This document shows positions 1 to 41,362 of a stretch of 41,362 nt of DNA, in pieces. The position numbers and the translations under genes are program-made. A model generated the notes under the pieces. That model made no database searches. It was not told where the DNA came from and saw nothing but the letters and a program-made list of their open reading frames with translations. Each line of letters starts with the position of its first letter. Position 1 is the stretch's first letter. This DNA comes from a virus, in the IMG/VR virus record IMGVR_UViG_3300009159_000125, positions 1-41,362 of that record; one strand, 5' to 3'.

Positions 1-211
1 AGCATACCAAAGGAACGCCGACTATAAGCGCACCAAGCGTATATAGCACAACCTGTAATCCAAATGGGGTACAAGGCAAGAAGAGGAGGAGTAGGCACGG
101 TGACGGCCATAGTGATAGAACAGCCAATAGATATAGCCCAAGCAAGGACCTCAAAACAAAAACGTATTCTATTGCTCTTGTAATCACTTTTGATCCAGCC
201 AAATATTCCAT
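1..211 (-). CDS. Partial small membrane protein, 3' end outside window
   Basis: The minus-strand frame opens with ATG at 211 and stays open to the window edge (70 codons, no stop). The first residues are MEYLAGSKVITRAIEYVFVL, followed by a very hydrophobic stretch that would make two membrane segments (roughly residues 18-50 and 55-70). The start lies 3 bases past the stop of the upstream DUF3307-like gene, which fits the packing of this operon. No good ribosome binding site is seen, so translation may be coupled to the upstream gene. I do not recognise the family. It is probably an inner-membrane protein; the call rests on the uninterrupted frame, hydrophobicity and position. Confidence 0.55.
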   Translation of the reverse strand, partial: MEYLAGSKVITRAIEYVFVLRSLLGLYLLAVLSLWPSPCLLLLFLPCTPFGLQVVLYTLGALIVGVPLVC

Positions 212-214
212 AAA

Positions 215-598
215 TTATGTTGTACATATATAATAAACAATTCCTAAGTATGTCAGGTAGTGCAACAGTTGATCAACTCCCAACGAAATCCAAAATTCAT
301 TGTGAGTTGTTGCGCCCCAATTGAAATGTTTATTAACATTCATCTTGGCCCAGTCGATGTGATAATGAACAATCACATCAACGGCTGTCATTTTAAGCAC
401 CAGGTCCAATGGTACAAACACTGCTAAAATTACAGCAGTGAATGCCCCGTGGATTAATGCGTGTTCGATGCCACCCCATTTACCGTATGTACCCTTGACA
501 GTGTAATGCCTGGCGTGTTGTAAAGGATAATCAGCAATGAAATGTTTGATGACAAACAGTCCTAGGATTAGGACCACGCTGTTAACAGTCCACTCCAT
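215..598 (-). CDS. DUF3307-like small membrane protein
   Basis: This 127-residue protein has about four hydrophobic segments (residues 5-25, 47-68, 70-80 and 104-124). It also has polar signatures reminiscent of the DUF3307 family: KHFIADYPLQ at 18-27, HALIH at 46-50, HYHIDWAK at 78-85 and DQLLHYLTY at 109-117. The regularly placed His and Asp in membrane segments are typical of that family; the function is unknown. Its ATG overlaps the stop of the upstream DsbA-like gene by one base (TAATG), so the two are probably translationally coupled. It is likely an inner-membrane protein. The family assignment is from memory of the motif pattern, not a search. Confidence 0.6.
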   Translation of the reverse strand: MEWTVNSVVLILGLFVIKHFIADYPLQHARHYTVKGTYGKWGGIEHALIHGAFTAVILAVFVPLDLVLKMTAVDVIVHYHIDWAKMNVNKHFNWGATTHNEFWISLGVDQLLHYLTYLGIVYYICTT

Positions 599-858
599 TA
601 CAGAGTCTTGCCCACTGTTTCAAGGATAACGTTGAGCTGTTCGTGGTCGGCGTTGGTTTCGCCCAGGCTTGCTTTGTGAGCAATCTTTAAGGCCTTTTTA
701 AGAACGGCCGGTTTAATTTCTAATTCTTCTGCAATGGCTTTGACAGTGTCGTTTAGGCCAGCGTTAAGGTCATCAATTTCGTGAAGGGTACGCATTCCTT
801 CATTGATAATTTGTGTAAGTTTGAGCTTTTGCTCGCCATTGAAAGTTTTAACATCCAT
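598..858 (-). CDS. dsbA: DsbA-like double-stranded DNA-binding protein
   Basis: This is an 86-residue, highly charged, all-helical protein starting MDVKTFNGEQKLKLTQIINE. Length and composition resemble T4 DsbA, a small dsDNA-binding protein linked to late transcription: a helix, a short linker, then a C-terminal section with DLNAGLNDTVKAIAEEL and an acidic end. I chose the ATG at 858 because AGGAG lies 7 bases upstream (866-870). A longer frame to 900 would add 14 residues upstream of that site and run over the promoter at 880-908. A sigma70-like promoter with a perfect TATAAT precedes it. The family call comes from overall resemblance and is moderately sure. Confidence 0.6.
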   Translation of the reverse strand: MDVKTFNGEQKLKLTQIINEGMRTLHEIDDLNAGLNDTVKAIAEELEIKPAVLKKALKIAHKASLGETNADHEQLNVILETVGKTL

Positions 859-865
859 TGAAGTT

Positions 866-870
866 CTCCT
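866..870 (-). promoter_or_regulatory. Ribosome binding site of dsbA-like gene
   Basis: AGGAG on the minus strand, 7 bases before the ATG at 858. It decides the start in favour of the 86-residue form. Confidence 0.7.
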
Positions 871-879
871 AATAAATTG

Positions 880-908
880 ATTATACACTAGCAATCTCAA
901 GAAAGCAA
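880..908 (-). promoter_or_regulatory. Sigma70-like promoter upstream of dsbA-like gene
   Basis: On the minus strand, TATAAT (880-885) is preceded by a 17-base spacer and a weak -35 box TTGCTT (903-908, three matches to TTGACA). Transcription would begin near 873, giving a short leader that contains the AGGAG ribosome binding site before the ATG at 858. It lies just after the inferred ancestral stop (914-916) of the upstream gene. Confidence 0.5.
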
Positions 909-993
909 TAGCTTTATTCCCAGATGACCATTTTAAATCGTTCGTTTACAACGCCAAAATATTTACACTTCCACGCACTCTGGGAAAAGAAAT

Positions 994-1587
994 CTAAGTG
1001 GTGCCACTGACTTTTGTGGGCCAGCAATTGGCGGCCAGCAATTGGCGGCCAGCATCGTCCCAATCGGTGTTTAGAAGTATAGGTTCTTGCTTTACTTTTT
1101 GAGCCTGCACTTCATCGTAATTAAAGCTATCCCATTCCCAATGCAACACTTCAAACGCATTACCAACGTGGTCAACATAGTCCATACTGAAATCTAATCC
1201 CCACTTTGGACGTATAGAAATCACTTTGTGTACCAATGGAAGTTTTTTAGCCCAGTGACGCAATTCCTCAAGTGCTGGGCCTTGATATCCTTTGCGTTCA
1301 AATAATGAACAGTGATTCAGTACTGCTCCTTCTGATTTAGTTGGCTGTGTCATCCAATCAAGTTTAATGGCAAACCTATGTTCTCTTTGTTTTTTGGGCC
1401 TTGTGTAATTGCCATAGGCAAAATGCTGTTCTAGTTTTGTTAGATCGTATCCGTTTTGGTCAAACAATTCAACGTCCTCGGGCGTGGGCTCGAATAGTAA
1501 CTTAGCTATTGGATTAGACCAATAACCATTTGAATCGAAGCAATTGTCGGTTAACGTTAAATCTAGCATAATAATATTAATGCTCAC
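994..1587 (-). CDS. Unknown protein, C-terminus frameshifted by a 14-base duplication
   Basis: This 197-residue protein matches no family I know. It is rich in Trp and aromatic residues and has no membrane segment. The start is probably GTG at 1587 (a GGGA-like site lies upstream); the next ATG is six codons on. The last 20 or so codons cover a perfect 14-base tandem duplication (1021-1034 and 1035-1048), which shifts the frame and gives the end ...RQLLAANCWP before TAG at 994. With one copy removed, the frame runs on through the otherwise empty gap to TAA at 914-916. That adds a plausible tail ending in KYFGVVNERFKMVIWE. The gene therefore looks truncated by a recent duplication, or the duplication is an assembly artefact. 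Confidence 0.75.
   Translation of the reverse strand: MSINIIMLDLTLTDNCFDSNGYWSNPIAKLLFEPTPEDVELFDQNGYDLTKLEQHFAYGNYTRPKKQREHRFAIKLDWMTQPTKSEGAVLNHCSLFERKGYQGPALEELRHWAKKLPLVHKVISIRPKWGLDFSMDYVDHVGNAFEVLHWEWDSFNYDEVQAQKVKQEPILLNTDWDDAGRQLLAANCWPTKVSGTT
1021..1048. repeat. 14-base perfect tandem duplication
   Basis: The unit CCAGCAATTGGCGG (plus strand) occurs twice head to tail at 1021-1034 and 1035-1048, followed by a partial third copy CCAGCA. Because 14 is not a multiple of 3, it changes the frame of the overlapping minus-strand gene. Confidence 0.95.
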
Positions 1588-1593
1588 TTCTAG

Positions 1594-1671
1594 ATTCCCG
1601 GTAGCGAATCGGGCCGTCTAAGGCAGCAGCCGCCTCACACTTACGGTAACAAGTACCGGTCCTAAGGTGTG
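1594..1671 (-). ncRNA. GC-rich structured spacer, unclassified
   Basis: Between the desaturase stop and the next start lies a segment much richer in G+C than its surroundings. The strongest fold is a hairpin at 1636-1671: CACA/TGTG, then CTTA/TAAG, then CGGTA/TACCG around a 5-base loop, with small bulges. It overlaps the last bases of the desaturase gene. A second weaker hairpin (GATTC/GAATC or CCCG/CGGG) lies at 1594-1613. There is no U-tract for an intrinsic terminator and no complete tRNA cloverleaf. It could protect a 3' end, control the next gene, or be a small RNA. Confidence 0.35.
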
Positions 1672-2372
1672 TTCTTTACAGTTAACAGTTTACAGTATTT
1701 AAAAATTTGTATCCACATCCAGCCAATGTCAAACTCAAACCAACGACGGCTCAATTTAGGGTTAGCAGGATCCATATGATGGTTATTATGCAGGCATTCC
1801 CCACCAATAATAATACCCCAAGGACTAATGTTTCTACTGTGATCTTTAGTTTCGCCATTACGATATCCTATCCAATGTCCAACGCCATTGATTACACCTG
1901 CGGCCCAGAATGGTATCCATATCATTTGTATGCCCCAGATTAATAATCCCCACATACCAAATAGGTAGTAATCAATGATCAACATAACTATAACACCAGC
2001 AAGAGGAAATGCTGTGTAAATGTTTTTTTCCATCCAGTCGTCTGGTGTACCGGCACCGTAGGTATTAACCATAGTGCGGTCTTTGGCCGCTCGGTGATAC
2101 AGTGTAACTCCATTGAACAACACTGTCAAGAAACCAAATACGTGTGGACTATGCGGATCACCTTCTTGGTCATTGTATCTATGATGCTTGCGGTGTACCG
2201 CTACCCATTCTTTAGTTGACATAGCAGTGGTCAACCAAAGCCAGAAACGCATTGCGTGACTTAAGATGGGATGAAACTCAAGTCCTCTGTGTGCTTGTCC
2301 TCTGTGTAAAAATATCGTAACGCAGATAACAGTTATATGCGTTACGATTAAAGTGTAAAAAAGTTCAGTCAT
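1662..2372 (-). CDS. Fatty-acid desaturase (delta-9 acyl desaturase type)
   Basis: This 236-residue membrane enzyme has the three histidine boxes of the acyl-CoA/acyl-lipid desaturase family, which bind the di-iron centre that inserts a double bond into fatty acyl chains. They are HRGQAH at residues 23-28, HRKHH near 60-64 and HNNHH near 195-199. Hydrophobic segments flank them as in the four-helix family topology. It is shorter than most bacterial desaturases (about 270-300 residues) but no box is missing. Its start overlaps the end of the upstream alpha/beta hydrolase by 8 bases. As a phage auxiliary gene it would change host membrane unsaturation during infection; that role is inferred. 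Electron donors are presumably host-supplied. Confidence 0.9.
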   Translation of the reverse strand: MTELFYTLIVTHITVICVTIFLHRGQAHRGLEFHPILSHAMRFWLWLTTAMSTKEWVAVHRKHHRYNDQEGDPHSPHVFGFLTVLFNGVTLYHRAAKDRTMVNTYGAGTPDDWMEKNIYTAFPLAGVIVMLIIDYYLFGMWGLLIWGIQMIWIPFWAAGVINGVGHWIGYRNGETKDHSRNISPWGIIIGGECLHNNHHMDPANPKLSRRWFEFDIGWMWIQIFKYCKLLTVKNTP

Positions 2373-2943
2373 TTATGTGTTGTATTCTTTCTTTAATTAT
2401 ATCCACTGTTTGATTGCTAAGAACAACTTCGTAGTGGTTTAACGGAAGTTCTACAAGTTCCATATCAGACCGGAATCGCATACTACAAATAGTAACTACA
2501 CCATCATTTGATTCGTGTATCCAGGGACTTGCTCCTACAGTAGTGACCACATTGGTCCATAGATTTGGTATTTTTAATTGTTTGACTTTGACAATAGGAT
2601 CGCTTAATACGCCTATGTCTTTCATTAATCTATTGAAAGGTAAAAAATATCTGGCAAAGTCCGCTTCTCTGCTACCGCCATATGGTGTACTCAAACTAAC
2701 GCCGCCTAGTGTTTGACTGTAAAAATGATTAGCTAAATGCAGGGCATAAATTCCACCAAGACTATGTGAAACAAAAAACATATCTTTGGTGTGCTGTAGT
2801 TGTTCAATCATCAATGACAGATTTTCATCAAACCCATTGGCACTGTTGTAACTGATTAAAATATCATCGCCGCCAAGATGTTCTCTTATGTGTGTGAAAC
2901 TTTCTGTGGTGGCGCTGGCGCCGTGTATGTAAACTATAACCAT
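2365..2943 (-). CDS. Alpha/beta hydrolase (lipase/esterase-like)
   Basis: This 192-residue single-domain hydrolase has an N-terminal oxyanion motif HGAS (7-10) and a nucleophile elbow SHSLGG (59-64, nucleophile Ser61). A likely acid Asp147 sits in SNDGVV, and a likely catalytic His170 in LNHYEVV. All triad members are in the expected order, so it should be active. No signal peptide is seen, so it acts in the cytoplasm. The substrate cannot be read from sequence. The 8-base overlap with the desaturase gene suggests a lipid or acyl-ester substrate, though this is only context. The start is 9 bases after the stop of the subtilisin-like gene. Confidence 0.8.
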   Translation of the reverse strand: MVIVYIHGASATTESFTHIREHLGGDDILISYNSANGFDENLSLMIEQLQHTKDMFFVSHSLGGIYALHLANHFYSQTLGGVSLSTPYGGSREADFARYFLPFNRLMKDIGVLSDPIVKVKQLKIPNLWTNVVTTVGASPWIHESNDGVVTICSMRFRSDMELVELPLNHYEVVLSNQTVDIIKERIQHIND

Positions 2944-2952
2944 TAATGAATT

Positions 2953-4902
2953 TTATTTTCGTCTTAGCGCACGTCTAGGGTAAACGCTTCTTCGAACGTT
3001 GTCGGAGTCTTTAGGATCTCTAACACCTGTTTCATTGTGTGGCCAAACTGCGCCAGTGTCGGGACGTTGCTTTTTAAGCATTACCACCTGATTTGGAGAA
3101 TCTAGCATTGAGAAAGTATGAAAAGGCTGTACGTCTAAATTGTAATAGGAGTTATAGTCTGGTGTATTTTTAATAGCACCTTTTTCGGAAGTGGCAATTA
3201 AATATTCTTTTACTTCTTTGTTAGACCAATGTGGATATGTTTCCATTAAGCAGGCAATAATGCCAGACACCTGCGGAGTTGCCATACTTGTTCCTTGCAA
3301 TTTTTGCAAGTAGTAACTATTATTTCTACTGTCTTTGACTGCTGGATTGGTTGCAGCTTCGTTAAGATACGAGCTCATAACAGCCTGTCCTGCCGCATAC
3401 AATTCAACTTGAGGGCCACAGTTACTGAACGAAGCTTTTGTGTCCCACATTAAATTATAAAGAGCTCCTATGCATAAACGAGCGTCATTATTCGTAGATG
3501 AGCCAGGACTGCACCCCCTGGCATAATAGTGTGTTCCCTCCGCGGCTAGGTCGCTACGTGGCTTTGCTCCACTGATAGTAACAGTGTTATCCCAATCTGG
3601 CGAATCTGCCCTGGCAATCCTGTAAGAACTATTGCCCGATGCACATATAACTATAATGCCTTCGTTGATAGCATCTTGTACGTCAGAGTCCATTGCCGCA
3701 GAATAAATTCCTACAGTCTTACTTCCGTAAGCTTCGTCGGCTAATATACCGATACTGTTTAACGTACCAGTGTCCTTGCTGTTCCCAACAGTGCCACGAT
3801 ACGTATAACTAGATACTCTAGCGGCATCCATTGCTCCTACAAATGTACCCCAACTATTACTACACACAGTGGGATTTTTTCTTCCTGTTGCAGGATTAAT
3901 TGGTTTGTACTTGTGAAACATTCTTATAAAGTCAAATACATTTGGCTGGTTGAAATCTATATTATATATGTTTGCTTCTTTGGCCCAACCTTGTGTAATA
4001 CCTGCTACGGTTCCGGTGCAATGGGTGGCGTGTGAGTTAAAGGAAATAACTGGCTTAAAGACACCAATTCCGCCAAACATACTGTTACCAGAGCCGGAGT
4101 ATGGGTAAGTACCATTTGCTCCTAGCCCAAGCTCTGTGTTGTGCTGGTACCAGTTGTATGATACACATCTTGTTCCGCCAGAACCATCGGGATTTTTAGC
4201 AAACTCGGGATGACCCTGCTGTACTATTCCGCCGTCAATGATAACTACATCAACATTTTTACCGGTGGCATTGGTACGCACAGTGGTATTAACTGTTGTG
4301 TTGTAATAGCCACCATAACTGCCCCAGCTTTTACCTGACTTTGGAATGGGTAATCCCTGGCCGTCTGCTGCCAGATCCCAAAATTTGGGTAGTATTTGCC
4401 AAGACCCGTTTTCTCGGACATAAGGTCTGAGTAGCCACGATGTAACTCTGAACGGGGGAGTGGGCCAGCTGTCTGCTTTGGTATTAAATGCATCTAAATT
4501 TGGTGTGTTACACCAGCCGTCAGGATAAAATTCCGGCCCTATGTTGGGTCGTCCTTGAGTGTGCCGAACTAACCCCCAGTTGAGCATATCGCTTGCCACA
4601 GTTTCTGTTATATCGGCTTTATTGCCATCTTGACTAACTGCGGCGGCCAACGGCATTATTTTAACTCCGGCATCTGCGTAGTTTAATTCGACATCCAATA
4701 CTCTTGGATCATTTTTTATTAACTCTGCTTCTTCAGCAGTTAACATATAGTGAGTAGTTCTACTAATAGGTCTTCTGTTGGCACATTCAACACAGCGACC
4801 AGGGATGTATAAACTACCCCCTTCGGTCTCCATATCATTGTAGAATTCTTCTGCTTCCTTAAAGTCGTGTAAGGTAACGTAATATTCTTTAAGTTCAGAC
4901 AT
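2953..4902 (-). CDS. Subtilisin-like serine protease (peptidase S8)
   Basis: This 649-residue protein has a complete S8 triad: Asp223 in VVIIDGG, His291 in SHATHCTGTVAG and Ser539 in GTSMATPQVSG, with oxyanion Asn424 in ASGNSS. About 200 residues precede the catalytic domain and could act as a propeptide or virion-attachment domain; they include a Cys-containing stretch (GRCVECANRRP, 35-45). The C-terminus is basic (ending RRALRRK). There is no Sec signal. It directly follows two collagen-like fibre genes (one-base overlap at 4902), so it may process fibre or virion proteins, or degrade a host surface protein when carried on the particle. Family and activity are secure; the target is inferred. 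Confidence 0.92.
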   Translation of the reverse strand: MSELKEYYVTLHDFKEAEEFYNDMETEGGSLYIPGRCVECANRRPISRTTHYMLTAEEAELIKNDPRVLDVELNYADAGVKIMPLAAAVSQDGNKADITETVASDMLNWGLVRHTQGRPNIGPEFYPDGWCNTPNLDAFNTKADSWPTPPFRVTSWLLRPYVRENGSWQILPKFWDLAADGQGLPIPKSGKSWGSYGGYYNTTVNTTVRTNATGKNVDVVIIDGGIVQQGHPEFAKNPDGSGGTRCVSYNWYQHNTELGLGANGTYPYSGSGNSMFGGIGVFKPVISFNSHATHCTGTVAGITQGWAKEANIYNIDFNQPNVFDFIRMFHKYKPINPATGRKNPTVCSNSWGTFVGAMDAARVSSYTYRGTVGNSKDTGTLNSIGILADEAYGSKTVGIYSAAMDSDVQDAINEGIIVICASGNSSYRIARADSPDWDNTVTISGAKPRSDLAAEGTHYYARGCSPGSSTNNDARLCIGALYNLMWDTKASFSNCGPQVELYAAGQAVMSSYLNEAATNPAVKDSRNNSYYLQKLQGTSMATPQVSGIIACLMETYPHWSNKEVKEYLIATSEKGAIKNTPDYNSYYNLDVQPFHTFSMLDSPNQVVMLKKQRPDTGAVWPHNETGVRDPKDSDNVRRSVYPRRALRRK

Positions 4903-5741
4903 TATGCCTCCAGTTGTACAGCAACAAACGTACCGTTAATATCAGCGCCTGCTAGCGTTGTGGCCTTTACGTAGACTTTTGGTGCCACGGGATTCTCTGC
5001 ATTAAATCCTATTGCGGCAGGGCTGAATGTAACAGTTTCTGCACCGTTGGTAATAATTTCAGCAATAACGCCTGCGCTAGGGCTTGGGTCGGAACTATAA
5101 GGTCTACTAGCATCTGCTGTTCTTGCTGCCGCGGAATGGTATAATCTTACCCAACCTGCTGCCGAGGTACTGATTGAAAGTAATGCGAATCCTTTATAGG
5201 CTGTAACGTCTGACGTTCCATTAAAGTTAAAACTCTGTCTGGAAACAAACGTACCATTTTGTCCGTTGGTACCATTTTGTCCGTTGGTACCATTTGTACC
5301 ATTTGTACCAGCTGGGCCGACTGGACCCGGTACGCCAGTAGCACCTTGCGGTCCTTGTAACCCGGTTGGCCCCGATGGTCCCGGTAACCCAGTGGCACCC
5401 GGAACCCCCGATGGACCTTGTGGTCCTGTAGGACCACCGGCAGGACCGACAGGACCTTGTGATCCAGTAAACCCGGGTATTGTACTACGGCTACCAACGT
5501 ATCCTCGACTGCCAGCAAAACCCATTGGCCCTGGCAATCCCATAAAACCTTGCGGGCCTGTCGCGCCGCGACTGCCAATCCAACCCTGCGGCCCTGTTGC
5601 GCCCATTGGTCCGCTAGCACCCAGGCTACCATTGAATCCTTGGAAACCGCGACTACCAGTAAACCCTATACTACCAACAAATCCTTGGGGACCAGTTGCA
5701 CCAAAACTGCCTGTATATCCACGACTACCTGTAAATGACAT
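4902..5741 (-). CDS. Collagen-like fibre protein with C-terminal beta domain
   Basis: Of 279 residues, about 2-160 are Gly-X-Y triplets (starts [20 protein letters not shown]; later many GPQG/GPSG and NGT/NGQ triplets), expected to form a trimeric collagen-type rod. Residues from about 165 to 279 form a non-repetitive Ser/Thr/Ala-rich domain, likely a beta-rich trimer tip. Triplets with Pro in the X or Y place are more common here than in the other three collagen-like proteins of the window. It is flanked by another collagen-like gene upstream and the S8 protease downstream. It is likely a side or tail fibre, but which virion site it occupies cannot be told. Confidence 0.85.
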
Positions 5742-5747
5742 AATCTA

Positions 5748-6548
5748 CTACCTTGTATAAATTGTTATATCTGCTCGTACTGGAGGGTTGCCATCACCGT
5801 ATACATCCTTGATTGTAACTCTTACAGCATTCGAGTCGGTGTTCCAAGAAATAGTAATACTCTCCGAATTCCAAGGAAACCCTGTAGTACCAAACACAAA
5901 AATGTCATCAGTGACAACGGCCGCCATTGGCAATAATAGTGTAAAAGTGTATTTTGTTAAGTCTTGGCGAATAACAGAGGCCTTGACAAAAATATCATTG
6001 TATAGTCCGCGATAGTAACTAAAATCTTCGTCAAGGGTAAAATTAAGTTCCTGGTCTTGTAAGCCACTGCCACCAAACTGTGGAAGGGAACTATTAGTAA
6101 TTAATTTAATGCGAACCCATCCGCCTGCACCAGCACTGCCAGTAAAACCTCTGATACCGTTTATACCTATACTCCCGGTGTATCCTCTACTGCCATTGAA
6201 TCCTAGACTTCCTGTAAACCCGCGGATTCCGGTAGCCCCTACAACACCTCTGCTGCCAGTATACCCAATTGGTCCAGTGGCGCCCTGTTGCCCAACTGAT
6301 CCTTGTGGTCCAGTGGCACCTGGCGCACCTGATGTTCCGGTATCCCCTTTGACTCCAGGCGTTCCTCGACTACCAGTAAAACCAACGGCAGCAAACGCAC
6401 CTGCACTGCCTGTTAAACCAACGCTGCCTGCGTAGCCCCGACTGCCAGTATATCCTTTACTGCCAGTATATCCTTTGCTACCTATGTAGCCTTGGCCTCC
6501 GCAAGATGCTGCCATTGTAGCTGTAGTGAATTGGGGCTTTGATGTCAT
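5748..6548 (-). CDS. Collagen-like fibre protein
   Basis: This 266-residue protein has a short N-terminus containing AASCGGQGYIGSKG, an uninterrupted Gly-X-Y region (about residues 18-142, many GYTGS and GFTGS units) and a C-terminal globular domain of about 120 residues with mixed beta character. The Gly-repeat period of three is clear throughout. Its start overlaps the end of the upstream 475-residue gene by 4 bases. The C-terminal domain differs from that of the next collagen-like gene (4902-5741), so these look like two different fibre tips on similar rods. Virion location is inferred. Confidence 0.85.
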   Translation of the reverse strand: MTSKPQFTTATMAASCGGQGYIGSKGYTGSKGYTGSRGYAGSVGLTGSAGAFAAVGFTGSRGTPGVKGDTGTSGAPGATGPQGSVGQQGATGPIGYTGSRGVVGATGIRGFTGSLGFNGSRGYTGSIGINGIRGFTGSAGAGGWVRIKLITNSSLPQFGGSGLQDQELNFTLDEDFSYYRGLYNDIFVKASVIRQDLTKYTFTLLLPMAAVVTDDIFVFGTTGFPWNSESITISWNTDSNAVRVTIKDVYGDGNPPVRADITIYTR

Positions 6549-7972
6549 TTGTTATTTTCCTTTGGGGGATTTGCAGGAACGTTTTTGTAGACACGTTTTT
6601 CTGGATCCCATACTGTTTTCAATGGTCCCATACTGGCTAGTTTTTTAACACGCATCACCATAGCTTGAAAATCGTCGCCGTAATCTTGTTCCGGGGGTCG
6701 ATTTGTTTTGCTGGCTGTTACTGTTTGTTTTGTTTTATTGGCAAACTTCTTACCGCGGGCTTCCCAGTCTGCCCATCCATTATAATGTTGCGTTGTGGGC
6801 TGGGCTAGAGTCCATCCTGCTTTTTTCGCGGCAGGTGCTGCCGCTGTTGCTTTAGCTGGTGATGCCGCTGGTGCAGGTGTTGTTGCTTTAGCTGGTGTTT
6901 GTGTTGCTGGCTTTGGTGCAACTTGCGCCGGGCTAGATTGACCTGGTAACTGTGATTGTTTGGCTTTGTCTATTAGATTTTTAACCAAACTTTGAACGTC
7001 TTGGTTATCAATAGTCTTTAAATTTACTAACGTTTTAAAATCTTTATTACGTATTAGATAGGACAACACATCTCTAATTTTATTGTCGGACTGCACTATA
7101 CGCATATTTAAATATCGGCCGTCTTTAAGCTCAACTTGAATGCCATTGCTGTCTTCGAGAATAGTACCTTGTTTTATATTATGATCAAATATTCCAACAA
7201 CTCTGTTTTTGTTATTACGAGCAACAATACTATTTGTTGTAGTGTTTCTACTCAAACGAACACCACCGTGGTCCTCGGCCACTTGCTTTTTCCAAGCTCG
7301 CAAACCTTCGTTGGCGTGTTTAAAATACTGCACTTGACCCCAGCCTTCCGCCACACCTGGCTCTTTCTTTTTAGCAATGGCTATAGCGGCTTGTTGTGCG
7401 GCATTTGCGGCTTCGTTCAATTCTAAATCACTGTGATTAAATGCTATGTATGTGTCGCCGTGCTCGTCACCGGGACGTATTAAAAACACACCTGCATCGT
7501 CATCACCCGACTCATCTTGTCCAATTTCCCAACCCATTGCAGCCAATGTTTTTTGAGCCTTGGCCATTTGTTGTTCTGTGCCTAGCCACCACATCGAAGC
7601 AAGTTGACGTAAAATTTCTTCTTCATTGGGCTCACGGTCATCCCCGCCAACTGGTGCAAATTCTTTTAAATTGTCTTCCGCCGCACCTTTTTTCTTATAG
7701 CGTGGTCCAGCTATTGCATCAAGTTGATCTTTTGATAAACTTTTAGTCCACCCTTTGTTTAGAATCTTTTCGGCATCTTTGGATACTTTTTTGGCGGTAA
7801 TTAATTTAGCAGTGTATTCTTTTTTACCAGCCGCTGGATCAGTATTACCGTCACGTCCTGGTGGAGTTTGACTCTTGTCCATCTCCATTACGTCTTGCGT
7901 CTTTGGGGACACTCGACTGTAATCTTTCCAGCAAGGATCATCGGATTCGTTAAAAAGATCGCCAACTCTCAT
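6545..7972 (-). CDS. Unknown virion-type protein with prohead-protease-like motif
   Basis: This 475-residue hydrophilic protein is of unknown family. It has a charged N-terminal third, a middle alpha/beta part (DGRYLNMRIVQSDNKIRDVL), then a long Ala/Pro/Thr/Lys low-complexity linker of about 60 residues, and a short C-terminal domain. The motif GVAEGWG (coding bases near 7338-7360) matches the hydrophobic-X-Glu then small-residue pattern cut by T4-type prohead proteases. The same motif recurs in the upstream gene. Its ATG overlaps the upstream stop by one base, and its own end overlaps the collagen-like gene by 4 bases. It is possibly a head-internal or core protein; this is inference from the motif and late-gene context. 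Confidence 0.65.
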   Translation of the reverse strand: MRVGDLFNESDDPCWKDYSRVSPKTQDVMEMDKSQTPPGRDGNTDPAAGKKEYTAKLITAKKVSKDAEKILNKGWTKSLSKDQLDAIAGPRYKKKGAAEDNLKEFAPVGGDDREPNEEEILRQLASMWWLGTEQQMAKAQKTLAAMGWEIGQDESGDDDAGVFLIRPGDEHGDTYIAFNHSDLELNEAANAAQQAAIAIAKKKEPGVAEGWGQVQYFKHANEGLRAWKKQVAEDHGGVRLSRNTTTNSIVARNNKNRVVGIFDHNIKQGTILEDSNGIQVELKDGRYLNMRIVQSDNKIRDVLSYLIRNKDFKTLVNLKTIDNQDVQSLVKNLIDKAKQSQLPGQSSPAQVAPKPATQTPAKATTPAPAASPAKATAAAPAAKKAGWTLAQPTTQHYNGWADWEARGKKFANKTKQTVTASKTNRPPEQDYGDDFQAMVMRVKKLASMGPLKTVWDPEKRVYKNVPANPPKENNK

Positions 7973-9663
7973 TATTTTGCCTGTGCTATTAGTTTATCGT
8001 ATTGAGATTTAAGTCCAGCATTGGATTTAATTCTTGCCAGTGCATCTTCTTCGTCGGGAGTCACATCTCCGGCAATGGCCTGTTGTTGAGGAGTTGGCTT
8101 TGGTGTTGAAGATGTAGTTGGGCTTGTGCTGGTTGACGTTGTTGAACTACCACTGGCAGGCGTATTATTGGCAGTGGTAGTGGCTGCGGCTAAACTTTTT
8201 TGTTGGGCCACTGCACCTAAAGCACTTCCCTCTGCACCCAGTTCCATAATGGATTCTTCACCAAATCTCTGACGATAGACATTAGGGTTCATTGACGATC
8301 TAGTGCCAATGACTGATTGACCTTCACCGCTTAACATTAAGTCATACATCAACTTAATAACCTTCATTGGGCTATTCATTCTTTCTAATGCACCTCTAAA
8401 CCATTCAACCTTTTCAGGTTTCATTGGCTTAATACTAGGCTTGCTGATCAATTCAAATGCCTGTGCTTTTAACGTCGGTAGATCCCTAATTCGCTCAAGA
8501 CGCTTTAAATCTTCAATGCTAAAGTTATAGTCTGCTTTGCCTTCGCCCATACCTTGTTGTTTTTTCTGATAATCAATTTCGGTATTGTTGGCCATCTGTT
8601 GTTTAAAGTTGTCCACAGCACCACCCGGTTCAATTGACCCAGGAGTAGTTGTCACTGGAGCGCCTTCGCCCATACCTTGTTGACTATACATATTAACTAG
8701 TTGTCGAACATAGAAATTATAGTGACCACGACGGCCATTGTATTCCCTATCGCCTAGCACAGTCTTTAATGCTCTTACAGCATCATTTAATTCTGAGCCA
8801 CGCATTATTTTTAATGCATCAGTAACCAGTGAATCGACTCGCTGTGAATCTTCCGCCACACCTTGTTCTTTAGCCGGCGCAGTGCTAATAACAGCATTGT
8901 AGTCTTGCATTGACAATGTGCCTTTTTCTGCGCTGAGTTTAACCAGTTGTTCGCAGACATCGTGTAATGCCATATCATCGGCAGCATCTTCACGTGCAAA
9001 TTCCATAATGCGTAGCATCAATGGAACATCAACGGAGATAGTGTCAACTGGATTTTCTTCCTCTTCGGCAATGTTTCCATTTTGATGTTGACCAGTTAAC
9101 ATATGATGTGCTGTGTGTAGCGCATCCATTTTGTCATCTGTGTGATAACTGGCTTCTTCTTGGTGTACGCTGTCCTTATATAATTCAACAACGTATTCAC
9201 CCCAGTCGGTGTCTTTGTAAATCTTAACAACTCTGCCATCAAGTTCTCTACGGCCCACCAGACGGCGACTTTCTGTTACACTTTTCTTAGGGCGACTAAT
9301 AGTAATTCTTGTAAATTCTTCTTTGTCATTGCTGGTGTCATCTTTGGTATCGATGCCGCCGGCATCTTTGTCCTTGTAACCGTCAACATCTTTGTATTGT
9401 GCAATGGCAGCTTGCTTGGTAATTTCTTTAACAGTATCTTTAGTTCCCAAGTCTTTAAAGTCTTGATATTTTTTGCTTAACTTATCTTCCAGTGCGGCTT
9501 CCTCGCCTACTAGACGACCTTTAAAAGGATGCTGATTACCTTTTGGCACAGCTTTATCGGTGCCGCGAACTTGATCACCGGGCTTTTGTCCCACAGCCTG
9601 TCCAGCAAACTGTTGTCCTTCTACTAGACGTAGAAGTTTAATCATATCATTGTTGTTGCTCAC
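7972..9663 (-). CDS. Unknown multi-domain virion-type protein with repeated cleavage-like motifs
   Basis: This 563-residue hydrophilic protein has no family I recognise. At least three copies of a GVAED/GMGEG-type motif (coding bases near 8847-8866, 8661-8680, 8535-8555) separate predicted small domains. A further LVEGQQ lies near the N-terminus. These fit the T4 prohead-protease pattern of a hydrophobic residue, any residue, Glu, then a small or acidic residue. One domain has a mixed-beta sequence (REL DGRVVKIYKDTDWGEYVVEL). A Ser/Thr/Pro-rich stretch near 495-530 is disordered. It overlaps its upstream neighbour by 4 bases. It is plausibly a processed core protein of the capsid, by motif only. 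Confidence 0.65.
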   Translation of the reverse strand: MSNNNDMIKLLRLVEGQQFAGQAVGQKPGDQVRGTDKAVPKGNQHPFKGRLVGEEAALEDKLSKKYQDFKDLGTKDTVKEITKQAAIAQYKDVDGYKDKDAGGIDTKDDTSNDKEEFTRITISRPKKSVTESRRLVGRRELDGRVVKIYKDTDWGEYVVELYKDSVHQEEASYHTDDKMDALHTAHHMLTGQHQNGNIAEEEENPVDTISVDVPLMLRIMEFAREDAADDMALHDVCEQLVKLSAEKGTLSMQDYNAVISTAPAKEQGVAEDSQRVDSLVTDALKIMRGSELNDAVRALKTVLGDREYNGRRGHYNFYVRQLVNMYSQQGMGEGAPVTTTPGSIEPGGAVDNFKQQMANNTEIDYQKKQQGMGEGKADYNFSIEDLKRLERIRDLPTLKAQAFELISKPSIKPMKPEKVEWFRGALERMNSPMKVIKLMYDLMLSGEGQSVIGTRSSMNPNVYRQRFGEESIMELGAEGSALGAVAQQKSLAAATTTANNTPASGSSTTSTSTSPTTSSTPKPTPQQQAIAGDVTPDEEDALARIKSNAGLKSQYDKLIAQAK

Positions 9664-10037
9664 GATGCTTTCCTTTTAACGATTTTTCTTTTTTTAAATA
9701 AATTTGGTGCTGGTGCAGTAGCGACACTTGCGGCTCCCATTCCGCCCACACTGACATCTTCGCCAATGTGTGCAACGGATCCGGGACTGCCGGTCATTAG
9801 TTCATACTCTAGGTATTCTCTAACAGTTTTCATATAGTCATTGGCCAGGGTAATCTTTTCTGCGACCCAACCGTCGATGCCAGTACTTTCACTAACATCT
9901 TTTAATATCTTGTGCAATTCGATTGCGTTGGTGGCAATGTGATAGCACTCTTCTCGTGCCATTTGTACTTCGTGGTCACGGTGCATAGCTTCTGCGGCTA
10001 TGCCAATGTTTTCTTTAATGAAGTCTGATGTTTTCAT
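9660..10037 (-). CDS. Small helical protein of unknown function, late-promoted
   Basis: This 125-residue protein begins MKTSDFIKENIGIAAEAMHR. It is strongly helical over residues 1-82, with His and Glu throughout, followed by a Gly/Ala/Ser/Val linker and a very basic end (FKKRKIVKRKAS). The basic tail could bind DNA or another acidic partner. A T4-type late promoter motif AATAAATA lies at 10059-10066, 22 bases ahead of the ATG, so it is probably made late. The last codons overlap the next gene by 4 bases. I do not recognise the family; it is probably a virion or assembly protein. Confidence 0.65.
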   Translation of the reverse strand: MKTSDFIKENIGIAAEAMHRDHEVQMAREECYHIATNAIELHKILKDVSESTGIDGWVAEKITLANDYMKTVREYLEYELMTGSPGSVAHIGEDVSVGGMGAASVATAPAPNLFKKRKIVKRKAS

Positions 10038-10058
10038 TGATGATTCCTGGTAACAATA

Positions 10059-10066
10059 TATTTATT
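10059..10066 (-). promoter_or_regulatory. T4-type late promoter motif
   Basis: AATAAATA on the minus strand (7 of 8 to the T4 late consensus TATAAATA), 22 bases upstream of the ATG at 10037. It overlaps the last codons of the cytidylyltransferase-like gene. Confidence 0.55.
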
Positions 10067-10682
10067 GGGTTAGTTTTTGTTGCATAATATGAAGCACGGC
10101 GTCATTGTATGCACCAAATAGATCTTGTACAATCTTCTGCTGAGTCTTGGGATTACTACGTGCAAATAGAGCACGTACTTCAGTGGCACTACGCATAGGT
10201 TGCCCCATTACGCTAAAGTCTACCGTTGGTACTGTTAGGATGTAGCCGTGCTGATCAAATGTTTTCATCATTGCTGGATCACCGGGCATAGGCTGAAAGT
10301 ATGCTGGACTGCCGTCTTTCTTAGTCCAGGACTTAAAACGTGGATCCTCTGCCATATCTTTTTCACTGACAGCAAAAATAAGTCTAGTACCGGCAGGGTT
10401 GTAATGTCTGGTAAGCTCTTCGGCTTTGTATGGTTGTACAGACTCGATGACACGGTCTAAGTGTACACCAGTTAAGGCCATCATTTGCGCTTTGTCACTG
10501 AAGCTAAATGGGCTCTTTGGTAATTCTACTTTATTGCTGGTTGCAATAAAAACACGGTCTCTGCCATACTTCTTGGCAAGACCGTCATAGACCGCTTTGT
10601 GTCCTTTGTGAAAGGGTTGGAAGCGTCCTGGGTAAACAACCAGGACATTAGCGGCATCTTCAAATAAATCAGCAATAAACAT
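10062..10682 (-). CDS. Cytidylyltransferase-like nucleotidyltransferase
   Basis: This 206-residue protein has the HxGH-class nucleotidyltransferase fold. The N-terminal strand VLVVYPGRFQPFHKGH (residues 13-28) holds the HKGH nucleotide-binding motif, and SATEVR (165-170) matches the C-terminal I-S-x-T-x-x-R-type motif. Family members move CMP or AMP onto small phosphates (NMN adenylyltransferase, pantetheine-phosphate adenylyltransferase, glycerol-3-phosphate cytidylyltransferase). The substrate here is not determinable. The first residues MFIADLFEDA form a short tag ahead of the fold and resemble MRVGDLFNES at the start of the 6545-7972 protein. Similar genes occur in marine T4-like phages. 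Confidence 0.8.
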   Translation of the reverse strand: MFIADLFEDAANVLVVYPGRFQPFHKGHKAVYDGLAKKYGRDRVFIATSNKVELPKSPFSFSDKAQMMALTGVHLDRVIESVQPYKAEELTRHYNPAGTRLIFAVSEKDMAEDPRFKSWTKKDGSPAYFQPMPGDPAMMKTFDQHGYILTVPTVDFSVMGQPMRSATEVRALFARSNPKTQQKIVQDLFGAYNDAVLHIMQQKLTQ

Positions 10683-10702
10683 ATTTTAAAAGGATATTGC
10701 TG

Positions 10703-10710
10703 TATTTAGT
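10703..10710 (-). promoter_or_regulatory. Possible late promoter motif
   Basis: ACTAAATA on the minus strand matches the last six bases of the T4 late consensus and lies 20 bases before the start of the cytidylyltransferase-like gene. It is weaker than the other late motifs in the window. Confidence 0.35.
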
Positions 10711-10722
10711 TGAATTTGTCCT

Positions 10723-11568
10723 TTATGGTGTAGGCTTTGCTCCACTAAAATCTGGCATCTTACTTAGGTCGCCTTGATATTCGTAGTGTCCAATGTGGTT
10801 TAGTAATGCTTTACTATGGGCCCAAATCTCTCCACCAATCACTTGCCAACGTCGGCAAAACAGCCAATCCTCACTTAGATAGTGGCCTTTTTCGTCAATT
10901 TTACAATCAAAGATAGCATACATCATTGGTTCGTATTGTTTGCCCAGGCCCACATCATCGACATACTTTGTTTCGGGATGTGCCGCAATCAGCTTCTCGT
11001 ATACACTGCGTTGGAACAGCAAAAAGCCTGTGCCCATAGTGTCCACTGTAAAGATATCGCCTTGAATTCTAGTCTGTGGCAACAGGTTAATTACATAGTT
11101 GCTAGGAATGCTTTTCTTTGGATACAATCCGCCAATTACTTCTTTTTCGTAACTGAGCATTTGAAAGATGCTTTCGGGTTGGAAGCGAATGTCTGCATCA
11201 ATAAACATAAAATGTGTTGCCGCAGAGTTGGTCATCATTTTAGCCATTAAATTGTTACGACCTCTGGGGATCAATGATTCGTTAACCATTGTGTCCAAAC
11301 TCCAGTGCATACCTAATTTACCTGCCATTAACACAAAACGCATCAAGCTGGTCATTGTTGGCTCACTGACCATACCGCCATAACAAGGAATACCGATGTG
11401 CAAATGTATCTTACTAAAATCGTAAGGAGCACCTTGCGGTGCATTAGCAGGGTCGGCACCCTTTTGTTGCTTCATTAAGTCTTGAATTTTTGATACTACT
11501 TCAGTGGCTGTGTCGCCCGGAAGATCGATCGTAGGAGGCGTGGTAGCCTCTGCGTTGCTTTGTGTCAT
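10723..11568 (-). CDS. GT-A-type glycosyltransferase-like protein
   Basis: This 281-residue protein has about 50 disordered residues, then a GT-A-like domain: IHLHIGIPCYGG (54-65) as first strand, ESLIPRGRNNLMAK (97-110), and FMFIDADIRF (120-129), whose DAD would hold the metal and nucleotide sugar. EDWLFCRRW near residue 240 resembles the acidic E-D pair of family-2-type catalytic sites. Such genes are common in T4-like phages and may glycosylate virion proteins or host surface sugars. The donor and acceptor are unknown. It sits between the cytidylyltransferase-like gene and a small late gene. Whether it is catalytic cannot be settled from sequence alone. Confidence 0.75.
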   Translation of the reverse strand: MTQSNAEATTPPTIDLPGDTATEVVSKIQDLMKQQKGADPANAPQGAPYDFSKIHLHIGIPCYGGMVSEPTMTSLMRFVLMAGKLGMHWSLDTMVNESLIPRGRNNLMAKMMTNSAATHFMFIDADIRFQPESIFQMLSYEKEVIGGLYPKKSIPSNYVINLLPQTRIQGDIFTVDTMGTGFLLFQRSVYEKLIAAHPETKYVDDVGLGKQYEPMMYAIFDCKIDEKGHYLSEDWLFCRRWQVIGGEIWAHSKALLNHIGHYEYQGDLSKMPDFSGAKPTP

Positions 11569-11592
11569 TATTACTCTTTCTTGATTAAATGT

Positions 11593-11763
11593 TTAGGCGA
11601 CTTCAACTTCGACAATGATGTCTTTGCCCACTAACTCTTGAACAACTTGCTCTAATGCGGCTACCGTTTCAGTGGTAGCCAATGAACCCTCTGCGGGTTC
11701 CTGATCGTTTTTAATTAACTTACTCAACTTGATTACAATTGCTTCTTCGTAGATTTTGGCCAT
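11593..11763 (-). CDS. Small acidic protein, 56 residues
   Basis: This frame starts with ATG at 11763, preceded by a full AGGAGG ribosome binding site (11769-11774), and ends with TAA at 11593. The protein MAKIYEEAIVIKLSKLIKND is followed by a short acidic hinge and a second helix with a beta-like end (IIVEVEVA). It has no Cys, no signal peptide and no membrane segment. A late promoter motif lies at 11784-11791. It fills a gap of more than 200 bases between two larger genes. The family is unknown. Small acidic proteins next to virion genes in T4-like phages are often assembly or internal proteins. Confidence 0.8.
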   Translation of the reverse strand: MAKIYEEAIVIKLSKLIKNDQEPAEGSLATTETVAALEQVVQELVGKDIIVEVEVA

Positions 11764-11783
11764 AATGCCCTCCTGGATGCTTC

Positions 11784-11791
11784 TATTTATT
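11784..11791 (-). promoter_or_regulatory. T4-type late promoter motif
   Basis: AATAAATA on the minus strand, preceded by G, 21 bases upstream of the ATG of the 56-residue gene and ahead of its AGGAGG site. It overlaps the 3' end of the gene at 11787-12524. Confidence 0.6.
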
Positions 11792-12524
11792 CTGGTATGA
11801 GTTCCAGCTTATGAATATTTGCTACAACACCAGGTTCTATTATATTCAACATTGTAACCAAATTAGGATCGTTAACATAAAACCAACCACCCCATACCCA
11901 AGGGCGGGTACTGGCCAAAGAAGCCCAAACGGTTTTACTAACTTTTATGTTATCCCCTAAACCGCAAAGATAGTTATACAATGCAATCTTGTTGCCAATG
12001 TTGCCTTCTTTAAGAACAATTTTATAGTTGTAACCACGGTCCACTTTGATTAGAATATTATCATTTTCTAAAAATTCCCTGGCTTGGTCATTTACTGGTC
12101 TAGTAACTACAACAATTCGATCTGTCCAGCGGGATAAGTCTTTTAACACAATATCATACAGCTCTTGTTCGTCTTGGGCGTACAAGGTAATATTTGGTTC
12201 TTCAACTCGAAATTTAATATTTTTGTAATTATTGCGTATGTTTCTAAAACTCTCTAATTGTTCTAGGTCGTACTGTGACAGCATTTCTTTGTGACTGCGC
12301 CAATGACTAGCTGGGCGCCAGCTTCCGCCATAGTTAAGTTGCCTGTCCGTTGCAATACGATGATTAATTAGATCTAGGATATTATAATCCTTGCCTGTGT
12401 TTGATATGCATCTCCCACCCGGGCATAGAAACTTAACACTGGAAAAATACTTTTTAAAATATTTCTTCTTGGTGTCTTCAACAATAATCTTGGAATTAAG
12501 ATTAGTCCATTCTGATGTAACCAT
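11787..12524 (-). CDS. Unknown protein
   Basis: This 245-residue protein is basic in its N-terminal half (GKDYNILDLINHRIATDRQL; WRPASHWRSHKEML) and mixed alpha/beta later (WTDRIVVVTRPVNDQAREFL; YNYKIVLKEG). It has many Trp and Asn residues and no membrane segment. No motif identifies an enzyme class. Its start overlaps the end of the ClpA-like gene by 23 bases, so the two are probably co-translated. Position next to a ClpA-like unfoldase makes a role as partner or substrate adaptor conceivable, but nothing in the sequence shows this. Confidence 0.7.
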   Translation of the reverse strand: MVTSEWTNLNSKIIVEDTKKKYFKKYFSSVKFLCPGGRCISNTGKDYNILDLINHRIATDRQLNYGGSWRPASHWRSHKEMLSQYDLEQLESFRNIRNNYKNIKFRVEEPNITLYAQDEQELYDIVLKDLSRWTDRIVVVTRPVNDQAREFLENDNILIKVDRGYNYKIVLKEGNIGNKIALYNYLCGLGDNIKVSKTVWASLASTRPWVWGGWFYVNDPNLVTMLNIIEPGVVANIHKLELIPE

Positions 12525-14796
12525 TGATATCCACTGTTGGTAAATCGTTAACGCTGTAACCTACTATATCAAACTCCATAGCGTTATCTCTGTAGTCAAT
12601 GCTGATAATAGAACCATTGTTTAGATTCTCAAATAGTATTTTCTTACTAACTGGTACTTTGATTAGTTCATTGATTGTTTTTGCCAGCGGTCTAGCACCC
12701 ATCTTAGGATCAAATCCTTTTTCTATTAGGTGGTCCACTGCGGCTTCGGTAAGTCTGATTTTAATTTGTTTTTCAGTTAACAGGTCGTTTATTTCGTTAA
12801 CAAACTTAGCCACAATCTTTTTCATACTAAGTTTGTCTAGTTTATTAAACTTACAAATAGCATCTAAGCGATTGCGAAACTCGGGTTTAAAGAAGTCTTT
12901 GACTGCTTTGGTATCTTCGTCGTTCTTTTGTAACTCACGACCAAATCCGATATTGTTGCGCTCGTTGTCTGCGGCACCCAAGTTACTGGTTAGAATAATC
13001 AGTGCATTGCGGCAGTCTGCACGTTTTCCATTGCTGGATGTAATAAAGCCTTCGTCCATTAGTTGCAACAAAATATTGCTAACATCTGGGTGTGCCTTTT
13101 CAATTTCGTCAAACAATAAAATAGCGTTAGGGCTTTTCTCAATGGCGCTGATCAACATACCGCCGCCTAGGTTGCTGTCGTCGTAGCCAACATAACCTGG
13201 AGGAGCACCTATTAGTTTAGCCACGCTGTGCTTTTCTTGATACTCGCTCATATCATAGCGTAGTAATTTCATTCCCATATGCTCACTGAGCAACTTGGCA
13301 AATTCTGTTTTACCAGTGCCAGTTGGGCCCAAGAACAAAAAGTTTCCAATGGGTTTGTTTAACGATTTTAGTCCAGCCTTGGCAACATAGATACGCTCTA
13401 GTACGCTGTCAACGACCTGATCCTGTCCGTATAGTTTTTCTTTAATGTTTTGATCCAGGCCAATCAAACTATTTGTAGCGTCTGTGCCAATTTGATCAAC
13501 GGGTATCTTGGTAAATTTACTCAAGATATCAATGATGTGACTTCTTTCTACAGTGTAGGGCTCGTCTTTTAGTTTGAGTTTAGCACAGGCTGTATCAATT
13601 AAGTCAATGGCCTTGTCAGGTAATTTTTTATCACTTTGATAACGAACACTTAAATCTACTGCGGCCACAATAGCTTCGTCACTGATGTCTGCATCGTGGA
13701 ATTCTTCGAAGTAGGGCTTTAAGCCACGAAGGATTTCTTTGGCTGTGTCCGGTGCAGGTTCATCTACAGTTAGTCTATAGAACCGGCGCATTAGAGCACG
13801 GTCTTTCTCAAAGCTCTGTGTATATTCTTCCCAGGTAGTGCTGGCAATAACTTTAAGTTGGCCTTTATTCAGTGCAGGTTTAATCATATTGCTAAAGTCT
13901 ACACTGCTTTGACTGCCGCCGCCAGCACCACGCATTTGATGAGCTTCGTCAATGAACAAAATAGTCTTGCCCTTGACAGTCAACGACTTAATAACATCAC
14001 GTAGCTTTTCTTCAAACTCCCCTCGATACTTACTACCGGCAAGTAGTGTACCAATGTCTAAATTGTAAACTGTGTAGTCTTTAAGATAGTTAGGAACTTC
14101 TCCGGTGCTGATCTTAAGTGCTAGTCCTTCAGCAATGGCAGTTTTACCTACGCCCGGATCACCTACTAATAGTACGTTGCTTTTGTTGCGTTTGGCAAGT
14201 ATATGCGAGATTTCTTCAAGTTCAGATTCACGACCAATGACAGGATCAATCTTTTTATCCTTGGCTTTTTTGCTAAGGTTTTCACAATACTCATCGAGTA
14301 TCTCATCTGCTTTTTGTGTAGTAGCGGCAATACGTCCTGGAATTTCGCTGTAATTCTTATTATAGAAATGTAGCAAAGCCTGACGATCCATTCCGTACTT
14401 TAAAATAAAATAACAAGCGTGGCTGTTAGTTTCGGCAGTTAAACTTAGGAATAGATCAACGATTTGAATGTGATCCCTTCCGCTGAACAACACCTGAGTC
14501 AATGCACGATTGAATACACGTTCTAGTGCGTGAGTTTTCTTGGGCCCGGATTCGTCGCCGTCGTCTACTGCGTATCTTTTATTAATGTAGCTACTCTGTT
14601 TCATAATGTAGCCTTCTAGGTCACTGTCTAGCCCATCAACATCAGCACCAAATTTAGATAACAGATCTTTAAAAGGCTGGAAACGAATAATACTAAGGAA
14701 CAAATGCTCCAGGGTAACATACTCGTGATTATGTTTTTTGGCTAGCTCTGTGGCATTGTTAATAATTACTTCAATCTCGGGGTTAGAGTGCATCAT
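12502..14796 (-). CDS. clpA: ClpA-like AAA+ unfoldase
   Basis: This 764-residue protein is nearly the length of E. coli ClpA (758). An N-domain with Clp repeats (about 1-145) precedes two AAA+ modules. Module 1 has Walker A GDPGVGKT (212-219) and Walker B ILFIDEAH (279-286). Module 2 has Walker A GPTGTGKT (490-497), GAPPGYVGYDD (530-540) and Walker B ILLFDEIEKAHP (559-570). There is no ClpB-type coiled-coil middle domain. An IGF tripeptide (NNIGFGR, 614-620) stands where ClpA carries the IGL loop that docks on ClpP, so it may dock on host ClpP; no clpP gene is in the window. It follows dnaJ by a one-base overlap. It would unfold proteins by ATP hydrolysis in the cytoplasm. Confidence 0.93.
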   Translation of the reverse strand: MMHSNPEIEVIINNATELAKKHNHEYVTLEHLFLSIIRFQPFKDLLSKFGADVDGLDSDLEGYIMKQSSYINKRYAVDDGDESGPKKTHALERVFNRALTQVLFSGRDHIQIVDLFLSLTAETNSHACYFILKYGMDRQALLHFYNKNYSEIPGRIAATTQKADEILDEYCENLSKKAKDKKIDPVIGRESELEEISHILAKRNKSNVLLVGDPGVGKTAIAEGLALKISTGEVPNYLKDYTVYNLDIGTLLAGSKYRGEFEEKLRDVIKSLTVKGKTILFIDEAHQMRGAGGGSQSSVDFSNMIKPALNKGQLKVIASTTWEEYTQSFEKDRALMRRFYRLTVDEPAPDTAKEILRGLKPYFEEFHDADISDEAIVAAVDLSVRYQSDKKLPDKAIDLIDTACAKLKLKDEPYTVERSHIIDILSKFTKIPVDQIGTDATNSLIGLDQNIKEKLYGQDQVVDSVLERIYVAKAGLKSLNKPIGNFLFLGPTGTGKTEFAKLLSEHMGMKLLRYDMSEYQEKHSVAKLIGAPPGYVGYDDSNLGGGMLISAIEKSPNAILLFDEIEKAHPDVSNILLQLMDEGFITSSNGKRADCRNALIILTSNLGAADNERNNIGFGRELQKNDEDTKAVKDFFKPEFRNRLDAICKFNKLDKLSMKKIVAKFVNEINDLLTEKQIKIRLTEAAVDHLIEKGFDPKMGARPLAKTINELIKVPVSKKILFENLNNGSIISIDYRDNAMEFDIVGYSVNDLPTVDINGYIRMD

Positions 14797-15539
14797 TATA
14801 CTGTTTCTTTATTTTTAAGTTCTTTGCTAATTGACTCGAGTTGTAACAATTGACTTGTGGTCAAGTTGCTTGGTACAAACAAATCGGCGACTATAATTAG
14901 ATTGCCTCTAATGGGTTGATCAACGGCCCACAAGCCTTGAAAGGGGATTCTAAACTTTGTTGCGTGTTGTGTTCCGACCGGAACATTCCAACTAAATTCA
15001 GTTCCGTCTAAGCCTTTGATATTTAAGGTTGTGCCAGTTATTGCGTCTATACAGTTTAACTTAATCAGTTTGATTAAGTCAATGCCTTCGACAATAAAAT
15101 CTGGGCTTGGCCGTACTCTGAATTCAATGTAGAGATCCCCGGGTGGTAAATCGCCATAGCTACTGTCGCCATAGTTGGCGTACTTCATTTGCATCTGGTT
15201 GTTTACACCACGTGGGATTTCCACGCTTACTGTTTGTCTTGATCCGTTTAGATGTTTTACACTAATGTGCTTAGTTTGTTTTTCTAATGTTTCGGAAAGA
15301 TCTAGTTCAACAGTTACACGTAGATCCTTGTTGCGGCGTGGTGGTGGTGCATTACGGAATCCTTGACCAAACGGATCATTATTGAAGTTCCTAAAAATTT
15401 CATCAATGTTTATACCACCGCCACCAAAGTTGAAGTGGAATCCTCCTGGAAATCCACCAGGGTGATGCTGTTGATGGAATTGTTGAAAGCCGCCGTGTCG
15501 CATCTGGCTCCACTCGGCTTTCTTTTGTGGGTCAGACAA
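14796..15539 (-). CDS. dnaJ: DnaJ-like co-chaperone, C-terminal part (frameshifted from J-domain)
   Basis: This 247-residue open frame holds the end of a J-domain, a Gly/Phe-rich linker ([20 protein letters not shown]) and the two beta-barrel substrate-binding domains of a CbpA-type DnaJ. These include [25 protein letters not shown] and [11 protein letters not shown]. There is no CxxCxGxG zinc finger, so it is a type II J-protein. Its first ATG is an internal Met of the full gene: reading in this frame before it gives [15 protein letters not shown], the normal J-domain helix IV. The true start is at 15688 in another frame. One missing A near 15560-15562 separates the two. It would stimulate DnaK ATPase and deliver clients. 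Confidence 0.85.
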
Positions 15540-15688
15540 TACAGCATACGCTTCTTGTATTTCTGAAATTGGGCTTGATCACCACCCCTGTCAGGGTGGT
15601 GTTTCATTGCCAAACTGCGATATGCCTTTTTTATTTCGTCATCAGTGGCGCCTTCTCCTACGCCAAGTATATCAAAATAATTTTTCAT
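15410..15688 (-). CDS. dnaJ: DnaJ-like co-chaperone, N-terminal J-domain part (frameshifted)
   Basis: The frame starts with ATG at 15688 and reads [20 protein letters not shown], then [15 protein letters not shown], a textbook J-domain with the HPD motif (DnaK-activating) at about residues 31-33. After QAQFQK the reading becomes senseless ([17 protein letters not shown]...), while the next frame continues the family sequence. Restoring one A in the AAA run (15560-15562) joins both parts into one protein of about 297 residues. Either the gene is broken in this genome, or a base was lost in sequencing. The promoter and overlapping inverted repeat lie just upstream at 15706-15740. Confidence 0.8.
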
Positions 15689-15705
15689 TGGTTCCTATAT
15701 AAGCT

Positions 15706-15731
15706 CTCGATATTATAATTTATATATCGAG
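15706..15731 (-). promoter_or_regulatory. Inverted repeat over the dnaJ promoter (putative operator)
   Basis: Perfect 8-base arms CTCGATAT (15724-15731) and ATATCGAG (15706-15713) around a 10-base AT-rich centre. The repeat lies over the spacer, the -10 box and the likely start site, as expected for a repressor operator. No repressor gene was identified. Confidence 0.55.
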
Positions 15732-15740
15732 AAAGGTCAA
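15712..15740 (-). promoter_or_regulatory. Sigma70-type promoter of dnaJ-clpA
   Basis: On the minus strand, TTGACC (15735-15740, five of six), a spacer of exactly 17 bases, and TATAAT (15712-15717, six of six). Transcription would start near 15705, giving a leader of about 17 bases with AGGA before the dnaJ ATG at 15688. Confidence 0.75.
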
Positions 15741-15746
15741 CGATTA

Positions 15747-15959
15747 TTATTTCTTTTGGCCAGGAACTTCGGTCCCTTCGAGCTTCTTGTGTACTTTAAT
15801 TTTTTTGCACTCTTGAGCAGGTTTGCCAGTTTTCTTATCCATTACTGGTTTACCAGCTTTGTCCATTTTATCGTGACAAACTTCTTTTGTTTCGCCGCCA
15901 GCAATTGCTGATCCGGATAATACCAAGCATAATCCTGCTACAAATATAACATTTTTCAT
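15747..15959 (-). CDS. Small exported protein with signal peptide
   Basis: This 70-residue protein has a clear Sec signal, MKNVIFVAGLCLVLSGSAIA, with cleavage expected after Ala20. The mature part is about 50 residues, strongly basic, with two cysteines (28 and 51) that could form a disulphide and a short internal repeat (AGKPVMDKK / TGKPAQECK). There is no lipobox. An AGGA site precedes the ATG. It is the last gene of the lysis-region operon before the dnaJ promoter. It is probably periplasmic; the function is unknown. It may aid lysis or act on the envelope, by context only. Confidence 0.75.
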   Translation of the reverse strand: MKNVIFVAGLCLVLSGSAIAGGETKEVCHDKMDKAGKPVMDKKTGKPAQECKKIKVHKKLEGTEVPGQKK

Positions 15960-15970
15960 TTTAGTTTCCT

Positions 15971-16600
15971 TTAAATCAATGGTTGTGGTGCTTCGGGCGG
16001 AGCCTTTTTGCCCCCAAACCCAGAAGTTATCGGTGCCGGTGCTGAGAAGTCTGCTCCTGGGGCAAAGTTACCCATTGCTCCGAATCCCCCTGTTGTGGCG
16101 CTAGACGCTGGCGCTCCAAATCCTGTACTGCTACCAAAGCCGCCTGGTGCTGCCGCTGTAGGTGCGCCTCCAAAGCTGCCTCCGCTAAAGCCTGCTGGTG
16201 CTGGTGAACCAAAGCCACCGGAGTTGCCGAAGCCTCCTGTTGCCGGTGGGCTAAATGTTGAAGGCCCGCTCGCAAATCCTGTTGCTGGTGTTTGTGCTCC
16301 GCCATTATTGGCTCCTCCTAGTTTTTCCTGTGTACGGCCATACGCGGCAATACCAAGAACGGCACCCATTGCAATATGGTACAACCCTGCACCTTGCAAC
16401 GTGATCGGTTGCCATTGTACATTAACTTGCCCCTTGCTTATGCTTTGTAATATCGACCATAATACAGGAAATATTACAAAGTCTGCAATGCAGGTAAGCA
16501 TATACGACCAACCCATCATTGGTCGCCATTTTGAGTTCATCCAGTCTTCTTTTTTCTTTTCACTGGCACTCATATCTTCATATTTTGTTGGTTCAGCCAC
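15971..16600 (-). CDS. Holin-like membrane protein with Gly-rich tail
   Basis: This 209-residue protein has an N-terminal soluble stretch, then SKWRPMMGWSYM leading into a membrane segment (about 30-52) and a second one (about 70-88). The W-R-P-x-x-G-W start of the first segment resembles the 3TM holin family (gene-transfer-agent/phage holins). Residues 96-209 are low complexity: repeats of GGFG, PAPAGF and GAPA. The tail is unlike ordinary holins. It lies two genes downstream of the GH19 endolysin, with spanins above it, so a pore-forming role in lysis is likely. An alternative is a virion membrane protein. Confidence 0.65.
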   Translation of the reverse strand: MAEPTKYEDMSASEKKKEDWMNSKWRPMMGWSYMLTCIADFVIFPVLWSILQSISKGQVNVQWQPITLQGAGLYHIAMGAVLGIAAYGRTQEKLGGANNGGAQTPATGFASGPSTFSPPATGGFGNSGGFGSPAPAGFSGGSFGGAPTAAAPGGFGSSTGFGAPASSATTGGFGAMGNFAPGADFSAPAPITSGFGGKKAPPEAPQPLI

Positions 16601-16623
16601 GTCTAGCTCCTTTATTGATTATT

Positions 16624-17163
16624 TTATATTGTTATCGGAATCCAAAGCCAAATGCCTTGACTCATCAGCAAGCCGCCTAGTGCGCTTACTGCAATGCTGG
16701 CCCAGAACATAGGCATACTAACTGCCAATATACTTGCGCTTAGTAGCACGATACCAAGTTGATAAGCAGTACCGGCAAATGTCATCCAGGGTGTGTGTTT
16801 CTTGGCTGCATCCCTGTCAGCTTCAATTTTCAATGCCTTGGCCATTAATTCTTTTTTACCTTCGCCTTTGGCAGGATCGCTTTCATAGCGGTCAATCTTG
16901 CTCTGTAGTATTTCTTTGCGCTTGGGATCTTTGGTATCCTCTAGCTGACCTTCGGCAATGCTTTGCTTGATACTCTTTGCTTGGTAAAAGTTCCAGGTAT
17001 CGTTGGCCTTGATAGTATTGGTCAATATGCTACTGCTAAATCCGTTGGCAATATAAGTATTCACAGCCAGCAGTAGTGCAATAACAGTGATAACCCAGCC
17101 TGCTTTGTCTTTAATTTGTGCTTCACGCTCACTGCGTGACAATGGTTTCTTTTCTTCTGCCAT
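16624..17163 (-). CDS. DUF4337-like membrane protein
   Basis: This 179-residue protein begins with a charged cytoplasmic stretch (MAEEKKPLSRSEREAQIKDK), one membrane helix (about 23-42), a long helical charged region with the family-like AKSIKQ (63-68), and two C-terminal hydrophobic segments (about 126-150 and 152-175). The order and spacing match the DUF4337 family, found in bacteria and phages and of unknown function. A GGAG site overlaps the end of the preceding short gene. Placed between endolysin and the holin-like gene, it may be a second membrane component of lysis. Confidence 0.7.
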   Translation of the reverse strand: MAEEKKPLSRSEREAQIKDKAGWVITVIALLLAVNTYIANGFSSSILTNTIKANDTWNFYQAKSIKQSIAEGQLEDTKDPKRKEILQSKIDRYESDPAKGEGKKELMAKALKIEADRDAAKKHTPWMTFAGTAYQLGIVLLSASILAVSMPMFWASIAVSALGGLLMSQGIWLWIPITI

Positions 17164-17199
17164 ATTATTTTGCTCCTTTTTTGTTTTAATTCTTTAATA

Positions 17200-17346
17200 T
17201 CAATTTGAAGATCGTACAGCCATTTTTTTAATCCATTTCTTAAATTTATAAAATTCAAATCTAATTCTATATACAGGATCGGCTAATCTCTTTTTGGTCT
17301 CTTCCTCAGAAAGACGAAGATTTTCTGCAATCTGAATTCTACTCAC
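17200..17346 (-). CDS. Short basic protein, possibly frameshifted at an A7 run
   Basis: A 48-residue frame starts with GTG at 17346, with GGAG six bases upstream and only one base after the endolysin stop. It ends with TGA at 17200. The sequence MSRIQIAENLRLSEEETKKR then DPVYRIRFEFYKFKKWIKK is basic and helical. After a run of seven A's (17223-17229) the observed frame ends in MAVRSSN. With six A's the frame would continue as WLYDLQIDIKELKQKRSK, which reads better and stays open into the next gene. The first 40 residues are probably real; the end is uncertain. Function unknown. Confidence 0.55.
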   Translation of the reverse strand: MSRIQIAENLRLSEEETKKRLADPVYRIRFEFYKFKKWIKKMAVRSSN

Positions 17347-17347
17347 A

Positions 17348-17971
17348 TTAAACTCCGAGTACGTGCAATGCGTGATTGTAATGCTTAATACGATCTTCTA
17401 ATCCAATAGTACCACCATTGATTCTTTTTGTCATTCCTAGTATGTCACCACGGTCGGCATAACTGTTTAAGTTGTTGCTTTCCCAGAACCAGCAGGCACT
17501 TTGTGCGGCGCCCTCAAATGTAGACAAATATTCGCTGGCTTCTTGGGGACTAATTTCTAAACTGTCAGCAAATGCTTGATAGTTAGACTTACCGGTTAAT
17601 TGTATCAACCCACGTCCGCAATAGCGATAACCATCGCCCGATTCTTCGGGGCCGTTGCCCATACGATTACCATATACTCGGTTCGCAATGGCTTCCTGTT
17701 TGTTTGGTAAATTTGCGTATTGATTAGCAATGTCATCGTTTGGAAAATACTTGCTAAACAACTTGCGTAAACTTGCCGCACGGTAATTTAAGTTTTCTTT
17801 AAGTACCATAAAGCCACCGCTTTCGTGGGCGCACTGTGCAACAAATGCCGCAATGCGTTCAGCAGTATTAATGTCATAGTCGGGCAATAATTGTGCCAAT
17901 GCTTCGTGCCAGTGTTCTACATAAGGATTCTTAGGTAAAAGCTGGCGTAGTTGATCTATTGTTAGTTCCAT
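17348..17971 (-). CDS. GH19-family endolysin
   Basis: This 207-residue single-domain protein belongs to glycoside hydrolase family 19 (chitinase/lysozyme type), used by many phages to cut the glycan strands of peptidoglycan. QCAHESGGF (47-54) holds the catalytic Glu50; NRVYGNRMGNG follows, and YCGRGLIQLTGKSNY (117-131) is the substrate-binding signature. ACWFWESNNLN (about 159-169) also fits the family. There is no signal peptide or SAR domain, so release needs a holin, for which 15971-16600 is the candidate. The gene lies between spanin genes and membrane proteins in the lysis cassette. The call is very secure. Confidence 0.93.
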   Translation of the reverse strand: MELTIDQLRQLLPKNPYVEHWHEALAQLLPDYDINTAERIAAFVAQCAHESGGFMVLKENLNYRAASLRKLFSKYFPNDDIANQYANLPNKQEAIANRVYGNRMGNGPEESGDGYRYCGRGLIQLTGKSNYQAFADSLEISPQEASEYLSTFEGAAQSACWFWESNNLNSYADRGDILGMTKRINGGTIGLEDRIKHYNHALHVLGV

Positions 17972-17980
17972 TTTGTTTCC

Positions 17981-18034
17981 TTATTTTGTGTGCTTATGAC
18001 CACAAACTGGACATTCGTTGTTATTGTTGTACAT
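17981..18034 (-). CDS. 17-residue zinc-knuckle microprotein
   Basis: A tiny frame, MYNNNNECPVCGHKHTK, starts with ATG at 18034 and ends with TAA at 17981. A strong AGGAG site (18040-18044) lies 5 bases upstream. It occupies almost all of the gap between the o-spanin gene and the endolysin gene. C-P-V-C-G-H-K-H could bind one zinc ion. It is too short for standard gene calling. The good ribosome binding site and meaningful motif support it; the short length is the main doubt. Function unknown. Confidence 0.5.
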   Translation of the reverse strand: MYNNNNECPVCGHKHTK

Positions 18035-18048
18035 ACTTTCTCCTTATA

Positions 18049-18315
18049 TTATTTGTCAAAGTTTTCTTTTTGTTTTTTGTACCATACGATCCAGTCGTTG
18101 ACTTTATCTCTGCACAAATGATACTCTTTATAATTGTCTGCCACCACTGAGATCAGATCGGTAAGTTTGTCTGTGTCAACTTTTGCCTCTCTGAGAGCTG
18201 GACAAGACTCTAGTAATTCTTTACTGGTTACATCTGGAAATTTCTGTTTGATAGGAACAGGAGTAGAACACCCCACTAAAGAAAACACGACGATCAACGA
18301 CAGGGCTACCTTCAT
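18049..18315 (-). CDS. Outer-membrane spanin lipoprotein (Rz1-like)
   Basis: This 88-residue lipoprotein has a signal peptide and lipobox LVGC (13-16), so it is lipidated at Cys16 and has Ser at +2, which favours outer-membrane sorting. The periplasmic part contains KFPDVTSKELLESCPALRE and NYKEYHLCRDKVNDWIVWYK, matching the Rz1-like o-spanin type seen in T4-like phages. It overlaps the i-spanin stop by 4 bases. With that partner it would fuse inner and outer membranes at the last step of lysis, which implies a Gram-negative host. The pairing with 18312-18773 is inferred from order and overlap. Confidence 0.8.
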   Translation of the reverse strand: MKVALSLIVVFSLVGCSTPVPIKQKFPDVTSKELLESCPALREAKVDTDKLTDLISVVADNYKEYHLCRDKVNDWIVWYKKQKENFDK

Positions 18316-18773
18316 TTCTTGGGTTCTCCTCTGGCGGCATCATTGACAATTTGCACAGCGTCGGGATTGACTCGACACTCGGCATTGATTACTTTTTCTT
18401 TTTCAACTATGCGTTCCTGAACAGTAATAGCATACTCGGTTCTTGTCTTTTGTTTTTTCTTACGCTCGGTGTCTAGGTCTTTATTAATCTTGTCTGCACG
18501 TTGATTAGCTTCTTCAACTTCTTTTTGTGCTTCGGCGACTTTTTCACGCCACAACATTTCTGTAGTGTAGCCACCTTTGAAATAAACACCGGCAACAAAA
18601 ATTACCAAGCTGGCAATTTGTGCAACGTGGTAGTATTTGGCTAAAGGTGGAAAGTATCGCAGTATGCGATTGATGACAAAGAAACTAAAAAAGCAACCGA
18701 CTGCACCAATTATGAGTACAGTGTTAACAATGAATTCTAGGAATGCGTCTGGTAGTAAATGTAGTAACCACAT
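18312..18773 (-). CDS. Inner-membrane spanin-like protein (Rz-like)
   Basis: This 153-residue protein has two N-terminal hydrophobic segments (about 13-37 and 48-66), followed by a long charged coiled coil (about 72-125: KVAEAQKEVEEANQRADKIN). It ends with a short tail containing one Cys. Membrane anchor plus periplasmic coiled coil is the i-spanin plan, although classic Rz has one anchor. The gene overlaps the lipoprotein gene by 4 bases, the usual Rz/Rz1 arrangement. It is probably the inner-membrane half of the spanin pair; confidence comes mainly from architecture and partner. Confidence 0.72.
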   Translation of the reverse strand: MWLLHLLPDAFLEFIVNTVLIIGAVGCFFSFFVINRILRYFPPLAKYYHVAQIASLVIFVAGVYFKGGYTTEMLWREKVAEAQKEVEEANQRADKINKDLDTERKKKQKTRTEYAITVQERIVEKEKVINAECRVNPDAVQIVNDAARGEPKK

Positions 18774-18781
18774 AACCGCTC

Positions 18782-19429
18782 CTATCGTAGTCCGGCTGCG
18801 ACCCTTATGCTTTCAGTAAAATCATTATCTGGTGCCTTGTCCTTGATTTTTACTCCAGCAGCGGCCTTTAATTGGTTCAGTGCATCTTTGTCTTTGCCAA
18901 CAAGCCTGATATAGTCTATAGGGCTTGTTGGGATGCACCGTCGAAGGCTTTCTTCGGTTGCTTCGTGTACTTCAGATTTCTTGTGGTATTTAATTCGCCA
19001 AGAGGATAGTTTATTATCTGTTAATTCTTGTAAATCGGTTAACAGTTCAATGATATCTTCAACAGCAGCCGGTGTGCGCTCAATCTCTAAGAATACAACA
19101 TAGTCACCGTCGTCCATTTCACCGGCACTGGTGTCGGCGTCAATGGCCCAGTCATACCCTTTTTCGATAAAGTTAACAAGGTCTGTTGCAGGATCTTTGC
19201 CACCTACTTTAAAGCTAACAACGATGATATCTTCATCGTTGCCCATTTTGCTTTTGTATTCGTCGATGTGAAGCTCATCGTGAACTAGACGAGCCAAATC
19301 GCCGGCTTCTAAACCTTCATAGATTTTAGATGGCTGGTGGTTGCCCAGCCGGTGCAGGGGCCGGTCCAGGCGCACCCAGCGGTTGTTGCTCTTGTCCATT
19401 TTGACCTTCTTTTGTTTTATATACATCAT
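18782..19429 (-). CDS. Unknown T4-like phage protein, start uncertain
   Basis: The open frame allows up to 215 residues, but the first 30 or so (to about base 19330) overlap the upstream gene and read as basic low-quality sequence. The coherent protein begins near SKIYEGLEAGDLARLVHDEL and continues KMGNDEDIIVVSFKVGGKDP, FIEKGYDWAIDAD and DDGDYVVFLEIERTP, an alpha/beta protein. There is no ATG at that point. The real start may be a rare codon such as ATC near 19324, one of the upstream ATGs (19429, 19399), or a +1 frameshift from the upstream gene. I recall similar proteins in marine T4-like phages, without a known role. Confidence 0.7.
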   Translation of the reverse strand: MMYIKQKKVKMDKSNNRWVRLDRPLHRLGNHQPSKIYEGLEAGDLARLVHDELHIDEYKSKMGNDEDIIVVSFKVGGKDPATDLVNFIEKGYDWAIDADTSAGEMDDGDYVVFLEIERTPAAVEDIIELLTDLQELTDNKLSSWRIKYHKKSEVHEATEESLRRCIPTSPIDYIRLVGKDKDALNQLKAAAGVKIKDKAPDNDFTESIRVAAGLR

Positions 19430-19910
19430 CGTCCATACCAGTTTCGTAGGCTGATTCGATGTCTTCGATATCTAGTTTTTCGTTTTCTAACTCAACGCTA
19501 CCTTGGTGGATTTCACGCATCAGTTTCTTTGGCATAGTAATTTCAACTAGCCATATAGGAGCGTGTGCCATCCTGGGCATTTTAGTGCCAGGCTTAAAAT
19601 CGTCGGGTGTTTTGACTTTCAATGGATAAGCCAATCTATCTTTTTTGTAGCGTACTCTACAGCCATAGTCTAATAGCTTTTCTCCGCCACGTGGATCGGG
19701 CATTAGTTTGTAAGGCCACATAAATGTGCAGGTCACAAAGTACTTTTCGTAGATTGGACCCTCGACTAGTTCGCCTTTTTTCCAATTGGCAAACACATAG
19801 ACATCTAGTTCGTCAACAACACGCTCAAAGTCCATCAGACTCGTAAGAGCACTATCTGTCATATAGATATCTTTGGTATTTTCAATTATATCGTGTAAGT
19901 TAGCTGCCAT
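19326..19910 (-). CDS. Unknown virion-type protein, late-promoted
   Basis: This 194-residue protein has an alpha/beta core (ERVVDELDVYVFANWKKGEL; YFVTCTFMWPYKLMPDPRGG) and a C-terminal disordered Gly/Pro/Gln tail (APGPAPAPAGQPPAI). A late promoter motif CATAAATA lies at 19933-19940, about 23 bases before the ATG. No ribosome binding site is seen in the leader. It is the first gene transcribed leftward from the divergent phoH region. I do not recognise the family. Proteins like this occur in T4-like marine phages and are probably structural or morphogenetic. Confidence 0.68.
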   Translation of the reverse strand: MAANLHDIIENTKDIYMTDSALTSLMDFERVVDELDVYVFANWKKGELVEGPIYEKYFVTCTFMWPYKLMPDPRGGEKLLDYGCRVRYKKDRLAYPLKVKTPDDFKPGTKMPRMAHAPIWLVEITMPKKLMREIHQGSVELENEKLDIEDIESAYETGMDDDVYKTKEGQNGQEQQPLGAPGPAPAPAGQPPAI

Positions 19911-19932
19911 TTAATTTTCGCATTATTTAACT

Positions 19933-19940
19933 TATTTATG
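19933..19940 (-). promoter_or_regulatory. T4-type late promoter motif
   Basis: CATAAATA on the minus strand (7 of 8 to the T4 late consensus), 22 bases before the ATG at 19910. It sits next to the inverted repeat at 19950-19982. Confidence 0.6.
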
Positions 19941-19949
19941 GCAAAAGAA

Positions 19950-19982
19950 ATGGACAGCGACCATTGAAGTTCTGCTGTCCAT
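19950..19982. promoter_or_regulatory. 9-base inverted repeat in the divergent phoH region
   Basis: Perfect arms ATGGACAGC (19950-19958) and GCTGTCCAT (19974-19982) around 15 bases. It lies directly upstream of the late promoter motif for the leftward gene and upstream of phoH. It may be an operator for divergent control or a hairpin that stops read-through. No U-tract follows on either strand. Confidence 0.5.
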
Positions 19983-20025
19983 AGCCTAATACTTATGATT
20001 AATTCTAACACTTTATCTACCAGTA

Positions 20026-20052
20026 TATACTATTGTCCCTGGACTTTAAATA
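20026..20052 (+). promoter_or_regulatory. Candidate phoH promoter elements
   Basis: A -10-like TATACT lies at 20026-20031, with no convincing -35 box 17 bases upstream. A late-like TTTAAATA (7 of 8 to TATAAATA) lies at 20045-20052. Either could drive phoH; I cannot choose between them. Confidence 0.3.
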
Positions 20053-20056
20053 GTTG

Positions 20057-20090
20057 TGTGGGAGGGTTCGTCCGACGAACCTAGACCACA
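20057..20090 (+). promoter_or_regulatory. Leader hairpin upstream of phoH
   Basis: An extended hairpin: TGTGG/CCACA outer stem, a small internal loop, then GGTTCG/CGAACC around TCCGA. It ends 8 bases before the AGGAGG ribosome binding site, so it could modulate phoH translation or mRNA stability. It is GC-rich for this region. Confidence 0.45.
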
Positions 20091-20098
20091 TTTACACT

Positions 20099-20104
20099 AG
20101 GAGG
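20099..20104 (+). promoter_or_regulatory. Ribosome binding site of phoH
   Basis: AGGAGG, 5 bases before the TTG at 20110. It supports the TTG start rather than the internal ATG at 20146. Confidence 0.7.
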
Positions 20105-20109
20105 CACTT

Positions 20110-20847
20110 TTGTCAAAACGTAGAAACAGAGCTTACGCTCAACAAATGGAAGTTAGTGATAGTAATACAATTAGCTTTAATTCTTATTCCCAGTACAAGA
20201 AAGCAGTCAATTTAATCCCCAAGAGCTTAAAACAAGAAGAGTACATAAATCTATTAACAGATCCTAATCGTACTATTGTATTTGCCACGGGACCAGCTGG
20301 CACAGGTAAAACTATGTTGGCAGTAATGGCGGCTGTACGTGCCTACAAGGCCGGTGAAGTTAACAGAATTGTGATTACTAGACCAGCTGTTGGCGTAGAC
20401 GATGAAAAACACGGGTTTTTACCCGGGGATTTAAATGCTAAAATGGAACCGTGGACTAGACCCATAATGGACGTCATTATGGAATATTACAGTCCCAAAG
20501 ATGTAGCCCGTATGTTAGATGAACAAGCAATTGAGATCTCTCCACTAGCATATATGCGAGGTAGAACATTTAAACAATCGTGGATCATTGCTGACGAAAT
20601 GCAGAATGCCACACCAAACCAAATGAAAATGTTACTGACTCGTTTAGGCGATGGTTCCAGGATGGTAGTGACAGGGGACACCCGTCAAGCCGATAGGAAT
20701 GAAGCGGACAACGGCCTGCTAAACTTCCAACGTCTAGTAGACAACTACAAACGTTGCCAGTATGTAGCAGGGGTAGAGTTCTCTGGCAAAGACATCCACA
20801 GGCATCCTGCTGTTGTGGAAGTGCTAAAAATTTACGGGGAGATCTAA
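20110..20847 (+). CDS. phoH: PhoH-like P-loop ATPase
   Basis: This 245-residue protein is the only plus-strand gene in the window. Walker A is GPAGTGKT (61-68), followed by ITRPAVGVDDEKHGFLPGD (89-107), a PhoH hallmark. Walker B is WIIADEMQN (158-166), then LTRLGDGSRMVVTGDTRQ. The length fits the family's ATPase domain. It starts with TTG at 20110 after a good AGGAGG. PhoH is a very common auxiliary gene of marine phages; its biochemical role (RNA helicase/nuclease-linked ATPase) in infection is unsettled, and I see no Pho box. Its stop overlaps that of the facing HAD gene by 3 bases, with no terminator between. Confidence 0.95.
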   Translation: MSKRRNRAYAQQMEVSDSNTISFNSYSQYKKAVNLIPKSLKQEEYINLLTDPNRTIVFATGPAGTGKTMLAVMAAVRAYKAGEVNRIVITRPAVGVDDEKHGFLPGDLNAKMEPWTRPIMDVIMEYYSPKDVARMLDEQAIEISPLAYMRGRTFKQSWIIADEMQNATPNQMKMLLTRLGDGSRMVVTGDTRQADRNEADNGLLNFQRLVDNYKRCQYVAGVEFSGKDIHRHPAVVEVLKIYGEI

Positions 20848-21428
20848 CCTACGATAAGAGAATAAATTTCTTTCCAGTTTTTTACAACGGGAATATCCTT
20901 ATGGTAATGCCACATATTATGTCCGTGTTCCATAAGGATAGCTCTTAAGCCTAGATTGTGTCCGACCAGGGCATTCTCTGGTTTGTCTTCGACCCACCAG
21001 TATCCAGTACTTTCGTAGGGTTCGAGTGCTTTGTTCTTGTCTGCGCCAGTATCCAGACAAACGACTTTTTCAAATGCTGTTTCTCCAAACAGTTTTTTTA
21101 AGTTCATCTCTCTTAATTTTCCGGCAGCCGGATCTAAACTCAAACTAGTAATGCAATGAAACACATATCCGTGTTCTTCGTGCAGTCGTTTAACATAGTA
21201 CATAGCATCACGCAATGGCGGCAAAAATCCAATTGCGGCACTCTCATTGAAAATTTTAATTAATTTTTTTCCTTGGTCTGCATCAATACCGTAACGTTTA
21301 CCAATGTCGTATTCGATTTCTGTGCCGGCAATTTTTTTAAAGCCGTGTGTCTCCATCCAGACTGCAAAGGCGTATTCCCAATTAAGTAATACTCCGTCGG
21401 CATCTACTAGAATAATATTATTCTTCAT
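20844..21428 (-). CDS. HAD-superfamily phosphatase (5'-nucleotidase-like)
   Basis: This 194-residue protein has the HAD motifs: ILVDADGV (6-13, nucleophile Asp9 and acid Asp11), CITSLS (92-97) as motif II, Lys131 or Lys133 as motif III candidate, and WVEDKPENA (145-153) for magnesium binding. A small helical cap lies between. The layout is like 5'(3')-deoxyribonucleotidases (NT5C type), which dephosphorylate nucleoside monophosphates, so it may tune nucleotide pools with the MazG-like enzyme. The substrate is inferred. It overlaps the upstream gene by 11 bases and converges on phoH. Confidence 0.8.
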   Translation of the reverse strand: MKNNIILVDADGVLLNWEYAFAVWMETHGFKKIAGTEIEYDIGKRYGIDADQGKKLIKIFNESAAIGFLPPLRDAMYYVKRLHEEHGYVFHCITSLSLDPAAGKLREMNLKKLFGETAFEKVVCLDTGADKNKALEPYESTGYWWVEDKPENALVGHNLGLRAILMEHGHNMWHYHKDIPVVKNWKEIYSLIVG

Positions 21429-21882
21429 CTTTATGTTCCTTGGTTAGTTCGCATACCATCAAAAAATGATCGTATGCTAGTTTTACTGCTTGATTTGTTA
21501 GTAGCTTTTCTGCTTCGGTGGACATTGCCTTAATGCCCGCTTCGGCAATTTCACGAGCACTGGGAATTTCAATGTAATAACGATCGTTGCCAAACGCTTT
21601 GGCCAACGCTTCCCAGGCCTTCTTTTGTTTTAGAGTAATAGGTCTATTGTGTGGCCGCATTTCGCTGGCCTTAACCACTGCTGAACTAATAGCATCCTCG
21701 GCAACTCGACCAGCGGCAATCATCGGAGCATAGGCTGGATCAATGTTAAACCTACGACTACTCCCGCCGGGGTAAACCATCACAAGATGATTGCCCTTAT
21801 GAAAACTATCCATCCAGTCCCCATCGTATTCTGCCACCGGCTTGTATCTACGCCCAACTTTTTCGTAATAAATCTTTTTCAT
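21418..21882 (-). CDS. Unknown T4-like phage protein
   Basis: This 154-residue protein starts MKKIYYEKVGRRYKPVAEYD and carries GNHLVMVYPGGSSRRFNIDP, a beta-hairpin-like section. A helical half follows (ITLKQKKAWEALAKAFGNDR; AVKLAYDHFLMVCEL). It has no catalytic motif or membrane segment. It overlaps both neighbours by a few bases (4 bases upstream, 11 downstream), so it is part of one operon with the HAD phosphatase. I have an impression of similar proteins in marine T4-like phages but no function. Confidence 0.68.
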   Translation of the reverse strand: MKKIYYEKVGRRYKPVAEYDGDWMDSFHKGNHLVMVYPGGSSRRFNIDPAYAPMIAAGRVAEDAISSAVVKASEMRPHNRPITLKQKKAWEALAKAFGNDRYYIEIPSAREIAEAGIKAMSTEAEKLLTNQAVKLAYDHFLMVCELTKEHKDEE

Positions 21883-22124
21883 TTTGTATGCTTTAACAAA
21901 TAGAATGTAACATCTGCGCTGTCAAGTTTAACAACATCGTCTGGGTACTTATTGGTACCCCTGGCCCAAAAACCTGTGCTACCGACTTTTTGTACTTTAA
22001 TCATTTTAGGATTAAGTTTAATAACAGTGCCAATAGATAAACTATTTTGTTCGGGGTAGGCCACACAATCACCTTCGTCAAGTTGACGGCCCATTTTATC
22101 GTAGTGTGTAACTGCTTGGGTCAT
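21879..22124 (-). CDS. Small SH3/KOW-like protein
   Basis: I place the start at ATG 22124, where ATGA overlaps the upstream stop; an ATG three codons earlier (22133) is also possible. The protein of 81 residues contains GRQLDEGDCVAYPEQNSL, IGTVIKLNPKMIKVQKV and KYPDDVVKLDSADVTFYLL. This looks like a small beta-barrel of the SH3 or KOW type, often used to bind nucleic acid or protein. It overlaps the following gene by 4 bases. Function unknown. Confidence 0.65.
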   Translation of the reverse strand: MTQAVTHYDKMGRQLDEGDCVAYPEQNSLSIGTVIKLNPKMIKVQKVGSTGFWARGTNKYPDDVVKLDSADVTFYLLKHTK

Positions 22125-22414
22125 ATGTAACAATCTATTTTGGTCCCGACATAATATTGATACCTATAATTGGCATAATCGTCTTTACGCACAATATTTT
22201 CATATCTATGTATTTGCTCAATTGAATCTTTTAGTTCGATGATCTTTTCAATTCTACGTCGTTCTTGAAGATCTTTTAACTTTAGATCGTAATAGTCTTT
22301 CCACTGGTTAATCCAGATACGTTGTAGCTCTTCGTTGCGTTCTGCCCGACGATTAAATTTTACAGTATAATCCATTAAAGGATGCGGTGATGCCACTGTG
22401 GCACTAATTCCCAT
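22121..22414 (-). CDS. Small basic helical protein, unknown
   Basis: This 97-residue protein is dominated by one long charged helix (FNRRAERNEELQRIWINQWK then LKDLQERRRIEKIIELKD), ending with aromatic residues (YANYRYQYYVGTKIDCYI). It could be a coiled coil. The stop overlaps the start of the next gene (ATGA), which indicates coupling. It lies 15 bases after the stop of the L7/L12-like gene. No family is recognised. Confidence 0.65.
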   Translation of the reverse strand: MGISATVASPHPLMDYTVKFNRRAERNEELQRIWINQWKDYYDLKLKDLQERRRIEKIIELKDSIEQIHRYENIVRKDDYANYRYQYYVGTKIDCYI

Positions 22415-22429
22415 TATCGTCTCCGTTGC

Positions 22430-22822
22430 TTAATATGTAAATGCGCCCAGACTTGCAAGTTCTTTTTCACAATTATCTCGGTACTTGGGCTCGACGTGCA
22501 ATTCGATATCCTTACCGGCTTCTAATAGATCTAATAGATCTTTTGCTTCCTTGAGTCCCAAACGCCGAGTATCCAACATTCTAAATGCCTTGATCAGTGA
22601 TACTTTGTTGCTTCCGGTCTTAAAACCCCTAATGGCAACACGGTCGGTATACTGACCGGTGATCATAGCAAAAAACATTTCGCCTTTAACATCGGGATCT
22701 AGTACTACTGCAATCTGTTCCCACAGTTCTATACCTTTTTCAGGACCATAGGCTTCTGTGATTTTGCGTACAAATTGTATGCCTGCACTGATTATTGTGG
22801 ATTTGTGGTCCGATGGTATCAT
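22430..22822 (-). CDS. Protein with ribosomal L7/L12 C-terminal-like domain
   Basis: I choose the ATG at 22822 because the upstream 52-residue gene ends at 22824; a longer frame to 22879 would run through it. The 130-residue protein has a helical N-terminal half (STIISAGIQFVRKITEAYGP). The C-terminal part (about 62-130) contains VSLIKAFRMLDTRRLGLKEAKDLL..., whose LGLKEAKDL core matches the C-terminal domain of ribosomal protein L7/L12, the part that recruits translation factors. It may mimic that domain to influence host translation, or simply share the fold. Confidence 0.65.
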   Translation of the reverse strand: MIPSDHKSTIISAGIQFVRKITEAYGPEKGIELWEQIAVVLDPDVKGEMFFAMITGQYTDRVAIRGFKTGSNKVSLIKAFRMLDTRRLGLKEAKDLLDLLEAGKDIELHVEPKYRDNCEKELASLGAFTY

Positions 22823-22823
22823 A

Positions 22824-22982
22824 TTAAATATCCCAGGCACGATCACAGCCGCGGTGTTTTGGGCGCCGTTGGTGTACATTCTTGGGACGCTCTATACGCG
22901 GCTTAAACGGCAGATCAGCATCCCACAGGACTTTGTGCTGTAGTATCCGTTTTTTCTGTGATTTTGGAATTACGATCTTCAT
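22824..22982 (-). CDS. Small basic protein, 52 residues, early-promoted
   Basis: The frame starts with ATG at 22982 and ends with TAA at 22824, one base before the next ATG (TAATATG). The sequence MKIVIPKSQKKRILQHKVLW is followed by DADLPFKPRIERPKN and a very basic end (HQRRPKHRGCDRAWDI). The strong positive charge suggests nucleic-acid or ribosome binding. A perfect sigma70 promoter lies just upstream, so transcription would start within a few bases of the ATG and the mRNA has almost no leader. Function unknown; the gene itself is well supported. Confidence 0.78.
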   Translation of the reverse strand: MKIVIPKSQKKRILQHKVLWDADLPFKPRIERPKNVHQRRPKHRGCDRAWDI

Positions 22983-22990
22983 AATGGCTA

Positions 22991-23019
22991 ATTATACAGT
23001 AAAATCGGCCACTTGTCAA
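22991..23019 (-). promoter_or_regulatory. Perfect consensus sigma70 promoter
   Basis: On the minus strand, TTGACA (23014-23019), a 17-base spacer and TATAAT (22991-22996), both boxes fully consensus. The expected start (about 22984) lies 1-3 bases before the ATG at 22982, so the message would be leaderless or nearly so. Confidence 0.85.
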
Positions 23020-23033
23020 TCGGGAAAATATTA

Positions 23034-23282
23034 CTACTTTCGTTGTAGCGTTTGTATGACACGACGAAGCGAGTCTACATAATTTTCCAAGTATCTATTC
23101 TTGCTTTCTAAGCGAGTAACCTGCGACTCAAGCCTGCTCAGTCTTTCGGAGTTTTCGTCAATGGCCTGACGAGTATCTTTAAGTTCCTTGACCTGACCCA
23201 ACAATGTTGGTGGGGGCGGAGCATTGGGATCTCTAACTCTGGTCTTTTTATGCTTATACAGTTGCTTGAAAAGTGGATTCAT
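23034..23282 (-). CDS. Small coiled-coil protein
   Basis: This 82-residue protein has a basic, Pro-containing N-terminus (MNPLFKQLYKHKKTRVRDPN, then APPPPTLLGQ) and a strong heptad coiled coil from about residue 33 to the end (ENSERLSRLESQVTRLESKN). It probably oligomerises. A perfect T4 late promoter motif lies 6 bases before the ATG, so the expected transcription start is at or next to the ATG. It is followed by the consensus sigma70 promoter of the 52-residue gene. Function unknown. Confidence 0.65.
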   Translation of the reverse strand: MNPLFKQLYKHKKTRVRDPNAPPPPTLLGQVKELKDTRQAIDENSERLSRLESQVTRLESKNRYLENYVDSLRRVIQTLQRK

Positions 23283-23287
23283 AACAA

Positions 23288-23295
23288 TATTTATA
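23288..23295 (-). promoter_or_regulatory. Perfect T4 late promoter motif
   Basis: TATAAATA on the minus strand (8 of 8). It is 5 bases from the ATG at 23282, so the usual start distance places +1 at or beside the ATG. Confidence 0.7.
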
Positions 23296-23905
23296 GCATT
23301 CTGGCGATGTCAAACGCATTGTGCATACCCAAACCTAGCTGTGCAAGTTGGTATATTTCGAGCACCTGCTCTACAGTTGTTGCGGATTCTAAGGCAAGCT
23401 CGGCTTCAATTTGGGTTGTTTGTATATGCGACTGCAAGGACAACAACTCGTCGATTTTAAACTGTGCCAATTTGCACCCTTGGTCCAAGCTAACACTGTG
23501 CTGTTTGGCATATAATTCACCTATGCGATTTATATTCAGATTAGTGGACAACAATGGGTTTTCTATCAGACCTTTTCGTTCAGTAAAAACTCTAACAGAC
23601 CCGTGTATTTGAGCAGACGCATAACATTTTGATCGCATAAGTTTCACGCTGTCTTTAAACTCAACGGGCACTTCGCCGTAGTCTATGCCATCCAATGACC
23701 AATCGGGTTTAATTAATTTGTAACTTTTTAAATTGGCCCAATATTGTGCAGGTGTCGGTCCGCGATGTATACGATAGTCGAGCTCTGGGCAGGTCCAGGG
23801 TACACGCCTTGCTTCAATTGGTGCAACAGTAATTGGCTCAATGGCGGCCCAAACTACGTGTCCGGTTGGCTGGAACACCAACATTCTAATATAGCTATCA
23901 CTCAC
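23291..23905 (-). CDS. Unknown protein
   Basis: This 204-residue protein starts MSDSYIRMLVFQPTGHVVWA with a beta-rich N-terminal part (PITVAPIEARRVPWTCPELD) and a helical C-terminal half (QFKIDELLSLQSHIQTTQIE; EQVLEIYQLAQLGLGMHNAF). No catalytic motif or membrane segment is seen. It overlaps the PP-loop protein gene upstream by 4 bases, so the two are probably made together. The late promoter of the next gene lies inside its last codons. No family is recognised. Confidence 0.65.
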   Translation of the reverse strand: MSDSYIRMLVFQPTGHVVWAAIEPITVAPIEARRVPWTCPELDYRIHRGPTPAQYWANLKSYKLIKPDWSLDGIDYGEVPVEFKDSVKLMRSKCYASAQIHGSVRVFTERKGLIENPLLSTNLNINRIGELYAKQHSVSLDQGCKLAQFKIDELLSLQSHIQTTQIEAELALESATTVEQVLEIYQLAQLGLGMHNAFDIARML

Positions 23906-24951
23906 GTTGGTATCTTTTCTAATGTGTTAACCCAGGATAGGTCCTGGTATATCCTAGTCTTATAGGTACTCTTGAACAAGAACTTTTGACTAAACACTTT
24001 AATTTTGTTTAGGTAACTAGTGTGTTGCGTGTAGTTGACAATGTATTCGCGGGGCAATGCTCTAACGCTGTTATAGTTGGTACAATGCGGATTAGTACTC
24101 ATATACTCAAAACTAAACGTCATAAACCTTGGGTCTAAAAAGAACCTATAAATCTTATTAAACGACGCCAATTCTAACAAATCTGTGGTATTAGACCACA
24201 TATATGGCCTACACATTTCGCTTTGGTGTACAAAGGCCTGTCCTATCCACCAAAACATTTGGTTAACACTAACGATGTCAAATGGCGCATACGTGGCCAA
24301 TTCTTGTGCAAAGTAGGTAAAGTTGGGATCTATACGATTCAAGTACGGCCATAGAGCAGACTTGTCTTCGTATAGATTGTTAGTTGTGCCCTGGTAAAAG
24401 AATATAGGGGTATCCGTATTGCCAATTACATAGTCTCCTGCGTCCCCGGTGACAATAAAGGTATCAGAATCATTCAACAATGACCCAAAGTCTGCAACCA
24501 CAATGGGCAATGTGGGCAGGATCTGTTGGTAAAACAGTTCGGGGTACTCTACAATGCTGTGACTGCTCATAGCAATCTTAATACGACCCCGGTCTACAAA
24601 CTCTTTATACCTGGAATGTTGCATCAGCGCAACCAAAACTGCTGTGCTGTCAATGCCGCCGCTGTACATTAACACAATATTGCGGGTGCCTGCGGTATTA
24701 TATATGTCTGTGGCCACATCATTGAATAGGCTAAAATACCTATCGCGCCAGTCTGTGGTTAAGTTGGTTAAGTTATACACTGGTTCGGGCACAATGTTAA
24801 CTGTTGGTATAGCATCGTTTAAAATCTTAGGAACCAAATTAAATCGATCAACAGGAAACGGACCTAGTTTGTATACACTTTTATACGCATCACGAAAGGA
24901 GCCAGGTGTAAAATCTAGATTAGATGAGCCTAGGCAAAGGTACTCAGTCAT
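23902..24951 (-). CDS. Asparagine-synthase-like PP-loop ATP pyrophosphatase
   Basis: This 349-residue protein has a PP-loop NIVLMYSGGIDSTAVLVALM (residues 91-110), the ATP-binding SGGxDS signature of the asparagine synthetase/argininosuccinate/NAD synthetase class. It lies about 90 residues in. There is no N-terminal Cys glutaminase domain, so it would use another nitrogen donor or modify a different substrate. The C-terminal half is rich in aromatic residues and resembles the asparagine synthase C-terminal domain only loosely. The substrate could be an amino acid, peptide or nucleotide. Its ATG overlaps the stop of the 49-residue gene upstream. Family call is good; reaction unknown. Confidence 0.78.
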   Translation of the reverse strand: MTEYLCLGSSNLDFTPGSFRDAYKSVYKLGPFPVDRFNLVPKILNDAIPTVNIVPEPVYNLTNLTTDWRDRYFSLFNDVATDIYNTAGTRNIVLMYSGGIDSTAVLVALMQHSRYKEFVDRGRIKIAMSSHSIVEYPELFYQQILPTLPIVVADFGSLLNDSDTFIVTGDAGDYVIGNTDTPIFFYQGTTNNLYEDKSALWPYLNRIDPNFTYFAQELATYAPFDIVSVNQMFWWIGQAFVHQSEMCRPYMWSNTTDLLELASFNKIYRFFLDPRFMTFSFEYMSTNPHCTNYNSVRALPREYIVNYTQHTSYLNKIKVFSQKFLFKSTYKTRIYQDLSWVNTLEKIPT

Positions 24952-25097
24952 TGAATTGGTTTAACCAACTTTAGCCGAAGTTTAAATGCCCGATCTACCA
25001 GTGATCCATATGCCCGGTGTAACAGGTCAACTAGGAATAGTATAGACTTTGCACTAACTTCAATCGCTAGTAATTCTATCTTGACTAACAGTTTCAT
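24948..25097 (-). CDS. Small basic hydrophobic protein, 49 residues
   Basis: The frame runs from ATG 25097 to TGA 24948. It overlaps the end of the 117-residue gene (38 bases) and the start of the PP-loop gene (ATGA), and accounts for the only gap in this stretch. The sequence MKLLVKIELLAIEVSAKSIL, FLVDLLHRAYGSLVDRAFKL, RLKLVKPIQ is an amphipathic, basic helix pair that could lie on a membrane. There is no clear ribosome binding site; coupling to the upstream gene is likely. Function unknown. Confidence 0.55.
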   Translation of the reverse strand: MKLLVKIELLAIEVSAKSILFLVDLLHRAYGSLVDRAFKLRLKLVKPIQ

Positions 25098-25413
25098 TTT
25101 TAGTAACCTCAACAAATTCATATCCCAGCTCTTTAATGACTGGGTCTAGATATTTACTATAACCTTCGTAAAAGTGTTCAAATAAGTCATCAAAGTTTGT
25201 GTCAGATTTCCAACTATTTCTGTACACTGTGCGATTGGTCAAATCCAGGATAACCTTGGCAGTGGTTAAATCCTTGGTCTTTAATCTACGGGCAATGGCA
25301 ATTTGCTCGTCGTATTTAAAGCCATTGGGGTCGTCCATCCATCCTGGTTTTTGTGTTTGCTTAGTATTTGGTTTGATGTAATAATAGGCTACAAGGTAAA
25401 TTGATTTAGACAT
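25060..25413 (-). CDS. Unknown small protein
   Basis: This 117-residue protein starts MSKSIYLVAYYYIKPNTKQT, then PGWMDDPNGFKYDEQIAIAR, then a strand-helix section (KDLTTAKVILDLTNRTVYRN; FEHFYEGYSKYLDPVIKELG). It has an alpha/beta look and no catalytic motif. Its ATG overlaps the stop of the clamp-loader gene by one base (TAATG type), placing it in the replication operon. No family is recognised. Confidence 0.7.
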   Translation of the reverse strand: MSKSIYLVAYYYIKPNTKQTQKPGWMDDPNGFKYDEQIAIARRLKTKDLTTAKVILDLTNRTVYRNSWKSDTNFDDLFEHFYEGYSKYLDPVIKELGYEFVEVTKNETVSQDRITSD

Positions 25414-26336
25414 TATGATCCAATTTCTGTTAGTTCGACTAGGGTTGCACTCAAATTAATTTCAGCGTCGGCAATCTGGCTGTGTCTAACCATAGCACGA
25501 GCAATTATCTTTATCGCCTCATCTTGTCCTTCTGGAGACTTACTCCACAGTGTGAGGTTATCGTACATCCAACGGAATACTTCTTCCATCTCTTCACCAC
25601 GTGCCTGGCTGACCAACAGTTGTCTTGCTTCGCGGATCTTACCAGATTTAAACAACTCAACCATTTTAAGTTTATAGTCTGCTGTGCCAGTGTCACTGTC
25701 TTTGGGACTAGTTAGCTTGCCGCTGGTACTGTTAGGTTGTACAAGATTTAGACATTTGCGTAAATCTGGATATGTTGCTTTTACATAACTGTCTAGAGTG
25801 TCCAGGTCAAAGTCTACGCCTTCTGTTACCAATATTGTAGCAACACGGGCAGTAAATTCTGTTTGGTCAGTTTTGTCCACAGCCAACTCGCAACAACGTG
25901 ACTTGAGTGGAGGAATAATCTTATGTGCTAAATTACAGGTAAGAATGAAACGTGCTTGACTTTGATATGTTTCCATTAGGCCACGCAGGATACCTTGTGC
26001 GTTATGTGACAAGTAGTCTGCTTCGTCTAACAATACAATCTTAAGATCGCCAAATGGCATTGTGCTGACAAAGCCTTCAATCTTTGTCTTTAAAAAGTCC
26101 ACACCGTTGTCTCGGCTTGCGTTAACTTGTAAAAAGTCAAAGTTGTCAATACCAAGCTGGTGTACTAACAGTTTTGCCAGTGTTGTTTTGCCTGTGCCTG
26201 CTGGCCCGTAGAGCAACAAATGTGGCACACTCTTTTCTTTAATCCAAGTCTCGACTTGTTCTTTAGTGCCTACATCTGTAAACACATATCCATCGACGTC
26301 CTTGGGTCTATACTTTTCTGTCCAAAGTTCTTTCAT
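25413..26336 (-). CDS. 44: Sliding-clamp loader large subunit (gp44-like AAA+ ATPase)
   Basis: This 307-residue protein has the clamp-loader layout. It starts ELWTEKYRPKDVDGYVF, a typical RFC/gp44 start, with Walker A GPAGTGKT (44-51), Walker B VLLDEAD (101-107) with DEAD, sensor-1 Asn in ILTCNLAHKI (131-140), and LKSRC (144-148), whose Arg is the finger that senses ATP in the neighbouring subunit. The C-terminal helical collar follows. It would load the phage sliding clamp at primer ends with a gp62-like partner not seen in this window. The start overlaps the zinc-protein stop by 4 bases. Confidence 0.92.
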   Translation of the reverse strand: MKELWTEKYRPKDVDGYVFTDVGTKEQVETWIKEKSVPHLLLYGPAGTGKTTLAKLLVHQLGIDNFDFLQVNASRDNGVDFLKTKIEGFVSTMPFGDLKIVLLDEADYLSHNAQGILRGLMETYQSQARFILTCNLAHKIIPPLKSRCCELAVDKTDQTEFTARVATILVTEGVDFDLDTLDSYVKATYPDLRKCLNLVQPNSTSGKLTSPKDSDTGTADYKLKMVELFKSGKIREARQLLVSQARGEEMEEVFRWMYDNLTLWSKSPEGQDEAIKIIARAMVRHSQIADAEINLSATLVELTEIGS

Positions 26337-26560
26337 TGATATATACTTCCTGGTTGTCCCGGTTCGTTGCTATTAGTACAGGCGTGAATGTGATCTGTAG
26401 CGTGTGGGCATCGTTTGTTGCCGCAGATAGGGCACAATACCATACCGTAGAATCCTGGGTTAGGTCCCAGGAAATTCAGCAGGGCACTGCCCCGACCGAC
26501 TGCCTGCATCTCGCCGCGGTCGTCCAAACATCGTCTACAATTACATTTTATCTCGCTCAT
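26333..26560 (-). CDS. Cys-rich zinc-ribbon-like protein
   Basis: This 75-residue protein has Cys at 6, 8, 11, 43, 46, 51 and 61 and His at 53, 57 and 59. CNCRRC lies at the N-terminus and CPICGNKRCPHATDHIHAC at 43-61. It could bind one or two zinc ions. The middle (GRGSALLNFLGPNPGFYG) is Gly-rich. It sits directly before the clamp-loader gene with a 4-base overlap, and overlaps its own upstream neighbour by 20 bases. It may bind nucleic acid or another replication protein. Function unknown. Confidence 0.72.
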   Translation of the reverse strand: MSEIKCNCRRCLDDRGEMQAVGRGSALLNFLGPNPGFYGMVLCPICGNKRCPHATDHIHACTNSNEPGQPGSIYQ

Positions 26561-26792
26561 TGTACTGCTTTTTTAATAACTCTAGTGTACGCTCTTTTTC
26601 CCAATCTTCTTCATTGGCAAATTTGGGAGTGTCTGCATACAAGTCTTCAAGTATGCATTTTACTTGAAATAGATCTTGTTTGCAACCTGAAGCGGTGAAA
26701 CCGTCATTAAATGGGCTACTTGCTTGACGGTGAATGGAACGTAGTTGACGAACAATCTCGCCAACGTCCCAATCTTTTTTACGTAAGTGCAT
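26541..26792 (-). CDS. Small helical protein, unknown
   Basis: This 83-residue protein starts MHLRKKDWDVGEIVRQLRSI and is helical and charged throughout, with two cysteines (C57-C66 region: ASGCKQDLFQVKCILEDLY). It has no membrane segment. It starts one base into the co-chaperonin stop (26792), so it is coupled with that gene. It is probably a small regulatory or replication-associated protein. No family is recognised. Confidence 0.65.
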   Translation of the reverse strand: MHLRKKDWDVGEIVRQLRSIHRQASSPFNDGFTASGCKQDLFQVKCILEDLYADTPKFANEEDWEKERTLELLKKQYNERDKM

Positions 26793-27166
26793 TAACCAGA
26801 AACTGCGTTGCCGGAAATGGCAGTGCTTATGGTGTCGTCGGTGTTAACTGGTTCATCACTGACTAATAGAATATCGTTGGTATCAATTTTTCTAACAGTA
26901 TGGATACCAGCTTCGTCTTCAATTTTAACACCGCGTGTCCAGCGACCGTGTGCCACGCAGATCCATTGACCCGGTTGCACATCTTGTTGTTCTGGACCAA
27001 CAGCATAAACTTCTGCCCAGCGTGGACGAATGCCCGATGACTTGCCATCGTCGTTGAGCAATATAATGCCCGATGACAGAAAACGTTCTCTGAAATTCAT
27101 ATCGGATACAATAACAGTTTTACCCAGGGGCTGTATCCGTTTAATCTTGATTGGTTCGAAACTCAT
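26792..27166 (-). CDS. 31: GroES/gp31-type co-chaperonin
   Basis: This 124-residue protein has the Cpn10 layout: IKRIQPLGKTVIVSD (8-22) as first strand, a mobile-loop region at about 23-40 (MNFRERFLSSGIILLNDDGK), WAEVYAVGPEQQDVQPGQWI (50-69) as core with the roof beta-hairpin, and KIDTNDILLV near the end. It would cap the host GroEL to fold phage capsid protein, as gp31 does in T4. The mobile loop is not closely E. coli-like. It lies 2 bases after the stop of a small late gene. With the ClpA-like and DnaJ-like proteins it gives this phage its own proteostasis set. Confidence 0.85.
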   Translation of the reverse strand: MSFEPIKIKRIQPLGKTVIVSDMNFRERFLSSGIILLNDDGKSSGIRPRWAEVYAVGPEQQDVQPGQWICVAHGRWTRGVKIEDEAGIHTVRKIDTNDILLVSDEPVNTDDTISTAISGNAVSG

Positions 27167-27168
27167 AA

Positions 27169-27519
27169 TTATTTCTTAGTAAGACTTGATGCTAGACTGC
27201 CTTTGAGCTGTGCTGCCTGTTGTGGCGTCATTGGCTCTGCGGCTTGGATTGGTTCTTCGGCAATGGATGTTGCCTGTTTCAACAGTTCGGGGGTGTCTTC
27301 GACTAAATTAGGCGAACTGTCTTCGACAGTTGGTGTGTTTAGACGGTAATAATCGTCCATTAATTGGTTTCTTGTTTTAACAACCTTACCACCAAACCCT
27401 AATTCGTCACCACGGGCGTTGACCTTCATATTGCCCACTGCAATAATCTCTTCGTTGTTTAGGCGCAGTGTATCTATGTCGATGACTTTGCCTAGTGCTG
27501 ATCTGTATGCTTTTTTCAT
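27169..27519 (-). CDS. Conserved T4-like phage protein, late-promoted
   Basis: This 116-residue protein begins MKKAYRSALGKVIDIDTLRL, then NEEIIAVGNMKVNARGDELG and a long acidic, Pro/Gln-rich C-terminus (SIAEEPIQAAEPMTPQQAAQ). I recall closely similar N-terminal sequence (R-L-x-N-E-E-x-x-A-V-G-N-M-x-V-N-A-R-G-D) in cyanophages and other marine T4-like phages, where it is of unknown function but linked to the virion. An AAGGAG site (27525-27530) precedes the ATG, and a late promoter motif lies at 27540-27547. The acidic tail suggests disorder. Confidence 0.72.
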   Translation of the reverse strand: MKKAYRSALGKVIDIDTLRLNNEEIIAVGNMKVNARGDELGFGGKVVKTRNQLMDDYYRLNTPTVEDSSPNLVEDTPELLKQATSIAEEPIQAAEPMTPQQAAQLKGSLASSLTKK

Positions 27520-27539
27520 AGTATGATCTCCTTGATCAG

Positions 27540-27547
27540 TATTTATT
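27540..27547 (-). promoter_or_regulatory. T4-type late promoter motif
   Basis: AATAAATA on the minus strand (7 of 8), 20 bases before the ATG at 27519 with AAGGAG between them. It overlaps the 3' end of the DnaE-like fragment gene. Confidence 0.6.
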
Positions 27548-28058
27548 TTAAAAATTCGTCGATTTGTAATTCGTACTTGATACTGTTAATTCTGTGTACC
27601 CCTATTAGGTATAGCACATAACTAGCCACGCTACTGCCACGACCAACACCCCAAATTACATTGTTTGTTCTAAGAGTATCAACAAGGTATTTTAAGTACT
27701 GCAAAAGTGAAAACAAATCTCTCTCTTGGTATAGCAATAGTTCTTGTCCCACACGCTGAAGTTCTTCTTGTGTAGTACATTGATCTAGTACCCATTGAGC
27801 AATGTCCATCTTTTTGTAAGAATCGGGCATTAACCAATTGGCTTGATTTTTTCTATCAAATTCCTCAATAGTGCAAGTAAGAGGCACTGCGTGATCTAGT
27901 AGAGCACTTTCATAATGAAAATGTTTAACAGCCTGATTGAATGCCAATGCCGGCTTGTCTAGTAAAAATTTACTTATGTTGACGCCGGGGTCTTTGTATA
28001 ACATATCACAAAGATCCTGCTCACTGACCATAGATCGACCATAGGAATCGTATTTCAT
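27543..28058 (-). CDS. Stand-alone DnaE-like fragment
   Basis: This 171-residue protein carries, at residues 136-171, WGVGRGSSVASYVLYLIG and QIDEFLK. This closely matches the palm loop of bacterial DNA polymerase III alpha (W-G-P-G-R-G-S-A-A-G-S... Y-x-L-x-F-E-R-F-L). It stops exactly where the polymerase would continue into NPER and the catalytic Asp motif. The rest (1-135) is mainly helical and has no PHP or thumb similarity that I can see. It cannot polymerise DNA alone. I recall this gene as conserved in marine T4-like phages, so it is a stable repurposed fragment, not debris. It overlaps its upstream neighbour by 4 bases. Confidence 0.7.
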   Translation of the reverse strand: MKYDSYGRSMVSEQDLCDMLYKDPGVNISKFLLDKPALAFNQAVKHFHYESALLDHAVPLTCTIEEFDRKNQANWLMPDSYKKMDIAQWVLDQCTTQEELQRVGQELLLYQERDLFSLLQYLKYLVDTLRTNNVIWGVGRGSSVASYVLYLIGVHRINSIKYELQIDEFLK

Positions 28059-28291
28059 TGTATATCGATTATGCCGCCGGATTTTTTACTTTTCTTAGCA
28101 AGGTCGTCCATTAACTTTGCATTACGAACCTGTATTTCTCTATTGTAATCATCTAACAACATTTGCAATTGACTGATAATGCTATACGGGCCAATTCGAT
28201 AAGACTGAGTCAGTCGTGTTACAAGCTCGCCGTGTTTTTTGTGTAGCTCTTGGTCTGTCAACGCTGATAGGTCTGGTGCTAGCGGATGCAT
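28055..28291 (-). CDS. Small helical protein, unknown
   Basis: This 78-residue protein reads MHPLAPDLSALTDQELHKKH, then LVTRLTQSYRIGPYSI and a charged helix (LQMLLDDYNREIQVRNAKLM) with a basic end (AKKSKKSGGIIDIQ). I recall similar small proteins (H-P-L-A-P-D-L-S start) in T4-like phages of marine hosts. Function unknown. It lies 9 bases after the Hc1-like gene and overlaps the DnaE-like gene. Confidence 0.7.
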   Translation of the reverse strand: MHPLAPDLSALTDQELHKKHGELVTRLTQSYRIGPYSIISQLQMLLDDYNREIQVRNAKLMDDLAKKSKKSGGIIDIQ

Positions 28292-28300
28292 ATAGTGACT

Positions 28301-28486
28301 TTACTTAGCTTCCTTGCGAGCATTCTTTGTTTCTGTAATTTCATTGCGGCGTTGCTTGATCAGCTTGCCAACTTCTGCCAATGCTTTACGGGCTCGTGTG
28401 CCAGCGGCACTGTTGCCACTTTCAAACTTAGCATCTTCTTTTTCCCAAGCCTCGATAGCTTCTTTGATTAGCGTAATTGTAGACAT
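28301..28486 (-). CDS. Histone H1/Hc1-like protein
   Basis: This 61-residue basic helical protein includes TLIKEAIEAWEKEDAKFESG, NSAAGTRARKALAEVGKLIK and QRRNEITETKNARKEAK. The AGTRARKAL core and overall layout resemble the bacterial histone-H1-like Hc1 family, which several T4-like marine phages carry. It would bind DNA non-specifically, perhaps to condense phage DNA or alter the host nucleoid. It overlaps the MazG-like stop by one base. The family call is by recollection of the motif. Confidence 0.68.
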   Translation of the reverse strand: MSTITLIKEAIEAWEKEDAKFESGNSAAGTRARKALAEVGKLIKQRRNEITETKNARKEAK

Positions 28487-28896
28487 TATAGATCTCCTTG
28501 TTGTCTGTTTTCTGAATAATACACGTCAAACTGTCCACCCGGATAGCGTGACTCTAACTTCTTTACATTTTCTGCAACAACATCATTGGGGTCTAGATTA
28601 AGTGCCCTGCAGGCGTTTACCCAGTACCACATAATGTCGCCCAGTTCTCGTTTCATATGAAAGACTGTTTCATCATTGTAGTCTTTTCCCTGGAAGAAAA
28701 TCTTTTTAACGATCTCTTGGAACTCTCCAGTTTCACTGCCCAGGCCGATGGCCGCAGTTAACAACAGGCTGGCATTTAGCCTGTGTTCGTTTCTAAGGTC
28801 GGAAACTCTACGCTGAAGATAGTCGTAGTTGTTTGATTCGTTGCTGGTAACAGCTTCGACAAATTTTTGATATTGCTTAAGGTCTATTTGTGACAT
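28486..28896 (-). CDS. MazG-type nucleotide pyrophosphohydrolase
   Basis: This 136-residue single-domain protein has the MazG/all-alpha NTP-PPase metal site: SETGEFQEIV with Glu55 and Glu58, and KRELGDIMWYW with Glu84 and Asp87. The family hydrolyses (d)NTPs to monophosphates and pyrophosphate. In marine phages it has been proposed to alter ppGpp or to clear nucleotides released from host DNA. A GGAG site (28902-28905) precedes the ATG at 28896. The gene opens the early metabolic block, driven by the sigma70 promoter at 28915-28943. Confidence 0.87.
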   Translation of the reverse strand: MSQIDLKQYQKFVEAVTSNESNNYDYLQRRVSDLRNEHRLNASLLLTAAIGLGSETGEFQEIVKKIFFQGKDYNDETVFHMKRELGDIMWYWVNACRALNLDPNDVVAENVKKLESRYPGGQFDVYYSENRQQGDL

Positions 28897-28905
28897 ATTG
28901 ACTCC

Positions 28906-28936
28906 TATACGAGCAGTATACAGAACTGCTCGTATA
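28906..28936 (-). promoter_or_regulatory. 12-base inverted repeat over the mazG promoter (putative operator)
   Basis: Perfect arms TATACGAGCAGT (28906-28917 on the plus strand) and ACTGCTCGTATA (28925-28936) around 7 bases. The repeat lies over the spacer, the -10 box and the start site. It also forms a stable hairpin, but no U-tract follows, so an operator role is favoured over termination. Confidence 0.6.
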
Positions 28937-28943
28937 AAGTCAA
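28915..28943 (-). promoter_or_regulatory. Sigma70-type promoter of the mazG-like operon
   Basis: On the minus strand, TTGACT (28938-28943, five of six), a spacer of exactly 17 bases and TATACT (28915-28920, five of six). The expected start is near 28908, leaving a leader of about 12 bases with GGAG before the ATG at 28896. Confidence 0.7.
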
Positions 28944-28947
28944 GCGT

Positions 28948-29538
28948 TTAGGCTAACTGAAGTGCCCAATATTCTGTTCCACCATCAATGGTAAAGAATT
29001 CGTACAAATAATTACCAATTTGGCTGTAGGTAATTGCCTTGGTTTCGGTGTTCAACCCAGTGATGGTATTCAACCCGTATACACAATTAACGGGCAATGT
29101 CAGAGTGTGTGTAGTATACTCAACTTTGACCCAAAGACGTAGTTTTCCATACAATGGATTTCCGTTGGTGCCCACTGGACTATCTTCGAAACTTATTGCA
29201 AGTGGGCCACCTAGTGTTATTTTGTGAAAAGTTCCGTCTAAGAAACCAATTGACGCAACACCGGATACTGTGCCTGCATCTTGTGCCGATTCTGCAGGTG
29301 CAATTAATTTAGCACGAGTGATAGGTTGTTTGTATTCAATGTCATTGTCTACAGTACTACCAGCGCCCAGTGGGGATCTAAGTAGTGCATTTTTTTGTAA
29401 ATCTTCAATCTCAAATTTAGCGAAACTAAGATTTGTTTTTACATTAGTAAAATTGTCTCTGAAACCTTGACTGTCGTTGTCTTGCCCGGCAATTGGGAAA
29501 TTGCCGTCGATATTTTGTGGGTTAATATTGCTTGCCAT
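28948..29538 (-). CDS. Structural protein with fibre/baseplate-type N-terminus
   Basis: This 196-residue protein starts MASNINPQNIDGNFPIAGQD, followed by NDSQGFRDNFTNVKTNLSFA. A similar N-terminal section (D-G-T-G-D-N-L-R-S-A-F-E-K-V-N-x-N-F) opens the 1011-residue fibre upstream, so this looks like a shared virion-docking motif. The rest is beta-rich (KLRLWVKVEYTTHTLTLPVN; YEFFTIDGGTEYWALQLA). It is the last gene of the fibre block, overlapping the 1100-residue gene by one base. It is probably a virion protein of the tail or baseplate. Confidence 0.72.
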   Translation of the reverse strand: MASNINPQNIDGNFPIAGQDNDSQGFRDNFTNVKTNLSFAKFEIEDLQKNALLRSPLGAGSTVDNDIEYKQPITRAKLIAPAESAQDAGTVSGVASIGFLDGTFHKITLGGPLAISFEDSPVGTNGNPLYGKLRLWVKVEYTTHTLTLPVNCVYGLNTITGLNTETKAITYSQIGNYLYEFFTIDGGTEYWALQLA

Positions 29539-32500
29539 TATCTAAATACTCCATAATTTGGAAACTTAATGTATTTAGCTAAAGATTCAGGCTCTGCATA
29601 TTGATCTCTGTAGCTAAAGAAGCGTGTGCCTCTGCTGTCAAACGTTGTTTCCTTGTGTGGTTTTACTGTGTTTTCACCGCTAGCGGGTTCAATGTACAAT
29701 TTCTGTGTTAGCGTCCACCAGCGCGGCACGTTGCCGCGCTGAGCGTATGCTTCAAAGTACATCTTTCGTCCTGCATAGGTTGAGCCCTTTTCAACAGTGA
29801 CAATGTCTCCGGGGTTAATTTGCTTAACCAAGGAAAGCGTGACATAGTTGTTGAATATGTTAATTCTGTAAATTCCCGAACGCTCGTTGGATTTACCTTC
29901 TAGTACGTGATCAATAAAACCTGGTATTTTTACAGTTTCGGAAAACGTTAACTCACTGTAAGTGTCGCTGTCATATGGTAAATCTGTTAACCATCCTTCA
30001 GTTTTATACAACCATTTGTTGTAGGGTAATCTAGCACCGTCATCATTGACCCAACGGTTAAATCCTATTAGGCCCCTGTCGAGCACGTCACTGTCAAATA
30101 GGTCATCGGCGCCGTATTGGAATCCTTTGGTGCCCGGTTGCGGCCAATGGCGCAAATCTTGACTTGGGCCACCTTTGTAACCTATGACATCATAGTTGCG
30201 ATAGTCACTGGCAGGATCATCCTGGAAACGCTCTTGCTGTGCAAAAATAACGGTATCGCCGTTCTGAAATTCAGTGTCGCCGTCGATGCAATTATAAAAT
30301 TGAATATAGTCAATTGGTTGGTTGTTAATTTTTTCGTATGGCACAGTAACAGCATAGGTCACTGATCCCACGGACCTTAATAATTCTGCACGACTCGGCT
30401 TTTGGTCAAACGTACTTTCCTTGCCGGGGATATATTGATCCAACGCCTTGTCCCAGTTCTTAGTAAGGTAGTCATCGAGCTGGTAACGGTCTGTGCTAAA
30501 TGGTATACGATTAAAACTAAACTTAGCGTTCTTTAATCTATAGGCAATTAACTTACTAGCACCCGGAACGGTGTAGGCAAGAACAACAGCTCGTATATAT
30601 CCGGTTGGCGTGGTGTACTGGCCTGGGTTATCTGCATCGGGCTGTGGACTGCTCATCCATTGCGGCAATGTTTCTTTGTTGGCCAAGCCTACAAAGTTAC
30701 CAATTTGCACAGCCATATTATTCAACCCATTGGGCGCAAACTCTGTATAGGTTTCATCCTTATACTGGTAGGCATTTTTAGTGGTCAATGTGGTTAATTG
30801 TGTGCGTATTGGATCGGTTGTGCTAGTGGTCGCACTCGTTCCGCGGTAGCGACCTTCGCTTTCGTCAATGACGTCTAGGTAAACAACTTCATAAGCAACA
30901 TTAAAATTGTCATCTAGTGCAACCGCTGTCTTAACCTCGCCAAACAATACTGTTTTTGTATAATGATTCTTGCTCAATGCCTGTATGTAGTTTTCTAAAT
31001 TCAATGGATTAACACCGGGCAAGAATAAGAATCTTAGATCTTGTGCTTTGCCATACCAAGGATCATTTAATCTATAAATCAATTGGTCGGGGAATATATC
31101 TTGATTGTTCATAACTTCTTTGAACAATAAACGTTGAGACACATTTGGGAATCCACGCAACCATAAATTTTCGTATGGTTTTACATTGGTTCTACGAATA
31201 TGCAATTTGAACGTGCGTTCTGCATAAGCACTGATTTGTACGTTGCTGTTTAACAAGCCAACATCGGTCCACGCTTCACCGTTCCAGATGTGTACGTGTC
31301 GATTGTCGGCGGTGATATACTCGTCGGCAATTAGGCCTCTGTAGCTTGTTGGTAAACTTTGTTTGCTGGCCACTACTCCTACAACACGAGATCCAAATCT
31401 ATTAGATGTACGAGTCTCGGCAATAACAGTAAATTCAAATGTTTCTTCAAATGTAGTTTTGCCACCATCGAATGTGGTTTTTTCTTTGTCTATTTCAAAG
31501 TACTCAAAGCTAACACGACCCGACAGCATACCATCTTGTGTTAGCATTGTGCCCTGCGGCGTGCGACTTGTCTTGTCCGTTTTTAATTTGTAATATACTG
31601 GGCGATTGCTGGTACTACGTGCTTCAAGCCGGAATCCGCTGATAGATCCGTTTTCTATAGAGCCAAGATCACTGTCTGTTACCCAGGTAATGTTTTCATC
31701 GTACTGACCAAGTACAGTCAACATAAACGTGCTTTTGTATCCACGCAATGTTTGACTATTGGCTTTGCGGGCATAAACTTGAAATACGTAGTCCTTGCGA
31801 TATTCTGCTTGCTCTTTGATTTGTCCAGTGTACCAGCCAGTTTCATTATTAAGTCCAATGTACATTGGCATAGGATAATCACTACTGTCGTACTCATCCA
31901 TATCAAAGCCAACACCGTAACTGTGGTTTTCATTATCACCGTCTTGGTCAAAGCCCCGTTGATCCGGGCTGGTAATTTCAAATTTAAATTCGTCGTTGTC
32001 AAAATCTACACCATCAAACTTGAACGCAAAGTAAGTTCCCTGTCTGGCCAATTCAGGCTTGATCTCTGGCAGACGTTGCGGCATTGTAGTTACAAAGGGC
32101 AGGTGCTGTGGATTATGGTCTGTGGTTATTTCTGTATCATTGATGCTAAGGTATGTAAAGTCACCAGTTAATTGATCTTTGGCAATAACTCTGAGTATGT
32201 AAGTTTTGCGGCTGAAACTAATTCCATCGGTTAATTCTACTGTAAATTCGTAGTCGCTGTCACTTTGTGCGGCAACATAATCAAAATAGTATTTGTCCCA
32301 GCGTGTTTTGTCCCAGCCAATATTGGCCAATGCTTCGTAGTCCACACTGTTTTGGTACAAAAATCCCTCAAGCAATCCAGACTTATTCAGCACAACGCCA
32401 GGTGGTAATCTTCCACGCACTAATTTCCAAATATGGTTATCTGTGCCGTACGGGTCACTGCTTTCCAGCTGATAGCTAAAATAACTTCCGTCGTAGTAAA

Positions 32501-32840
32501 CTCCTAGATTAGAAGTTTGTGTAACAATAGTAGGTGCTTGTACTCCGCTGACAATAATCTTAAACGACCTGTCGGCAAGCATTCCGTTATAAGTTTCAGC
32601 TCTTATAGTAAAATTGGAAACAGTATCGCTTTCGATGCTGGTAATTTTTGGTGTTCCAAGTATTAAGCCGGTGTCAGTTACATCTAGGCCTTTTGGTAAA
32701 CTGCCTGACAGTAATCTAAAAGTCACAGGAACATCATTGCCACCGTCAGTGACAGTGCTTAAGACCTCAAGTTGTTTTTCAATGTATGACCCATCTAAGA
32801 CTACACCAAGATTTTTATCTGTTATCCAACGTAAAATCAT
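29538..32840 (-). CDS. Large tail protein with Ig-like (He_PIG-type) domains
   Basis: This 1100-residue protein has at least two N-terminal repeats of the putative-Ig (He_PIG) type, seen as LSGSLPKGLDVTDTGLILGT (about 44-63) and VRGRLPPGVVLNKSGLLEG (about 142-160), each followed by a beta strand. Further beta-rich domains follow (cadherin-like acidic stretch FDGVDFDNDEFKFEITSPDQ). The middle and C-terminal thirds are Tyr/Asp-rich and of unknown family. There is no signal peptide. Length and context indicate a tail or baseplate adhesin. The gene overlaps its neighbours by 1 and 4 bases, so it is co-expressed with the fibre proteins. Confidence 0.75.
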   Translation of the reverse strand: MILRWITDKNLGVVLDGSYIEKQLEVLSTVTDGGNDVPVTFRLLSGSLPKGLDVTDTGLILGTPKITSIESDTVSNFTIRAETYNGMLADRSFKIIVSGVQAPTIVTQTSNLGVYYDGSYFSYQLESSDPYGTDNHIWKLVRGRLPPGVVLNKSGLLEGFLYQNSVDYEALANIGWDKTRWDKYYFDYVAAQSDSDYEFTVELTDGISFSRKTYILRVIAKDQLTGDFTYLSINDTEITTDHNPQHLPFVTTMPQRLPEIKPELARQGTYFAFKFDGVDFDNDEFKFEITSPDQRGFDQDGDNENHSYGVGFDMDEYDSSDYPMPMYIGLNNETGWYTGQIKEQAEYRKDYVFQVYARKANSQTLRGYKSTFMLTVLGQYDENITWVTDSDLGSIENGSISGFRLEARSTSNRPVYYKLKTDKTSRTPQGTMLTQDGMLSGRVSFEYFEIDKEKTTFDGGKTTFEETFEFTVIAETRTSNRFGSRVVGVVASKQSLPTSYRGLIADEYITADNRHVHIWNGEAWTDVGLLNSNVQISAYAERTFKLHIRRTNVKPYENLWLRGFPNVSQRLLFKEVMNNQDIFPDQLIYRLNDPWYGKAQDLRFLFLPGVNPLNLENYIQALSKNHYTKTVLFGEVKTAVALDDNFNVAYEVVYLDVIDESEGRYRGTSATTSTTDPIRTQLTTLTTKNAYQYKDETYTEFAPNGLNNMAVQIGNFVGLANKETLPQWMSSPQPDADNPGQYTTPTGYIRAVVLAYTVPGASKLIAYRLKNAKFSFNRIPFSTDRYQLDDYLTKNWDKALDQYIPGKESTFDQKPSRAELLRSVGSVTYAVTVPYEKINNQPIDYIQFYNCIDGDTEFQNGDTVIFAQQERFQDDPASDYRNYDVIGYKGGPSQDLRHWPQPGTKGFQYGADDLFDSDVLDRGLIGFNRWVNDDGARLPYNKWLYKTEGWLTDLPYDSDTYSELTFSETVKIPGFIDHVLEGKSNERSGIYRINIFNNYVTLSLVKQINPGDIVTVEKGSTYAGRKMYFEAYAQRGNVPRWWTLTQKLYIEPASGENTVKPHKETTFDSRGTRFFSYRDQYAEPESLAKYIKFPNYGVFR

Positions 32841-33640
32841 AAGTCAAACCACTTTGTAACGTTAATGCCTGTTATGAAAAGGCTAGCACCAAGAACAGTA
32901 CCGCCTGTAAAATCAAAAGAACCGCTGACAAATATAAATTTGTAATCGCCTGCTTGGCCGGCGCCGATAGTTCTCATTTCTTGTGCCCAGGCTGTTGTTG
33001 TTTCTGAGGCGGCACCAGTGTCATTGATCAAATTGATAGTAGCCCCTGTGTCAACGTTTAAAAGGTATGCGTAAATATCATAGGCATCTGCACTGCCAGC
33101 GGCACGCCACCAGAAGTCAACTCTATCGCCTACTTCCAAATTAACAGAATCGTTGCCAACAGCATAAGGCCCGTGAATCACACCATAGCCTACGCTAACG
33201 CCAGAGCTGGCCAATTGTAGAGATCGTTTTGGTGCGGCATATCCTGGGGGCAGGTCTGTAGAAAATTCAGCAGTGAATGTGAAATTTATAGGAGGGGTGT
33301 TATCACCGGAGCTGTTTGCTGGAATAGTAGGATCTGCAGGAGTGGGCTTTCCTGCAATGTTATCTAACCCATTTAATCTAACAGCTGACTTGTACACAGT
33401 CCATCCATCTGTGGTGGCAGTTGCTCCGCTGTCTACTATGTCTCCGCCAGAAAAATCGCCATTTTTAAAACTGAAACGACTCTTACCTCTCAAATCGCTT
33501 ACACTGATTGTAGTGCCAGCAGTGAACTTTCTAGCAATTTTTCTAATGTTAACATTATTCAATGTAACATTGGCTAGTGCAAGGTCTGCCTCGGCAGCAA
33601 TTTGACTAAACGACAGTGGACCGGTATCTGCTAAACTCAT
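32837..33640 (-). CDS. Tail/fibre protein with beta-sandwich C-terminus
   Basis: This 267-residue protein starts MSLADTGPLSFSQIAAEADL and contains NIRKIARKFTAGTTISVSDL as a helical and short beta N-terminal module (1-60). T4-like marine phage tail proteins often have this start. The remainder is a beta-sandwich-like domain (FTAEFSTDLPPGYAAPKRSL; GDRVDFWWRAAGSADAYDIY; GDYKFIFVSGSFDFTGGTV), which could be a carbohydrate-binding fold. It is placed between two very large tail genes and overlaps both. Confidence 0.7.
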   Translation of the reverse strand: MSLADTGPLSFSQIAAEADLALANVTLNNVNIRKIARKFTAGTTISVSDLRGKSRFSFKNGDFSGGDIVDSGATATTDGWTVYKSAVRLNGLDNIAGKPTPADPTIPANSSGDNTPPINFTFTAEFSTDLPPGYAAPKRSLQLASSGVSVGYGVIHGPYAVGNDSVNLEVGDRVDFWWRAAGSADAYDIYAYLLNVDTGATINLINDTGAASETTTAWAQEMRTIGAGQAGDYKFIFVSGSFDFTGGTVLGASLFITGINVTKWFDL

Positions 33641-36600
33641 TACTGTCCTTTTAGTTGAGCAAGCTCAGCACGTAGTTCTTCTACCTGTGCTGTAAGTTCT
33701 TTAATAGCTTCAACAAAGTAACCAGCATAGTTGCCGTAGGCAACACTTAGCATACCGTCTTGGTTAGCTTTAACTAATTCCGGAGTATGTGGCCGCGAAC
33801 GTTGTGCAACTAAACCAGAACTAGTTTCTCCAGTGTCTAATTTTTCGTACATTACACCTTCAAGTCGATTGACAACAGCCAATGCATTTTTAATAGGACG
33901 AATGTTTGTTTTGATTCTTTCGTCGGAGAATGCAGTAATATCACCAGATGCTACAATATTTCCAGTGACTTCTAAGTTAGTATCTACTAATACTTTATTT
34001 GGTGCAACCAATTTGATAATATCGTCAGCATCATTGCTGGTGCCAATTTCAAATGTAGTCGATTCGCCAGATCTAGCATAGTATCTAATCCAGGCACTGT
34101 CGCTGCCACCACCGCCCGGGTCGTTGGGCCAACGAATACCTTTGTCGCTGCCGCTGCCTGCTGTGGGCGTAATTAAACCATTGGATGTTAGTCCGCCTGT
34201 GGTTATTGACGCTGTGGTTGTTGCACCACGACCAACCACACTGGACAATGTGTCTGTCTCAGTGTATCCGGTGATGAAGCCAGCACCATTGGTTAACTGG
34301 TTAGTGTTTGTGGGTATAGTGAATACGCCAGTTGAACTATCATATGCGCCCGATCCTGCTGTGAAACTCACTGCACTTCTTGCACGAGCGTTGGTAAAAT
34401 ATAAGTTAGTGCCCTCTGTTACGTCAGTGGTAGTTGGGGTAACCGGGGCCGGAAGGTCTCCGTCTAGCAATACCTTCTTCCAAGGACTCCAGTTGGCGGT
34501 ATCACCTGTATCGTCATTGGAACGAATATAGAAACTATTAGGTGCAACATTGGCGGTTGGGCCGTTGTCGATGTTCCATCCAATGGCTAGTTGTGCGCCA
34601 ACGGTGTTGCCACTGACTGTAATCCCAGTGTAATAGGCACCTGGAAAGTCTGATGAAGTATACGCATTAAAGCCACTGATGGTCTGTGCGGTAAACTCAC
34701 CGGGCTTTGGACTAACTGCACCGCTGGTAAACTCATTCCATATTACTGCTTTTGCGGCACTCTTGGCTCTGGCATCTGTAAAATATAAGTTGGTACCTTC
34801 TGCTAAGTTGGTTGTGGATTTAAGGGCAAGTCTTGTATCAAAACGTTCGTCAAATCTAGCATTTGTGTAATATAAATTGCTAGCACCTTCGGCTAAATCA
34901 TTTGTGGACTTGGTGGGAAATCTTGTGTCAAAGTCACCATTGGCACGAGCAGTTGTGTAGTACAGATTTGTACCTTCTGCCAAATTGGTAGTTGTTTTAG
35001 TACCAAAGCGTTCATCAAACCTAGCACCAGTATAATATAAATTTGTACCTTCGGCAACATCTGTGGTGCTTAATGTAACAGCACCGGTCTTTGTGTTAAC
35101 ACTGGTAACACCACCGGTGACTGTGATAACACCAGTAACTGGATCATACCCGCCACTGCCTGCTACACTGATAGCGTTTCTGGCTCTGGCATCTGTATAA
35201 TATAAGTTAGTGCCTTCTGCTAAGTCGGTTGTGGTAAATGGTAGTAGGTTTATCTTGGCTGTAAAGTTATTGCCGTCAGCAGTGTCAATGGTTAAATTGG
35301 CAGTTGTACTATTGTAGGTAAAATTGCTTACACCGGCTACACTGACATTAGAAACAGCAGTAAGTTGACCTTGTGCATTGACTGTTATCACCGGAATCTT
35401 GCTGGCACTGCCATAGGTGCCAGCAGTAACACCAGTATTGGCAATTTTAAATTCTCCACTAGACACAGTGTAGGTTAAACCAGTACCGCCACTTAGGCTA
35501 TCCCTTGCTCTCTGTGTTGTGAAATATAAAGCAAGGTCACCTTCGGCAACATCATCGGTGGTGTGGTTATCTAAACTGCTAACTTGTCCGGTTACATTGC
35601 CAAACAAAGGTCCAAAGAAACCGCTGGCATATACATCGCCGGCAACGCCAACACCACCAGTGACTTGCAATGCTCCAGTTGTGGTACTGGTTGCTATATC
35701 TGTGTTGCTGACAATAACTCTGTTTTCTGTACTAAACACTTCAACGTTGATATAGGTGTCCTTGACCACGGTGTTACCGGCAACGTTAATGTTACCCAGA
35801 ACATACAGATCTCTGTCAATGGTAGCATTTCTAGAAACGTGTAAATTTCTGCCAATTTCAGCATTAACTGCAACATTTAAGTTATTCAACGATGTATCAT
35901 CGGCTACTACTAAATTACCAATATTAGCGGAAAGATCTACTATTAAAGTTTTGGACCTTAGCTCTTTGTTTACAACTACATTGTTTGCTGTTAACAGGTC
36001 GACGTCGAGATTTTTTGTCTTTAACGTTTTTACATTTAAATTAATAATATGTCCTGTGTCCCAGTTGTAATCCTCTGAACCAAGGTTATAAGTTCCAATA
36101 GCCGCAGGTATTATGTCTTTGTTTGCTACCCAAGCATCTGCAACACTTTTGTAGATAAACTTAGCGTTGGGTTGCGGAATACAAATACCAGCATCATCGG
36201 CATCGTTGTTGGTTGTTGCGTTTGATGCAATGTTGATGTGTTTTGTGCCAATGTTTACTTTTGCGGCCTGAACGTAGAATTGTTTAGAACCATCGCTTAA
36301 TATATTAACATTGCCATTAAATTGTGTGTCACCATAGAATGCGTGTGCATTGGATAATGTGCTGGCCAATTTTAAATTGATACCACTATTGGTAACGGTA
36401 ACATCGAAGTCTGTGCTGTTAATATTACTATACAATAATCCAGTACCCGCGTCATTGACAGTAATAACTGTTTTAGCTACTAAATTGCCCTGCGGCGTGT
36501 CGTATAAACGAGAGAATAGAAATCCATTGTTAAGTCCGGCAACTCCGTACAATAATTCGAAATTCCCGTTAACTTTTTCAAAAGCACTACGTAGGTTATC

Positions 36601-36675
36601 ACCGGTGCCGTCATTGGCGTTTGTTCCGATGTTTATGTTTTGTAATGCGCTGAGATCTGGTGTTTGTTTTGGCAT
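33640..36675 (-). CDS. Long tail fibre with S74 auto-cleaving chaperone
   Basis: This 1011-residue protein starts with a docking-type motif (NIGTNANDGTGDNLRSAFEK, residues 15-34). Coiled and beta repeats follow. From about residue 375, seven repeats of the LAEGTNLYYTxAR type occur, a known fibre-shaft repeat. A beta-rich tip domain comes next (about 640-750). The end is a peptidase S74 intramolecular chaperone: SDERIKTNIRPIKNAL from residue 917 with catalytic Ser917, then GLVAQ and a coiled coil (VEELRAELAQLKGQ). After trimerisation, cleavage at Ser917 should release about 95 residues. It probably forms a trimeric receptor-binding fibre. The shaft repeats are recombination-prone. Confidence 0.9.
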   Translation of the reverse strand: MPKQTPDLSALQNINIGTNANDGTGDNLRSAFEKVNGNFELLYGVAGLNNGFLFSRLYDTPQGNLVAKTVITVNDAGTGLLYSNINSTDFDVTVTNSGINLKLASTLSNAHAFYGDTQFNGNVNILSDGSKQFYVQAAKVNIGTKHINIASNATTNNDADDAGICIPQPNAKFIYKSVADAWVANKDIIPAAIGTYNLGSEDYNWDTGHIINLNVKTLKTKNLDVDLLTANNVVVNKELRSKTLIVDLSANIGNLVVADDTSLNNLNVAVNAEIGRNLHVSRNATIDRDLYVLGNINVAGNTVVKDTYINVEVFSTENRVIVSNTDIATSTTTGALQVTGGVGVAGDVYASGFFGPLFGNVTGQVSSLDNHTTDDVAEGDLALYFTTQRARDSLSGGTGLTYTVSSGEFKIANTGVTAGTYGSASKIPVITVNAQGQLTAVSNVSVAGVSNFTYNSTTANLTIDTADGNNFTAKINLLPFTTTDLAEGTNLYYTDARARNAISVAGSGGYDPVTGVITVTGGVTSVNTKTGAVTLSTTDVAEGTNLYYTGARFDERFGTKTTTNLAEGTNLYYTTARANGDFDTRFPTKSTNDLAEGASNLYYTNARFDERFDTRLALKSTTNLAEGTNLYFTDARAKSAAKAVIWNEFTSGAVSPKPGEFTAQTISGFNAYTSSDFPGAYYTGITVSGNTVGAQLAIGWNIDNGPTANVAPNSFYIRSNDDTGDTANWSPWKKVLLDGDLPAPVTPTTTDVTEGTNLYFTNARARSAVSFTAGSGAYDSSTGVFTIPTNTNQLTNGAGFITGYTETDTLSSVVGRGATTTASITTGGLTSNGLITPTAGSGSDKGIRWPNDPGGGGSDSAWIRYYARSGESTTFEIGTSNDADDIIKLVAPNKVLVDTNLEVTGNIVASGDITAFSDERIKTNIRPIKNALAVVNRLEGVMYEKLDTGETSSGLVAQRSRPHTPELVKANQDGMLSVAYGNYAGYFVEAIKELTAQVEELRAELAQLKGQ

Positions 36676-36696
36676 AAGTCACTGTCCACTTTTTAT

Positions 36697-36704
36697 TATT
36701 TACC
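36697..36704 (-). promoter_or_regulatory. Possible late promoter motif
   Basis: GGTAAATA on the minus strand matches the last six bases of the late consensus and lies 22 bases before the fibre ATG at 36675. It is weaker than the others. Confidence 0.35.
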
Positions 36705-36710
36705 AAAAGA

Positions 36711-36733
36711 AAAGGGTAGTAGTACTGCCCTTT
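36711..36733 (-). terminator. Candidate terminator or hairpin before the S74 fibre gene
   Basis: On the minus strand, AAAGGG and CCCTTT arms surround a smaller AGT/ACT stem, followed by TTCTTTTGG. The tract is not uninterrupted, so termination may be weak. It lies downstream of the stronger terminator at 36810-36836 and just before the fibre gene. Confidence 0.35.
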
Positions 36734-36809
36734 GGTTATATACCCAGTTAACGATTACCAATTGGCTTGAATTGGCCAACTGACCCGTGTTCTGATTGTT
36801 TTGGAGGAA

Positions 36810-36836
36810 ATAAAAAAGCCCACCGAAGTGGGCTTT
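36810..36836 (-). terminator. Rho-independent terminator
   Basis: On the minus strand, AAAGCCCAC and GTGGGCTTT form a perfect 9-base stem with a TTCG tetraloop (36815-36836), followed by a T-run. It directly follows the stop of the fibre-tip gene at 36859. Confidence 0.9.
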
Positions 36837-36858
36837 GGATTTCAAATTAACAACTTAA

Positions 36859-37752
36859 TTAAAAGTTTGGAATTGAAAAATAGCTGCCTTGATTCAGTAT
36901 ATAGGTTATAGATTGAATAGCACTACCGCTGCCGGGATAAAAGCTATTAATGCCGTCGGTGACAGTAAGGTTACTACCGTTGAATTGATCGCCCATTGCA
37001 TAGAATTTAACCCAGGTACCTGTGGGGGAATTAGTTGCTGGTAAAGTTGCGGTATGTTCGGCAGCACCCGATGGACTGCCCACTACCCCAGTTGACACGA
37101 TGTAGGTATGTCCGGCTTTTGTTGTAAAATTTTCAGTCTGAGTGTCTATGTTATCGTAGGCTGTTACAGCGGCCGAGGTTTGTACAGTATCGTCCTGAAA
37201 TTTAATACCTGCACAACTAGTGAATTTAATTTCTCCGGTGTAGGCAAAAACCATTTCTGCACCGCCAGCTGGCACGGCAATGCTGTAATTTGTATCTCCG
37301 CCACCGATGTCAACAGAAGTCATTGAAAACGGTCCGGCAGTGTTGATTGTTGTTGACTCCCAAGTACTACTGGTAGTACTATACGCCAGTAATTGTCCAT
37401 TTGATGGACTGGATATAGAAACGTCAGTTAACGCTGACAGCGTAGTGGCGCCACCAGTGCCACCAGAGCCGGCGTCGTCGGTGCCATTAACCCAGTTGCT
37501 GCCATCGTATTTTAATACTTGACCATTTGATGGTGCTGTGATGTTAACGCCGCTTAAACTGCTAATGCTGCCACCCGCTGGCGCGGTCCATTGAAGTCCT
37601 GCGTTGGTGAATGTTAATACATCGCCCGATGTGGCGCCCGAGGCGCTGGATGGCAAGGCGTAGTCGCCTTCGCCAGCAATGCCAATGCTAGGACCACTGT
37701 TAAAAGATGCCGTTGCAGCCGCTATGTGTCTACTGTTTTTTAAGTTTGCCAT
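36859..37752 (-). CDS. Fibre-tip-like structural protein
   Basis: I place the start at ATG 37752 (MANLKNSRHIAAATASFNSG). A longer frame to 37812 overlaps the upstream gene and adds an unlikely 20 residues. The 297-residue protein has two repeats of a short fibre motif (LSGVNITAPSNGQVLKYDG and LTDVSISSPSNGQLLAY), a Gly-rich linker, and a beta-rich C-terminal domain (TYIVSTGVVGSPSGAAEHTA) ending in SITYILNQGSYFSIPNF. Repeats of D-V-x-I-x-x-P-S-N-G-Q are typical of phage and bacterial fibre proteins. It is probably a receptor-binding tip. Transcription of this block ends at the following terminator. Confidence 0.75.
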   Translation of the reverse strand: MANLKNSRHIAAATASFNSGPSIGIAGEGDYALPSSASGATSGDVLTFTNAGLQWTAPAGGSISSLSGVNITAPSNGQVLKYDGSNWVNGTDDAGSGGTGGATTLSALTDVSISSPSNGQLLAYSTTSSTWESTTINTAGPFSMTSVDIGGGDTNYSIAVPAGGAEMVFAYTGEIKFTSCAGIKFQDDTVQTSAAVTAYDNIDTQTENFTTKAGHTYIVSTGVVGSPSGAAEHTATLPATNSPTGTWVKFYAMGDQFNGSNLTVTDGINSFYPGSGSAIQSITYILNQGSYFSIPNF

Positions 37753-37769
37753 TTTATACCTTTTTAATT

Positions 37770-38699
37770 TTATCCTATCATTTTTATTGCGCTGGCTACA
37801 TCCAACGCACAAACATAAGCACAGTCAAAATTTACTGTTGCTCCTGCGGCCACAGTGCCAGCATTCCAGGCTGCGGCAATGCCATAATCTCCGTTACCAC
37901 TGTTGTTGCCACCTAGCATCAACGGAAAGTCATATGCTGGCCAAGTAGAGTTAACACTGGTTGTGTGTGTATATGTTGTTGGCATACAATATATACCAAG
38001 TAATTTTCCGGTGCTTTGTCCTTGTCCATAAACAAAATTGTCTGCAGACAGTGGGCTACTGCCACGGTAATTGTTAGTTGCGTATACGCTGGTGCTACGT
38101 GCCTCCACGTCGGGGTCAACTTCACGCGATCCCTTAACAGTCACTGCCGACCCTGTAGTGTTGGTATAACTTAATCTAATACGCACAGCAGTTTCTTTGT
38201 CTATACTCATATGTTGTATGACCAAGTATCCTGTTGCGGCCGATCCTTTAAGACAAACAATGTGTTTGGTGGTGCCGGAACTTAAATTCCAAAGATTGGT
38301 TGTTTGGGTAAAGTACTGTGTGCCGTCGTTGGGGTAGTTTGCAGTGTCCGAGCCACCTAGGTAGTAACTGTCGTTGACTAGTACAGCATAACCTTCCCAG
38401 GGAGTTCCGGGAGTAAACATATCATCAACTCCGTATGTGCCTGTGCCAGTTGCGTCAAACATAATACCCGGACCAGTGCTACCATCACCTAGAGCACCTT
38501 GTCCAAATCCGTTCACACTGTATTTAATTGCTCCAGTATCTACTACAACTTTGCCAGAGCCACTTGCCCCTAGCTGAGATAGTGTGTAACTATCGCCGGC
38601 GTTGGGTACTAGGTCACCACGAAATAAAGCACTGCCATATTTCAGTGAAGTAGCAACGGGCCGTGCGTGAAATGCCGATGAGTAAGAACGATGTAACAT
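37770..38699 (-). CDS. Unknown tail-associated protein
   Basis: This 309-residue protein starts [20 protein letters not shown]. It is rich in Gly, Ser, Thr and Tyr and in short beta strands (KVVVDTGAIKYSVNGFGQGA; YAVLVNDSYYLGGSDTANYP; VRIRLSYTNTTGSAVTVKGS), ending in a hydrophobic strand (ATVNFDCAYVCALDVASAIK). There is no known catalytic motif. It lies between a collagen-like fibre and a fibre tip, overlapping the upstream gene by one base. It could be the globular head of the collagen-like fibre or a separate adhesin. Family not recognised. Confidence 0.68.
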   Translation of the reverse strand: MLHRSYSSAFHARPVATSLKYGSALFRGDLVPNAGDSYTLSQLGASGSGKVVVDTGAIKYSVNGFGQGALGDGSTGPGIMFDATGTGTYGVDDMFTPGTPWEGYAVLVNDSYYLGGSDTANYPNDGTQYFTQTTNLWNLSSGTTKHIVCLKGSAATGYLVIQHMSIDKETAVRIRLSYTNTTGSAVTVKGSREVDPDVEARSTSVYATNNYRGSSPLSADNFVYGQGQSTGKLLGIYCMPTTYTHTTSVNSTWPAYDFPLMLGGNNSGNGDYGIAAAWNAGTVAAGATVNFDCAYVCALDVASAIKMIG

Positions 38700-39565
38700 T
38701 ATGCGTATCCACTACCCAATGAAGTGTAGTAGTATGTACCATCGTAGAATATGCTCAGCATATCTATAGCACCAGCAGTAGTAGACAGTGTTTTGTAACC
38801 GGCTGCAAATTTATATGCGGCATCTGCGGTTAATGTACGACTGCCAGTTCCATCCTGTGTCAGTATCAATGTAATACCTTGTCCTGCAGAAAGGTTTGTG
38901 ATTGCATTTAATGTAGTATTACCAGTTAACGTGGCTTTTTGTATAGTACCGTTGTTTTTGTTTGGTGTCCAGGATCCGCTAACATTACCAACGCTGTAAA
39001 CAGTTTCTGGAGCATACGGATCACCAGCACTGCCGGTATATCCAGTTCCGCCTTGGCCGCCAGTGCCGCCAGTTGAGCCAGTATCGCCTTTGCTACCGGT
39101 ATAGCCAATTGGCCCTTGACCGCCTGTTGATCCAGTGCCGCCAGTTGATCCGGTACTGCCCACTAGTCCAACATCGCCTTTACTTCCGGTGTAGCCGATT
39201 ACGCCTTGACTGCCTGTTGATCCAGTATTGCCAATTGATCCAGTATCACCTTTGCTGCCAGTGTAGCCAATTGCGCCCTGACTGCCGGTGTAGCCAACTA
39301 CAGTACTAGCACTACCAGTATAACCGGCATCACCTTTGCTGCCAGTATAGCCTTGGCTACCTGTGTAACCAGTTACGCCACCAGGGTAAGCTGTTGTTTG
39401 TATGGTGTTGTCTGCAAATTTTAAATTACCTGTGATTGCCACGCCATTGCTGTTAACAGTTAACGGTTGTACAGTAGAAGTAAGGCCAGTAACTGGATCA
39501 GTAACTGATGCAGAAATGTTCAGTGATGCTAGTGTATTTGGTTTAAGACTCGATAAGTTTGCCAT
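38699..39565 (-). CDS. Collagen-like fibre protein with GYTGS repeats
   Basis: This 288-residue protein has a beta-rich N-terminal domain (1-78, with [20 protein letters not shown]), a Gly-X-Y region with GYTGS, GSTGS and GSKGD triplets (about 79-176, interrupted once by GSASTVVG), and a C-terminal domain of about 110 residues ([36 protein letters not shown]). The end FYDGTYYY resembles the end of the neighbouring fibre (FYNGTEW). A late promoter motif lies 22 bases before the ATG. It is expected to be a trimeric fibre with a beta tip. Confidence 0.85.
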
Positions 39566-39586
39566 TATGCATCCAATTTATTGTCG

Positions 39587-39594
39587 TATTTATG
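39587..39594 (-). promoter_or_regulatory. T4-type late promoter motif
   Basis: CATAAATA on the minus strand (7 of 8), 21 bases before the ATG at 39565. It lies just downstream of the terminator at 39604-39632, as expected for a new transcription unit. Confidence 0.6.
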
Positions 39595-39603
39595 GACAAA
39601 AGA

Positions 39604-39632
39604 GAAAAAAATAAAGCACCCTGGGGTGCTTT
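39604..39632 (-). terminator. Rho-independent terminator
   Basis: On the minus strand, AAAGCACCC and GGGTGCTTT form a perfect 9-base stem (39613-39632) with a 2-base loop or slightly shortened stem, followed by a run of T's. It ends the transcript of the large collagen-like gene. Confidence 0.9.
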
Positions 39633-39653
39633 ATTTGTTAGTCACCGATTAGA

Positions 39654-41362
<1,709 letters not shown>

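Follow-up and report, generated by a model that had tools for sequence, protein, structure and literature searches.

The window, i.e., the whole 41,362-base stretch of an IMG/VR virus record from an uncultivated T4-like phage, carries almost all of its genes on the minus strand and includes a gp44-like clamp loader gene at 25413-26336. Positions 23019..22980 on the minus strand read TTGACA-AGTGGCCGATTTTACTG-TATAAT-TAGCCATT-ATG, where the ATG opens the gene for p52, a basic protein of 52 amino acids (22824..22982, minus strand) that contains the ArfA-like segment DLPFKPRIERPKNVHQRRPKH. ArfA is a bacterial protein that rescues stalled ribosomes. Upstream lies cc82 (23034..23282, minus strand), a conserved gene for an 82-aa coiled-coil-like protein found in 45 related loci. 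A PhoH-like gene (20110-20847) runs on the plus strand amid the minus-strand genes, an opposite orientation that L003 and several further relatives share. No match to Rfam was found within the window.

Downstream, the gene at 22430..22822 (minus strand) specifies a 130-aa protein in which a helical N-terminal domain is joined to a bL12 (L7/L12) C-terminal domain. A single base separates its start from the p52 stop (22430-22822 against 22824-22982), just as the sequence-only reading had placed an L7/L12-like gene. The product matches PF00542 with 29.0 bits (cut-off 25.9), which assigns the C-terminal domain to bL12; its AlphaFold2 model has a pLDDT of 83.7, its closest counterpart in the PDB is L7/L12 (8yeq, Foldseek probability 0.99 but E 0.06), and a viral homologue exists (A0A6J7WGF4, E 1e-6). 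The whole-protein bL12 model TIGR00855 gave 19.7 bits against a threshold of 84.4, over model positions 66-120 only, and the N-terminal helical domain was unmatched by L12 models.

We compared the window with 80 loci related via the gp44-like clamp loader, with which it has much of its gene order in common. The closest relative, L003, is collinear over the cc82, p52 and phoH region and has no bL12-like gene, so that p52 and the bL12-like gene are not an obligate pair; conversely, bL12-like loci L002, L042, L043 and L067 have no p52 match. In L002, a relative of the bL12-like gene (5001-5393) has downstream, within 1 kb, an ORF with an RF-1 (GGQ) domain (5933-6340; Pfam PF00472, 1.6e-14), which, being like release factors and ArfB, is possibly another ribosome-rescue gene near a bL12-domain gene.

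A consensus promoter joined to the p52 start codon

The −35 box TTGACA (23014..23019, minus strand) and the −10 box TATAAT (22991..22996, minus strand), located by a site search with shuffle comparison, each match the sigma70 consensus in six of six positions and are separated by a spacer of 17 nt. With spacers of 16-18 nt scanned, the 41,362-base window holds no second 12/12 site besides this one (23019..22991), and the perfect consensus claimed from the sequence alone is confirmed. In 100 dinucleotide-preserving shuffles of the window, the mean was 0.07 such sites per shuffled window and five shuffles held one.

Transcription from sigma70 promoters is expected to start about 7 nt past the −10 box, with a preference for purines. 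By this spacing, the predicted start is A22985 or A22982 (22982..22985, minus strand). The p52 ATG (22982-22980) is separated from the −10 box by the 8 nt TAGCCATT, and the predicted leader thus measures 3 nt (A22985) or 0 nt (A22982). An in-frame TAA (22994-22992) sits within the −10 box, upstream of the ATG, and there is no other in-frame ATG, GTG or TTG between this ATG and the conserved motif of the protein; therefore, the p52 frame must start at 22982. No Shine–Dalgarno (SD)-like sequence precedes that ATG in the window sequence. The gene accordingly has the sequence traits of a leaderless gene, i.e., no SD, an AUG start and a conserved spacing to the −10 box.

In L003, the p52 homologue (47% identity to the window p52, E 2e-8) is preceded by TTGACA-17-TAAAAT, an 11/12 promoter, with the ATG 7 nt from the −10 box. 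Among 39 non-redundant p52 pairs with 11-12/12 promoters, the ATG follows the −10 box at 6-9 nt in 26 and at 27-37 nt in 13; some family members (L105, L113, L122) have long leaders with an SD. Most homologues thus have the same promoter layout, and the proposed fusion of promoter and start codon, giving a nearly leaderless message, gains strong support from the comparison. The p52 distances vary more than those of the other close-spaced genes, with their peak at exactly 6 nt (see below), so that a leader of 1-3 nt is possible for p52.

The junction downstream of cc82 carries such a promoter in other relatives too: a 12/12 site in L009 and an 11/12 site in L006, both before a HAD/NT5C-like gene, and 11/12 sites in L044, L046 and L048 with other genes behind, the ATG being 5-6 nt away in each of the five. 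In all five, the TGA stop of cc82 forms part of the −35 box, TTGAC(A/T/C). By sequence comparison, the position of the promoter at this junction is common to relatives, with different genes standing behind it. Behind the fused promoter of L088 (4980-5147), L089, L044 and L048, the homologous start is preceded by a second ATG, short or in-frame (MYSARST before MKIVVK, for instance, or MNSDNGQVNES before the next gene); these extra ATGs possibly open leader peptides.

The p52 family and its likeness to ArfA

The window p52 alone as query found no match in viral contigs, PDB, Pfam or NCBIfam, nor in the phage nucleotide collection, and its best match in PHROGs stood at 0.067. An alignment of two sequences led to 17 homologous loci and an enlarged alignment to 64, in which we found 47 non-redundant members of an unnamed phage family with the consensus RAHRVLFDRDLPF[RK]P[RK]xExSKxxYxRRxKH. 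Searched with a single short pattern, bacterial genomes did not yield the family. Pfam DUF7230 matches few members, in the tail only and below its cut-off, and phrog_6310 likewise matches few members; both were rejected as descriptions of the family. The AlphaFold2 model of p52 (pLDDT 65.6) is uninformative. Pairwise dN/dS in the family has a median of 0.24 and is below 0.5 in 90% of the usable pairs, a sign that this frame is translated and under purifying selection. With its conserved homologues and conserved start, the 52-codon gene picked out from the sequence alone can be taken as real.

A tblastn search of cultured phages with the member from L098 gave as best match a protein annotated as ArfA in Pseudoalteromonas phage J2-1 (E 0.9). 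Aligned with hhalign, the p52 family and diverse bacterial ArfA scored 28.2 (probability 68%); none of 300 column-shuffled profiles reached this score, the shuffle maximum being 19.3. The J2-1 protein bridges both sides, with probabilities of 97.7% with ArfA and 90.3% with p52. Against the p52 profile, Escherichia coli ArfA scored 24.8, and none of nine other small basic proteins associated with ribosomes exceeded 14.3 (of these ten test sequences, that of ArfA was checked). The similarity to ArfA is confined to about 24 columns of the basic C-terminal tail, the part of ArfA associated with the mRNA channel.

Within this stretch, F26, K27, R29, I30 and E31 of the window p52 align with F25, R26, R28, V29 and E30 of ArfA, a set with several residues in contact with RF2 or with the decoding centre (PMC8012679, PMC8874680). 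Among 44 family members, the Phe is invariant, the two following basic positions are K/R in 41 and 43, and the next is V/I in 27; the equivalent of E30 is Glu in only 15 and Val in 24. The ArfA model PF03889 did not match the window p52, was absent from the matches of 14 family members and found nothing in the window DNA even at E ≤ 10. In p52, the N-terminus of ArfA (residues 1-14 and the A18 region) is unrecognisable, the alignments end at a P-F motif, and the KGKGSY stretch is shortened relative to ArfA. On these similarities, p52 is probably a ribosome-targeting protein that resembles ArfA; we are inclined to think that it works like ArfA, yet would not file it as a member of that family. 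This more specific reading takes the place of the early host-takeover protein suggested from the sequence alone.

Genes opening at the predicted transcription start in large phages

The survey took in 322 non-redundant promoter-ORF pairs from the window and from loci L002-L162; these loci, having been picked via the clamp loader or p52, do not make up a random sample. The distance from −10 box to ATG is bimodal, with one peak at exactly 6 nt, i.e., with the ATG at the predicted +1, and a second at 20-34 nt with an SD. For genes other than p52, 50 pairs fall at 5-9 nt (39 at exactly 6), 10 at 10-19 nt and 182 at 20-34 nt. SD-like motifs occur in 166 of 203 pairs at 16-40 nt and in none of 84 at 10 nt or less, the latter partly a trivial result, as a 6-nt leader has no room for one. 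GTG and TTG starts show no close-distance peak in the 322-pair survey.

The close class includes genes for HAD phosphatases, which carry the DxDG motif close to their start, and for DnaJ, where the start is fixed because the J-domain begins at residue 2. In L025, L037, L039, L040, L014, L019, L021 and L036, the dnaJ ATG lies exactly 6 nt from a near-perfect sigma70 promoter; the window dnaJ has a 23-nt leader with an SD instead. The latter gene (14796-15688, minus strand) consists of two overlapping frames (15410-15688 and 14796-15539) where its relatives have a single ORF of 273-288 aa, and the split reflects either a frameshift or a sequencing error.

In 15 large viral records, perfect sites (zero-mismatch rows) number 25 with the ATG at 6 nt, one of them common to records G315 and G316, and two at 12 nt, the spacing used as control; in 299 Pseudomonadota genomes, the corresponding numbers are two and two. 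The statement that such a promoter is rare for any genome consequently holds for bacteria and fails for this phage group. In IMG/VR pattern scans, which yield proportions and not totals, the ATG opens at least 60 codons in 76 of 117 cases at 6 nt and in 25 of 108 at 12 nt among the matches listed. Genes resembling those for thymidylate synthase, clamp loader, deaminase, FEN and UvsW open 6 nt past perfect promoters (L281-L400, among the matches listed), and inspection by eye of the IMG/VR matches listed is suggestive of replication and nucleotide genes dominating the 6-nt class. PA5oct, the nearest cultured relative by clamp loader, makes no clear model: it has one perfect 6-nt site, the ATG of which opens only three codons.

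Proposed function, rival explanations and known systems

We propose that a host-sigma70-type promoter fused to the start codon drives an ArfA-like, ribosome-binding p52, a reading which we hold to be reasonably probable. Host RNA polymerase would start at the p52 AUG, or 1-3 nt before it, to yield a leaderless or near-leaderless mRNA, the AUG of which 70S ribosomes would take without SD pairing. In a read-through transcript, the same AUG would be internal, weak and without an SD; hence p52 would be made mainly from its own promoter. The basic C-terminal tail may reach into the vacant mRNA channel of a stalled ribosome while the F-K-P-R-I-E segment recruits a release factor, whereby p52 would free ribosomes stalled on cut mRNAs during infection. 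The bL12-domain protein would probably be made by coupled re-initiation after the p52 stop one base away.

It is possible, if somewhat unlikely, that the fusion is real but p52 is another takeover protein, binding nucleic acid or polymerase, with an ArfA-like tail that arose by convergence. p52 is short, basic and of low complexity, it aligns with ArfA over some 24 columns only, and it has neither the ArfA N-terminus nor a PF03889 match. Against convergence, no comparable score came from 300 column-shuffled profiles or from the nine other small basic proteins, and the J2-1 protein, annotated as ArfA in the database and equally shortened in its tail, matches both families. As for the promoter, we judge it very unlikely that p52 is translated from longer transcripts started upstream, the closeness of promoter and ATG being incidental or a matter of compaction only. 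Read-through is likely where the surrounding genes are on the same strand and tightly packed, with cc82 ahead, and the long SD-bearing leaders of some homologues point the same way. Against such transcripts speak the p52 ATG devoid of an SD, the separate, sharp peak at 6 nt with few genes at 8-19 nt and ATG starts only, and the junction promoter kept although the downstream gene differs among relatives. It is scarcely credible that the perfect promoter arose by chance or as an AT-rich artefact, and conservation already disfavours this: about 5% of shuffled windows hold one such site, but the collinear L003 has an 11/12 site at the same position, several others have 11-12/12 sites at the junction, and in large viral records the 6-nt layout is enriched over the 12-nt controls.

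Beyond the fused promoter and the ArfA-like p52 that we favour, one may imagine that T4-like phages of a broad uncultivated group run a dedicated leaderless programme, in which many AUGs at +1 of host-type promoters would be translated only from their own transcripts, and p52 and bL12-domain proteins would change ribosomes so as to favour such messages; we consider this quite unlikely. What sequence comparison predicts is a whole leaderless class of genes among large T4-like phages, opened by start codons that coincide with +1 of promoters close to consensus. The fused layout would insulate genes from read-through, and translation could then begin without SD pairing. p52 itself is a candidate phage ribosome-rescue family without a name in Pfam or NCBIfam.

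To our knowledge, where leaderless messages are cited for phages that infect Gram-negative hosts, they usually figure as isolated examples, e.g., lambda cI. Among the papers searched, which take in only a minority of subscription journals, none describes a class of leaderless genes in T4-like phages. The genes described here resemble leaderless bacterial and phage mRNAs such as that of lambda cI (review: PMC9031893) in having an AUG, and only AUG, at or beside the predicted 5′ end and no SD, and differ from them in that many genes per genome are concerned, in large T4-like phages and behind near-consensus sigma70 promoters. Phage-encoded bL12 domains have been reported before (PMC6375957); the product of 22430-22822 has the PF00542 C-terminal domain in common with these proteins, but here it is joined to a phage-specific helical N-terminal domain, and among the loci examined the gene stands behind p52 in the window virus only. 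With ArfA, which in E. coli is under RNase III/non-stop regulation, and with its phage copies in J2-1 and in pelagiphage HTVC027P (gp30; PMC12753301), p52 has in common the size of active ArfA, the basic C-terminal tail, the Y/H-x-R-x-x-K-H tail and in part, as the Glu is kept in only 15 of 44 members, the F-[RK]-x-[RK]-[VI/T]-E segment, and with the J2-1 protein also the shortened KGKGSY stretch; unlike ArfA, it has the N-terminus RAHRVLFDRDLPF in place of GxxKDNAIEALLHDPLF, does not match PF03889 and possesses a near-leaderless promoter of its own.
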